From Planoprotostelium fungivorum (taxonomy: Eukaryota > Evosea > Variosea > Cavosteliida > Cavosteliaceae), in the NCBI GenBank assembly GCA_003024175.1, contig MDYQ01000001.1, positions 372,001-436,000 on the forward strand: a stretch of 64,000 nucleotides of DNA. The letters are read 5' to 3'. The notes under the pieces were generated by a model. That model was not told where the DNA came from and did no database searches. It was given only the letters and a program-made list of their open reading frames with translations. The position numbers and the translations under genes were made by a program. The first letter of the stretch is position 1. Every line of letters begins with the position of its first letter. This document shows, piece after piece, positions 1 to 64,000 of this stretch.

Positions 1-1603
1 CGGAATAATACTCCTCCATTTCTTCCGGCAGAGAGATCTTATCTGCGATGATGTAATCGTAGTGATACGCTCCAGTCGTGACAGCCAAACCTGATCCAAT
101 CAGTTCATACATCTCACCATCCGTCGTCCACTAACAAACGATCACTCACCCAACCAGCAGGCCTGTATGGGTGCCGGCTTCGCAGCGAAAATATCCATTC
201 TAGAATAAGCCGTGAAGAGTCCCATGTCAATCAGAATGTCGACTTGAGCGTCGTTGATCATCTGCCCGGCGGACTCCCACGTTTGAGTCGATGGCAGGTC
301 GATCATGTGCTCCACGTGGGGTTCGATCGTCTTGTAGATGAAATCGTGGTTCTTTGGATCTGTCGTGGCGCTGTACACGAAGATCTGACGTGAGAAGTGT
401 GACGAGGCGGAAGACATTCACCTCGAACTGATCGCGATCGTGGTATTGGAACATACTGCGGATCTGAATGCCCACGGCGTGGTGACGAATGTCCGGGCTG
501 GTGACGGTCAAGTGGGCTCGTTGTAGATGGACGCTCACGATAAGTAGCCCACACGGATCCTCCTCTTACCGTCGTAGGTGGGGTATTTGTAATTCATCAT
601 GGCGGGGTAATACAACTGGGGGGTGTCACGGGATCAGTCGGTGCGTACGGTACGTACGATGGAGGAGGGGTCGTGGCTCATGGCTGAATCTCGACTGATC
701 TGGAAGATCTCGTTCATGGAGAAGGGGAGATGGATGGCCAGATAGGGATTCATCGGTACCCTCTGTTTCTTCGACAGGTAGATCTTCGATTCTGAGAAAT
801 TTCTTAGAAGGGGGGAATCCGATGAGATGTCACCGTCTACAACGGAGCCGGCGAGCCAGTAGTAATCCTCCCACAGGTTGTGTTTCCAGGAGACATCGAG
901 AACAGCGACGAGGGCGTTCAACTTCTGTCCCACGTAATGCACCTTCTTATACATCTCTCTGACGATGCAACGTCATCACATGTAGATGATCACATCAGAC
1001 TCTCACTTGGACTTGACACCTTTTTCTAGATGTCGATAGACCCAAGCCAATTGGTTGGCGTAAGAGGGATGCATGGGATCGAGTTCCTCTGCCCTCTCAT
1101 ACAAGTGCATGGACTCCTCATACTTTCCAATATCTTTGCAGTAGGATGCTTTGTGTCCGATGATATCTGGATGGTCTGGGAAGCGAATCAAGGCGGTGTC
1201 CAGTACCTGATGATTTGTAAATCAGATGATGGATGAATGTGGATCACCAGCAAGGCCTCTGTGACATTGTTCTTCTTTTTTAACGTCTGATATTCTTTGA
1301 CAAGAGCATCGACTTCATTCTTATCATCGATGAATTTGGCTTTGTTACTTCTGGATATTTCTGTCCAAGTCTTCAACGTAGCACGCCGAATTTGGTCTTC
1401 TCTCAACAAATCCTCTTCGATGTTGATTCTACCTGATGTTAATGGAACGAATGTGATCAAGTCTTGACTTACGAGATGGGAAGGAGAGGTTCGGGAGTGT
1501 ATCTCATCCATAATTCTTCAGATACAGCTGAGTTCTCCCAGCTTCCGAAGATGAACAGAGCACAAGTGGATAACAGGCAATAGCAGAGAATGGCTGCGAT
1601 CAT
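1..1603 (-). CDS. GT41 O-GlcNAc transferase-like glycosyltransferase, N-terminal membrane anchor, partial
   Basis: This gene matches the GT41 (OGT/SPINDLY) family, which transfers GlcNAc to Ser/Thr. The start ATG at 1603 opens a hydrophobic signal-anchor (MIAAILCYCLLSTCALFIFG). A helical segment with TPR character follows (YANQLAWVYRHLEKG near 1015-1060). The catalytic part carries GKRRIRVGYLS, then the OGT-typical RMDIFAAKPAPIQACWLG (about 150-220) and a TGAYHYDYIIADK stretch. I read the introns as 1433-1472, 1207-1247, 959-1006, 616-657, 498-538, 385-421 and 91-149, all small GT-AG. The C-terminal UDP-binding part lies off the left edge. Metazoan OGT is nucleocytoplasmic with about 12 TPRs, so a membrane-anchored version with few TPRs suggests action in the secretory pathway; that is inference. 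Family assignment is firm, exact exons are hand-placed. Confidence 0.85.
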
Positions 1604-1873
1604 AGATCTCGTCTTTGACGATGTGACCCAGACGACTGATTCGAAGATGCATTCTCCAAGGGCCGCGAAACATGATAGGCAATTACAGCTGCACCTACAT
1701 CCTCGTTTGGATTTGTCTCTCGTCGTGTACGGTAATGATGGGTTATTCCATCGGTTCATTGCTGCTCGGATGATACCGCATGGGGTACGATCTGCGTGAA
1801 ATGATGAGATAAACTCGATTTCGTTGTAGTGGGAAACGACAATCTACATTTGCATTGCTTTATGAAAAATTGT
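1604..1873. other. intergenic gap between two minus-strand genes
   Basis: This 270-bp stretch lies between the GT41 start and the stop of the RTA1-like gene. It must hold the GT41 promoter. I see no ORF, repeat or RNA gene in it. Confidence 0.5.
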
Positions 1874-2992
1874 CTAAGCAGTGGGGACGAGGTCTACCTT
1901 CTTCACTTCCTCTTTCTCTCTCCGGAACGCCCACGTGGGATATAAGATATTGAATATACCCATGCAGATGAGCATCATCACTCCGTCAAAGATGATGAAG
2001 TAGACTTCAGTTGTGATGATGGGACCGGTCCACCCTTCACTCAATTCTATGACACGATAGATTCCTTCTCACACTCAGTTCATTCATCGTCTCAGAAGCT
2101 CTCTCACCTCGAATGTACAGCGTGACGGTGCCGACCACCATGGCAGCCAAAAGCTTCTTCACAGCACTGCTGTCCACAGTGTTCTTCTTCGCATCCATCT
2201 TGACGTCTGAAACCTTACTCTTCAGGGGTTTGTCGTAGTAGGCACGGAGAGAATATTCCACAGCCAGGATGACAAAGAGTGTCATGGAGAAGAGCTGGAA
2301 GACGATACCACCCATCATGATGTTCGCTCCAGAGTTGGATACTTCTATATCCTTATCAGCAGCTCCACCGGCTGCTTTGGCTCCTGAGATGGAAATCAGT
2401 TGACTCGATCTCTCGTCACGGTTTACCTCCGACAGCTTGTACCACTAAAGATGCTACATCGCAGACGAGGAAGATGATACCATAGTAACGAGAGCGCACC
2501 CTGGAATATTGTTCTCCGCATTTATAGATGCTGTTCGTCATCAGCTTGATGATCCAGACACGATGCATCTCACATGTAACCCAAGATGACGTAGACGACT
2601 GCGGAGTAGAAGACGGGAGCGATGATGAGGGTGACCTGCTGGGCCAAGAAGGGGCTCAAAGATGAGGGATCTGATGAGGAGCAGACTCTGGAGATCCATC
2701 CCGCGATTTCGACTGAGATGAATCAGTTCAAGTTCGTGTCCGATTGTTTCCTCACTGACTCCTCCGATGACCATGGCCAACATCCACCACGTTCTTCGGT
2801 AGATGAGTTGACCGGTGTGAATAAGAGTCGATACACAAAATAGGACGAGTATGACAATACTGATGGACAGAGTCGGCGTGTAGCCGTAATATCTAGATCA
2901 GTGTCAGATGTATGATGGTCGTGTGGTCGATCGAGCGCTCACCCTCCATAGTCCTGTTGTGCTGATGTGATGTCGATAAAGGTGCTGTTCAT
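1874..2992 (-). CDS. RTA1-like seven-transmembrane protein
   Basis: The protein belongs to the RTA1/RSB1-like 7TM family, best known from fungi, whose members are linked to lipid translocation and drug resistance. Start ATG at 2992, stop TAG at 1874-1876. Family landmarks are in order: YYGYTPTLSISIVILVLF, RRTWWMLAMVIGGV, EIAGWISRV, YYGIIFLVCDVASLVVQAVG, GGIVFQLFSMTLFVILAVEY, and near the end ELSEGWTGPIITTEVYF followed by a hydrophobic helix. Introns read as 2893-2942, 2713-2755, 2531-2573, 2384-2426 and 2047-2107. The tail is lysine/glutamate rich and probably cytosolic. The family is confident; substrate and role in a protist are unknown. Confidence 0.85.
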
Positions 2993-3180
2993 GGTGGAAG
3001 ATGAAGAGTGTATAGCTGCTTCGATATGAACTTGGCCTGCGAGATCGGACTTCGGATGCCGAATATCGGGTACCGAGGAACTTCATCACGGAGATAAAGT
3101 TGTCTTCGCGGGGTTTCACACGGCGAGCAATCTAGATCTGACTTTGTACGAAAACAATGACGTAGCTGAATCGACTTTCA
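2993..3180. other. upstream region of the RTA1-like gene
   Basis: This holds the presumptive promoter and 5' UTR of the minus-strand RTA1-like gene. It borders the first mosaic repeat copy. I see nothing coding. Confidence 0.4.
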
Positions 3181-3382
3181 GCATTTTCAAAAGTTAAAGA
3201 TGACAAGAAGAACGTGTGTCGTCTACAGAGATGTCAATTCGAACGAAGATGTTGGAAGAGAAGCACAGAAGAGGAGAGATAGAGAAACAGTTCGATACAA
3301 ATATTCTTTATTGGAGTAGTGGAAAGAGAAGTCCAGAAGGGGAGAGAGATAGAGAGAGAAAGAGAAGGCCAGAGGCTGTACC
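3181..3382 (-). repeat. dispersed mosaic repeat, pyrimidine-rich tail module (copy R3)
   Basis: On the minus strand this begins GTACAGCCTCTGGCC, runs through a CTCT-rich stretch to an AATAAAG and ends TTTTGAAAATGC. The same sequence, about 200 bp and only modestly diverged, lies at 42913-43120 (+). A shorter version is at 4475-4570 (+). In all three copies the unit follows a CAG (or CAG-like) trinucleotide. It has no coding potential that I trust. An AATAAA near the 3' part suggests derivation from a transcript or retro-element end. Confidence 0.75.
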
Positions 3383-4125
3383 TGGGCGAAAAGTGATCTC
3401 AACCGCCGCTTCCTCTCTTACGTAACGCTGCCGCTCTTTTTCCAAATTTCTTTCAAATTTCTCGATCGGGTGACCGATGTGACGTGTTTTACTCCAATTT
3501 CGTCGCAAAGAACAAAAAAATGCGCACGATGCCCCTATCCATTGTCTCTTCCGGTCCTTGTGTGTCACCTCTCGAGCCTTTCAGTGCTCATTAACAGCTT
3601 AAGTCGTCGTTGTGTATGTCTCTTATGTATAAAGCTGAGAAGAAGCTCCATCGATATCGATAAAATCATCGATGATAGAGGAATAGATCTCACTTGCGTT
3701 CTCAGATCTGTCAGACATTCCTCCTACCCTCGATATTTCATCCAATTATCTGTCAATCGAGTCGTCCAAAGTTACGCGTTAAGAGAAAATGGGATTCAGT
3801 GAATGCCATTCGGTGAACGAACAGTCGATTACGTGGCCTTACAAAAGCAGCACCTCAGCTTCATTCTTCGTCCAGCCACCACACGAGCAACCACTACTAC
3901 ATACACACACGAACAGCCTCTAACAGAGGTATGGACACGCTACCCACTACACCTCACCCAAGATGACCTTTCTTCGACGACGGCTTCTTCAGACTCTGCT
4001 TGGCCTTCCGTATCTACATTCCGCACAAGGCTTCTCTTCGCTTCCGCCACTCACGAGTCAACATCATCCATAGATCATCTTCACATTACTGATCGAGTCG
4101 AACAGATGCAGGAAGACGATGGACG
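3383..4125 (+). other. unassigned, gene-poor stretch with a long open frame (3803-4441)
   Basis: From 3803 a plus frame stays open for 212 codons and runs into the repeat module at 4126. Its first 110 codons are rich in Thr, Ser and Pro with no recognisable domain. Codon content looks more like low-complexity CA/CT-rich DNA than a conserved protein. It may be the unique part of a repeat element or an unrecognised gene. I do not call a gene here. Confidence 0.3.
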
Positions 4126-4570
4126 AGAGACAAGAGAAGGTTGCGCTCCTCTACCACATCAAACGATAGCAGTCAGCTCTTCTCTCTTTTCTCTCACGAG
4201 TCAACGAGATCGAAGAAAGACCGTAGAGCTATCTGTCACTGTTGTGGCGAGCGAGAGACAGAGGCAGATACCGTCAGACTCACCAACAACTCTCGCTGTT
4301 CTGTGCAGACTCCACTACTACCGATGTCTGTGCAAAGCAGGGGGAACCGCACAGAGCCAGGCGTCGGACGTCTTCTCTGACCGGAGTGTCTGTCTCTTTC
4401 TCTACGGAGAGGAGCAGCGCGATGAAGGTAGGCGAGTGTGAGTCAAGGATGAAGGACATGGCCAGACGTCCCAGGTACAGCCTCTGGCCTTCTCTTTCTC
4501 TCTCTCTATCTCTTTCCTCTTCTGGACTTCTCTTTTGACCTTTCGTAATAAAGAATGGATGAATTGAACT
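4126..4570 (+). repeat. dispersed mosaic repeat (copy R1), three modules
   Basis: Module M1 (4126-4308) is nearly identical, over about 183 bp, to 42693-42876. It starts GAGAGACAAGAGAAGG and ends CTGTGCAG. One of its frames encodes a short Cys/His cluster (CHCCGERETEAD). A unique stretch follows, then a diverged M2-like module (GCGATGAAGGTAGGCGAG, 4418-4474) ending in CCCAG. The pyrimidine-rich M3 module starts at 4475 and carries AATAAAG near 4547. Modules join at CAG/GT-like boundaries, as if exon-like pieces were shuffled. Confidence 0.8.
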
Positions 4571-4863
4571 GTCTTTCTGTCGTTTAATATTGTGATGATG
4601 AAGAGTATGTTCTTGCGATGAGTCATCGGCCATCTCTGTTGTACTGGAATACCATAAATATATGAAATGATTGTAGATCACCATGGTATTGATCGAATCA
4701 ATGCAAAGTGAAGAGACAATCTATTAGCAGCATTACAAAGATCCCGTTCCCTTCCATTGGAAGTCCATGGCATTCTTTGGCTTCTCGGAGACCAAGTTAG
4801 TGGTGAGGAAGAATTCTCGCCTCACCCCTGCATGTGTTCAATCTCCGACAGGAGTTGGGTGTT

Positions 4864-5364
4864 CTAAGCCGTCAGCACGGTGACCATGTGTTCGGCTCGT
4901 TGTAGATCGTCGTTATTCCTCGTGAGTTCCTCGGAAATTCCGCTCGACATTTGTGACTTCTTCAGGGCCTCCGTTTGCATCCGAGTATTTTCCTCGGTCA
5001 GACTCTTCACCTTGACCTTCGCGAAGGAGAAATTTCGACGACACTTCACCGATAATTTCGCGCAAGTCTTCTCGTATCGAAGGAGAGAATCCAACTTTTC
5101 GTTGACAGCAGCCACCTCCCTCTCCATCTTTGCATTTGTGGCTGTAAATACTGAGCGTCTACAACGTTGTACATCTTCACCTCTCAACTGTACGTTCTGA
5201 TCCCTCAGTTCATCCGTCTCTTCGGATAATTTCATATTTTCTCCGATGAGCTTGTCTCGCTGCGTCACAGCATCTTTCGTCTTCTGCACTCTCGTCTCCA
5301 ATAATTGTGCCAGCTGTTCCTTCTCGTTTTCGATTCTGCAACGAGGTCTTCCCTCACCAATCAT
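4864..5364 (-). CDS. coiled-coil protein, possibly a gene fragment
   Basis: This is a single long frame of about 165 residues, rich in Glu, Lys, Arg, Gln and Leu with heptad-like spacing throughout (for example ENEKEQLAQLLETRVQ and KSLTEENTRMQTEALKK). That predicts a continuous coiled coil. The start is uncertain, because the first codons read through a possible intron (GTGAGG...TTGCAG) at about 5343-5364. The frame stops at TAG 4864-4866, yet the same frame continues past it with more coiled-coil-like codons (NTQLLSEIEHMQ), so a small intron ending in that TAG is possible. It lies between two repeat copies and may be the surviving part of a larger gene. No function is assigned. Confidence 0.45.
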   Translation of the reverse strand: MIGEGRPRCRIENEKEQLAQLLETRVQKTKDAVTQRDKLIGENMKLSEETDELRDQNVQLRGEDVQRCRRSVFTATNAKMEREVAAVNEKLDSLLRYEKTCAKLSVKCRRNFSFAKVKVKSLTEENTRMQTEALKKSQMSSGISEELTRNNDDLQRAEHMVTVLTA

Positions 5365-5473
5365 TCATCATATTCCATACTCTAGAACAGATTCAGAATG
5401 TCCAAGATCCGTTTCGCCGCACAGATGAAGACACGAAAGTGAATGATTCTGGCCGGAGTGGAGCAACCCTTTC

Positions 5474-5650
5474 GAGGGTCTCTACGATGAAGGCAGGCGA
5501 GTGTCTGACGAGGCTGTGGTGTACGGGGTATGGCCGTACCCAGCCAAGGTAGAACATCGGCGTTCCTTCTTCTCTCGAAGGTGCATCAGACATCACTGGT
5601 ACACACTGAACACACTGGCGCCGCTTTGAATAAATCCATCTGTATCGTTC
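5474..5650 (+). repeat. dispersed repeat, M2 module (copy B1)
   Basis: GAGGGTCTCTACGATGAAGG through GGCCGTACCCAGCC matches the copies at 13285-13360 (+) and 46631-46746 (-). It contains the near-palindrome GTACGG..GGCCGTAC. The sequence downstream differs from the other copies but ends with an AATAAAT at about 5630, again like the end of a transcript. Confidence 0.75.
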
Positions 5651-5825
5651 TGATTTCATCTCTGTGACAATCTCCTTGTTTCAGCATCTTCACATGATGG
5701 TCACGAGATGATCAACGACAAGATATTCCATCTGCCGATCAAGCAATTCATCGTTCGATCATCATCTCTGCGAATCGTATTGGATTTTATAGAATCACAC
5801 GAGGATCACATGACGAACGACTTCA

Positions 5826-6275
5826 TCAACCTTTATCATCACGCGAACAACATCGATCTGTCACTCGAATGAGACAAGGCTTCCAGCGGTACACGGTTGC
5901 CATGGCATTGCACTGATGCAACAGAGTGTACATCATCGTCCAAGAAAATATCCCCGGCTCTCTCATCAGGGTCCATCTGATTCCCTCAGTATCCCATCTA
6001 CAACGATCGTCGACACGTCTGTCGACATTGTGTGATTCGAAGCATCTTCTGTGAAGTTTCTCATCGCAGCGGAAGAGAGGGACGTGAAGGGTACGAGATC
6101 GTACATTGGATCGCACACACTTGCATCTCCAAAGTCGATCAACCCTGATGGCTGCCAATCGTAGACTTCTCTCAGATATTCTGCCGAAAATAAGCTCGTT
6201 GTAGAAGCAGAGATCTCATGGAAAATTCGTCACCTTCTCCACGCTTCGTCGTGTCTAAGACATCAGGTTGGGTGT
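5826..6275 (-). pseudogene. APH/choline-kinase-like phosphotransferase, C-lobe only (partial or remnant gene)
   Basis: The minus strand encodes YDWQPSGLIDFGDASVCDP followed by MYDLVPFT. This is the metal-binding IDFGDA-x-GDPxYDL block of aminoglycoside-phosphotransferase-fold small-molecule kinases. After a probable 50-nt intron (about 5975-6024) comes FSWTMMYTLLHQCNAM, which fits the downstream helix of the same fold. Upstream, a short exon (about 6231-6275) joins through an intron ending at 6181. I find no N-lobe and no HGDxHxxN catalytic loop within the next kilobase, so the gene looks truncated. Repeats flank it on both sides. It could still be the 3' end of a gene whose upstream exons I failed to see. 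Confidence 0.45.
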
Positions 6276-6299
6276 CATCTGATCATCATGGTCGGCCGT

Positions 6300-7040
6300 T
6301 CGAATAAAAACAAATGTTATTGTTTTAGATGCCGATCAATTCCCGTATTCATCTTCTATCGAATATCTGCAATACTCGCCGCCCTCTCCATGACATACAT
6401 CATCACATGCCATTGGGTTCTCCTTCTTCTTTATCATCATCTTGACCATATATGTCCATAAGATGGTCATCCATCTGTTGTCTGTCTGGCTGAAATGTAC
6501 ACAGCAAAAGAGAGAGCTTCCAAAAGCTTGACCCACCGACTGCTCTCTCCAAAAACGAAAGATGAGGGTAGGGGATAAAAAGACAGCCACCCCAGTGGTG
6601 ACCGGACGTGAGGGGAGCCTCGTGAGATTAATGGAGACTAACTCCCTCAGTTGCGATTCTACACGTTCGCCGTCTGTAAATCCTCTCTGCTGCTTTGACG
6701 TCGTTCCTGTATTTTCTCTCCTCTTCTGCATTATGGTTCTTCTCTCTTCTTCCTCTTACCCACTCTTTCTCACCTCATTCGCTTCCCTCTCGAACTCTTC
6801 TCTCTCTACTGTCTCTCTCTCCATTCTTTGCTTCTCTCTTCCTATTTCTTCCCTCTCTGATGTCTCTCGCCCTTCTCCCAAAGGCATCGCTATTACAAGA
6901 TTCATCTCTTTTACTCTTTTCCTTCACCTTGCTGTCTATTCTTCCCTCCTCTTCTCTCCTCTATCAGCTCTCACTCTGTTCTTTGTCTCATCATTTCGCT
7001 CCGATTTCGATCAAACACCAAGTTGAATCATTCCTAATCA
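6300..7040. other. gene-poor region with a 300-bp polypyrimidine block
   Basis: From about 6700 to 7010 the plus strand is almost all C and T (CTCTT and CTTC runs), giving long but compositionally driven open frames of Leu/Ser/Phe. I do not regard these as genes. The tract resembles the CT-rich tail of the mosaic repeats (M3) in style, so this may be a diverged relative. Nothing else is recognisable from 6300 to 6700. Confidence 0.45.
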
Positions 7041-7307
7041 CCTTTGACGACCGCTCCTATCTGAACAGACATCTCCTCTGCTTCCTTGTGCTCTGCTTCC
7101 GTCCGTCTGACTCAGGCACAATCACTCTCAAAGTAGCCACCTTTTTGTATGTCAGAAGGTGTCCAGAGCAGAGACTATGGTACTCTCACTCTCATCAGTC
7201 TTTGTTTAGAGGAGAGCTGACCATGTGTATCTGTACTCCCTCCGCCTTGTGTATCTGAACGCCGCAGCTGTTTTCCGACACGTTGTAGATGATTTCCATG
7301 ATTTTTT

Positions 7308-7571
7308 CTCAATTATCGAACACAACACCGCATCACGATTGAGTCGAGACTGAGGTTAATTAGCAGTTGGAATCTACCATACCGACTAGTTGCAGAACAA
7401 CATCGACTTTCGATACGTCTGCTAGTCCGTTCCAGACTAACATCGGTCCCCAATACTCCCCTCTCCTCGACAACTGAGTCACTGACCACACGATCGTCTA
7501 TGGGTCACCGTGAGCGTCCTCGACTGACATACTCAGAAAGAATGTCATGGACCAGAGGAGGACTCTCATCT
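7308..7571 (-). CDS. putative small secreted peptide
   Basis: ATG at 7571 opens a signal-peptide-like start (MRVLLWSMTFFLSMSVEDAH). A 35-nt GT-AG intron (about 7479-7513) keeps the frame into a short Arg/Ser-rich stretch ending ...VMRCCVR before a TAA at about 7308. A second optional intron would shorten it. Nothing homologous is recognisable and the ORF is short, so this is a weak call, made because of the signal peptide and a clean intron. Confidence 0.3.
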
Positions 7572-8405
7572 TGAATTATCTTTCTCGTTGCCTATTTCGA
7601 CAACAAGACGGGTAGAGATGAGCATCGCCCGATGGAAATGATGTGTATTTGAAGATGTCTGAAGAGGAAGAAAGGTACAAGATGAGATTGAATAAATTGG
7701 ATAGAATGAAGTGTCTATTGCTCTCGTTCGGATAGACCAATGGCGTCGAGAGAGAGATGGCTGCGTGTCACTGGCATCATCCATCTCCACAGTGGCTTAG
7801 CCTTTCCCTTCTCTGTGATGGTGTCTGTGGTTGTCGCCTGGACGATAGGGGGGCAGATTGTGCTGGATGATGTTCATTTTTAAGGGGATAAAGGATTTGT
7901 GGTTTGTGTACTTGATGGTGGTGACCTGTTGGTCAGTGACGACGGGTTGGAGAAAACAAACGTGATAGAGGTTATGATGGTTGCAACTGTGAGACATTAG
8001 TTCTATCTATCGGTTGTAAACAGGAAGAGGGGGTCGGTCATCTTGGTCCTCCTTCTTTCGTGTGAAAGCATTTTCATGGACATCGGGTGGGGATCAGTTG
8101 CTCGATGGGTCGTGTGGTTGCATTGTCTGTGAGGGGGGGTTTTATGGGATGGCTTGAAATGGATGAGCTACGTATGGTTATGTCGGGTGTGTGGATTTGG
8201 AGCTCTTGATTTAGACTCTTACATAATTCTTATCAATATTGACCGTGGCCTTGCGTGTTGATCGGATGTTCGTTCCGGAGAAAAGTCCCTCTCTGTATAT
8301 GGTGGTGATCACCTCACATCACATTAACCCCAAACAAGGATAAAATCCCGTACACTCATAATTCGAGGACTTATTTTTTTCTGCGCATTTATACCAAATT
8401 AATGA
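7572..8405. other. intergenic, no supportable gene
   Basis: Short ORFs on both strands have no conserved features or plausible intron structure. The part after about 7990 is T/G rich on the plus strand. The phrase CACATTAACCCCAA near 8323 recurs in a similar form near 59211, possibly a shared promoter element. Confidence 0.4.
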
Positions 8406-8876
8406 TGGATTTTTTTATTGTTCAGGAACCACATCAGTAATAGCAGTCTGCCCATTTTAGCAATCTGTCCATTGATTGATCGCCTCACTGAAGCAACCAA
8501 GCGCATCTGCAGAGAGGTAGGTAAATGTCGTTGCCTTCCTCTCTTGAATCTCTCTGCAGTTGAACGAAATCATCCTTGTCTGCTTCCGTGAGTGATGTTT
8601 CTCTCGTGGCCTAACTCTTCTGTCTTCTTTCCTCTTAGATTCTCTCTGGCATTGAGGATGCCACATTCATCGCACCAGACGAGAACGCTGGTGTTGACCC
8701 ACTGACCATTCAAATCAAAACGACGAAGATCTTTCGGTAGGGGAAGCTGATAGTCATTTTCTACATTCCAACGGAGGGCATCCCACATTCGACAGCAACG
8801 CCAGTTCCAGCACAACAGCACCTGTGGAGATAGAGGAGATATCATCCTTGCCAGCATCAAACACGTTCGCATCTTC
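8406..8876 (-). CDS. hypothetical small protein gene
   Basis: On the minus strand an ATG near 8876 starts MEDANVFDAGKDDISSIST. A plausible intron leads into NDYQLPLPKDLRRFDLNGQW and a CDEC motif. At least one more intron is needed before the end near 8456, and I could not place it uniquely. An AATAAA lies just after the stop region on this strand (about 8418), which supports a transcript end here. The protein is unrecognised, with no signal peptide or membrane segment. Confidence 0.35.
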
Positions 8877-8879
8877 CAT

Positions 8880-9640
8880 ATATAACTCTCGATTCGATAT
8901 ATAGAAGATTATTCTCTCCAGATCAACACCACCTCAGATCATCACCGCCTCAGATCATCATCACCTGGATCAAGTTGAGAAGAGCCGACGGCGTCACGAA
9001 TGTCATCTGCGGAAATTCTATCTGATAGAGAGTGGTAACTTCTGAAACGACATGATTGAACGACGTCGAACATGGGTGATAAGGAACATGATATAGAAAT
9101 ACAAAGAAGAGGCGGCTTTCGTTTCTTTTCTTTATCTGTACAGTGTCTGTGGCCTTGAGTGAAAAACTGTGCGACGAATCGATACACAGGGAAAATCGAG
9201 CCAGCAGAATTTAACGTCTATGCACTCCCAGTCGGCCCACCTGTGCATTGACCTATGTGTGAGAAGTCAGTCAAGAGAAAAGACTCACCTATATGTAAGA
9301 GAGATATTTTTGGGGATGAAATGTGAACAGGTCGTCGATCTTTCCAGGCTGGAATTGTTATTATCGTGCAGATGGAATGAACGAGACACTTGTGAGATAG
9401 CTCAGAGAGAGAGAGACCACCTTCGACTCACTGGAAGCGTGTGTGTCAATGAACGTGATCTCCTCTTCTCTCATTCAGTCCCATCGTGCTCGTGTGGTTC
9501 GCCACCATTGCCGTCCTCGCCGTCTCTCACCTCATCGACCGCCCCGACCTCTTTCAAATGTCTCATTCTACGGTACGCCCTACGCTCTCTCTTTACAAAC
9601 GGCTTGAACTTGGTTTCACACAAATGATGTCTTCTTGGCC
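8880..9640 (+). other. uncertain region with one candidate transmembrane exon (about 9480-9630)
   Basis: After a clean intron-like segment ending CTCTCATTCAG at about 9478, the plus strand encodes PIVLVWFATIAVLAVSHLID, a good transmembrane helix. The frame ends at TAA near 9640. Upstream exons could not be assembled. This might be the last exon of a small tail-anchored protein. The rest of the stretch shows nothing convincing. Confidence 0.25.
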
Positions 9641-9797
9641 GTAAAGGGATCAGGTGAGTGTTGAGATGATGTCCTGTGCTGAACTATCTCGGACGATACA
9701 AAGGTATGGAATGGGAGGATGGGTGACGCTGATGAACGCAGATGTTCGACTGCTACTTCGTACCTGACGCGTGTCACTCTCTCTCCCTCCTCTCCTC

Positions 9798-10251
9798 TCA
9801 CTTTTCATCTTCCAGTAGACCAGTGTAGTGAGCGACGCTGGCGATGGGAATCGGGGTGTACTGCGCAGATGTGAGATATGCGATGGATCTGCGACTCACA
9901 GAGATCAGTACGTCGAGGATGGAAGTGAGAATAACGGTAGAGAGGGCTACGGGCATATAGCCCTTGAAGAGTTGCTTCCAAACCAAGCGAGTGTCTCTGA
10001 CCGTAGCGGCTGAGCTGATGGAGCGCCGTACGATATGAACTGCCGGCGCAGAGACCGAAGCCCATGAGACCGAAGATGATTCTGGAAGATTGAGATGTGA
10101 TGATCGTGATGGCGACATCACGCCATCACGATCATCACATCAACTCCATTCTCTCGTTGTCTTGGATGGCTGGACAGAGATCTCTCGATCGGTGGACTAT
10201 GAATATTTGGGTGATGGACGTGAAGACGTTGAAAGTCTTCTGACACAACAT
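9798..10251 (-). CDS. small membrane protein of unknown family (about 100 aa)
   Basis: Four exons join in frame: 10251-10145, 10081-10032, 9994-9900 and 9860-9798 (stop TGA). The product has a hydrophobic glycine-rich helix (IIFGLMGFGLCAGSSY) and a second hydrophobic helix (PVALSTVILTSILDVLI), so a two- to three-helix membrane protein is likely. Intron 1 (10082-10144) is almost wholly a perfect inverted repeat with 21-bp arms. The start is only about 130 bp from the divergent sialate O-acetylesterase start, implying a shared promoter. I do not recognise the family. Confidence 0.55.
10094..10141. repeat. perfect inverted repeat inside an intron (21-bp arms, 6-nt loop)
   Basis: Arm 10094-10114 (GATGTGATGATCGTGATGG plus CG) is the exact reverse complement of 10121-10141, separated by ACATCA. 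It fills most of a 63-nt intron of the small membrane protein gene. In RNA it would form a strong hairpin bringing the two splice sites together. Confidence 0.9.
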
Positions 10252-10379
10252 GGGTGCTCAAGCCGGGCAGCTACGTGGCTTCGCTTCGCGGACAATATTA
10301 CTCTTTTGTCGCGAGATTCAGACACTATACTGCGAGGCTTTTGACATACAAATCACAAAACACCTCGACAACCAACACG
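10252..10379. promoter_or_regulatory. bidirectional promoter region (128 bp)
   Basis: This lies between two divergent ATGs, the small membrane protein (-) and sialate O-acetylesterase (+). Only 128 bp separate them, so the core promoters must overlap or be shared. I see no classical TATA box. Confidence 0.5.
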
Positions 10380-12402
10380 ATGCATCGAGGTCTGTGTGCC
10401 ATCTTTGTCCTCCTGGCTCTATTCGATGCCTTTTTTGCCTTGAACTTTGTTTCCAATACCTTGGGCTCTCACATGGTCCTACAGAGATCACCTCAGAGAG
10501 CGTGAGTCCCTCCATGTTCGTCTCTCTTCGACCACCAATCCAGATCGGGTCGCATGATACACCACGACTTCTACAACTCTAATTCCATGTCACAGACGTA
10601 TCTGGGGTTGGGCCAATGCAGGTCAGGAGATCGCCCTGAGGTTATCCTCCAATGTGACCAACTTCCAAACTAAGACACAAGCATCCGCCGACGGTGCTTG
10701 GGAGGTACTCCTTCCAGCTACTCCCGCCGGTGGACCTTACAAGTGATTGAATCTATTCCATTCTCAATCACAATCACAACTCATTCTCAACAGCATCGTC
10801 GTCAAGGCCGCCAACCCAGCTCTGTCCGCCGAGTTAGAGGTGCGAGAGACGAACAGCAGACGATCTGAATCAACCACAGGACATCTTGTTCGGAGACGTC
10901 TACATCTGCAGTGGACAATCAAACATGCAGATGGCCGTCCACGCCGCCTTCAACTCGACAGAAGAGATCCAGAAGGCCAACGATTACCCCAACATCAGGT
11001 GATTCGCTTCCCCTCTCTTCCGTCTGACGATCTCGATAGAGTCTTCACCGCTGCTCTTCGCATCGCTACCACTGAGCAGGAGGAGCTCCTCAGCATCTCT
11101 GAGACTTGGTCAGCCGCCAGTGCAGACTCCATCGGCCACGACGATTGGAACTACTTCTCCGCCGTAAGACATCATCATCCATGGCCATCATCTCGTTCTT
11201 TCGATTGAACGATCGACAGGCTTGCTGGTTCTACGGAAAGAACGTCTACGATGCCACTCAGGTATCACATCATCTCATCCCATCCTCTTCATCATGATGA
11301 TCAGGTTCCACTCGGTCTCGTCGCCAGCACTTGGGGAGGAACCCTCATCCAAGCTTGGTCTCCCGTATCCGCGACGGAGCAGTGCAAGGAGAGCGCGCCC
11401 ATTTCAAATTTCAAAGTCCAAACGGTCACACCGAACGCCTACTTTGAGGATCCCAACCACCCGAACCTGCTCTGGAACGCCATGGTAAAACTCGAGAAAA
11501 GATTTTTGATTGACCGTTGTAGATGCACCCTTACGTCAAGATGAGAGTGAATGGTTTCGTGTGGTACCAGGGAGAGCAGAACAATGGACACGCAGCCTTC
11601 TACTCCTGCGCTTTTCCCGCCATGATCAACAGCTGGAGGACTTACTTTGGAGTGAGTCCATCTACAACGTTGTAGACGATACCGACGAACGACAGGAGAA
11701 CGTGCCCTTCTACTTTGTGCAGCTTTCCACCTGGAAGTCAGGCATAGACGGATCGATCTCAGATCTGCGAATCTCGCAGATGTCAGCTCTCTCCCTCCCC
11801 TTCACTGGAATGGCCTCCGCCGTCGATCTCAGTGAGCGCGAAATTTCATCCGTTTTTCTCACCCCAACAGGTGACGTCAGCTCCCCCCTGGGTGACATCC
11901 ACCCTCGCTCGAAGCAGGAGGTGATGAAATCTCCACGAATTCTCGTCTCATGACGTCATCAGGTGGGCAGAAGGCTGTCTCTCTTAGCTCTCCACGAGAT
12001 TTACCGCCAGGATGTCTCCTTCACCGGCCCCGTCCCAAATGGCTTCAGAAATTACGCCACAGACGGAGACATTGTCGTCGCCGTTCGATTTAACCCCAAC
12101 ACTCTCTCCGGAGGCCTGGAGCTGAGAAACGTGAGCTGTCCCACGGATGCTCCACAGTGTGGAGCCGTAGCGGAGATCTCTGTGGGTGGTCAGTGGAAGC
12201 CCGTCACCTCTTATGATGTGAGAAGAGGGAGAGAGAAGAGGCTGATGATGACAGATCGAGGGTGATGAAGTGTCCTTCCATCTGGCTCCGACTCAGAATG
12301 CCAAGATCGATGGTATTCGATATGCTTATGCCAACTACCCTCTCTGTGCGGTCTACAACAAGGCAGGTCTGCCCTTGACCCCCTTCGTACACAACTTTTA
12401 GA
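10380..12402 (+). CDS. SIAE: sialate O-acetylesterase, secreted/lysosomal
   Basis: The enzyme removes O-acetyl groups from sialic acids. Evidence is strong. A signal peptide (MHRGLCAIFVLLALFDAFFA) is followed by the beta domain SHMVLQR, the SGNH-like block DVYICSGQSNMQMAV with the catalytic-type Ser, VPLGLVASTWGG, VNGFVWYQGEQN, and ENVPFYFVQLSTW. C-terminally GIRYAYANYPLCAVYN matches the family end. Exons: 10380-10501, 10596-10742, 10794-10839, 10880-10998, 11040-11163, 11220-11261, 11305-11484, 11523-11651, 11696-11831, 11871-11920, 11963-12217 and 12261-12402. The AATAAA begins within two bases of the TAG stop, so the 3' UTR is extremely short. Several introns carry the TCTACAAC/GTTGTAGA or TGACGTCA palindromes. 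Sialic acid itself is unproven for this organism; related xylan/acetyl substrates are possible. Confidence 0.92.
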
Positions 12403-13139
12403 ATAAACGTCCATAGAGGTTCCTCATGTTTCGATGATCGTTGCACTTGTGGCGAGAGCTACCATCAGTGTAAATGGTTTCATCTTCCGGGCTGTGAGGA
12501 GCAAAATTTCGACCGTTTTATCCGTTGAGGGCGTTCCGCCCGGTCACGTGACCACTGGAATCCCTCTTTTTATTTTTGATTGCGGTTGCTAACGTGAATT
12601 TTACGTTGAAGAATAAGAAAAGGGGGACTGAAGGAATTTCGCCATCGGGAAATCATTCTCTTGGCCACCAACAAGAGCAAGCAGCATCACCAGCAACATC
12701 GAGGCCAAAATTCATCAGCAATGAGTCAAACCGTAGCTCTCACCTGAGGCAAAGTCACAAAGCATGGCTAGAATCACACACCCTCACTCTTGATCTTCAC
12801 GATCTCGCTACACGGCCTCTTCCCCTGTGCCACTGGACGATCTCTTCTTACGACAGAAGCTCTCCCTCTCGATGGATCAACAATCAACAATCACCATTGC
12901 CAGCTCAGAATCTCGCACTTGGCCACTACCCTCTTCCATTACAAGATCAGATCAGACACAACGGTCCCGCATTTCCAGAGTTTCAAGACGAGAACGTGTC
13001 CTCAGCCATCTCCACCGAGTGCATCAAACGACAGCCGATCATAAGTAGCTTCGGCTCTCCTCTCGAGGATGATCACAGTCTGTTGTCCCTGAGGTACCGT
13101 TGTGAGGTGACGGGACTGCCACCATGAGCTAGACCACCA
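12403..13139. other. intergenic region, mostly unassigned
   Basis: The minus strand at about 12424-12483 encodes a lone signal-peptide-like ORF (MKPFTLMVALATSATIIET) with no body that I can attach. From 12600 to 13130 the plus strand is CA/TC-rich with long frames of Ser/Pro/His that look compositional, in the same style as 3803-4125, which also precedes a repeat. No gene is called. Confidence 0.35.
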
Positions 13140-13560
13140 ACCAAGAGAACGACGTGCAGCAGTAGTGGCTTCGCCTGCGAGACTGCATGTTGTTGGTCTT
13201 GACCGCGCAGAGTAGACACTCTCGAGTGTTCTCTGTTGCCAGAGTAGAGGGACGAGTAGACACGGTCTGCTGCGTCAGCCCTTTGAGGGTCTCTGCGATG
13301 AAGGCAGGCGAGAGTCTAGTGAGGCTGTGGTGTACGGAGTATGGCCGTACCCAGCCCAGGTGGAGTTTCGGCGTTCTCTCTTCCTCTCTCGGTCGTTGGC
13401 CCAACACAAAATGGCATGCTGAATGCAATGGAATACATTCATTCTGTCATTTTGTTCTTCCCTCTCGTTCATCCGTCTCATCAGTGTCGCTTCTCTCCTG
13501 TGATAGTGCCTCGTTTCTGAAAGGGTCGAAGTCAACATGTTTCAGCTCAACGGTCTTCAA
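13140..13560 (+). repeat. dispersed repeat, M2 module plus tail (copy B2)
   Basis: The M2 core (13285-13360: GAGGGTCTCTGCGATGAAGG ... CCGTACCCAGCCCAG) is nearly identical to the minus-strand copy at 46631-46746. The similarity extends on both sides: upstream through GTAGAGGGACGAGTAGACAC, downstream through TTTCG(G/A)CGTTCTC and an ACACAAA / GAATGGAATAC-like stretch. So at least about 300 bp are shared between these two copies. Confidence 0.8.
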
Positions 13561-13715
13561 CAAAATTGAGACAACGTTATCAGGAATCTAAAGAGGTCAT
13601 AATTGAGCAGGGATAGCGTGCATCACCAACAAGGACCAAAGGATAAGAAGCTGCCATAGTTTTGTCATAAAAAAAGCTGACCAAAATCTTTCTCAACTTC
13701 ATCAGAAAAAAAGGA

Positions 13716-13787
13716 TGACCCCTGAGTGACTTGAACACCCAACCTTCCGATCTGGAGTCGGATGCACTGCCATTGTGCTAAGGAGCC
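13716..13787 (-). tRNA. tRNA-Trp (CCA)
   Basis: A complete 72-nt cloverleaf with no intron. The acceptor pairs GGCTCCT/AGGGGTC with two G-U wobbles; the D stem is GCAC/GTGC, the anticodon stem TCCGA/TCGGA with loop CTCCAGA (anticodon CCA), and the T arm GGGTG-TTCAAGT-CACTC. A run of seven Ts follows on the minus strand as the Pol III terminator. It is identical to the copy at 29322-29393 and shares the 5' flank CAACACCA. Confidence 0.95.
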
Positions 13788-13872
13788 TTGGTGTTGGATC
13801 GAAGTTATTCTATTATACATACCGACACAATCAATGATGTGAGGCAGATGTTCAAACATTGTCTCATCTTTT

Positions 13873-15063
13873 TTATAACATCTCCAATCTGGACAGCTTC
13901 CCTTGACCCACGAAGAAGTATACCTGTTCCGTTCAGTGTTCATGTTCTCTCTCCCCTCACCTGAAATGATCCCAGAGCGAAATGCAGCACTCCGATGAGA
14001 ACGATCAGCACGAAGCCGAATTTCTTGTTCGTAGACAAGATGGGATAAAAGTTGAGCACGAGAAATGCAGTGGATGCCATCGCACCACAGACATTGAAGA
14101 TCCAATGAAAGAACGTCGAAGGAATCAGACACAATATCTGATGGCCATCATCTCTCATGCGACTGTGTCTTCACTCACGGATACCGGTACGTAGATGAAC
14201 ATGGAGTAACCATATAGACATAAGACGTTGGGGAAGCCGAGATCAGCTTGTAGGTACTTCCACACGGCCCACACGAGAGAAGGTATGACACCCATGTATG
14301 TGTAGATGAGGAAGGCGGCCACGTTCAATTTCTGCTCGTTGTAGTTCCACGTGAACCCACTCGTCTCGTTGAAGTGAAACCTGTTCCCGCGTGAATTTCG
14401 GTGGAAATTTCTGCACTCACTTGATCCATTGGGTGATGTTGCCGACGGCGGCGAGGGTGAAGACCAGCGTCGTGGATATCCAAAATGGACCCCACAGATC
14501 AGGGTTGGACTCGATGTGATGGAAGAAATCATTTGGAAAAGGTTTCAGAGTTCTGTGATGGGATGAGATCGTGATGATGCAGTGTCTATGCGCACCTCTT
14601 GCATCGAGATCTGACATCTTCTGTGTTGACATTGAACAGAAACCGATAATATTCGACGTTCCATATCCTTGATGAGGCCACCGGTTGCTCTCCTTCTCAC
14701 AGTTATTCAAATGTCGTGACAGGTGGTCCACGATGATTCGCGATGATGATTGAAGAAGAACAACGTGAAAAATCTGACTCACCGACTCGACTCTCTTCGA
14801 ATGTGTGATCTCCAATAGGTTGACTGTTTGTCGTCTGAGATGATGGAGATCCAATCTTCCCAGCTGGCGCAGTTCCCAAATGAAACTCTGGGATGATTGA
14901 GATCTTAATGGATACTGACAGTCACACCTTCAAAGTCAAACTTCTTCTCAGTTGATGGGCCTGCCACTGACTCTTCTGATTGTGCCGCTCTGTTTCCAAA
15001 CTCGACCGAAGGATCGAACTGGCCCTCTTCTTCCTCCTTCAGTTTCTGATATCTGATCGACAT
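13873..15063 (-). CDS. YIPF1/YIPF2-like Golgi membrane protein (Yip1 domain)
   Basis: Yip1-dom proteins are multi-pass membrane proteins that bind Rab/Ypt GTPases in Golgi trafficking. Start ATG 15063, stop TAA 13873-13875. The cytosolic N-terminus is acidic. Then come IWNVEYYRFLFNVNTEDV and the diagnostic NPDLWGPFWISTTLVF, followed by five hydrophobic helices including LNVAAFLIYTYMGVIPSLVW, LCLYGYSMFIYVPVS and ILCLIPSTFFHWI. Exons: 15063-14928, 14887-14783, 14692-14596, 14552-14421, 14380-14179, 14137-13961 and 13923-13873. The intron 14693-14782 acceptor is ambiguous between two nearby AGs. Ortholog level (YIPF1 versus YIPF2/Yip5) cannot be decided by eye. Confidence 0.88.
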
Positions 15064-15541
15064 GATGTAGTGTTGCTGTTGCTGAGTGGTCGCAGATCTT
15101 CACACTATGCATTGTAGTACGTACAATTCACCTTTTGTCGATTATCGAACACTATTTCTCCAGCTAAGCTCCTTCCACAGGAATTAGTCGTTTCCAATCC
15201 ACCGACCACCAGATCCATACACTCCCATCATTCGGGCAGCCTTAGGCCTCCACTTTGTACGCACCATCGTTGTACAACGTCAGACGAAGAAGACAGTCGC
15301 ATAGACAGACACACCGCCTGTTCCAGTTTGAAGCTTCTCTCTTGCATATTCTTCAAAGTTTTGTTTCGTTGAAAGAGGGGGAGTTCCTGAAACACAAAGG
15401 CTTATTGTTTTCCACCACATCATCCGCCGCGGGGATTTTGAGCACACGGCAGTCGTAGCAGCTCTCTCTTTGTTGGTGAAATAGCTGACGCACGGGCTCT
15501 GGCCTCGTGTCATTCATCGATCACATTGAGAATCACATCAG
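15064..15541. promoter_or_regulatory. divergent intergenic region between YIPF-like (-) and OSCA-like (+) genes
   Basis: These 478 bp separate two divergent starts. No conserved ORF. They must carry both promoters; I see no clear core element. Confidence 0.45.
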
Positions 15542-18500
15542 ATGAACATCACAGAAACGATAAATGGAACCAATGGAACCAATGGGACCGACTCGAATGA
15601 CCTCTATGATGGAGAGAATGGTTTTCAGATCTCTGGATTCAACATCACAATAGTCGTCTCGGCCATCTTTGGTACATTCTTTCTCTTGTGGTTCTACTTC
15701 GGTCGATTCTACTGGAAATGGTTCTATCAGCCCAAGTCCACCTTCTTCTTCCGGTGAGTTCGTTCTTACGTAATCCGCACAGATCTCTTCTAATGATACT
15801 CACAGAGAAAAATCGTGGGCCATAGACAAAGAGGTCTCGAACAGTTGGCTTCTTTGGATATGGTACGTCTATCAATATGACGAGCGAGATCTGTACGAGC
15901 AGAAGGGGGGATTCGATTGTATCATCTACCTGCGGTTTTTAAGAAGCTGCACTCTACTGTTCGGTGCATTCACCTTTTGGGGTTTAGTCGTCGTCTTGCC
16001 CGTCAATTTCACAGGAACCGTGAGTGCATCACATCGACGTCCAATGCATGCTGACGAAAGGAAGAACAAAGACTTGGATCCAAGCGATCCCCTCTACACA
16101 CAGAATAACGCCGTCTATGGTATGGCCAACCTCTCTCAAGGTGAGTCATGGTGGTCCGTCGTGGCTGGGTGTGACTCTCAAACAGCCTCTCCACGTTTAC
16201 ACCTTCACGCCTTCACTTTGGGATTATTTACCGCTGCTGTGTGGTACACGCAGTGGAGAATGTACAGAACTGTGAGCACCATCACATCTCATACATCACA
16301 TCATCACATCAACATCATCACATGATCGTGCGATTCAATTGACCCATTCAGGCCATCGAACTCAATGTGTTAGAACACAACAAGAACCACCTCCGCGCCC
16401 GGACCATCATGGTCACCGAGATGGATGGCCGCACCGCCCGGAGCAACGCATCCATGATGGAGACTTTCCAGGGAATCTACCGCAAGGCCGTCCTCATGAC
16501 CCAGGCCGTTCCTAAGAACGGTACTCTCCACGATCTGGCTGAAGATCGCGAGATTCTCGTTTCAAAATTCAAACAGACTTGTGAGGAGTACGTGTCTAAC
16601 GGTTCAAACGAGAGACCGACTCTCGGGTTCATGCACATGCTGCAGTTGGATCTGCCCAAATCGGTGTGGGCGTCACTGCAGAACCAGCAGGTGAGGGAGA
16701 AAGAGGGAGAGGTGTTGATCGTTGTAGATGAAGAGATTCTTTCAGACGGCGGGGGGGAACCTGTTGGATGTCATTCCGTTACCGAAACGTGAGATTTTAT
16801 TTCATTTTATTTTGATAGTTTTGTATATGTCGTGTTGATGGATGATAGTGATGAAGAAGAAGAATCGATCAACAGGAACGACTGAGGTGAAGTCAGACGT
16901 CTCATCACATGATCTCATCATGATGTCTCATTCTCATCAGATATCCACACCCATGGATCTGACAGAAGAAGTGGAAATGGATGATCAACACGAGAAATTT
17001 CTGACTACCTTGGATGAAATGTCACCCGATCGAGATCTGGAGATCGGTGTAGATCTACAAGTGGGTATGCGACCAACCACAGAAAACTCACCGAAATTCC
17101 AGAGAATGAACAAGAGGTTAGCCAAGCAAGACATGAAGAACCCGGACGACGTGACGTATTCCGTGAGCTTTCCGAGGAATCTCACAGAAATTTCAGGTGG
17201 ATCTCCCTGAGTGGGAAGATGCAACGGTGGAGAAGAGTGTACAGACTCTTTATTTATGTCAAGAGACAAAATTATACAAGAAGTACATTTCAAAAGAAGC
17301 AAAGGTGAACCACCACTCTTGTCTACAGAATTGATGATGAAAGAGCGGCGATCGGCTGAGAGCCATGTTGGTAGAGCCCGCTGACATTGAAGCGGAAGAG
17401 CTTCCGTTGGATTATTTTGATGATCCACCACCACTCCCATCTGAACAGAGGAAGCCGCACGGAATCGACATGATCGATTTTTTCGAGGTGATTGTCTACA
17501 ACGCATCTGAGAAGTGTCGTCTCGATTTATTGTGCATCTACAACGGGGTCTTTTTATCATCGTCACGATTACGAATGATTCGGGTGGACTGATATGGATG
17601 ATAGACTGCCATACAATCCATCGATGAAAAGATGTTGAAGAAGCAGAAAAAGCTGCGAAAATTCGTCCAACTACAACACGCATCGGATCTCATCCACACC
17701 TACGATCCACAAGTGAAGTTTCATCGAAAATTCAGAGGCTGATTACGCACAGAGCCAACCGGACAAGCGTGTCAGAATGACACGCGTTGGGTTTGTTACG
17801 TTCAAGTACGTATCCACCGCCCAGTGCTGTGCTCAGAGCCGACACAGTGGCTACAACAAGAGATTCATGACCCAAATGGCCCCAGATCACAAGGTGACCC
17901 TCCATCTACAACGAGCCGTTGATCAATTTCATCAGGATATCGTCTGGAAGAATCTATCTTGCAGGCAGAGAGAGCAATCCATTCGAATGATCATCGTGGC
18001 AGCCGCACTCGTCGGTCTCTTCTCTTTCTACACCATACCCGTCACGGCCATATCTGCCGTCACGAATCTGGGTGAAATTTTCGCGAGATCTCACTCAGTA
18101 TTCTGACCCTCTCAGGTTACCTGGGTACCATCAGTTGGCTCAAACCCATTGTAGATTGGCTGCAGAGCAATTATTATCTGGGTGGCGTCGTGGGTGGTTT
18201 TCTACCGACCCTCGCACTACAACTCTTCATGGCCATTCTTCCTTGGATATTGACAAAGATCATGCGACACAGCAAGTATTACACGAGGACCCAATTAGAG
18301 ATGGGAGTCATGAAGGCATTCTGGGTCTTCTTACTCCTCAACGTATTTCTCGTGACAAGTTTGGCCGGATCGGTCATTCAGACCATTCAGCAGGTGAGAG
18401 GAACACGGGAGGGTGTGTCATGGATGACACGTGTGTAGATATTGCAGACGCCAGATCTACTGGTGAATCTTCTGGCGGGAGCTCTACCCAAGCAGGCCGA

Positions 18501-19882
18501 ATTCTTCATCGAGTACATGATCATATCCGCTTTCGGTGGGAAAATCGTGGAGAATCCGTGGGAAATTGATGGAGAACAGTACAATACCCGTACGAGCTGT
18601 CGAACATGTTGGACCTGGGTATCATCATGGCTCAATGTTATTTCTTCTCTAGAACGGAGCAGGAGAGGAGGGAGGTGAGATCTCATCGAGATTTCCACAC
18701 GTGACGCGTTGTAGATCAAGAGTGAGAAGGAGAATTACGATTACGTGGAGAATTTTGCCAACGAGATGTTGGTAGGTGAAATATTTTCGGAACAACTCTC
18801 AATCTTTTCAGTCTTTCAGTATCGGCCTGGCCTACAGTGTCATGCAGCCCATCATCTTACCTTTCACTCTCATCTTCTTCGTTATCGCCCACTTCAATGC
18901 AAAGTATCGATTCATATTTATCGTCAGAACGGCTTATGAAGGTGAAAGAGATCTCGTTGGACGAAAAGCAAGCACCCTGAATGTCTCAGGTTACAACTTG
19001 CTACCGACCATGATGCTGTTCATGACTGTATCTGTATTGATCTTCCAAGCCACCATGGTCGGACTGTTTGCCCTGCAGGTGACAGGTTTAACTCCAAAGA
19101 AAACTCTGACGTCATCAGCTCTTCCCCACGGGTACCATCTTCTCTGCCGTGTGCATCGTGCTGACTGCCATCGTTCACATGCTGTTGGTCGCACACTATG
19201 AGAAATCCATCACCTTCGTTCCACTCAGACACTGTGATCCACAGAAGTTAACAAACGTAGACGACATCGAGAAGATTGCCAGGTGGTACCAAGACCCCGT
19301 ACAGATGGTGAAGGACTTCATTCGAATGTAAATCTCAGTCGTCATAGAAACCGGAGTCCATCTACAACGGTATCAAACATTTGAGACGCGACGAGGCGGA
19401 GGGTGACGTCGATTCCGACGTGGAAGAGGTTCGTTGTAGATGGAACTTTCCCGGAATGATTTCGACAGGTTCAACCCACGCGCAGCAAGGCCGCCGCCCT
19501 GGGTGCCGCCCTTTTAGCAGTCAACGCCGTCGGACGATTTATGAAGAAGGCAGTTCAGCAGGGAAAGAACTTGGACAACCTCACAAAGGGCTCTTTAGAG
19601 AAGACGGCCTATCGCTCGCCCGTCGTGACTTCAGATGGGGCGACATCATCTCCGGATCTGTCGAGTGAGATGATGTGATTGGAAATGAGATGACTGATGG
19701 AGTCCAGCGAGGTCGCCCATGAAGTCGAGGCTGAAGAAGAAAGGTGAGGAAGAGGATGTGGAGTTGATGATGATGTTGATGCAGATTCGGACGGGGAATC
19801 AGATGATGATTACTACCAGACGACTCATAGTGATACGGACACTGAAACGGATGAAGAGATGGATTATAGAAAGAAAGATTAG
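15542..19882 (+). CDS. OSCA/CSC1/TMEM63-type mechanosensitive ion channel
   Basis: The product is an OSCA/TMEM63 family channel, a multi-pass plasma-membrane cation channel gated by osmotic or mechanical stress. The N-terminus is extracellular with four NGT/NIT-type glycosylation sites, then TM0 (ITIVVSAIFGTFFLLWFYFG). The first core helices follow (LLFGAFTFWGLVVVLPVNFT), a long cytosolic loop holding RTIMVTEMDG and GFVTFKYVSTAQCCAQ, then the pore region: RMIIVAAALVGLFSFYTIPV, LAGALPKQAEFFIEYMIIS, QYPYELSNMLDLGIIMAQ and SFSIGLAYSVMQPIILPF. The tail is acidic (DSDGESDDDYYQ) with TAG at 19880-19882. I count about 18 introns, for example 15754-15805, 16020-16064, 16141-16185 and 16272-16351. One intron of about 118 nt (17491-17608) holds two TCTACAACG motifs. 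The cytosolic insert (about 16850-17490) is longer and more acidic than usual. Confidence 0.9.
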
Positions 19883-20209
19883 ATGGACTTGGAGGTCCAT
19901 CGGTGCTCATGGCAGTTGTCTCGAATACATGTACTTTGGATCGCATGTGATATTGTAGATATCAAGTAACATTCATTTCTTTTTGCTCCTGGCCATGTGA
20001 AGCGAATCGTAGCTGTAGAGAGTCAAATTATTAATTAATACACAGAGGTGGAGTAAATATCGTCGACATATTTATGTTTGACGGATGATAGACACGCGCC
20101 GATTTTCACGTAATCAAGGGGCGCGATCATCATCTCCGCGTCTCAAAGTGTCTCCTTCGTCTGCCTTCGGTAAGCTCATTCTTTCCTCCTCCAGGCACAG
20201 ACAGGCAGC
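19883..20209. other. intergenic region upstream of a secreted protein gene
   Basis: No ORF of note. A possible 5' UTR intron (GTAAGC ... TCCTCCAG, about 20170-20193) precedes the next ATG. A GTTGTAGA-like half motif (ATTGTAGATATC) lies at about 19953. Confidence 0.4.
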
Positions 20210-20792
20210 ATGAGGACATTCTTTGTGATCGCCCTCACCATCACTCTCGTCAGCGGGTGGAACCTCCACGTGGTCAACAATGTGGCTCCCTGCAGCGGTC
20301 GTGACTACGCCACCATAAAGTTGTTCACCTCAGACAACGCCCAGCACCTAGTCAACAGAGGTAAGATCCATCCATCATCGATTGCGATGCATCGTAGTCT
20401 GACAATTATCAGGACAATCCTTCATCGTCGATGGAACGAAAGTCGGATTCCTAGGATTAGGCATTCAAGAGAATGGAATGTACTGTAGATCGAACGGGTG
20501 GGAGAACGGATGCATCAATCCGGACAATGCTGGCATGCAGCTGGTGGTCAACCAAGGAAACTGCGCATCTGTCACCCTGAACAACCCCTTCTACTGTGGA
20601 GCCCACCCTCCCAATGCGAGGGGGATCATCGATATCGCAATGAGCGGAAGTTGGCCCAACTGTATCGCAACTTTGACGAGGTACGTGGACTGATCTCGAT
20701 CATTCCATCATCCTGTGAAAGGGTATACGAGAATCGACGACTGATTCGTGATCAGAAAGGGAAATGCACCTGGCTGCAGCAGCCACTGCTAA
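20210..20792 (+). CDS. small secreted cysteine-rich protein
   Basis: Signal peptide MRTFFVIALTITLVSG, then about 130 residues with eight cysteines (an even number, suggesting four disulfides). The exons are 20210-20361, one from about 20413 to 20681, and a short last exon about 20756-20792 encoding GNAPGCSSHC before TAA. If the last intron is not removed the protein would end ...TRYVD with six cysteines, so the splice choice matters. AATAAA follows at 20814. The domain is unrecognised; the N-terminal WNLHVVNN and the Gly/Asn-rich core suggest a small beta-sandwich. Likely extracellular. Confidence 0.7.
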
Positions 20793-21018
20793 ATAATGCG
20801 CACCCTATGTATTAATAAATATGACTCATCCATTGTTGTTGTCCCTCTTGTCCTTTTTCTCACGCTGGGCTCTCCGTTTGTTCTTGCGTTCTTTCACTGA
20901 ACACGCCACAAACAGCTTCATTAAGCTCATTCCGTGATCAATCTCAGCACTTCTCATGTGCTTAAGAGCATGAAGAAGGTATATAAAGGTACACTTGGTC
21001 GTCGTAATCATACATTCT
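20793..21018. other. short intergenic gap
   Basis: The 3' ends of two convergent genes. It contains the AATAAA for the secreted protein and an AT/CT-rich stretch. Nothing coding. Confidence 0.4.
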
Positions 21019-21549
21019 CTAGATTTCGTGTCTCTTCAAAAGTTGTTGTTCCTCAAATGTCTCTTTGTCAAAAAATTCAGTCTCTTCCTCTTCTTCCTTG
21101 ATGGTTTCCAGCTCAGACGGCCAGTCTAACTCATTATTCTTATCAGGTGGCCAGCTCTGTGAGCGCACGATAGCACATTTGTTGAGTGTCTGTTGTTGTA
21201 TCGAAAGAGGTGACGACGACACGGATTGCATAATGGGTGACAATTGGGTTGGTGGACTCATATCTAAGTCCGAAAGTGGTATGACTTCTCCATGCAGTTG
21301 CTGTCGTAGCCGAGAGAGTAATGTCTCGATCCTGGGATTCGTCTTCTTCAATTTGCTCAAAGTATCGTCATTCATCGGTTTCTTCTCCGTTATGGACAGT
21401 GACTCCATAGAGAGTGTCTTCTCTCCCATCGAGGAGGTGCTGCTCTCTTGGCTTGACGGGGAAAAGTGTAGTTCTGCGGCGTTTACAAGTAACTTTCTAA
21501 CGAACCTTAACCGGTGATTTTCGACAGGCCTCCTGCGTCTGGAGGACAT
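21019..21549 (-). CDS. hypothetical Ser/Glu-rich protein, apparently intronless
   Basis: A 176-codon frame starts MSSRRRRPVENHRLRFVRKL (basic, amphipathic). It continues through Ser-rich and Pro-rich disordered sequence (SPSSQESSTSSMGEKT) and ends in an acidic patch (ETIKEEEEETEFFDKE) before TAG 21019-21021. There is no signal peptide or TM. The composition looks like a real disordered protein, and its intronless state is unusual in this window. An upstream exon cannot be excluded. Function unknown. Confidence 0.5.
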   Translation of the reverse strand: MSSRRRRPVENHRLRFVRKLLVNAAELHFSPSSQESSTSSMGEKTLSMESLSITEKKPMNDDTLSKLKKTNPRIETLLSRLRQQLHGEVIPLSDLDMSPPTQLSPIMQSVSSSPLSIQQQTLNKCAIVRSQSWPPDKNNELDWPSELETIKEEEEETEFFDKETFEEQQLLKRHEI

Positions 21550-21844
21550 TCAGCTCCTTTGAACCCTGTTGTCAGGCAGGCAAGAGTTTCATAACCATAA
21601 ACGAACGCGTTTATATCTCTCGTTTGGGTATGTATCTCTCTTCCACCGTATATCGAAGTTTTGTGGGGGAGGAAGCACGAAAATGGTACTGGTGACCTCA
21701 TCTATCGTTTGGAGGAGATTTTGGCTCAGGCTAATATCAGAAGTTGCATCGGTCAAATAGAGAGGAGAAATATGGAGGTATTCTGTCAATTTGTTCTCAT
21801 TCTACAACGGTACCAGTCTCGGAGATCTCCACACGAGCATCAGC

Positions 21845-22989
21845 ATGTCAAACAGTGGCGACACATGTAAGGATCTCACTATATCAGGCCCTGAGCTGGT
21901 GGCGTGGTCCATCAATCTCGTGGCTTACAGTTCTCTCTTGGTATTAATCTGTTTTGTACAATTCTACAGGAACAAGTCAGATCGGATCATAGGTATCTTT
22001 CTGATTTGCTTATCCGTTGCCGTCGTAGGTGAAACAACCCCATAGGATGGACACTCGTTAAAAAGATCATATAGCCCGAATAGCTGCCACTTCGCTCTAT
22101 CTCATGATCGGGGCCAAATTGATTACTCACTTATCACGAGCCACCATTTTTACCATCGTCCACGCCGCATTTAGTATATTCAGCTACCTTGTCTGTAATT
22201 CCTATTTCTCACTATGGTGAGCCGTGGAATCTCAGAAGCAATGACGTTGTGTGTCGAGTGATTCTCAACTCGTTTACAGGATCCATTACTTCCAAAGATT
22301 ATTTTATCCATCAGGCAAAGAGGTATATCGAAGAAATGTGAGATAAATGTGTTGTCGTTCACACCTGATGCTGGGATGCAGTTACCTCGATGGTTGTTGG
22401 CATCCAACTTTTCCATCACATTCCTCGGCATCTTTGGACAGATCCCTCTCACGATCATCGATTTTTTACGCTACGACGAGAATTGTGTCTATAACAACAC
22501 TCCCATCAAAGGCATTTACGAAGTGATGATGATGATGATCCATCACCCATTCTCATTCGTCAACAGAAGTCCATGATATGGATCAACGACGCTGGTTTCC
22601 TCCTCTGTGTCATCTGGTTCATCTCTTCCTCTTTCATCATCTGGGGCCGATTACGTCACGTGAGCATCACTTACTCACCGAAACCATCTCTAACTCGAAT
22701 CCAGAGAACTTATCGTAACACGAGTCTACGCATACTGTTCCGAAGATCTGCACTGCCCAACGTCATCATCTTCTTTGCCATGCTGTGTAACGCCGTCACA
22801 TTGGCTCTCAGCTTGAATGATGCAACGCGAGCCATGCTAACTGGAGTCTTACTCGTCGTCCGTCAACTCTTATTAGAGTGGTTGCCGATGATGCTCATGG
22901 CGAGAGTGTGTTGGATATTTAGCCGCGATGTATCGAGGGAGTCACACGCACACGAAGCACTCCTCCACTCAGATTGGAACGACACATAA
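21845..22989 (+). CDS. seven-transmembrane orphan protein
   Basis: Start ATG 21845 (MSNSGDTCKDLTISGPELVA), stop TAA 22987-22989. Seven hydrophobic helices can be counted: VAWSINLVAYSSLLVLICFV, IIGIFLICLSVAVVG, ATIFTIVHAAFSIFSYLVC, FSITFLGIFGQIPLTIIDFL, FLLCVIWFISSSFIIWG, NVIIFFAMLCNAVTLALSL and MLTGVLLVVRQLLLEWLPMM. The tail is short and cytosolic. Introns: about 22029-22074, 22219-22280, 22338-22381, 22526-22568 and 22661-22704. The layout resembles plant THH1/TOM1/TOM3-type or GPCR-like receptors, but no diagnostic motif lets me choose. Confidence 0.75.
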
Positions 22990-23101
22990 AAATATTGTAC
23001 AGTTCATTTATTCGTCTCGTCTTTCATGCAGATGTGACTCGTCGATCTGATGATCGTTCAGTGGTGAAACGAGATGACATAGGTGATGATGTGATGTGGA
23101 A
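22990..23101. other. short convergent intergenic gap
   Basis: About 110 bp between two convergent genes; nothing seen. Confidence 0.4.
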
Positions 23102-24212
23102 TCACCTCACGGTTGCCTTCTGTATCTTCCACAGGAGAGCCATCGATGAGCGACTGCCGATCTCGATCAACTTCTGAGCGAACTCGACGCGATTCAGTAC
23201 GCCCTTATCTTCGAAGAAATGGGCCACAGAAGCAAAATTGTCACAAGTTTCGTCCACCTCTACGCCATCAATGGACTGAAAAAGAGTGAGCCGTGGTGGA
23301 TGGACGATCGATCGATGAGAATCACACCTCGAGGTGACGAACGATGAGTGCGACGAGAGCTTCTGCCAATCCGGGTTGAACTTTGGGTGGGGACGCCGCA
23401 GTCCACTCTTGCGGCTCCATTCGTTGCGTATAACACGGTTTGATTTTCAGCTGTGGATCGTCATTAGATATGAGAAGCTGTCGTTACAGGCTCGTACCCT
23501 TCTCCGCTGTATCTCCAAGAGTGTGACAATAATCGCTGCCATACACTTCATATATAATCTCTCATGTTCATCTACCTTTCGCGGTCGATCTGACCACACA
23601 CAAAATGTTCCTGCCCTGCGTTAACTAATTCAAATGAATAGAATATAATGAATAAGCACACCTATATTATGGCCTTCAGTGGTAGTCAGGGGCACTCCTA
23701 TGTAGCTCTTCATTCCCTTTTCAGTCACAATTTTGTGATGTTGAAATCTTGGATCCTGAAACGATTCAACATCGATCGATTGTGATGCACCAACCCTGTC
23801 GGCGTCTTCGACGAGTATGGCGGAGGGACCGAGTATCGTCCAAGCGCAGAGGAGTTTCCTCGGATAAATGTTGCCCACCCACAAGGAATCGCTCTTAATC
23901 ATCTTCACTTGTAGAATCTGAGCATCTCTCTCGATAGTTGAGATGGCTACTCCGTCCCAATTGATCAACTGTTCGCTTTAGAAGATCTCACTATGCGTAT
24001 TACCTTCTGTGTGACTTCAACAATGAATTGAAGGTCTTCTTCTATCTTCTGGAACTGTGTCGTCTCAGATAATCGTATGAAGGTCCATAGGTACGCACAT
24101 CGAACGTCATCAATTCCTCTATGCGATCGTGTTCGTCGGGAGGCCTCGGTGGCTCATCCCACGTTTCGAACCCTTCATTCGAGTGGGTGGTGGGGGGTGT
24201 GGTTGGGTTCAT
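23102..24212 (-). CDS. GAF-domain protein
   Basis: Start ATG 24212 (MNPTTPPTTHSNEGFETWDE), stop TGA 23102-23104. The central part looks like a single GAF domain, a small-molecule-binding sensor fold: LCAWTILGPSAILVEDADR, then GMKSYIGVPLTTTEGHNIG and the continuing strand GTFCVWSDRPRKV. A C-terminal helical part (NRVEFAQKLIEIGSRSSMAL) follows. Introns lie at about 24068-24102, 23973-24007, 23613-23662, 23452-23499 and 23280-23330. No kinase or cyclase domain is attached, so it is probably a regulatory or adaptor protein. GAF assignment is moderate. Confidence 0.7.
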
Positions 24213-24513
24213 GATGTGAATGGAAAGCTCGATCGAGAAACCTACTTCAGATCAAAATCTACAGAAAGTAACAGGATAGATCTGATGGTTCCCATACATG
24301 TTTTTGAGGTATTAATAGAGATCTGTTCTGCACGAATTATGAACATAACTGTAATAGATCGAGACTATCAGATTGGAAAGTACGATGTGAAATATCACCA
24401 CTAAGGCTTGTGTTAATGGGTGGTAGTTTTTCCGCGGATCTACCACTTAAACCGGACGCCTACACTCTATTTATACATGGCTTGTCAGCCAAACTGGATA
24501 TTTGTTTGTTACG
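24213..24513. other. divergent intergenic region, GAF protein (-) / RasGEF (+)
   Basis: Shared upstream region of about 300 bp. No ORF that I support. Confidence 0.4.
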
Positions 24514-27360
24514 ATGGCTGCACGACTGAAGGGATTGTTCTCTAAGAGAAGCAGCACGAAGCTGGGCAAATTTGTGCCGACCGCTGCAGAAGCTTCGACA
24601 GCCGAGGTGATCTCGTCTCAATCATCCATCTCACAAAGAAGGTTCTGCTGGAGATCTGTGAAGATGGCAAACCAGCTTCTTCGAAAAGATCTCTCATCAA
24701 GTTAAATGGACAATCCATCTTCTGTTATGACGGCGCAAAGGCGGGTCGGTTTGTTGTGAGAAAAGCTAAACCACAGAAGGAGAAATCACCCTCACTCGAG
24801 TTCAATCTCTTCAAATTAGAGACACGAACACCTGCGTGGATGACAGAAAGCGAGAGAGTTCCAGACACATCACCCAACAAGATTGTTCTCTTCAATCGAA
24901 AATTACTGGAGAAAAGAGTTGCTCTCGACAAAGAGATCATTCTCGTCACCATCACCTTTCAGAGTGAGCGGTGGATCCTCTGGCTCGACTCAACGCCACA
25001 GGTGAACCTGAAGAGCGGCAGTGGCGGTCCGCCATCGAGAAGATCTTGACTCCAGATCGTGCCGCCAGAGTCATACAAGAGCTATGGAAAGCCAGAACTT
25101 TTCGCCTCCGTTTCTTACGGCTGGTTCAATATTTGGTCACGAGACAGAGGCAGCTGCAGATCAGTGAGTTACACTACGAGCATCGTCATCTGACCCGATC
25201 GCAGTGGAGAGATCAGCGAGACGCTGTGCAGTGCAGAATCGTCTGAGCGACGCGGCTGTGACTATCCAAGCCAATTGGAGGAGATTCAAAGCGAGAAGAG
25301 AGTACAGGGTATTTCACGACAACCGTCTGGGGTGACTGACGACAACAGAGACGACTGACCGAGAGTAGAGAGACGTGTCAGGAGAAGGCAGCATCGATGT
25401 GGATGAGCTTTGAAGATATCGTGAGGAATCAGAAAGATGTGACGCACTCTCACTTGCATAATCAAGTCTCTTAATATCATCGTTACAGACGATCATTTAC
25501 AAGAAGAGTTCAAAGAAGAGCAGAGAGAACGAAAGAGAGAATCTAATTTCTTCCGCCACGTTCGAGAAGCTGGTGGAAGTTCTTCTGAGAGCCACTACAA
25601 CACCAGGTTCATATCGTCAATCTTTTTGAGATTGATCTCGATAGATCACTTGTATGTTCAAATCTTCTTGGCTTCCTACCCCATGTTTACCACCACTTCT
25701 CAGGTAGGTTCATCAACCTCATTCATCTGAGATCGATTCAGGTGATGGGAATCATACAAATGGCCATGCCTCTCGGTTATTCTTCCGTGTCAGAGAGGTG
25801 TGTCATCCTTATGAACCCATTTACACATGGTTACACTCGCTCAATGATAATCAGAATCGCTCATCTGTTGATCCATTGGATTAATCTCTATCCATCAGAC
25901 TTTCGTTTGTCAGAGCCATCCAGATTTTATGTGAAACCTTCTATACATAACGATCTCACCAAATCAGTTGTCCGAATTGATCAAAAGGTTAGAAACTGCC
26001 GAACTTCCTACACAAGACGTACAGAGATTACAATCAGCGGCAGCCTCTATCTATCGTCATCCTTTGCGAATGCAATTAAACGCATTGGATGTACCCCCTG
26101 TCGTCATTCTCAACCCAGGTACGTGCTACGCTGTCATCACCTTCTGATCCTGTGTGATCATCAGATCCTGTCAGATTGGAAGACATTGATGATCTGGAGA
26201 TTGCCAGGCAACTCACGTTAATATCAAGCGATTTCTATCGATTGATATCACCAAGAGAGTATTGTAGAACGGCGTGGAGAAGGAGAGGAAGAGAGAGGAA
26301 GGCACCACACATCCTACAAAATTTGGAACACAACAAGAAGGTGAAAAAGTTGACATCAGACAAAGGTTTGACTTATATACAGACGACGTCGTGGGTGATG
26401 CAACTGATCTTAAGTACCGGCAGAGAGGTGAGCATATACAGAAAGAATGACAGAATAAACCTTCCAGTCTGGCACTCACCTCATCGAAAAGTTCATCACC
26501 ATCGCATCTCACTGCAGAAATCTCAATAACTGGTGCGACGTGTATAACATCATGAACGCTCTGACTCGAAACGAAATCCTCCGCCTTCGCACTCGCTGGG
26601 TTGATGTGAAACCTCTCACGATACACACAAACTCACCACTTCAGGTTTCTCTGCCACACTTGAAAGAATGGGAGTCACTGAAAGCGGCCATCGATACGGA
26701 TGGAAACAACAACTTCCTCAGAAACATATTGAAGAAAGCCCCAGCACCTTGCGTACCCCCGATCGATTTGTATCTGCAAGATCTCATCCGTTTAGACGAT
26801 GTGCCGACCAAGAGGGGAGACATGATCAACTTTGGTGATGGTGTCATCATTTCATCTGCTTCTCACTTCTGTGTCCAGAAAAGATGGAGGCCTTTTATGA
26901 CATCGTCGGACAATTGAAGAGATTCAGTCAAGTGGAGCACAAATTCATGCCCACTCCTGCCTGGAGAAGTCTCCTCATGACAGACACCATCCTCACCGAT
27001 GATGTAAGATCGTCATCGCTTCGCGTCATGATCTCATCCGTTCCACAGGAGATCTATACCAAATCCATCTTCATAGAACCAATGAGGACTTCTGCCCCGA
27101 ACAGTCCAGTGCCTTCCAGTCCAAAGGGTAGGAGTTCACCCACCATGTCGAGAAAGACATTAGAGAAGAAGAGCAGCGGCCGATTCTTAACTGTTCGACT
27201 CACAGCATCGAGCCCAGATCTGAGCCGCAGATCGATCAGCATGTCCTCCACATTCGAAGCGGAGAATTATACTTCGTCTCTGACCCTGACTCCTCGAGCT
27301 ATGACGGACACGCTGCGTTCACCGCTGCACAAGAGCGCCGGGCATGAGCTTTCGTATTGA
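24514..27360 (+). CDS. Ras guanine-nucleotide exchange factor (RasGEF_N + IQ + Cdc25-like RasGEF)
   Basis: The protein activates Ras-family GTPases by GDP release. Start ATG 24514 (MAARLKGLFSKRSSTKLGKF). The N-terminal 200 residues are unrecognised. An IQ-like motif (AAVTIQANWRRFKARREYR) may bind calmodulin. RasGEF_N follows (SSATFEKLVEVLLRA, LYVQIFLASYPMFTTTSQ). The catalytic domain has IDDLEIARQLTLISSDFYRL, ISPREYCRTAW, FITIASHCRNLNNWCDVYNI and MNALTRNEILRLRTRW, then VPPIDLYLQDLIRLDDVPT. The basic, Ser-rich tail ends with TGA at 27358-27360. There are about 13 small introns, the first only 32 nt. The domain order is that of amoebozoan Gef proteins. Confidence 0.9.
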
Positions 27361-27547
27361 CCGAATATATTCTATCTTAAGTTTACGCGAGACCTTTTAA
27401 CTGTGCAGATACAAACTGCGTGTCGATGATGTGATGAAGAGCGTGCGTGAGGAGAAAAGATGAGAAATTAGGCTTGGTCACGTGCGTTGTAGATATGAGG
27501 TGACATCCGGCGCCTGATCACAGAAAGGGGAAGAAACGAGAGGCAAC

Positions 27548-29168
27548 ATGTTCCCCCTCGGTCGTCTTCAGATTCCATTCAGACAATTTCTGTCAGCCAA
27601 ACCTATTCCCAGGCAGGCGAACTCATTCGCACGGCCTCAGCTGGGTGGCAGATCTTTTCATACAACAGGTAGGACAATTTGAGGAGCGGTCAGCACATAT
27701 CATGCCCCTTGTTCTTTATTATTCCCATTTTCCACAGAATCAGAATCATCGATCATCTGATATCTCATGTGATGTACAGTTTTTTCAAGAGCGAAAGACC
27801 CGTATGATATATTGGGAGTATCACGGACAGCTACCGATGTAGAAATAAGAAAGGCCTTCTTCGCGGTAATTGATCATATCGATTGTTGGCATTGAACCTT
27901 TGACATAGATCGCCAAACTGTATCACCCTGATGTTAAATCCGATGATCCAAAGGCCGGAGAGAAATACAAACAAGCCAGTGAGGCGTATGAGGTGAAAGG
28001 CATCCACATCTACATCATCACTGACGACATCACGAAGGTTCTAAAGGGCTCACCGAGAGACGGAAGTGGGCCGAAGAAACAAACGGCAGCAAAGAATCCA
28101 GAGGTGAGAGTCCATCATCACACCGATCATCTCACGCATCGCATAGGAACCTCTCTGGGAGGAAGATGAAATCTTTTTTGAATATCAAAAACCCCGCCAA
28201 GCCGCCCAAGGAAAGTGAGTACCACCCCATAACATCCAAATCCGCTGAAATGTCGCAGGTTCTGGTATCAATACGCAAATCAAGGTTACAGTTGGGGCCA
28301 GGCCAAGAGAGGTCGATCTGGTTATCCTAATCCGTTCCAAACAGAAGCACATCACACCGACCCCTTCTACGATTCCCGCGCAGCACGGCGAGACGAGGTG
28401 ACGTTCATCTACAACCCGCCACTCTGACCTCCCCAGGCCCGCGAGAGAGCGAGAGAGAAGAAGGAGAAAGTAGAAGCGAGGGAGAAGGAGAAGATCGAGA
28501 GGGAGAGAATGAGAGCCGCACACAGAGCTCACCAAGAGACAAAGGAAGAATTGGACAGACAAGAGAGAGAGAGGAGGAAGGCAGAGAGTTCAGGGAGACC
28601 GAATGCCAGCGCTGGACCTGAGAGGTGAAGAGCGTCAGAGATTCTGTAGAAGTGAAAGAGTTGCAGGAAGAGTGGGGCGAAGGCGAAAAAGCCGAGTGAG
28701 TTGGATATCGAAATATAGAATGGAACGAAGATTCGCGTCTTTTTCTCTGTCTTTTTTCACATATTCGTCTACAACCAGTCAGAATCCTCTGACCTCCCAC
28801 AGATGACGTTCCACCGCCCGGGTACAAGAGGTACGTAACTCGAATTCCACGTGAAATCTGACATCGTACAGGGTGAGGATGAAGCAGTGGGACGATAAGA
28901 TGGGTTGGATCACGACAGAAGCCTACGTGAAAGATGTCGTGCGTGGCTCTGCATCTTCATCAGCTGATGCACCATGCAGGATCCAAGGCCGAAACGACCG
29001 CAACCGAGAAGACCAGACCCACAGATGTATTACGAACAGGGAGGCTACTATGATGAATTCAACATGCCACCTGAAGTGCTCTTGCAGTTCATGATGAACA
29101 TGGGACCAGGGATGGGAGGGATGGGAGGGATGGGGGGAGGAGGAGGGAGGAGACGAAAGCGGCGGTAG
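27548..29168 (+). CDS. DnaJ/Hsp40-type J-domain protein, probably mitochondrial
   Basis: J proteins stimulate Hsp70 ATPase. The N-terminus ([20 protein letters not shown], then [10 protein letters not shown]) is basic, hydroxylated and acid-free, typical of a mitochondrial presequence. The J domain follows at once: [20 protein letters not shown], then [19 protein letters not shown] containing the HPD signature. There is no Gly/Phe region or zinc finger, so it is a class III J protein. The middle is a long charged helix ([19 protein letters not shown]), and the tail carries [12 protein letters not shown] and a Met/Gly repeat ([16 protein letters not shown]). Introns are frequent; the one after the presequence is about 115-120 nt, others 36-110. 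Stop TAG 29166-29168. Confidence 0.88.
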
Positions 29169-29321
29169 CGTCATAAAGTGTTGTTTCGTGTGGAGATGTG
29201 ATGCGAGTGAAATAAGATGAAATGATTCGTAGCATCAGTTGTAACTTTTCACAGCCGTTCGTATTTTGAGTCAATTACATGGTAGCACACCATGCGGCCT
29301 AATCAAAGATCACCAACACCA

Positions 29322-29393
29322 GGCTCCTTAGCACAATGGCAGTGCATCCGACTCCAGATCGGAAGGTTGGGTGTTCAAGTCACTCAGGGGTCA
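29322..29393 (+). tRNA. tRNA-Trp (CCA)
   Basis: Identical over all 72 nt to the minus-strand copy at 13716-13787, with anticodon CCA and no intron. A run of seven Ts at 29397-29403 acts as the Pol III terminator. The 5' flank CAACACCA is shared with the other copy. Confidence 0.95.
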
Positions 29394-29518
29394 GCCTTTT
29401 TTTCCCAGCCGATAGAAGAAAGATTGGAGGTTCCGAAAGCTCGAAAGACACTATTTCCACCAGAGCAGCGAAGGACAATAAATAAAATTTACATCTCATT
29501 TTATATCGCACATCAAAC

Positions 29519-31642
29519 TTATTTCTTCGAACCCTTCGAACTAGAGCTCGAATTTGAAGACGTCGAACTCGTTCGGATGGATCTCCTGGCCACACTCTGC
29601 AGGGGCTGTCTGATGTCATCCAACACTTGCTTCCACTGGGGGGAATTGATGTCTCTGTACAAGTTTGCCGCCTCCGTGTCGGTCTCCTTATAGCCTTGCT
29701 TCAACATCTGACGTCTCGTGAGAACTCGCTCGAAACAATAAAATGAAATAAATTACCCATTTTGGAACACTCCCTCCCACGTCGGTGAAGTTTGTGAGGG
29801 TGATGTTGACCCACTCGTGATCTGCTGCGTCCAATTGCACGTAGATACTCGAGTCTGTCGCCTCCATCAGCACCATCATCATCATCCGATCTCTCACATT
29901 GCAAGTTTCCCAATATCGTTCCCTTGGGTGGTTGAATGGGATCGTTCTTTCTGAACAACATGATGGACTCCTCCGACGGTCGGATGACCTCCGTCTCGAT
30001 GAACGAAAAGACACGATCACACATGGGCCATGGAAACTGAACGTGAATCTTCACGCGAGCTCTCTTCTCGTCCAATCGAGTCCTCTCGAAAGTCTGGAAG
30101 ACGTGAGTCGTTCACGCGACGATCGCGGTAGTTACCGAGGGCGATCTGCGGTAGTGAGCGCTGATGGTGGCCCAGCGTAGGAATTCGACTGCGTTGTACA
30201 TGCTCATTCTGGCTCTCATTTTGACTTGCGTAGCTACGAGATGTTCTTCTCCCTTCATCGTGTCCTTTAGAGTGTAGACGGTCGTTCCGTTGCTGTGCCT
30301 GAGGGAGGTCAGTCGTGGGTTCGAATCCAGGAGGTGAAGCTCACTTTTTGTACTCCTTCCAGCGGGGGGAGTTCATCACGGCGAGACTCTCTTGGATGTG
30401 AGCGTCGTTCTGTTTAGACGTCAGATGGTGTGGATAGAGGTGTGGGACGTACCGCTTTTTCCCCTGGCTCGGTCATGACAGGTGATGGACATGCGGATGA
30501 TTCAGCGGTGTCCATGAACCTGAATGTCTTTAGAGGTAGATTCTTGATTTGTCTTCTCACTTTAAAAAGTGTCTTCTCTCCAAGACGACGTCGGTCTCGT
30601 GAGCCTGAGGGAAGATTTAGAGATGGAACGGATGAAGGTGATGGTCTCACCTTCTTCAGGGCGGAAGACTGCACCAGCCTCTTTAATGTGGCGATCTGAA
30701 CTGGGTCGGAGAAGTCTCTCATCCAGGCGGTGAACTCGGTGGACTTGTCTTGGACGTAATCACGGATGCTTGGTTCGTTCCATCTCTTGGATAGCTGTGC
30801 CGTGTCTTCGAAGAGGCACATGACTTCTTCCAGATTGTGTTTGAGGTCCTCCGTGAGATCATCTGATTCGTATGAGAACATGCGGGTGATCGAGGAGCAG
30901 CTTCACCTCGATAGGAAGAGAAGTTACGGATGTGGCAGGTCATCATATCGATGAAGACACCCTTCTGTGTCTTCTCGACGATGTCGGCTCCCCAAGCCTT
31001 CGTCCATTTGTCTTGGAACAACTGCTCGAAGAAGGCCCATTTCGAGCGAATGTGTCTGATGATAAGGTCAAAATGGATGTGATGTCTGTTCAACTTACAG
31101 TGGGGCATCGAAGAGAGTGTCTCTGAGGAGATCGAAAAGGAGATCGACATTTGCCATGGCACGTGGAGCTCCTTCGGGTGTGTCCGCCTTTAGAAAATGA
31201 GAGACCGAAGAGGTCAGAAGGTCTCACATCGAAACGTTCTGGAGTCTTTTGCAGTTGGTCTATGATGGGCTGGCATAACTTGTCGTACCATCTGAAGAAA
31301 TATTAGCGTGTAAACCGTATGCGGATCCGCATCACCTCGTCTTGTTGAAACTGATGCAACCGATGATGTAGCTCCAGATGTCTCGATTCTGAGCGAAGTC
31401 CGAAGGTTGTGTGAGCTCAGCCACCTACAAATATCTCAGATGTCTCAAGTGTAAACTTGACACACCTTCCGCGTCTGCGAGTACATCATGAGAGAATCTA
31501 CGTTGTCTGCGGCTCTGCATAGGCGGACGATCTGTTCGGCCAGAGCCTGGTGGTGGCACTGGTCGATAGCTCCAACCATCTGATCGATTGCGTCATACTC
31601 TCGGTTGAGAATTGACTCGAAAGCATAATGCCAACGCCCCAT
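29519..31642 (-). CDS. START-like lipid-binding domain protein with novel helical N-terminus
   Basis: The C-terminal half fits a START lipid-binding fold. NDAHIQESLAVMNSPRWKEY is followed by NGTTVYTLKDTMKG, KIHVQFPWPMCDRVFSFIET, SIYVQLDAADHEWVN and TNFTDVGGSVPKW, the last two resembling the strands before the C-terminal START helix. The tail is a Ser-rich stretch (SSTSSNSSSSSKGSKK) before TAA 29519-29521. The N-terminal ~350 residues (from MGRWHYAFESILNREYDAID, ATG 31642) are helical and unrecognised, with some resemblance to GTPase-activator helices that I do not trust. Many introns of 37-75 nt. The start is uncertain; upstream sequence also holds open frames. Confidence 0.65.
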
Positions 31643-32101
31643 GACTGCTGCTGCTTTTGTTGTGTTGGGCCCGACTATGTATGTGCTATAGGGAGTGCAC
31701 AATCTATTTATCCCGTGTGGTAGTGTTCCGTCCACACCTTGGTAGATTAGGATGAAAAGGGTTTGTGCCCGCCGGCTGCCACAAGATCGCACGAGCGTAC
31801 TCACTTCCTTCCAGGCAGCCCAGCAACGGTCGACCATGATCTAACACTCTTCTCGCCCCTACATCTATCATAATCAAAATCCCAGACTTGAGGATGCCCA
31901 GGGAAGATCTTCATCGAATACGATTCCTCCAAGATCGCGGATAAGAGGCCCGATAGCACCCGCAGGGCTAACACTGCCCCCCCGCGGAAGCTTTCGTGGA
32001 GGACGATATCTACCATAGAGACTCCAACATAAAACAACATACTACACGTCACACCCTGCGAGGACAAAGAACAGCCGCACGCACGTCACACCACGTCGAG
32101 T
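31643..32101. other. intergenic region between START-domain gene and HMG-CoA reductase
   Basis: About 460 bp. A minus-strand frame (about 31801-32060) with hydrophobic character has no ATG upstream, so it may be a missed 5' exon of the START-domain gene or chance. The upstream gene (HMGR) ends at 32102. Confidence 0.35.
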
Positions 32102-34253
32102 CTATTTCACTTCCTTATTGCTGAGGGCAGCGAGGGAATGGCCTATGTCCCCGTCTGGCAGGCTCGAAGAGTGTGTCGTCTTTCGGTTGTGATCCAAGTG
32201 GGCTCTGACGAGGTGACCCGCAGACAGGGCCGCCATCAGCGATAATTCTCCCGCCAAAACGGTGGCTGCCACCACTCTGGCCAACTGCTCTGCGTTCGAA
32301 CCCGGATTCGTCTGTGAAGAGCCCTTACAGCCCAACATCTCGAGGCAAGCGGACTGGGAGGGGAGGTGAGTACCTGGCGGGGTCAGAAGTTTCCGAGAAT
32401 CTTCTCTCACCTCCGCCGACCGTCCCCACTTCAATGCAGGGCATCGTGACGGACATGTGAATGTCTTTACCGTCGTTCGTTCTACAACGCGTCAATCTTC
32501 GCACGGAAAGAGAGAGATAGGAGGAATAAAACGAATAAAATCTCACGGCTCGATCAATGTGATGCAATTGCTAGACTCTACATTCTGAGCTGGGTCTTGT
32601 CCTGTAGCAAGAAACAGTGCAGTGACTATGTTGCTGGCGTGTGCGTTGAATCCACCGATGGATCCAGCCATGGCTGATCCCACCAAGTTCTTGTTGATGT
32701 TGAGAGTGATCATATCGTTCACGTTGGCCTTCTCTCCATCAGATTCGCAGATTCGCAGATGATGTCGCAGATGATGTCGCAGATGATGTCGCAGATGATG
32801 TCGCAGATGATGTCGCAGATGATATTCCATCTCACCTTCAGGATGTCTCGTATGACATCACCAGTGATGACAGCCTCTACAATGACCGATTTTCCTCTCC
32901 CCTCCAGCCAGTTGATCGCGGATGGCTTTTTGTCCGTACAAACATTACCCGACAGAGACAGCGCGTGCATGTCTGGGAAATAGTTTCGAATGACTTCCAG
33001 AGCCTTCTCCACCCCTGACAGACGTAAGTTGAAATTCCGATGAAATGTGTCACCCTTTGATACCATGTTCATCCCCATGGCATCACCCGTTCTCGATTTG
33101 AATCGGAGATAGACGTTACGCCCACTGATGACCACTTTGACCTGAAAATAAGATCAATCTCCTGGCGTCTACAACACTGTAGATCGAGCCGTCAACCGAC
33201 CTGGTTGCCTATGATGTGTTCACTAGCGACATTCGTTCTGTCGCGTGGCTGATTCGCGACATTCAGATGGGAGATCACGTGACTTCATACGAAAAAGAGA
33301 AAGAAAATATCTCTCACCGTGGATAATCTCGCAAAACGACTGGTTGAATTAAAAGCTGCGGCAATTTGGTAGAAATTGTCCTTCTGATCGACCCACTCCT
33401 TTAGTTCGGCGGCCCTTTTGACGCTGGGCATGCGAATGAGAGGAGCTCTTGTCATTCCATTGTCTACAATGACGCTGGACGCTCCACCACATTTAGTGAT
33501 GGCCTGGAGAGATTGAGCGTCGCAGTCGCAGTCGCGGTCGCATTCGCGTCACCTTGATTCCGCGACCGGTCGATGCGACGAGAGCGCCCTCTGTCGTGGC
33601 GAGGGGGACTGTGAATTTCTTGCCATCGAGGAGAAGTGGTCCCACGACACCAACTGGGATCTGTATGTAGCTGTTCGTTGTCAGATGATGATGATGATTG
33701 GTCGATTGTGATGGATGATGTGATCACGGGATGGAGTTGACTCACCCCACGACGTTTTCGCAACATTGTCCGGCGACGCTCGAATAGTCAAAGTGTTCGT
33801 ACGGGAGACGGTTGAGACCTTCTGATACTTTGGAGTCGAGCGTGAAGATGTCTAAGGAGGTTGGTGTCATTCGTCACATCACCACAGACACACCTGTCGT
33901 ACCCGTGATCTGTCTTCTGATTTTCACGGCTCGGAGGTAATCATTGTTGAGTTTCTTCTCGAGATTGTGTTGAGCGATCTGACCATTCTTTACCAAACGG
34001 ATCACCTCTTCATCGCTTTTCTGTGCGAATTCTTCGGGCGTCTGTCATGTTATCATGAGTTTTCGATCCATCGATGTAGGCATTATCGATGATAAAAACA
34101 AAAAGTTCCTCGAGGATTCGATGGATCGTCTATACCTGTTGTAACGGTCGAGAATGAGCCGTGGCCGAATAGAACCTACTCCTCACTGGAGCGATAGGTA
34201 GATGATTCGACGTACAGGCGCGGCTTAATAATCGTCCTCTAAATACGTTCATC
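32102..34253 (-). CDS. HMG-CoA reductase catalytic domain, no membrane domain
   Basis: The enzyme makes mevalonate from HMG-CoA with NADPH, the committed step to sterols and isoprenoids. Landmarks in order: [37 protein letters not shown] with the catalytic Glu, [19 protein letters not shown] with the catalytic Lys region, [20 protein letters not shown] with the catalytic Asp, and [26 protein letters not shown] contains the late catalytic His. Start ATG 34253, stop TAG 32102-32104. The N-terminus ([20 protein letters not shown]) is Arg/Ser-rich and acid-free, and there is no sterol-sensing or TM region, so this is a soluble or organelle-targeted form. About eight introns; one carries six 12-bp tandem units. 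Confidence 0.93.
32755..32826. repeat. 12-bp tandem repeat (GCAGATGATGTC) x6 in an HMG-CoA reductase intron
   Basis: Six direct copies of GCAGATGATGTC, the last slightly altered, preceded by two GCAGATTC-type degenerate units. They lie within the minus-strand intron that separates the DILK and KANVND codons, giving it about 105 nt. Slippage-prone, so copy number probably varies. Confidence 0.9.
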
Positions 34254-34725
34254 TGGTGGTCACGCGTCCGATGATCTTGTGATTTATTCGGACTTAGATC
34301 GTTGTAGAACACTCCGCGGCCGGAGAATACGCTCCCGATTCTTCCGATGTTCTCAGGGGCCGTCGATCTTCCCTCTAAAGGTTATTTAGACAAGGAGCTA
34401 CTTCCTCCATGGTAACTGAGGATTCGTTTCGTGCAATGTGTGAGGCTTTACTGTGAGAAGAGAGAGCAGCTTAGTTGACGTCGGTCCGGCCGCGAACGTG
34501 AGGACAGACAGATGAAGTGTAATGTTCGCGAGTGGATCATCATTCGCTATCCAGCGGATGACTTGTCGTAGAGAACGTTGGATGAATGGAGAGATAAGGA
34601 GAGGGAGACATGTCTGTAATTACCCCTATGTTCGTCTCTCCAGGTGTCCCCCTCTCTTTCCGTTACCGAGAGGGAATACTACACAAACGAGCGTCACCCC
34701 CAGGGTCTCACCGCATCACTGAAGC
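34254..34725. promoter_or_regulatory. divergent intergenic region, HMG-CoA reductase (-) / protein kinase (+)
   Basis: This 472-bp shared upstream region has no supportable ORF. It contains TCGTTGTAGAAC at about 34298, one of the rare copies of the intronic half-palindrome outside a coding gene; a 5' UTR intron of the reductase gene could explain it. Confidence 0.4.
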
Positions 34726-36278
34726 ATGGACACAACCAGAAGACACTCCGTGTGGCCGACCACCGAGGAGCGACCTCTGATCCGCAGCAAAAGGTGAAAA
34801 GTTTTGAAGTGTTGGGTTCGTTGTTTTGAGAACCGCAGGAAACAGAGCCCTCACCTCCTTTCGATGATGATTCGAAGGAGTCATTCAACGAGTGTGTCCG
34901 CACCTGGGACCGTCAATGACAACATAAACTGCCCCCCTTCACCAGATCCGGCGAAGAGAAGATGGAAAGTAGCTTATGATGAAATGGGCCGCTCACCGTC
35001 TAGAGCGACGCTGAATCAAGATTCATCTTACATGAGATCTAGAGCTACTTCGTTGGACGTTCCAAGTCGGATCGATGAGAAGAAATGTATACCCATCAAT
35101 ATGGGTAGCGTAACTCTACATGAGCTATTAGGAACGGGTGGATCTGGAGCACAGGTGAAGAGGTTGTCGTTACTCAGCGACTCATTTTCTCGCAGGTTTA
35201 CAAAGCATGCGCCGACGGGTTCTGTTTCGCTGCCAAAATCTTGAGGACAGAAACAGTAGAAGAGGTGATTCACTCGCACAGCGTCCATTTTGTTTCTAAA
35301 TCATCCCCAGGTGATGGATGCCATAAAGAGGGAGATACAGATCGTCATGTCTCTAAATCACGATAACATCGTCAAATACCTTTGGCACGAGATAACTTCC
35401 GACGACATCCGTCTGTACATGCCCTTCTATTCCTCGACTCTACATCAAGTAATCATGCACCGGAGGTCGTCCAAGAATCCATTCACCGAGACACAACTCA
35501 TCAGCTACATGCTACAGATTTCAAAAGGGCTTTATTACCTCCACAGCTTACCATCACCGATCGTGCACAGGTGATGCGAAATGAACGATGTCATCATCTC
35601 CTTTGTTGACCCTCCTCAGAGATTTAAAGGCAGAAAACATTTTCGTAGAGTTCGATGCCCACAAGAACATATCCAAATTGAAGATCGGTGAGCCATCTGC
35701 ATGATCAGAAGCACGTGACGTCTGGAGCTGACTCATCGTAAGGCGACTTCGACACCTCTAAGATATTAGAAGTATCCTCTGAGAAATCATTTACGAAAAT
35801 TGGGACGAATGGGTGAGTCAACGATCACACTCGCACCATCTCATGCATCACCTTCGGTTTTCCCCGTCTTACCTCTTCGCAGATACATGGCACCCGAAAT
35901 CATCTCCAACAAGAGTGGTTACTCATCACAAGCCGACGGTACGTCCACCATCATCTCACCTTCCACCACCATCACATCTCATTCGACATCACATCGGCAT
36001 CACATCTCATTCGACATCACGTCTCATCTCAAACAGTTTGGTCGGCCGGTGTCATCTTATTAGAGATGATGACGTTAGACCCACCGTTCCACCACGATTC
36101 ACCCAATCGCATGGAACGACAGAACATCATCGAGAAGGGGAGGAGGCCGACCATGTCTTCGGATGCAGAGAGCAGATTCCCTCAGCTCTATCCCATCTAC
36201 CTGGCCTGCACGAAGAGAGATACGGGGAAGAGATGGACGGCGGAAAAGATGATGATGAAGTTTAGAGAGTTGTCGTAA
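34726..36278 (+). CDS. protein kinase with DFD in place of DFG
   Basis: An about 400-residue kinase. The N-terminal 120 residues are basic and Ser-rich, then the kinase domain opens LGTGGSGAQVYKACADG, with CFAAKIL holding the ATP-binding Lys. The catalytic loop is HRDLKAENIFVEFD, the metal-binding motif reads GDFDTSK, and YMAPEII is the APE motif. The C-lobe has VWSAGVILLEMMTLDPPF and ends ...MMMKFRELS before TAA 36276-36278. Lys, HRD Asp, loop Asn and DFD Asp are all present, so activity is expected. Introns at about 34794-34838, 35154-35195, 35265-35310, 35571-35621, 35687-35742, 35800-35881 and 35939-36039. Family is unassigned (TKL or MAP3K-like). Confidence 0.85.
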
Positions 36279-36530
36279 CGGGAGGATGTCCTTCTTCTGT
36301 GAGGATCGCACGTGTAGAGGATAAAGAAGAGAGATGATGGTGTCGGATGGTGTCGAGAGATGATTTGAGATGAGTCGATGAGGAAGAAGAAGAGAGGAAA
36401 GAGGTGTCTGATGGACGGATGAGAGGATGGAAAGTGTTCAGAGCCTGTGTCATGAACCAAAATATGGAAAATTTGGGATGGGTTGTAGATGAGGAGGTGG
36501 ATGTGATCTGATCTCAGGCGATACAAGACG
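36279..36530. other. intergenic gap before MED23
   Basis: A GA-rich 250-bp stretch on the plus strand with no conserved ORF. GGTTGTAGATGAGG at about 36480 is a half-palindrome copy. Confidence 0.4.
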
Positions 36531-39500
36531 ATGCAGGCAGGAGCGCGAACGGCTCCTGATAGGGCCTCTATTTCTGTTGTTCAGGACCTGTTCTCGAAAG
36601 CCCTGAATGTGAGCGTTCGTCATTAGATTCAGGTGATGGCTGATGTTCCCAAAGGATAGAGGAGACAGCTCATCTTCGCCGGAGACTATTGTAAAGAGTC
36701 TTCTCGCTTTACGAAAGAAACCACAGAAACAAGTAATCTTTGCATATGCTAATCATTTACATCTCATCGCAATTCTAGGAAGAAATACAGGCTTTTGACG
36801 CACAGATATTACCTGTGGTCGTAGATCAATTAGTCGCGAGTGCAACGAATCCTGAAGACTTCCTCTTCATGACTCAGGTTTCAGGATCCATTTCGACCGA
36901 TCTGACCATTCACAGGTCTACCGAATGTTGATGGTCCAACATGATCCATCGAATGTCTTTCTCACACACAATCTAGAGATGGACATCCACAGCGGCGTGA
37001 AGAGGAAACGAAACGGAACGAAGACATCCAACTCATCTTCTTTTCCCCTCTCCACTCTCATCGTCCACCTCTTAGAACGCATCAAGAAGATCGCCGGCAC
37101 TCGAGGTGATGCCTCATCCTCCATCGATCACCCTCCATCTCTGTCGATGACAAGAGTCACCTCTTCATCTCACCTCCATCTCAGACAATGGTCTGGCCAG
37201 CATCAGCGGTAACACCATACTCCTCAACGAGAGCACACCAGACACCGAATTTCTCGCAGTCATGCTCGACGATTCTGCAGAGGACAACGAGAGAGGAAGA
37301 GTCGAGCTGCTGCTGTGGGAGTTTGCATGTCAGTCCATCTCAGACATGCTGCCCAGCTGCCGCGGCGACGAAGACCTCTTAATCGACGTCCTCATCCGCA
37401 TCATGGAGGCCATGCAGAATTACCCCGTTCGTGAGCTTTCATTCAAACGAAACGGTCACGTGACCTGAACAGATCCCACGTCGAATGAGATGAGGTCAAT
37501 ATCACAAGGCATCGATCTACTGAGTCGATTGTGCTCGCCAGTCGATCGTTATCTGCCGCACTATCTGATCACGGCCCACGTGTCACATCTCATCTACAAC
37601 ACGACACACCCCTCACCACCCCCCGCTGTACAGATCTCACAATCTCCCGCCATGATGCCGAGGGAGGCTGGACCCATCGTGGGCTACGTACACTGGACTC
37701 TCTATTCCTTCGTCAAGAATTATCTCTTATCCAAGAACAATCTGGCTTCCGTTCTAACCGTTTCCGGTGAGATTTCGGTGAAATCTCGAGACTGAAGAAC
37801 GACAGACTCTGCTGATCTGTGTCGATTGATCGGACCTTCGAAGGAAGATGAAGCCCTTTGGAGGAAAGATATTCCGTTGGTCCATCGCATCATCACTGAT
37901 GATCCGAACATGATGGTCACTTCAAATTATTCGAGCAATAGGAGATCCGCACAATTGTACAGCATGCTGAGGGAAGGTGCACCGATTCACGTGACGAAGA
38001 GTCAGATCATGCTCAATTCCGAATTGAAATGGTTGCATTCGGGTACGACACAAGGTGGGAGGTCACGTGATCGTTGTAGATGATTGACGTACGATAGAGA
38101 GTAAATCGCAGTCGCCATTCTCTGAATTGGTCGTGTATGCATTTCTGAAGCAGACTCTGAATCTGTTGAGCATGAAAAACGCAAACGATGCGAAAGATAA
38201 GGATGACGTGTGGTGGCCCGAATGGCAGCACTTGGCCAATCAGTTCTACGCTCTCGTGGAATCGAACATACTCGATGTAGAGAGGTGAGATTTGTTCTGG
38301 CGCGTTGTAGATTGACGTGACGGAGGTACATCCATTACTTGTATCGAAATCAGAAGACGGAGCCCAACAACGGTAACAATGCCATCATCTGGATGATCAA
38401 TCAGAGTCTCTCACTCGAGCAGGTGACTATCACCTATGATGACGTGTGATGACGTCATCAGGTGCAGAAATTGTTCCGTGAGGACCACCTTCAACCGAAG
38501 CCGGGTGTTTTAGTTGGCCTCGTGAACAACTTCCACACCACTACATCTGACTCAGAATACCGAGACAGCTCAGTGCAGGGAACGGTGACAGTTTTACACG
38601 AGATTTCGTCGTCACTGACGCGTTGTAGATCTACTTATTGAACCAATTGGTGAAGGACATTTCGGTCACTCCTGATCAGAAGAGGACTTGTGAGACGTAC
38701 AATCGCAGCGTTGCCACCAAATTCAAGCAGTGGAGGCAGTACGACATCATCAAGAGGAGTGAGATCTAGATGTGTGATGACGTATGATGACGTCATCAGA
38801 GCTGGAGACACCGAACCCCGACGTAAATGCTCTCATCTCCGATGCAAAGTCTGCCCCCACTTTCTACATCATCAGCTTCATATCGAAAGAACTAGTGGTC
38901 AACGCCATCATGGTGAGTCCGGCGTCGCAAATATTCGTGCCCACCCCCTCAGGACTACATGAAGCGCAGCGATGGAGCTGCTTCTCCATCTACCTTCCCC
39001 AACAACAATTCTCTGACTTATCAGGGGAGAACGAGTCCTCTACCTCTCATTCCATTGTGCAAGATTGCCATCAAGGCGAGATGTGTCATATTCGATGCGT
39101 TAGAAGCCATCGTATTCGGAAAGCAGGAAGGGTCAGGTGTGTTTCCATCTACAACCTGCCAGAATTTGTGGAATGACGGGTTGTAGTGGGACCGGCTGCC
39201 CCGGGTTACGTGGAGACTTACGTGAGATTATTGTACCTTTCACCTGATCCGTGAGTGGACGTGAGATGTCACGTCTGATGTCGTGACAGGCGAAAATCTT
39301 TCGCGCCATTTTTGGAGCAGTTGAGGACGAACAAGGATCTCGCTCGTCTACAAACGCTCTTGGAAATGTTGAATTATCGTCTCATTCGTTTCCTCAAGTG
39401 AGCTCATCATCATCTGCTCATCATCAATTCCTCTTCATCATCGGCTGCTCATCATCAATTCCTCTTCATCATCGGCTGCTCATCATCAATTCCTCTTCAT

Positions 39501-42477
39501 CATCGGCTGCTCATCATCAATTCCTCTTCTTCATCATCAACTGCTCGTCATCACCGATCACCATCACGATCACCATCGCGATCATCACCTCACATCACGA
39601 ACAGATTCAACGGTCTAGTGACCGACGTCTTCAACGCCATCGTCCCTCTCTTCGTCAACCTTCTCAACCCCCAGATCTTCTCTGGATTGGAATCTCTCGT
39701 CATCAAACTTTCTCCTTTCATCGATCTCGGCCGACGTGATTCCTCGATTTGATTTCTCTTAATGATTTGATTTCGCAGTGGAAGATGTTGGTCAAGTTGA
39801 TTTCGGGGAGGTGGTCAATCGGAGCATTCTTTCTTCTTGCTCCATCTGTTTACGCACGGGGTACGTACGATGATACGTTTCGTTGGGTCTGAACTATGCA
39901 GCTCTACGTACTTTACGCAGCCCAAGGCCCTGCAGTTTGTCAAGAATGTACTGCAGCACCTGCCTACGAATTCGATCCACGAAAAGTCACTGGAATTTCT
40001 GCCGAAGCAGATGGTGGATGCCATTCAATCTGTACAAGAGACGATTGATGTCACACCACGTCACGTCCCCGTCGTTACTCGTGACGACGTAAGTCGAAAT
40101 TTCATACAGATCTCCACCACATCTCCGTGAAATCTCTGACACCAGCAGGTGAGAGAAGAACACGGCGTGACACGTCAGCTGCTGTCCCAGACTGCAGCTC
40201 AAGCGGAGGAAGCGTTCGTGAAGCATTATTCGACACATCAGAACAAACGTTCGATCATTCTGTGCATGTTACTACACATGGTGAAGGACATGAAGAAGCT
40301 CAGCTTCAACCCGGAGAGTGAGTATAGTTGTCGACGTGTCGACACTGAAATTTCCTCCAGTTTTCTACAAGTTGTTCATGTCTTTCACGCCGCAGGAAGT
40401 CACGACGTACACCTTCACCTTCATCAACTTCATTATGGACGATGCTCTTGCTCAGGGTGCGCCGAAAATGAACACACCGGGGAGCAGGGGACCTCAGATT
40501 GCCTTCTTGCAGGAGGTTTGATATCATGATGGATGTCGTAGAGACTGAGCGTTGTAGATGGCCGGACAGCTGATGAAATTTGCGTTCGTGTATCGATTGG
40601 TACAATATCCTACCGTCATCGCCGCCGTTCTCAACAGACTGTTCCACGACCCCAACGCGGGTGAGAATTTTCCCGGAAACATCTCATCTTCTTCCTGGAA
40701 ATTTCTCACCCCTTCCAGTCACTCTGTTGGATAAATTATTATCCGAATCAAATCGATGGGTGGAGGCCGTCTACAACTCAGGATTGACTCGAGAACATTG
40801 GACCGATGATAATGCATTCACAAAGAGTGCAGAGCTACCGTTCGGTAAGACCATCGATCCCAGGATGACCCTACCGGTGAGCGTCTACAACGTTGTAGAG
40901 GGTGACGTATGATAGATCTATTACGACAACGTTGTCGTGAGGATGATTCCGGTGTTGGACGTTGCCTTCATGAGATTAATCGAAGCGGGTGAAGCGAAGA
41001 TGATCACACGGATGATCGATACGTACCACAAGCTGTACAGCGGTGAGAGGTCACGTGACTTTAGATCTGAATTTTCTGCCAGTTTTCCACGAGAATCCTT
41101 CGCGTTACGTGCTGAACCTGCTGTCTACGTACTACGAGTCACCCATCATGACTACCGAACTCAAGTTGTACTTTTTAAAGATGCTGGGTGGGTTTCATTC
41201 CTATGAAGCGTTGTAGATTGATCTATTTTTAGACCCCACCATTGTCATCTTCAGCGATATCTTCAAATCGTACCAAGAGAAGTTGGATGAATCCGTCTTG
41301 TCTGCTCCTTACTTTGAGAAGCTCGTCACCAGCCTGGGAAACGGTGAGGAATTTCCCGGATATTCCATCGTTCCCGGGAACGTCTGACGTTCCTGGAAAC
41401 AGTCATCAAAGAGGGGAACATGGCAACCATGGGAAGACACGGACCTTTGCACATGTTCGAAGAGCTTCCCACGCATTCCCAAGCCTGCCTCACCTCTACC
41501 CTCCTGGTGAATCTTTGAATCCATTTTAAATCCATTTTAAAGATGGATGACGTCATCACTGACTCTGCCTCAGGAGATCTTAGTCATACCCCAATCTGCA
41601 GATGTCATCACCACCAACTTGATGTCTACACTCTTTGGTGTGGCCGTCACAAAGATCCTCCACTGTAACATCAGCATCGGATTGATGTTGTCCATGCTGC
41701 CCACCAGTTTCCTCACCCCCTTCGTTCAGAAGATGAAAGAGGTGGAGATTCCATCGAAATTTCATCACGTAACCGTCACAGACACTCAAGACGAATCCCG
41801 TCCTCCTCGGAAACGGCTTCCAAGTGAGCGTTGTAGACGGACATTTCCGCCCATTTATTTCTCTCAGGACATGCAGAGTTCGATCTCCCTCTCTTACTCG
41901 ATAGAATACACCTCCAACTTGACCATGAGCACCGACAACGACGCGAACAAGTACCTCCTCCTCTTCCAAATCTTCTCTCACTACTCTTCCCTTCACCTCA
42001 CCCTGCAGACTGTGAAAGACATCGTGGCTGATTGTAGACCGATCACCTCCATCCACCAGATCTTTTACGTGTCCAAGCTTTTGGGACCAATCGTTCACCG
42101 AATGAACGGGTGAGATCGGAGGAGAGGTCACGTGACTGACGCAGGCTAGGAACAGAGAGGCCAGCGTGGACACCATCCACCTCATCTTGTCGTGTCTAAA
42201 GGACGTCGATGATGATCTGTCTGACATGATGTGGGATCAGATGACTACGACGCTGGACACATCGAGCCCCCTCCATCTGTTCCAACTGATCATTGACCTC
42301 ATCTATCACCTGTGGTATAGCTCTCCTTCTCTCTCTCCATCGATAGCGAGTGACCCGGAGGTGATGTTGTGATGAGATGATGGAGGATCTGATGGAGTGC
42401 AGTTGGTGGAAATCTACCAGACGTTGACGCCGGACGTGCAGTGGCATTTACAGCACATGTTTGAAGTCAAGAGATAG
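36531..42477 (+). CDS. MED23: Mediator complex subunit 23
   Basis: MED23 is a tail subunit of Mediator that links activators to RNA polymerase II. Start ATG 36531 (MQAGARTAPDRASISVVQDL), stop TAG 42475-42477, roughly 1,500 residues over about 30 exons. Matches to animal MED23 come in the right order: PGYVETYVRLLYL with LQTLLEMLNYRLI, FMSFTPQEVTTYTF, TLPIYYDNVVVRMIPVLDV, VFHENPSRYVLNLLSTYYE and VQWHLQHMFEVKR at the end. The whole protein is alpha-helical with no other domain. Many introns carry palindromic motifs (see findings), and one holds a 31-bp tandem repeat. Exons were read by frame; a few junctions near the start (36600-36660) are uncertain. Confidence 0.88.
39414..39535 (+). repeat. 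31-bp tandem repeat in a MED23 intron
   Basis: About 3.5 direct copies of a 31-bp unit that begins CTGCTCATCATCAATTCCTC. They lie in the intron between the codons for RLIRFLK and FNGLVTD, making that intron unusually long (about 200 nt). CAT/ATC trinucleotides continue after the array. Confidence 0.9.
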
Positions 42478-42692
42478 ATGTACATTTCCTTCTTCTTTAT
42501 TCTCATCGTGCCGTGTCATCACCATGTGCCAGTGATGCTGTGAGCTGCAGTCCGCGGATAATCGTCTTCTCTGTGATCCAATTTCGACATCATCTGTTGA
42601 CCATCATCATCAACTGAACACAATCGGTTTCTATTTTTATGGAATTTCGGTGCACCGAACGTCATCTGGTTCATATCAGATGATTACCAACA
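42478..42692. other. intergenic gap after MED23
   Basis: Contains the MED23 3' UTR. Nothing else is seen before the mosaic repeat. Confidence 0.4.
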
Positions 42693-43120
42693 GAGAGACA
42701 AGAGAAGGTTGCGCTCCTCTACCTCATCAAACGATAGCAGTCAGCTCTTCTCTCTTCTCTCTCACGAGTCAACGAGATCGAAGAAAGACCGTAGAGCTAT
42801 CTGTCACTGTTGTGGCGAGCGAGAGACAGAGGCAGATACCGTCAGACTCACCAACAACTCTCGCTGTTCTGTGCAGGCGCCAGTGCTTCTGCGCGACGTC
42901 TCTACAGAGCAGGTACAGCCTCTGGCCTTCTCTTTCTCTCTCTCTCTATCTCTCTCCTCTTCTGGACTTCTCTTTCTACAGGCTTACAATAAAGAACGGA
43001 TGTATCGAACTGTTTCTCTCTCTCTCCTCTTCTGTGCTTCTCTTCCAACATCTTTATCGAATAAACATCTCTGTAAAAGACACATATGTTCTTGTCATCT
43101 CTAACTTTTGAAAATGCGGA
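42693..43120 (+). repeat. dispersed mosaic repeat (copy R2)
   Basis: M1 (42693-42876) is nearly identical to 4126-4308. A short unique linker ends GAGCAG, then the M3 pyrimidine module begins at 42913 and continues through AATAAAG to TTTTGAAAATGC, matching 3181-3382 on the other strand. It sits between the convergent 3' ends of MED23 and the coiled-coil gene. The high identity of M1 between copies suggests recent spread. Confidence 0.8.
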
Positions 43121-43180
43121 TAATCGATTTCATCTACATCTCATCTTCGTGATGACACAGAATCTATACAAGGGATGTCT

Positions 43181-46100
43181 TCATTTCAATAGATCATCCA
43201 GCCTCTGACGCCTCTCCTGCTCTCTCCTCTGCGTCATCTCCATCTGCTCCTTCCACTCTTCTTCTAATCTCTGTCGCTCTTCCTCCCTCACTGCTCTCTC
43301 CATCTCTTTTGCTTGCACTGCCTCTTCCATCGATCTCTGCTCTTCTTCCCTCTCTAATCGTCTCTGTCTCCTCTGTTCTGCTCTCTGTTTCATCAGCTGC
43401 ATCATGATCGTCAGCTCGTGATGACGCATCGTGGATCTTCACCTCGCTGATCTGCAGTCGTGATTCCTCCAGCGACTGGATGAAGAGCGAACGCTCTTCT
43501 TTCGAGCTGGTGGTACCCGTGCGTTGTCTTAGTGAATTATTTTTAGATCCTTCTTCCATGGAGAAAGAGCGTGACAGCCTCTTACTGTTTGTCTTCTGTC
43601 GACTACGTCAGGTTCGTTCGAGCGTAATCCGAAATCTCACCTTACGTATGCCCGATTTACTCTTGATCAATTTCGCCGCAAATTCCTTCGAAGGCCTCGG
43701 TGAAGGTTCAGGTGCCTTATCTACAACGATACTCGGTGGTTCAGCGGCTGATGTTGCCTCTGGTTGTTCTTTTGCGTTCCTCTCCGCCTCAATCTTCAAC
43801 AATTGGGGCAAAATACCCGGCTGTTCGAAGATGGAAGCCCGCCGCGAGCTGTTGTAGATGAGAGACGAGATTTCGACGAGATTTCACCTCCTGTACTGCA
43901 GGGTGTTGGGTACGGACGACGTGTGGACGGATTTACGTTCATAGTAACTGTCAGACATGATGTCTCTCACGCTGGATGATTTCTTCATCCTCTTCTTCTT
44001 GAAGCGGAAGATGCCCTGGGAACGTCAGAGGTGGCTGGTTGTAGATCGTCACCTCGTTGCGTGAGAATAATTTCTTCCACAGGCTTGATTTAGGACTATC
44101 ACTTCCGTCTCCTCCCTTACTTTCATTGTCGACGTCTGTCGACACCATATCTTGCGTGGACGTCACTTCAGAAGCCAGATCGGATTCTAAAGATAGATCT
44201 TCAGCTTCACGTCGGTCTATCTTTAGAACAGAATCACCTGGGTACACAGCGATGGTCGAATTCGCGTCCGCCGTTGTAGAATTGGACCTCGATTTGTGTA
44301 CGGGTTCATTCTTCTTCTGACTGTCTGACGTAGGCTCTTCCTTGTCCGTGCCAGATTTCGTGGAAAGTTCACCCTTTGTCTTGAAGGTGTTCATCATGAT
44401 GTCATCTACGCTCTTGATGGCTCTGGGAGCTAAAACGGAGGCAGACCTGTCAGAGGTGAGAGGTTGGTCGCGTTGTAGATGGATCACTTTTGTTTCTGCT
44501 GCATCTTTGGTGTTCCGTGAACGATGACTGATGACGTCATCTTCAACGAAGGGTCCTGTTACCGTTAAGAAATTTCACAGAAGATTTCCAGATTCTTCTC
44601 ACCGTCAATAGTTCCGGCATACTCGTAGTTTCCGTGATCTACAACTCGTCAATTCTCCATCTACAACGAGCCCGTCACCTTGTATCGACTGGCATCCTCC
44701 TCTTCCATCGGTAGATCGATCGATCTCGAGCTGTCCCCAGAATGGATGGGTACAAACTGATTGCTGTAATTCCTTGAACTCATTCGGTGTACCAACTGAT
44801 GATAGGAAGGTGTCCTCTTGAACCGTTCGAGGGAATCCAATCGCATGAGATCGATGATCTCGTTGTAGATGGCATCGAACAGCTGAGAAATTTCAGTGAG
44901 AAATCACGCACGGTGGCTCACCTTCTCGTCCTGCGACGGATCGAAATTCGGGTCCTCGAATTTATTCTGTAATTCCTGGTGACAGTTTACAACGTTGTAG
45001 AATGACGTAATCATTTACCTCTTTGTTGACGTGCGATATGTTGATCTCGTGGGGTGCCTCCGGCCGAACAAAGTCCTCGTAGATTCGCTTCGCTGAACAA
45101 TTCTTCTCTTCCGATGACGTCATCAGCTGCCACTGTCTCATCTCCAGGCAAGAATTTAGATTTTCCAACGAAAATTCGGAGCGTAAGAAAGATCTGGGAG
45201 AGTGAGATGACCGTGTCACGTGATCAAAATTGCACCTGAAGTATTGCAAGGTGAGGGGTGTGTCTAAAAATTGCAGGAAATTTGAATTTGAAGTGAGGGC
45301 GAGAAATTTCGGAACGATCTCGCCGGAGCTGTACAGTGTTGCGTTGACTGATGATGACGTCATCATCGGAAATTTCGTGAAGATCTCTCACTCGAAGAAG
45401 GGATGACCTTCTGCTGTTCTTCGGATTCTCTGATGCTGTCCGCCCAAGCTTGTGATGGATGACTCGTTTCACTGCGAGAGATATACTCTTTCAATCGTGC
45501 CAGCTGTGAATGTCAGTCGTCCGAATTGGAATTGGACTGAATTGGAATTCCGAATCGGACTCACCGCGATGAGCATGTTCTCGCAGGGGTCGTGCTTCTG
45601 CTCGTTGTAGTTTTCCAGATCGTTGCGAAGGTTGAGTAAGAACTGATCCACTTGTGTTTGGAATCGTAAAGTGTTATTGTCCAACATCTGTCGCCGATCA
45701 GAAGCGATTACGATGTGATGATGGACGACACACCGATGATATGATCCTTCCTGGCTTCTTACTGTACCTTCTGCGAACTTTCTCTGCCTTCTCTTCCAAG
45801 GCTTCGGCGTCGGCCAGCCTCTCGATGAATACATCCTTCATCTTCTCGCAGATCTCTCTGCAACGTTCCATGCTGACTCGAAGTGCATCCGTAAACTATA
45901 GAGGGTCATCTACTGTATTCTCTGACTGATTTGTGTCATCACACACCGGCGTCCAATCATCATGTTCGACTCTGGAAGAGATGCAAACCATCTTTGTGAT
46001 GGGGCTGACTCTTGAATTTAGGTATTCCGATCTCTCGCCTGGGGTGGGATTGATTAAACGATCGAGAGCGAATCCCATGTGTCTCGTTCTAGACAGATGA

Positions 46101-46386
46101 TCTTCGATGTTCTCTAGATATCTAGACACAGATTGTATCGCTGACCTCTGCATGTTAAATATCTGTGAGGTGATTGAGACATTTGTTGAGATGGCCGAAC
46201 GACGGCGGATGTTACCTGCATGATCTTCGATCTCATAGCCTCGATTTGCGGGGGAAGTGCATCATCTCGTTTTGTAGGGCTGTCTGATGGTCGAAGTGAT
46301 GAATGTGAATAAGATGATGAAGATGTGTTCAGGAACCCCTTCGAAGGACTCAAATTGGAAGGAGGAGGGTCTTCCGTCCTCATCAT
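43181..46386 (-). CDS. large helical/coiled-coil protein with Glu/Arg-rich tail, unknown function
   Basis: Start ATG 46386 (MMRTEDPPPSNLSPSKGFLN), stop TGA 43181-43183. The N-terminus is Ser-rich and disordered. A helical domain follows (SRYLENIEDHLSRTRHMGFA, RCREICEKMKDVFIERLADA, DQFLLNLRNDLENYNEQKHD) whose helix lengths would suit a BAR/F-BAR or spectrin-like bundle; I could not confirm either. The middle is acidic and Ser-rich (HKSRSNSTTADANSTIAVYP). The C-terminus is a long Arg/Glu single-helix stretch (EQRRQRRLEREEEQRSMEEA). More than ten introns, several with the GTTGTAGA half-palindrome and two with TGACGTCA. Probably a cytosolic structural or membrane-curvature protein; that is inference. 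Confidence 0.6.
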
Positions 46387-46559
46387 GCTAACGTTCTGTT
46401 GATGTCACACCCGTCGCGATTTGACACCCCCTAAGCTTTTCTCGTTAACCCCGGGATCTACAAACACTACAACCGAATAATAAGATTTTCGTGGAATATA
46501 ACCTGTCTGTTCTCAAAGCAAGACAAATGCGCAAAGGAGAACGAAGAATGAAATGACAA

Positions 46560-46770
46560 ATCAAACGTATTCCATTCAACATCATGATGATGATTTGTGT
46601 GGGTCAACGACGAAGAGAACGTCGAAACTCACCTGGGCTGGGTACGGCCATACTCCGTACACCACAGCCTCACTAGACTCTCGCCTGCCTTCATCGCAGA
46701 GACCCTCACAGGGCTGACGCAGCAGACCGTGTCTACTCGTCCCTCTACTCGAGTCAGAACAGCACGCTGA
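46560..46770 (-). repeat. dispersed repeat, M2 module plus tail (copy B3)
   Basis: The M2 core at 46631-46746 on the minus strand is nearly identical to 13285-13360, with the same upstream GTAGAGGGACGAGTAGACAC and a diverged tail. It lies in the divergent promoter space between the coiled-coil gene (-) and alternative oxidase (+), so it may influence either gene. Confidence 0.8.
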
Positions 46771-46842
46771 TCTGGATCAGTCCACGTACAGTACCGTCAG
46801 GAGAGGTCACATAATTCATTCAAAGAGAAATTCGATGTGTTC

Positions 46843-48015
46843 ATGAGGGATAAGGTCGACGTGCCTGCACGGCTGGATCCCCCCGATCGGAATAATTGTG
46901 AAATTCCCAACCACGGTCACGTGCTCTCATTGAACCAGATGGAGGCACAACACACACATCATTACGATAGACATGGCACCCACACTCCCACACAATCAGG
47001 TGACTTCGTTTGATCGTATTTGAGACTCAATGGAGAGCTTTTAGGATTTTACGGACGAACTACTGGCATGTAAGTTAGTAGAGAAGCACTATTATCTGAA
47101 TCACGTGCCTCTCTCTTTCTTGGTGACGCTTTCTGCGGTGTTGTGAGTCTGAATGTAAGATAGAAACAGAGGGGAGCTCCATACACAGACACGTCTTTCT
47201 ACGAGAAGATGCCACGATTCGTTTACGATGCACGAACCGTTCCAAAAACAATCTTCGATCGTATCGCCCTCTTTATGATGGCACTCTTTGGTTTTATTCT
47301 GGATTCATATCTCCTGTTCTTTATTTCACGGAAAGATCGTCACATCCATCACGGTGAGTTCAATTCGGTCAACAGTGTGTCTGACATCCAATCAGCCCTC
47401 ATTTTAGAAACGATAGCTGCCATTCCCGGTATGGCTGCAGGTATGCTGCGACACTTTCGTTCCATCAGAAAGATGGAGATCGACGCTGCCTGTGAGACGT
47501 TTCTGGAAGAGGCAGAGAACGAGAGAGCACACTTGTTGGTGTGGCTCCAACTGGTCCAACCGACCATCTTCGAACGATTCATCGTCTTCTTATCTCAGGT
47601 GATGCAATGTCCTCTCGCTCGAAATGATAGAAAGTCTGATACAATTCGATTTTAAATTATTTTATTCACTCTTGTTCAGGCCGTCTTTGCCCCTTTCTAC
47701 ACTCTCTTCTATCTCATCAGCCCAAAAGTGGCTCACCGTTTCGTGGGGTATCTAGAAGAAGAGGCGACATATGAATACACGGCCTTCCTGCATGCGATCG
47801 ATGATGGAACCATCCCGAACGTTGATGCCCCCAAATTGGCCAAGATGTATTGGAATCTCAGTCCAGAAGCGAGTGAGAAGAGACGAACGACAGACGGTGG
47901 CTGATGATGAACAGAACTCAGAGATGTCGTGCTTTGTATCAGAGGAGATGAGATCATGCACAGGGATGTCAATCACGATTTTTCGACGGCCTGTGAACAC
48001 GGAAGATTTATATAA
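46843..48015 (+). CDS. AOX: mitochondrial-type alternative oxidase
   Basis: AOX is a di-iron ubiquinol oxidase of the inner mitochondrial membrane that bypasses complexes III and IV without proton pumping. The ligands are visible: LILETIAAIPGMAAGML (first Glu), FLEEAENERAHL (Glu, ExxH), VGYLEEEATYEYT (Glu) and IRGDEIMHRDVNHDFST (ExxH). The membrane-bound helices before and after the second ligand block are present. The N-terminal 100 residues from ATG 46843 (MRDKVDVPARLDPPDRNNCE) are divergent, and a clear presequence is not obvious, so the true start may be different. Introns at about 46998-47042, 47130-47171, 47352-47393, 47598-47679 and 47872-47914. Stop TAA 48013-48015. Confidence 0.92.
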
Positions 48016-48108
48016 ATGAAAGTTTTGAACGGCTCGATCATCGTGCGTGCACCTCTCGGAGTGACGGCCTCTTCATCATGGGTGAAAGTCTTTGCAATTA
48101 CTGGGTAT

Positions 48109-48803
48109 CTACCAATGAAACCATCTGTTCATCCTCTGCAGTGTTCCTTTTGACGCGTCTAGTAGGAGTCGAATGTCTATCGTCTGACTCTTCATTCTCC
48201 TCAATTGTTCTGTTTGTTGTTGGATATCGAGTGCAGTTGCTCTCCCTGGTTCATGTCAGAGGAGATGGGGAGCGTGGATGATCTCGCACCTAATGCTTCT
48301 GTTTCGAGAGCAGTCTTCAGGGTTTCATCGAGGATGAGATTGCTGGCCTTCGCATTCTTCGTCTGTTGCTCTAATGACAACCTCTGTGACACCGACGTTG
48401 AGCTCTGATACTGTGAGAAGCAGGATGGATATTGTAACACCACCTTCGTACATCCTTCGAATAGGACTTCTCTTTCTGCCGTTCTCAGGGTCGATCTCAT
48501 GTCGGTCAGAAGACTATCCAAGTTGTCTGTGAGTTGTTTGTCTCTCCCCGTGGAGATTCTCTTCATAAATCGAAGCTGATATCGTCAATCGACCATCCAC
48601 CATGCGGCTGCTCTCACGATATCACTCGCTTCGAGAAATGCTTCGGTGGCTGATGTGAATGCACTGTTTCTATACACGCCTATTGCAAGTCACTCTTCAC
48701 AGATCGGTCCAAGTCTTATTGGCTCACCGTCTGTATTTGTTGATTCTTCGATGTGGTCGAAGGCCTTCTTCTCGTTCATAAAATCTTCTCTGTGCTGTTG
48801 CAT
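48109..48803 (-). CDS. Qb-type SNARE-like protein without C-terminal membrane anchor
   Basis: Start ATG 48803 (MQQHREDFMNEKKAFDHIEE), stop TAG 48109-48111, about 180 residues. The helical N-terminal part is followed by KNAKASNLILDETLKTALET and, after an intron, TALDIQQQTEQLRRMKSQTI, then LLDASKGTLQRMNRWFHW. This matches the Vti1/NPSN/GOS-type Qb SNARE motif (SNxILxETxxxxxETExxG). SNAREs drive membrane fusion and Qb members usually end in a TM helix; here the frame ends right after the coil, so it may be lipid-anchored, SNAP-like, or an exon may be missing. Introns at about 48653-48731, 48584-48625, 48419-48459 and 48246-48289. Family confidence is moderate. Confidence 0.65.
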
Positions 48804-48958
48804 CTCGGGCCTTGTAATGTATACGACAGAGTACCAGCCAATCGGAGCGCTCATTCGGTGAATCAATCGTGTATGAAATGCTTTTCACTGCATCGTCGAG
48901 ATTCCCAACATTCCGCGAAAGACAACAGATAACTGTGCAGAGATCGACACGTAACTGT

Positions 48959-49228
48959 TTAGTGAATGGCTTTTTGCTTGTGGAACTCGGCGGTGGCGGC
49001 GTGGACACCCTCTGATACCTTGTCCACAGCAGCGTTGAGACCACCCTTAGCTCTCGTGTTGTTGTCCAAAAATCTGTCCTTGGCGACTTCGGTGTTGGCT
49101 GTCGCTGAGACGTGATCGACATCTTGTCTCAATTTGTTGTCAGCGTAATCGCTGGTTTCTCTAGCGTGTCTGTAATCCATCGTGTTGTTATGTGTATGGT
49201 TAGCGTCGAAGTGAAATTGCTGCGTCAT
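48959..49228 (-). CDS. small hydrophilic protein, unknown
   Basis: A single-exon 89-residue frame (MTQQFHFDANHTHNNTMDYR) rich in Asp, Asn, Lys, His and Ala, ending AATAEFHKQKAIH before TAA. There is no signal peptide, TM or Cys. The charged, repetitive helical character recalls LEA-like stress proteins, but I see no specific motif, so treat this as a hint only. Confidence 0.6.
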   Translation of the reverse strand: MTQQFHFDANHTHNNTMDYRHARETSDYADNKLRQDVDHVSATANTEVAKDRFLDNNTRAKGGLNAAVDKVSEGVHAATAEFHKQKAIH

Positions 49229-49374
49229 TCATCATCGAGTTTTAGAACGATTTTCGTGTCAAGGCGGGACGTCTATCACAGGTTCCTGCGATCAGGCGGG
49301 TGTTCGAAAATCAAGCAGAAATCATTTTGATATGAATGTGATTTATTTCACCACCAGGGACGAGAGGTATACCT

Positions 49375-50180
49375 CTAACAGGTCACACTGGAGCAGAAGG
49401 AACCGTTGTTGGTATCGTACTGCACGTTGAGGAAGGTTGCAGCGATGGGAGACTCCAACTTGGTTTCTTGGACGAAAGAGGTCAAATTGAAGTTGATGAT
49501 GTCGCCGACGGATTTGGAAAAGATGTCCATTCCTGAGGGGATCTTGAAATCTCTGGGCTGTCTGAATAGAAAGAAGGAGTAGCTGAGATAGATGAGTCGA
49601 GGAGGGTGATAGCGTGGACCCACTGGTGGGCTCCGGAGCCTTCGGGAGGTCCGAATGGAAAGAGCACGGGGGCGGTGGTGGTATTGACGGCCAATCCATT
49701 GCGCTTGATCTTCACATCGGGCACGATCAAGTGACGCACCTCGAAAGACGTCAGACTTCCGCGATGAGAGCATCAAATCTCACCAAACTGTACTGTCCAG
49801 CGCTAGGGTCGATGGCCACCAGCACGTATCTTCCTAGAAATGGGCGTCTGTGGAGTACGTTGTTGACTCTCACAGCCATAGGATAATTGCTGATGCAGGG
49901 AGAAGGTGCCAAGAGACCGGTCTCGTTGTAGGACACCTTATCGAAAGGTACACACACGCCATTGGTGGGGACCTGTCTCCTCGTTAGCTCTGGCACCGTC
50001 ATCATCACTGTTCTCACTCCAAATTCCAAGGTCAATGTGGTGATGGGATTGAAAGGGATGTCTGCGAAGGTTCCGGGGCCTACGATCTTGTTGGCCAAGA
50101 AGGCAGCCTTGACGTCAGCCAGGCTCTGTAAGGCCACAGAGGCAGCTACGATGGAGAGGAGGAGGATGTATCTGCTTTGC
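49375..50180 (-). CDS. secreted PEBP-family protein
   Basis: Phosphatidylethanolamine-binding protein fold (PEBP/RKIP/FT family), which binds anionic ligands. Signal peptide MQSRYILLLSIVAASVALQS. PEBP marks are RYVLVAIDPSAG (for the usual V-x-D-P-D/S) and, after a 42-nt intron, GAHHYSFFLFRQP (for G-x-H-R-Y-x-F-x-L-F-x-Q), with LFPFGPPEGSGAH before it. The family Arg of GxHRY is His here, so ligand binding may differ. The C-terminal VTC and SFC cysteines fit an extracellular protein. Stop TAG 49375-49377. Introns at about 49739-49785 and 49570-49610. Confidence 0.8.
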
Positions 50181-50499
50181 ATGATCGGTAGAGAATGAGG
50201 AGATACACCACCTAGATCCGAGATGCCGACCACGATAACGGAAGAGATGACGCGATCACGTTCGTGTGTTTTGTCCGTATAAAAATTCGCATATTTACAC
50301 GAACGAAGTTCAAACCTTCCATACTTTTCTCTCTACTCACCAGCATCTCTGTGCAATGTTTGTCTTGACGTATTGATCGTGGTGGTGTCTGTGTGAAGAT
50401 TGCAATGGTGTGGGAAATTATGTCAGCGTAACATCATGTCGAAGTACAACGAGGATTTACGGAACGCCGCGAAACATCAGATGGTCAGAGAAACGCACG
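50181..50499. promoter_or_regulatory. divergent intergenic region, secreted PEBP (-) / LRR-phospholipase (+)
   Basis: The 319-bp shared upstream region contains a TATA-like GTATAAAAATTC at 50277-50288. A non-ATG open frame upstream of 50500 is not used in my model. Alternative upstream ATGs exist at about 50405 and 50436 but close or lose frame. Confidence 0.45.
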
Positions 50500-53400
50500 A
50501 TGGAAAATGAGACGACACAAAACCCGCCATCCCCTCCGTCAATCAATCAGACGGTAGTGCCTTCAGCACCGCCCACTCCGTCATCATCCGCATTTTCTTG
50601 GATGTCCATGTCGAGATGGAAACTGCTCGTCGGCTCTACGCTCTCAGAAGAGGGAGAGAAGGAATCAGATATTATCGCACCGATTCAACCACTTCCTTCA
50701 GAACCAGCTCCCATTCCGGGCACAGATCCCACTATTCCATTAGACTTCAGTCCTCCTTCTCCCGCAAAGATTATGAAGGCAGATAATATCATCACTCCAA
50801 AGAAGAAGGACGAGATCAGAGGTGCACTGCAAGTCCGATTTAAGAGTATCTTCCACACCGAAGAGAGATCGTTCGTGGTCGATGGCTCTTCACCCGATCA
50901 GTCCGTCGTTCACAACATCGCCATGCATTTAGAGAGCGAGAGAAGAGACAATGGAATGTCATCATCGAGACAGCCAGAGCCACACGTTAGAAGCAATCCC
51001 ATGATAACCCATCTGAGAGTCACTGCCATGCCTCCGTTCGATCTCAGATTACTCAAATTTCCTGAAGAATTTACCTCTTTGTTGACCCTGCAGGTGAGCA
51101 TCATTCATTTCCATCGCCATCCTTTTTCCTCTTCATCACGTAACCACCGCAATCATCAGCACATTTCAGAATGTAAGATGATGATACTCAGGCTCTTCAC
51201 CTGGATTTCCACGACTTTCAAACTGTTCCCGCGAAGATATCTCAACTGGTACGTCCGATACCTCTGTACACTCCGCTGATCGCATCAGGCTCATCTGAAA
51301 GAATTGAACATGTGCAACAACGGTATCAAGTACATACCTGAATTGAAGTCCATGTCAGGATTACAACAATTAAATCTATCCAATAACAAGATCACCTGGG
51401 TACCATCTGTACAAGGTATGACTCACCTGGAGGTAGTGCACGTGAGTTGTAATTCATCACCGATCGAGCGGGAAATTCATCGAAAATTCATCGCGGGAGA
51501 CTGAAACATGCGACAGCTTCAGAGGAATCAACTGAGTCTCTTACCCACCCACCTCGACGACTGTCTACAACTCGCCATCCTCCACGCCCACCACAACCGC
51601 ATCACCACCTTCCCCGATATCGCCAATCTACAACGCCTGCAGCGGATCGATTTATCTCACAATTTAATCGGGTCCATTCAGTACCGCAGAGAGGCTCCAT
51701 CACCCTCCCACCCAGATCTGATCTACGTCAATCTATCACACAATCGGATAACTGGTTCGCTCGGTCACCTCGACAGCTTCATTGCAGTGAGAGAGCTCCA
51801 CTTGTCCAACAATGCCATCACACAACTACCAAAGGAGATATCTCACATGATATCTCTGGTCCTGCTGGACGTGTCGCACAATCAGATCACGAGCCTCCCG
51901 GGTGGTCTGGCCAATTGTAGATCGTTGACTTCGGTCAACTTGGCCTGCAATCGTCTGAGCTACCTGTACTGTTCTGAGAACGGCAACGACCTCTACCCCC
52001 TCTCCAACTTACCCCTCCTGGAGAAATTAAATCTCCACGGCAACCAATTACCCGATGGAGATTCCATGGGAATCCTTCCTAAGTCCCTCCTGACACTCGA
52101 CCTGTCATCCAACCACTTATTATCCGCACCCATTCAACTCAACCAGCTCGTCCGTCTACAACGGCTCGATCTGAGTAACAATCTCGTCTCAGAGATCGAC
52201 GTCTCCTTCTTCGATACGACAAAGGGTGATGGAGAAGCTCTGGGACTCAAGTGTCTAAAGTACCTGTACATGTCACACAACCACTTGAGGGAGATTCCGT
52301 GGAACATTGGAAACGTCACCACGCTGGAGCAATTGGACCTGTCGGACAATACGCTCGTTTACGTACCGTCGTCGCTGGCTTTCCTCTGCAATTTGACGAC
52401 TCTCATGCTCCACTCTTCCAAGCTCATCTGTATACCCATACAGCTGCCTACATCCTTACAGGTGAGTGAGATCTCGATGAAATCTCACGCTGATGACGTC
52501 ACAGGTGCTATCTTTAGCTTCCATCGTAATCGATCGACCGAGGAATGAGATCCGATTGTTACAGTCCATTAATATTCCACCCACCACCGGAATCTCCCAC
52601 AACACTCCACACAAAGGTGCGACCCCGAGATATCTCGTACGACGTCATGACCCAAACTGCAGAACACGTCAGCAACGTTCTGGACATGGATACCACGGTA
52701 CACAATCCACTGGAGACTTCTGACCCATCCGTACTGTCTGCCCAAGTAAGATATCACACGAGATATCGTCTGAGGTACCACAGGTGGTCACCCTACTCAA
52801 TTGCGCTCGGACGACCTGCCTCTACAACTCGCGAGATAAATCGGAAGACAAGGAGGCCATCACGGAAGAAGAAGGCACGGTAAGCTACCGCGACATCGTC
52901 GGTAAGGGTCTGGCACTCAACGAATTGAACCGCCGGACGTGCAGCGTGGACGACGTGCAGTTGAACGTGGTCGATGTGGTGATGGAGGAATCGAATCAAT
53001 CGATGGAATTATCTCCCATCATCGTCTTTGGGTTACTGTACTGCTCTACACATCCTGTTCTGAGGGATATCTTGGTCATGAATCACGCCATACGTGATTT
53101 CTACAATCTATTGTGAGTATCATGTGATCAAGAAGAGATGAAAGATATGATACTTAACGATTGATATGAATTATATAATTGAATTGTGATCAGAGATGAA
53201 TGATATATTATATGATGATATCGTTTATCATGATTTACATATGAGGGTAGAAGATTGACGGATAGATAGGGACATCTACAAGAGTGTAGATCACATGAAA
53301 TTGGACATCATCGTCATCCTGTGCAACCTGTACAAACACAGTGAGATCTCGACCGATTTAGAGTATCCCACGGAGGGTGTCCACACGCTCTTATCAGAGG

Positions 53401-55059
53401 CAACACCTCCCTCTCTCCATTCAAACGATGACGTCAGCATGTCCCTCAGCTTGTCCATCGCTGCCATCAAATGCCTCTCTTGGATGGGAATGTGTTCCGA
53501 ACTACAACGAGCCAGCGTCATTCGGGACGTCGGGCCCGAGAAATTTCAGAGTACGCATCGGGCGGTAATGGAATACATCTCCCGACGTAAAACGGAACTC
53601 CGACACGTGGAGCTGGTACGTAGCTCCGACGTAATTCCGATACCTCAGAGATACGTACCCGACGTATCTCCCATGTTACGGTCCAGTAAGGAAATCTCGT
53701 CGAAAAATGGAGTTATCGTTCACCTGAGGAGCTTGAAGAGGGAGGTGAACAAGCTGATGAACGTGTTTGGTGTTCACGATTTCATTCATTTTCCACCGCA
53801 GAGGAGGTGATGTCACGTGACCTAATCGACGTAACTGAACGTAACAGCCGTGGGATACGTATCCTCTGTATGGACGGTGGCGGCACCCGCGCTCTCGTCA
53901 CTCTCGAGGTATTTCCTTTCGTTTTCCAACGAAATCTCATCTTACGTACAGGTCTTGAAACGCATCGAAGAGTTGACCGGTCAACGCATCAGCAGCATGT
54001 TTGACTTGATCGGTGGTACCAGCACTGGTGGTATCTTGGCCTGCCTCGTTGGCATCCGTGGTTTCACTCTCAATGATTGCGAGAGACTCTACAAGGACTT
54101 GGCATCAAAGATATTCTCCATTGGAAACAGCTCTGCCACCACCGAGGCCTCTGGGTGGTCCCGTTTAATCAATTACGCCCAATTGATCAAGGTGAAATCT
54201 CGCGGAGATTTCGTCTGACGTGGACAGAGTGGAGGATTCTACAACAGTAAACCGCTGACGGAAGCTTTCACGCATTACTGTGGATCTGAATCGATGATCG
54301 ACACATCAAAAGACAGTCGAGTGAGGAGAGTGAAAGTCTTCTTGGCGTCCACGTTGGTCAGTGTGAATCCACCTCAAGTCTATTTATTCCGCAACTACAA
54401 TCACCCGGTGGACACTCCATCGAGGTATATGGGAGAGAGCAGGTGGGATGATGACGTCACACATCGTCATGACGTCACGCAGGGCAGAGCTATCGAATGC
54501 TCTGAGGGCATCCACGGCCGCTCCGTCTTACTTTGAAGAGTACGAGAGGGGAGAAGACAGGTACTACCTCCCCACGTAACCCGAAATCTCATCCACATTT
54601 CAGATTCCAAGACGGTGCGATCGTGGCGAACAACCCCACCGCAGTAGCCATCCACGAGGCCAAATCCTTATTTCCACACCGCCACATCGAAGCCGTCCTC
54701 AGCTTGGGCACCGGCACCGTAGAGAGATCCGTTCAGAAGAAGGCAAACTTTCTGAAGGGAACACTCTCCACCTTTGTCAAGGCGGCGACGTCGGGAGAGC
54801 GCATCCACGACGTCCTGGAGGACCTCATCGGTAAGGAGGGTAGAAGGATCGTCTGACCAGTCCAGGGGGGGAGGGGAGTCCCATACACTATTGCAGATTG
54901 AACCCCATGGGCAGTGCTTTCATGTGTGAATTAGACGAGACGTCGGAGGTGAAATTCCAAGAGATCCAAGCGGCGACGAGATCTTATTTGGACGAGAATG
55001 CGGACAGATTGCAAAAGATCTGTCGTCTCTTGGCACATCCCATTCACAGTGACGATTGA
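50500..55059 (+). CDS. leucine-rich repeat / patatin-like (iPLA2-gamma type) phospholipase fusion
   Basis: The C-terminal half is a PNPLA8/iPLA2-gamma-type patatin lipase that frees fatty acids from phospholipids. The oxyanion hole is GIRILCMDGGGTRAL, the serine elbow IGGTSTGGILA, and the dyad Asp sits in FQDGAIVANNPTAVAIHEAK, followed by VLSLGTGTVE. The N-terminal half holds about 14 leucine-rich repeats, for example LQQLNLSNNKITWVPSV, LLDVSHNQITSLPGGL and LQRLDLSNNLVSEID. Between them lies a helical region (50-150 nt introns; one AT-rich intron about 53115-53270). The N-terminus is disordered and Pro-rich. Start ATG 50500, stop TGA 55057-55059, about 1,300 residues. LRRs probably supply protein recognition for the lipase. 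Confidence 0.88.
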
Positions 55060-55125
55060 TGATAGATACATTCGTGTGATGTTACAATGGATAGATGAAT
55101 GATTCGGATGATTTTATTCTTCGTG

Positions 55126-57806
55126 CTATCCTTCCGCCATGACTTTCAGTTCGTTGGCCTGGATGGGTTTTAGTGTTGTCGTGTGACGGATGTGATGTGT
55201 TGTCGTGTGATGTGCTGTGATGGATGTGATGTAATGGATGTGAAGTGATGGATGTGATGTGATGTGATGGATGTGATGTGATGTCGTGTGATGTGATGGA
55301 TGTGATGTGATGGATGTGAATGGATGATGCACACCATGATCTCATTGTGTTTCTTCAAGAGTAATGCCCTGTCTCTCTTCCCCTCTTTCACGTATCTCAC
55401 CATCTCCCCCTTGTTCTTCTCCATCTCCTCCCTCAATTTCTCCGAATAATTCTCCGGCGTAAGTACACCTACCCCCCTTCACCCCACGACATCTCATACG
55501 ATATCTCACCTCCGGACACTTGAGCACCCAGTATGACCAACCTCGTCTGTAATCTCTGCAGCCTGTCTTCTTCTGTCTCCTTCTCTTCTAACGTCTTGCT
55601 CTTCTTCATCCTCTCTCTACACACGACGATCTCGTACTCTAAGACGTCGTTGCATTGGATGCCCTCGGGGCTGTTGAATTCCTCCTCTGATGGAGGTGCT
55701 CGTTTGTCGGTATCCATGGGAACGGCTGCGGGGCCTGGGACAGTCTTGTCGGATGTTACGAATTTATCCGGTGGAGGCTGCTGCAGTGTGTCGTGTGGTA
55801 CATTGTCGTGAATTATTTGGATTTCCGCGGGTTCATCTACAACGGAGTAGTCATTCATCGGCTGCACCGTTTCTGATTCTGAAAATGGTTTCAGAGGAGG
55901 ACGGAAGGTATGATGTCACCTGATGATATCTCTGCTACCTCTCTCTTCAGTTTGATGTACTTCTGTGTGTTCCTCTCGATGTCAGGTCCGTTGATGGGGG
56001 TACGTAATCGAATCGTGATCTGTGACATCGTCGATGTATGTCTCGAAGGGAGGAGAGAACAATAAAATAGAATAAAAGTCCACCTCGAGTACCGCGATGA
56101 TGGTGTGTCTCTTCTTCCGGATCTATTTCATCATGAGTATCTTTGAATGTGAATTGAATCACCTCTACGATCTGCTTGCTGTTGGATTTGGTCAGTAGAT
56201 CACTCAACGTCAGTGATCCCGTTCCCAGTGTTGTCTTCCCACCAAAAAATCTTCTACAGTTAGCCCATTGTTGCGGAATGAAATCTCACGTGGAATTACA
56301 CAGCTCGATACTGATCTTCTTACTGTTGCATGCCAACTGCATCACGTCACATTTCGATCCATCTACAACGCACCTGAAAAGACTTTTTCCTCTCGATCTT
56401 GAACGTTCCAGCCCATTCGACTCCTGCGTCACGTGATCAGTTGTCGGACATCTGAAATAGAGTCACTCTGATTCGCCTGATTGGGGATGTAACCTGATTT
56501 GATCGTCTGGTGTGCTTCTGAAGGATAAGGAAGTTGTAGCGAGAGGTAAAATTCTTTTGGAATGTTCTTCGCGTCGACGAGACGCGTAGCCTCTACGAAT
56601 ACCTGTCGACATGAGAGAGTGTAAGGTCGAGATCATCTCACTTCCAGTTGTTGATCTGTCAGGTGATTGTTTTCGATCTTCTTGGTGCGTTCCACCTCTT
56701 CGTATTCGTATCTATCTATTGATCAGTCGTAACCCATCCTTGAATATGAATGCAATATCGTGTCGTGAGGAAATCGTATGTGTCGTGAGGATCACTTACA
56801 GCGGTAGACCGTCTGGTTGTGAAGCGACAAATAATCTCAACCATTCTAAATCTTCCTTCGTTCTCTTGCACACTTGGATGCTGCTCGCGTCGAGGGAAAC
56901 TCTCTTCTCCTTCCTCTCCTGCAGACACGTCATCGGACATCCTTTTCCACCGTCTTCACCTTGCATTCAGACAAGAGTTGTTGATATTGATGGCTCAATT
57001 GTTTTGTCAAGAGGGTGATCATCTTCTAATCAGGCGTCAGTTGATGTGACACATCTCATCATGATGGAAGACGGCTCACTTGTCTCGTGTTCTGAGAGGG
57101 ATTTGGAAACGAAGGAGGAATCTCACTCTTCCATTCACTGAGGTCGACCTGCTTTCCTTCTGATGTCTGATGACAGATCAGATCATGTTCGCAGATGGAT
57201 TTGAGGATGCATACGAAGGGCCTCACCTCTTCTTCCAATTTTCTCAACCGAATGATCTGAGACATGTATTCTCTTGCCTCGTCCAATCGACCATCTCTCT
57301 TCGCGGCCAAGGCCAATTGTTTCTTACTCGCCAACAATGTCTTCACTTGTTGACTTTGGTTCTGAAATGGGTCATCAATTGGAAGTATGATCATGTCGAA
57401 TCATTACAACTGGAGAGGGTAAAATAGTCTGTTCAATTTGAGGAGAGATGGAGGCTGGCGTCTCTGCTTCGTCGGGTGTGTCATCTCTTCTTCTCCTCTT
57501 AACTGCCTGTTCTGTCTTGCCGTTTCTGTCTGGTTCTTCATACTCTGAAAGACTGACTCTTTCTTCGCCTTCCTCTTGTTCGTTCACCTGATTCACAATT
57601 AAGATGAGAGATGGAGATTACAAGGATGTCTTCTACCGAATCATCAACGCCACCGTCTCTTGGGTCATCTACGGATGTATCTGGCTCCACTAAACGTGAT
57701 CAGCGAGGATGAGAGGCCGTATGATACCTGCTGAAGAGCCTGCGTTAGTCCTCTTCCTCTTCGCAGACGGTTGAGTTTTCTTCGTGAAGAAATCCAAGAG
57801 TCCCAT
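55126..57806 (-). CDS. CC2D1: CC2D1 / Lethal giant discs ortholog (DM14 + C2)
   Basis: CC2D1/Lgd proteins regulate ESCRT-III (they bind Snf7/CHMP4) and endosomal signalling. Start ATG 57806 (MGLLDFFTKKTQPSAKRKRT, lysine-rich), stop TAG 55126-55128. One DM14-type helix is visible (KKQLALAAKRDGRLDEAREY), then KRVSLDASSIQVCKRTKEDL and a C2 domain with FYLSLQLPYPSEAHQTIKSG, WDFIPQQWANCRRFFGGKTT and IRLRTPINGPDIERNTQKY. The C-terminal coil (YVKEGKRDRALLLKKHNEIM, then ELKVMAEG) fits the family end. Animal proteins have four DM14 copies, so the single clear one here is a reduced form, or others are too diverged to see. About 13 introns. Confidence 0.78.
55182..55330. repeat. GATGTGATG-type microsatellite in the last CC2D1 intron
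   Basis: About 150 bp of imperfect GATG/GATGTGATGGAT repeats fill a minus-strand intron between the codons for HNEIM and ANELK. Low complexity and probably length-variable. Confidence 0.85.
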
Positions 57807-58171
57807 GTCTATTCTCTGTGTGAGATGGCGATGGTGATTACGATTGCCCAGCGATGGATGATCTTTGGGATGCTCGAAATTTCGAGCTATGACTACAACC
57901 AGTAATATTCAATTCGAAATTTTTTGTCGGCCATTTCGTGTGCGCACCCTTGTCTTTACTCGTTATATTGTTTAATGAAACAATGAATCGTCTCAATCAC
58001 AGTTATATCTAGCAGTTGTGCATTCTTTCTTATTCCTCTCATTCGCTTGCTCTCGCGAAGGACAAGCCGAGAACGTGAAATTTTGACAAAAAATGTGAGT
58101 TGTAGTGTATCGATACGTCAAACTCCGAGCCTGCCTGAGCGGGTATCTTGCCTTATTCTTCAGCTGCCGCA
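57807..58171. promoter_or_regulatory. divergent intergenic region, CC2D1 (-) / secreted protein (+)
   Basis: These 365 bp have no supportable ORF. The shared upstream region includes an AT-rich block about 57899-58000 that could hold core promoters. Confidence 0.45.
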
Positions 58172-59086
58172 ATGAGAGCCACCATCTGCCTCTTGGTCTG
58201 CACCTTTGCGGTGATCTATGCCTCTTCCGTCCGTCCCGTTATGGAGGGACTCACATTCCACCATCGACAAGGTTCGTAATCTCTGTCGGGTGACTCTCCA
58301 ACTGATCTCATCTTTTAGTGGATGGACCCGTTCATCCCATCGTGAAAGATTGGATCGACTCTCGCAGAGTAGAGTCGCAAAGCCGCCTCAACCAAAGACA
58401 GGTGATTTGTCATACGAGAGAAAAATCGGGCACACTGATGGACAACTCAGGACGTGGATATCAACCAGGTGATCAACATCGCCAAGCAGGTGTGGAACAT
58501 CATTCAAAAGGGAGAGACCGTCTTAAATACTACCTTCGATTACGCCACTGCCGTCCCCGTGAGTCTCATCCGAATCACCAAGACGCACGTCTAACGATGA
58601 ACAGAAAGGAATCAAGGAATGGACCGAGTTGGAGCACTGGACTGAGCCAGTCACCGGAGCTTACAGCGTTTGGGTCGAGAACCTCTTCAAGCACAAGGTT
58701 CTTCATTTTCTCACTCCATTCATTCTTCTCACCATTCGTATCAGATCGTCGAGATCAACTACACCGTCGTGGCCACACCCAATGGACAGTACCAAGGAAA
58801 GGGACAGTACTTGACCAACATCGGCATCATCCCCACCTATGTCCACTCCATGTGGGGTCTCATCCTCACTGCCTCCACCAACACCCACGGTTTAGTCAAC
58901 GGTGACTCTTTAACATCTCATTCCATGCATTGTCTGACGGATGAAACAGTTGGAAGTCACGAGTCCCCCATCGCCGCCATCCAAGTCGACCTGAACTGGA
59001 TCGTAGATTGGAGGATCAAGAAGTTCACCAAGACCGAGGCATACTACGTCAGGGGAGATGGAAAGCCCATCACTACCTTGAACTAG
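58172..59086 (+). CDS. secreted protein of unknown family
   Basis: Signal peptide MRATICLLVCTFAVIYASSV. About 230 residues follow with no cysteine-rich pattern, with motifs such as INQVINIAKQVWNIIQKGET, YSVWVENLFKHK, VEINYTVVATPNGQYQGKGQ and VDLNWIVDWRIKKFTK that look like alternating beta strands of a pleckstrin- or lipocalin-like sandwich, which I cannot identify. Introns at about 58272-58318, 58402-58450, 58560-58605, 58698-58744 and 58902-58949. Stop TAG 59084-59086. Probably extracellular or vacuolar. Confidence 0.65.
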
Positions 59087-59424
59087 AAATAGACGTTACG
59101 ATGACACGGATGATGTGTTCCTCTTGGTGCAGATCAAGTCTTCGTGTTTGAAAGTTTGTGCACTGTCGGGCTGTGATTGAACAAGCTTCGGTATTACCGA
59201 TCGGCATCATCCACATTAACCCCAACATAGGAGATAATCGTTTTATGGTCTTAATGAGGATCTCTTCGCAGGATCAATGAATCATACTCTCCAGCGTCGA
59301 TGGTGGTTGGTGTGTTGACATCCATGGAGACTGTGAGTAACCTTTCTTGATAGAAAATAGGATGGAAATTCGGGCTTCTACAGTTCATTCCTCAGACCTC
59401 CACAATTCCAGCCATCGCAACACC
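59087..59424. promoter_or_regulatory. intergenic region upstream of the tripeptidyl peptidase gene
   Basis: 338 bp, no gene seen. The element CACATTAACCCCAACA at 59211-59226 resembles CACATTAACCCCAAAC at 8323-8338. Confidence 0.4.
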
Positions 59425-62400
59425 ATGAGAATCACAGCAGCAACCATCGCTGCGACGTTTTTACTCTTCATCACGCAAACACAATGTACTAATCGTCACG
59501 TGTTGATGGAACGATACGAGGTGACCCATATCATCACATTGGGAGGTTTTCTACGTTCAGCTCTTCCACCTTATACATCCACCGATGCTGGATCCACAAC
59601 TCAAGATCGTCACAGGTGCCCGAGGGTTGGACTCTCACATCAAAGGCACCCTCAGATCTCATCGTCAACTTCACCGTCTTATTCAAGTGATATACGATGC
59701 AACCTTGTCCTCCATCTGATCTTTTACAGACAACGCAATTCCGACATCTTAGAGAAGAAATATTGGTCTCTCAGTCATCCTGACTCAAAGGAATACGGCC
59801 AGTGGTTGACCATCGAACAGATACACGACCTGATCGGGCATCCGAGACAGTCGTTCGAAGCCGTCGAAGATTGGCTCCATTCTCAGGATGCATTAAGAAC
59901 GGTTCGAGGCATCGATTACATCCGGGTGACCGTCCATCCCTCATCTTGTTCCACCATCGCCTCCATCGGCATCCATATTGATGTTCTACGAATCAGGTCA
60001 GTGGCCCAGTCAATTCCATAGAGAAATTGACACAAGCACCCATCCACATCTTCACTCACAATGGAACGGGAGACGAACGAGCCAGATCGCATGGTTCCAT
60101 CACCATCCCAATGCATCTCTCCCATCACGTCCATCAGATCTACGGTCTCACAGAATTATCCATCGCGAGACTCACAGTGAGTCCTCGATAGAAGATGATC
60201 GCATGCCGTTCTCGTGATTGACATCATCAATCAGACGAAGCCCATCGAGATGGCTGCGAAAGATTCGACGAGGGTGACACCTCCAATCATTCGAGAATAT
60301 TACAAGATGCACAAGAGAAGCCACAACACGAATCGAACCAATTTGCAGGGCATCATCGCCTTCGACCGCTTCTACAACCCTCGTGCTCTCCGAGTGGGTG
60401 ACGTAGAATGACGTCATCAACTGACTCGTTGTAGTTGATGATCGAGGATCAAGGTTTACCCCCACCGAACATCACGAGCATCGGAAAATTCTGCTTCTCC
60501 ACGACATGCGACACCGGAGAATCTGATTTAGACATGCAGTACATCACCACCATAGGTGGTGACGTGTGATGACGTCATCATCTGAGGAGAGACAGGTGCC
60601 GGTACAGATACCGTCTTCTTAGATGTTGGAGGAGGCTATTGGGTGTTGGATTTCGTACACAGGGTGAAGATTCTTGGAATATTCTGACACGTTTCGTTGA
60701 AAAGTGTAGGCGGTAGAATTAGCATCGCAGGGACGTAAGGTGTTGGTGTGGTCCATTTCATATGGCTATTCTGAGTTCAACCAATGTGTCCTCTCTCCTT
60801 CTGCTTGTGCTAAAGTGAGTGAATTCGATGGTGGATATCGTTCTCATGTCATCCAGTTGGGTTATTCGACTGAAGCTTACATCAATCGAACAAACATTGC
60901 ATTCCAAGCTCTCGGGTGATTTTTCTTCTTTCATATTATTTCTCGTTCGTTTTTTATTTATGAATAGAAAGAGATCAAAAATAAATATGATTTCCTCTGA
61001 TTCGAATAGAGCCATGGGTGTCACTGTCCTCGTTGCCAGTGGGGGTGATGACGTCATCATTTCATTCGAATGAAATTGACTCGTTGTAGACGACGGCGCC
61101 ATCGGACTGTACGAGAACACCGGAAACTGGAACAGCGACCCATCGGTGAAATTTCCTCCAATTTTCATCTGAATCTCCCAGCGTTACTGTCCACTGGGAG
61201 GCTGCGGTCACACTACAACGTCTTGCGGTGTACTCAGCATAAGAATAATTACCAACCTGAGAGAGGAAGATCCTTGTCACTATCCATCTGGTGTTCGCAG
61301 CGGCACGTGCTCTCGCATAACCAACCTGAAGGAAGACTTCTCCGATATTGTGCAGAAATACCAACCGGTGACTCATCTACAACGTTGTAGACGTGACTGA
61401 CCCCACGATCAGACGGGATGCACCTTGTCGGTGGAGAAAGACAAGGATAATTTTCCACACTTGTACTCTACTTGTGAGTGCTCCAAATTATCAGCGGCAA
61501 CTGTCGTCTCTGCCGCTAAATTTACGTATCGTGTGGAAGGATTCATCGAAAATCCGAATCAGACTGTATTCGTTCCAGATTACCCGGCCAGTAGCCCGTA
61601 CGTAACGAGGTGAAATTTCGCGTGGATATCGTGGAGTTGACAAAGACAGTGTGGGGGCGAGTGACACGGATGAGAGGGAAGAGGTGGTGGCTTCTGTTGC
61701 AGATGGTTGTACCATCACTTCTGGAGGAGGTATGATCTTTCCTCGTTTATTCGCTCTACAACTCCATTTATTTTCCCCTATTTCACTTTTATTCATTTTT
61801 CTCAGGATTCTCCGCTTACACACCTCGCCCTTCCTTTCAAGATGCAGCGGTGACCTCTTGGCTGAGGAAACAAAGAGATAACCTGCCTAAAACGGGAACT
61901 GATCACCAGACAAAGAGAGGCTACCCAGATCTGGTCTTCTTAGGATGTGGTTACAAAGTGTTTGGAATCGAAGCCAGCACACAGAAGACACAGATGATGT
62001 GAGTTGCATTCGAGTGGAAGAGAGTGACGCGTTGTAGATCGGCGAGCGGTACGAGCGCCAGCGCACCCGCTTTGGCGGGAATGATTTCGGTCATCAACGG
62101 TTGGCTGTTGAACAACGGACAAGCTTCCCTGGGCCCTCTAAATCCTCTATTTTACAAGGTGATATCTACATCGATGGATGTCATTCTGATGTTCTGATGA
62201 AAGATGGCGGCCGAGCGACCATCTACATTCAAAGATATCACAAGGGGAGACATCAAGTGCAATCGGATGATGTGCTCCGAACGAGGTTACACCGCGATAG
62301 AGGGGTGATCTACAACGTTGTAGATCCTCGATTGACTCGTTGTAGATGGGATCCCGCCTCCGGTTTGGGCTCCCTCCGCTACCCTGAATTTGTACAATAT

Positions 62401-62666
62401 CTGAAGGTAAACGATTACACTCTTACACTTTTTCATTTTCGCAGGACAAGAGGGGAATCACAAACGATCCACCTTACGTGGAGCTGATGGAGCCAGTTGT
62501 GATCTTCTTGATCGTCGCAGTCAGTGTCTCTCTCTTCACCGTGATCGTGGTCAATGCAGTCTGCCTCTGGCGATACAGAGAGAAGAGGACGTACACGCTG
62601 GTACCCGACATACAAGGAGGAGAAGAGATGGAAGATGTAAATAATAGAAATCACGAGTGCTGTTGA
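59425..62666 (+). CDS. S53 sedolisin, tripeptidyl-peptidase I-like, with C-terminal transmembrane anchor
   Basis: TPP1 removes N-terminal tripeptides in acidic lysosomes. Signal peptide MRITAATIAATFLLFITQTQ, then the prodomain (WTLTSKAPSDLIVNFTVLF, HPDSKEYGQWLTIEQIHDLI). The catalytic domain includes PSFQDAAVTSWLRKQRDNLP and the Ser block DASGTSASAPALAGMISVI, with the preceding SGGGFSAYTPRPSF and later EGWDPASGLGSLRYPEF (Ca2+ site). After the catalytic domain a hydrophobic helix (VVIFLIVAVSVSLFTVIVVN) and a short basic tail (LWRYREKRTYTLVP) follow, so the enzyme is anchored in a membrane, unlike soluble animal TPP1. Introns are frequent, several containing the palindromic motif (61375, 62309). 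Stop TGA 62664-62666. Confidence 0.87.
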
Positions 62667-62940
62667 GGCAGAACGAAGTGTCATCTTCTCTTGTCTATCG
62701 TATTACCTCCAAATTCAAGGACAACCAAGTCGAAGTCGAATGAATAAGATCTTCTGACATGGAATTGTCGGTGTATAGGTGTTTGGAAGCCAAAGGTGGA
62801 GATCCATATTCATCCTCCATCGTTTGGAAAATGCGATGCCATCACGCGAAAATTGCGCCCCCACCCTGGAAGATGCGCTGGGGTTTACCGTGACTTCATA
62901 TTCATTCCAACTACTGTACCCCATCAACAACACGCAAACC
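62667..62940. other. short intergenic gap
   Basis: Upstream region of the repeat-peptide gene. The same frame is open upstream to 62779, but the signal peptide starts at the ATG at 62941. Confidence 0.4.
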
Positions 62941-63534
62941 ATGAAAGTCTTACTACTCACCCTCGGCCTCGCAGTCTGCCTCGTCTCTGCTGGCAGCTTC
63001 GCTGCAGAAGGACCTGCAGGAGCCGTCGCTTACAAATCCAACGAAGCATCTCGTCTGTTGGCCATCGCTAGCATCCTCAGAGGAGGAGAAGATGACGCCG
63101 ACGATCGCGGACTTCTCTCCGACATCAACATCATCGGAAACTTCATCGGAGGAAAGAAGAACAGAATCGACGCCATCAACGACTTTGGCGGAGACTTCTC
63201 CGGTGAGACACATCGTGTGGAGGTGAAGAGTCTCACTCGTGCAGGCTTCGGCAACAAGAGAAACTTCCTCAGTGGAGCTTTCGGACAGTCTGACGACGAC
63301 TTCGTCTTTGACCTCGTCCAATCTATCCTCGCCCGCTCCAACCGTGGTGAGTTGAGGACATGATCACGAGATGATGACGGAAGAGCAGCTGGTTCTTTAA
63401 AGAGATCCAGCGGATCTGCCGACCCTCTTTCCATCCTGAGAGACCTCAACGTCATCGGTAACTTCATCGGAGGAAAGGAGAACAGAATCGATGCCATCAA
63501 CGGATACAAGGGCATCGGCTCCGGCGCTTTCTAA
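62941..63534 (+). CDS. secreted repeat-containing peptide precursor, novel
   Basis: Signal peptide MKVLLLTLGLAVCLVSAGS, then about 150 residues without cysteines. A motif occurs twice: INIIGNFIGGKKNRIDAIND and LNVIGNFIGGKENRIDAING. The first is followed by GFGNKRNFLSGAF, the second by IGSGAF at the C-terminus, a shorter form of the same tail. Lys-Arg pairs (GNKRNF, SLKRSS) sit between units and could be processing sites. Three exons (about 62941-63203, 63245-63348, 63403-63534). This looks like a prepropeptide with duplicated mature peptides (pheromone, antimicrobial or toxin-like). No known family is recognised. Confidence 0.7.
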
Positions 63535-63691
63535 ACGAAGCAGAGAGGATAAAATACAATCACGCACGAAATTCGTTCTGTCAACTACAACATTTCACCT
63601 TCTCTCATCATACGATCGTCACGACTTCATCCTCTTCATGTGAAGATGATCACAGACATCGAGACGACACACAGAGAGACGACGGACAGAA
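63535..63691. other. convergent intergenic gap
   Basis: 157 bp between two convergent genes; nothing seen beyond likely 3' UTRs. Confidence 0.4.
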
Positions 63692-64000
63692 TCATTTCTT
63701 TTTCATTTTGCCCTTGTCTCCCTGCTCCTTCTTTCCCTTCCCCCGTGTGGCAAAGTACCCCTCCACCAACTTCCTGATCTTGGGTTCCGTCGTTGGTGTG
63801 ATGTAATACTTTCCATCTTCCTTGTCCATCACCTTGTGCGTCAACTTCCTCGACAGCTCTTTAAACTTCTCCTGTCCTCTCTATCAGCTCCCTCTTCTCT
63901 TCCTCTTCTTCACCTTGTCTTTGATCTGTCCTTGGTTTCTGTATTTACTGAGGACATTCACCACGATCGCAGATGCTTCTGCCTTGAATTTGATCCTCCT
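63692..64000 (-). CDS. Set2-type histone H3K36 methyltransferase, C-terminal SRI domain (partial)
   Basis: The C-terminal end of a longer gene running off the right edge. The frame IKFKAEASAIVVNVLSKYRN, then (after an intron at about 63879-63920) EKFKELSRKLTHKVMDKEDG and TEPKIRKLVEGYFATRGKG matches the SRI domain, including the characteristic F(K/x)LxRKLTH. SRI binds the phosphorylated RNA polymerase II CTD in Set2/SETD2. The SET domain is not in the window. Lysine-rich tail, stop TGA 63692-63694. Confidence 0.75.

Follow-up and report, generated by a model that had tools for sequence, protein, structure and literature searches.

Gene model and layout of PROFUN_00178

What is made from the product of PROFUN_00178, a short gene of the amoebozoan Planoprotostelium fungivorum (class Variosea; also named Protostelium aurantium var. 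fungivorum in the excerpted text of PMC10445921), whose protein carries the same unit twice with paired basic residues in between? A preliminary description of the window, by which we mean the whole stretch of 64,000 nucleotides analysed here, placed the gene at 62941..63534 and proposed a secreted precursor with the layout of a peptide prohormone, an antimicrobial peptide or a secreted signal. We found start and stop codons exactly at these two ends. Our gene model contains two 42-nt introns, the first of which had been taken as coding.

62941..63534, +: CDS of PROFUN_00178, ATG at 62941 and TAA at 63532-63534, three exons
62941..63202, +: exon 1, encoding signal peptide, pro-region and U1
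62941..62991, +: signal peptide MKVLLLTLGLAVCLVSA, recognized by eye as a hydrophobic N-terminus ending in SA, common to the family
62992..63111, +: pro-region, residues 18-57
63112..63202, +: unit U1 LLSDINIIGNFIGGKKNRIDAINDFGGDFSG, the last G codon split by intron 1
63203-63244, +: intron 1, 42 nt, phase 1
63245..63346, +: exon 2, phase 1-1, encoding FGN-KR and most of the middle peptide M
63256..63261, +: first KR (K92-R93), presumed kexin site
63262..63405, +: M plus its closing KR (NFLSGAFGQ...AGSLKR), with intron 2 inside
63347-63388, +: intron 2, 42 nt, phase 1
63389..63534, +: exon 3, encoding the end of M, the second KR, the U2 fragment and the stop
63400..63405, +: second KR (K126-R127)
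63406..63531, +: 42-residue C-terminal fragment holding U2
63433..63531, +: unit U2 ILRDLNVIGNFIGGKENRIDAINGYKGIGSGAF

The spliced product is 169 residues long and matches the NCBI protein exactly from an internal methionine onward, and the splicing derived here agrees with that of NCBI in all six family proteins compared. NCBI starts PROFUN_00178 35 residues upstream of the signal-peptide methionine (62836-62940, +), and three other NCBI family proteins are extended at the N-terminus by 41, 58 and 108 residues; these starts look mis-called.

The protein thus reads, in order, signal peptide, pro-region, U1, KR, M, KR and a 42-residue C-terminal fragment with U2; the fragment between both KR cuts comprises 34 residues and ends in KR. 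The two repeat copies NIIGNFIGGKKNRIDAIN and NVIGNFIGGKENRIDAIN share 16 of 18 residues and are not a chance resemblance, because the same pair recurs in eight further loci of the genome, the paralogs that the preliminary description had suggested looking for. The KR sites that it placed between the copies are likewise present. Its assignment of a tail ending in GAF to the first copy had to be revised: U1 ends in FGGDFSG, followed by FGN-KR, and the GAF (in NFLSGAFGQ) lies beyond KR, in M, and does not correspond to the end of the second copy. The claim that the protein lacks cysteine holds for the mature part, which contains none, and fails for the signal peptide, which has one. One cysteine is also found in the middle peptide of each of two relatives introduced below, C149 and P0008.

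Directly upstream of PROFUN_00178, an ORF at 59341-60018 (+) matches the pro-kumamolisin activation domain (E 3.4e-12) and is probably a sedolisin-type protease gene. Downstream, a minus-strand ORF at 63692-63844 gives a weak match to the SRI domain, below the cut-off (E 0.02); a ribosomal protein gene was looked for on this side and not borne out. The window also contains two tRNA-Trp (CCA) genes of equal score on opposite strands (13716-13787, - and 29322-29393, +) and a 347-aa open frame of leucine-rich repeats (51505-52545, +; LRR_4, E 8.7e-33).

A family of at least nine loci

DNA and protein searches of the 36.86-Mb, 471-contig assembly revealed at least nine loci that share the plan of PROFUN_00178, a count that is a lower bound. 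Each of the nine is interrupted by two introns of phase 1, 37-75 nt in length. The proteins of C462 and C55 do not differ, and their regions show 98% identity over 7.3 kb; for C467 and C18 the identity is 97% over 2.9 kb. Since the two members of each pair may be separately assembled haplotypes or recent duplicates, we counted seven distinct genes.

Comparison of the 13 distinct units, including those of the metagenomic relative P0008, showed that 8 of 31 positions are invariant (N10, G13, G14, N17, R18, N23, G27 and G31). Furthermore, a KR begins 2-4 residues past the end of U1 at all nine loci and in P0008. The probability of finding KR within the first six spacer residues after shuffling was 0.01-0.03 per gene for the seven distinct genes, values that are not independent because the genes share ancestry. 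Five proteins (those of the window gene, C27, C149 and C25, and P0008) have the second KR exactly 42 residues from the C-terminus; their M is between 34 and 52 residues long, and the last fragment stays at 42. At the other five loci (C462, C55, C59, C467 and C18, or three of the seven distinct genes), the second KR is absent at its place: in C59 it is found 69 residues before the end, and the remaining four have none. The first cut therefore looks universal as judged from these sites and the second does not, so that release of U2 would not be common to the whole family.

No conserved dibasic site precedes U1 in the seven distinct genes compared, so U1 would leave inside a chain of 59-77 residues, which is long for a hormone. 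The basic pairs conserved within U1 (KK at 72-73, KR-like) presumably escape cutting.

Upstream of the start codon of PROFUN_00178, a (C/T)ATATTCAT element is located at 62897-62906 (+). Five genes (the window gene, C27, C149, C462 and C55) have it about 42-63 nt ahead of the ATG; in C25 it sits farther out, near -132, and none was found upstream of C59, C467 and C18. By itself the element is not significant in the window, where its single match was equalled in 32 of 100 shuffles.

The units are conserved and the spacer diverges

We compared substitution rates among five close distinct genes (window gene, C27, C149, C462 and C25), that is, in 10 pairs. dN was 0-0.03 in U1 and 0.01-0.05 in U2, compared to 0.42-0.95 in the stretch between them. 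The dS of the units ranged from 0.20 to 2.64 and was often lower than that of the spacer, hence the resemblance of the units may owe something to gene conversion or codon bias as well. For U2 of C462 and the window gene, dS reached 2.64 with a dN of 0.05, a contrast that is due to purifying selection. Conversely, in the spacer of the pair C27-C25 dN exceeded dS (0.81 vs 0.47), suggesting that constraint may be missing from part of the spacer.

A metagenomic relative carries three copies of the middle peptide

A search with residues 150-286 of P0001 returned 6 of 210 candidates, five from P. fungivorum and P0008, a 261-aa protein encoded by a 917-bp JGI contig (E 2.8e-35, 37% identity). P0008 consists of a signal peptide (by eye), pro-region, U1, SSKR, three successive KR-closed copies of M (M1-KR, M2-KR and M3-KR) and U2, with the 42-residue U2 fragment again following the last KR. 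The alignment scores of M1-M2 (62) and M2-M3 (50) were equalled by none of 2000 shuffles, and that of M1-M3 (33) had a P of 0.003. The M peptides of C27, C149 and C462 match M1 and M2 (0 of 1000 shuffles each), so that M is conserved among these three genes and P0008. Those of the window gene and C25 match only M3 (P 0.003 and 0.004, respectively), not M1 or M2, and those of C59 and C467 match no copy of M in P0008. Descent of M from U was considered and rejected, as only 1 of 12 comparisons reached a P of 0.03.

The frame of P0008 runs uninterrupted through the places of the P. fungivorum introns, indicating a transcript or an intronless gene. Exon 2, which has phase 1 on both sides and carries KR and M, could duplicate in frame, and we infer that such duplication would fit the triplication in P0008. 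No relatives of P0008 were found among viral contigs.

How far the family extends

An initial protein search drew 6 proteins out of 4921 candidates, every one from P. fungivorum. P0008 escaped it in spite of a length within range, hence the protein searches are not exhaustive. Among shorter proteins, the sole return from 5357 candidates was P0007, 70 of whose 72 residues equal the exon-1 product of C467. P0007 and P0008 are homologues from outside this genome, so that a lack of homologues in relatives, which the preliminary description named as counting against it, does not apply.

Its statement that it knew of no family with this motif also held in the databases searched. Pfam gave no family at its cut-off for three and then seven family proteins, NCBIfam had no match among four, and no credible relative was found in the PDB, where the profile search gave three matches (best E 0.037 over 11 residues). 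We judged these PDB matches and the sub-cut-off Pfam matches to be due to chance. In open-licence literature, neither PROFUN_00178, 06703, 08394 or 10901 nor the string GNFIGG is mentioned; the titles and beginnings of abstracts surveyed name nothing of this family, and it is solely with respect to this literature that we describe the family as unnamed in print.

Candidate processing enzymes, codon usage and properties of the units

C116 carries the gene for a kexin-type convertase, whose catalytic piece matches kexin structures (E 7e-31) and whose P domain is over the cut-off. A copper-monooxygenase-like locus on C281 scored over the cut-off for the C-terminal family of copper monooxygenases and below it for the N-terminal family, and its only PDB match was dopamine beta-hydroxylase (E 0.07). 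Amidation by PAM is unsupported: the locus is at most a candidate for the amidating enzyme, and GKR follows U1 in only 2 of the 7 distinct genes.

Using four actin genes as the reference, codon adaptation was 0.34-0.56 for the nine family genes vs 0.15-0.27 for a background of six exons with known domains. Recoding the family proteins with background codons lowered adaptation to 0.24-0.26 (P at most 0.004). We left 31 window ORFs out of the background, the majority being unproven as exons; a Pfam match was obtained for 4 of the 20 window ORFs scanned. The codon adaptation of the nine genes suggests that they are expressed.

An AlphaFold model of the full-length window protein was unusable (pLDDT 34). 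The unit alone was modelled as a single helix spanning residues 2-29, a hint only at a pLDDT of 62. Averaged over the unit columns, hydrophobicity has its maximum at 105 degrees per residue (P 0.04), amphipathicity of single units was not significant (P 0.07-0.59), and neither was helical periodicity of unit conservation (P 0.43). It is plausible from these models and profiles that the units form an amphipathic helix. Their net charge ranges from -1 to +2 in the seven distinct genes and lacks the clear positive value that a cationic antimicrobial peptide would need.

PROFUN_00178 as a probable kexin-processed precursor

We propose, with a probability of about 0.68, that PROFUN_00178 encodes a secreted multi-peptide precursor that is processed by kexin in the manner of the fungal KEX2-processed repeat proteins (KEPs). 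After removal of the signal peptide, a convertase of the kexin/furin type would cut after KR in the secretory pathway. The cuts would free an N-terminal chain ending in U1 and the middle peptide M, in one copy or, in P0008, three, and genes with the second KR would also release the 42-residue peptide carrying U2. U1 and U2 would be the conserved active parts, perhaps amphipathic helices with an extracellular action. The peptide-prohormone layout of the preliminary description is well supported by the KR after U1 at all nine loci, the KR-bounded M triplicated in P0008, the constant length of the last fragment where the second KR is in place, the kexin gene and the lack of a known family above cut-off. 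The contrast in dN between units and spacer, the phase of exon 2 and the codon adaptation also speak for the processing reading. Against it stand the small number of modules in the window gene (no more than two U units and a single M), the absence of the second KR from its place at five of nine loci, the lack of a conserved dibasic site ahead of U1, the limited matches of M to the copies in P0008 (M3 alone for the window gene and C25, none for C59 and C467), the spacer of C27-C25 with its dN above dS, and the basic pairs within U1 that would have to stay uncut.

The likeliest role would be that of an autocrine or paracrine signal between amoebae, followed by that of an abundant self-associating surface peptide. 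The near-neutral charge and near-invariance of the units lead us to rank a signal first, a coat-forming peptide second and an antimicrobial third; signalling in particular is a possibility that we put somewhat below even odds. Since a signal, a coat, an antimicrobial role and a two-chain protein all accept processing at KR, confidence in these alternatives overlaps with that in the precursor itself.

Processing would be the same, and only the role would differ, if the KR-cut peptides were amphipathic, Rep1-like building blocks that self-assemble in a cell, spore, cyst or stalk coat and do not signal. The nine loci, the codon adaptation suggestive of an abundant product, the single modelled helix and the hydrophobicity peak all favor such a surface or matrix system, and in the excerpted text of PMC6339444 the 37-aa Rep1 peptides control hyphal wall properties. 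However, eight invariant positions, all polar or glycine, are more specific than assembly by itself would need, and single units are not significantly amphipathic; we regard a coat as rather unlikely, though a contender. Lytic helices directed at fungi or bacteria, with the pro-region or M as a neutralizing part, would suit the hint of an amphipathic helix and the diet of P. aurantium, a fungivorous amoeba. The antimicrobial option of the preliminary description is nevertheless weakened by the net charge of the units and by their strong conservation. Defence peptides usually change fast, unlike these near-invariant units, and we find this role improbable.

The two remaining alternatives concern the cuts themselves. 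A single cut after U1 could leave two chains held together by their homologous helices, with M as the connector, a cysteine-free version of the proinsulin layout. The first KR at nine of nine loci, compared to the second at its place in four, and a spacer that diverges fast between frozen units are what one would expect of such a protein. On the other hand, M is conserved in C27, C149, C462 and P0008 and in P0008 is triplicated together with its KR, neither of which a mere linker needs, and the full-length model lends no support to a pairing of U1 with U2. We hold a two-chain protein to be unlikely, more so than a coat. If, finally, the product were an uncleaved secreted protein with two repeats, the KR pairs would be incidental; the lack of the second KR at its place at five of nine loci agrees with this, and cleavage at KR is a prediction from sequence. 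Yet the placement of KR is kept within fast-evolving spacers and KR closes each copy of M in P0008, which makes this reading about as improbable as the antimicrobial one.

Comparison with known peptide precursors

The kexin-processed reading invites comparison with KEPs, alpha-pheromone precursors and Ustilago Rep1, with which the window gene shares a signal peptide (by eye), a pro-region, KR-bounded peptides and a kexin in the genome; P0008 adds repeated KR-closed modules, and the sequence is lineage specific in both cases. According to the excerpted text of the KEP survey (PMC6339444), a KEP has a signal peptide and no further transmembrane segment, a layout suggested by eye for the family and P0008; in-silico cleavage at KR or RR must yield at least four fragments, at least three of them similar and together accounting for at least 15% of the protein, and KEPs are placed at the base of the opisthokonts. 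The window gene is not a KEP by these rules: it gives three fragments, with two U-bearing fragments and one M where at least three repeats were required. It also differs in combining two unit types, U at both ends and M between, and in its amoeba host, the likeness being one of layout. P0008, with five fragments and with M1, M2 and M3 similar to one another (P 0.003 or better; 3 x 38 of 261 residues), would pass the fragment and repeat counts, its similarity having been assessed by alignment shuffles and not by the FIMO step of the survey. The convertase on C116 provides the KEX2 protease that the survey expects in the genome.

Animal neuropeptide and hormone precursors likewise have convertase sites between conserved peptides, fast-changing stretches and variable copy number. 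Unlike them, the family lacks a conserved glycine directly before the dibasic site, as seen in amidated neuropeptides, with a literal GKR after U1 only in C25 and C59; its peptides are 34 residues or longer and match no Pfam family. Among Amoebozoa, SDF-2 of Dictyostelium is made from AcbA, an acyl-CoA-binding protein, by TagC, as described in the excerpted text of PMC7934950. It resembles the peptides predicted for PROFUN_00178 as an amoebozoan extracellular peptide produced by proteolysis, and differs in its precursor and protease and in that no repeats or KR modules appear in that description.

Peptides cut by kexin from repeat precursors have been described mainly in animals and fungi. It is conceivable, although we consider it doubtful, that Amoebozoa have kexin-based multi-peptide precursors whose peptide number rises by duplication of exon-sized KR-peptide modules, with U1 and U2 as a new class of peptide ligands. 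If true, prohormone-style peptide production would reach beyond the opisthokonts, into amoebae. Such a precursor family in a solitary, fruiting, fungus-eating amoeba would offer a handle on the origin of peptide signalling or peptide coats around the point where animals, fungi and amoebae diverged; it would also provide candidate ligands for amoebozoan receptors.
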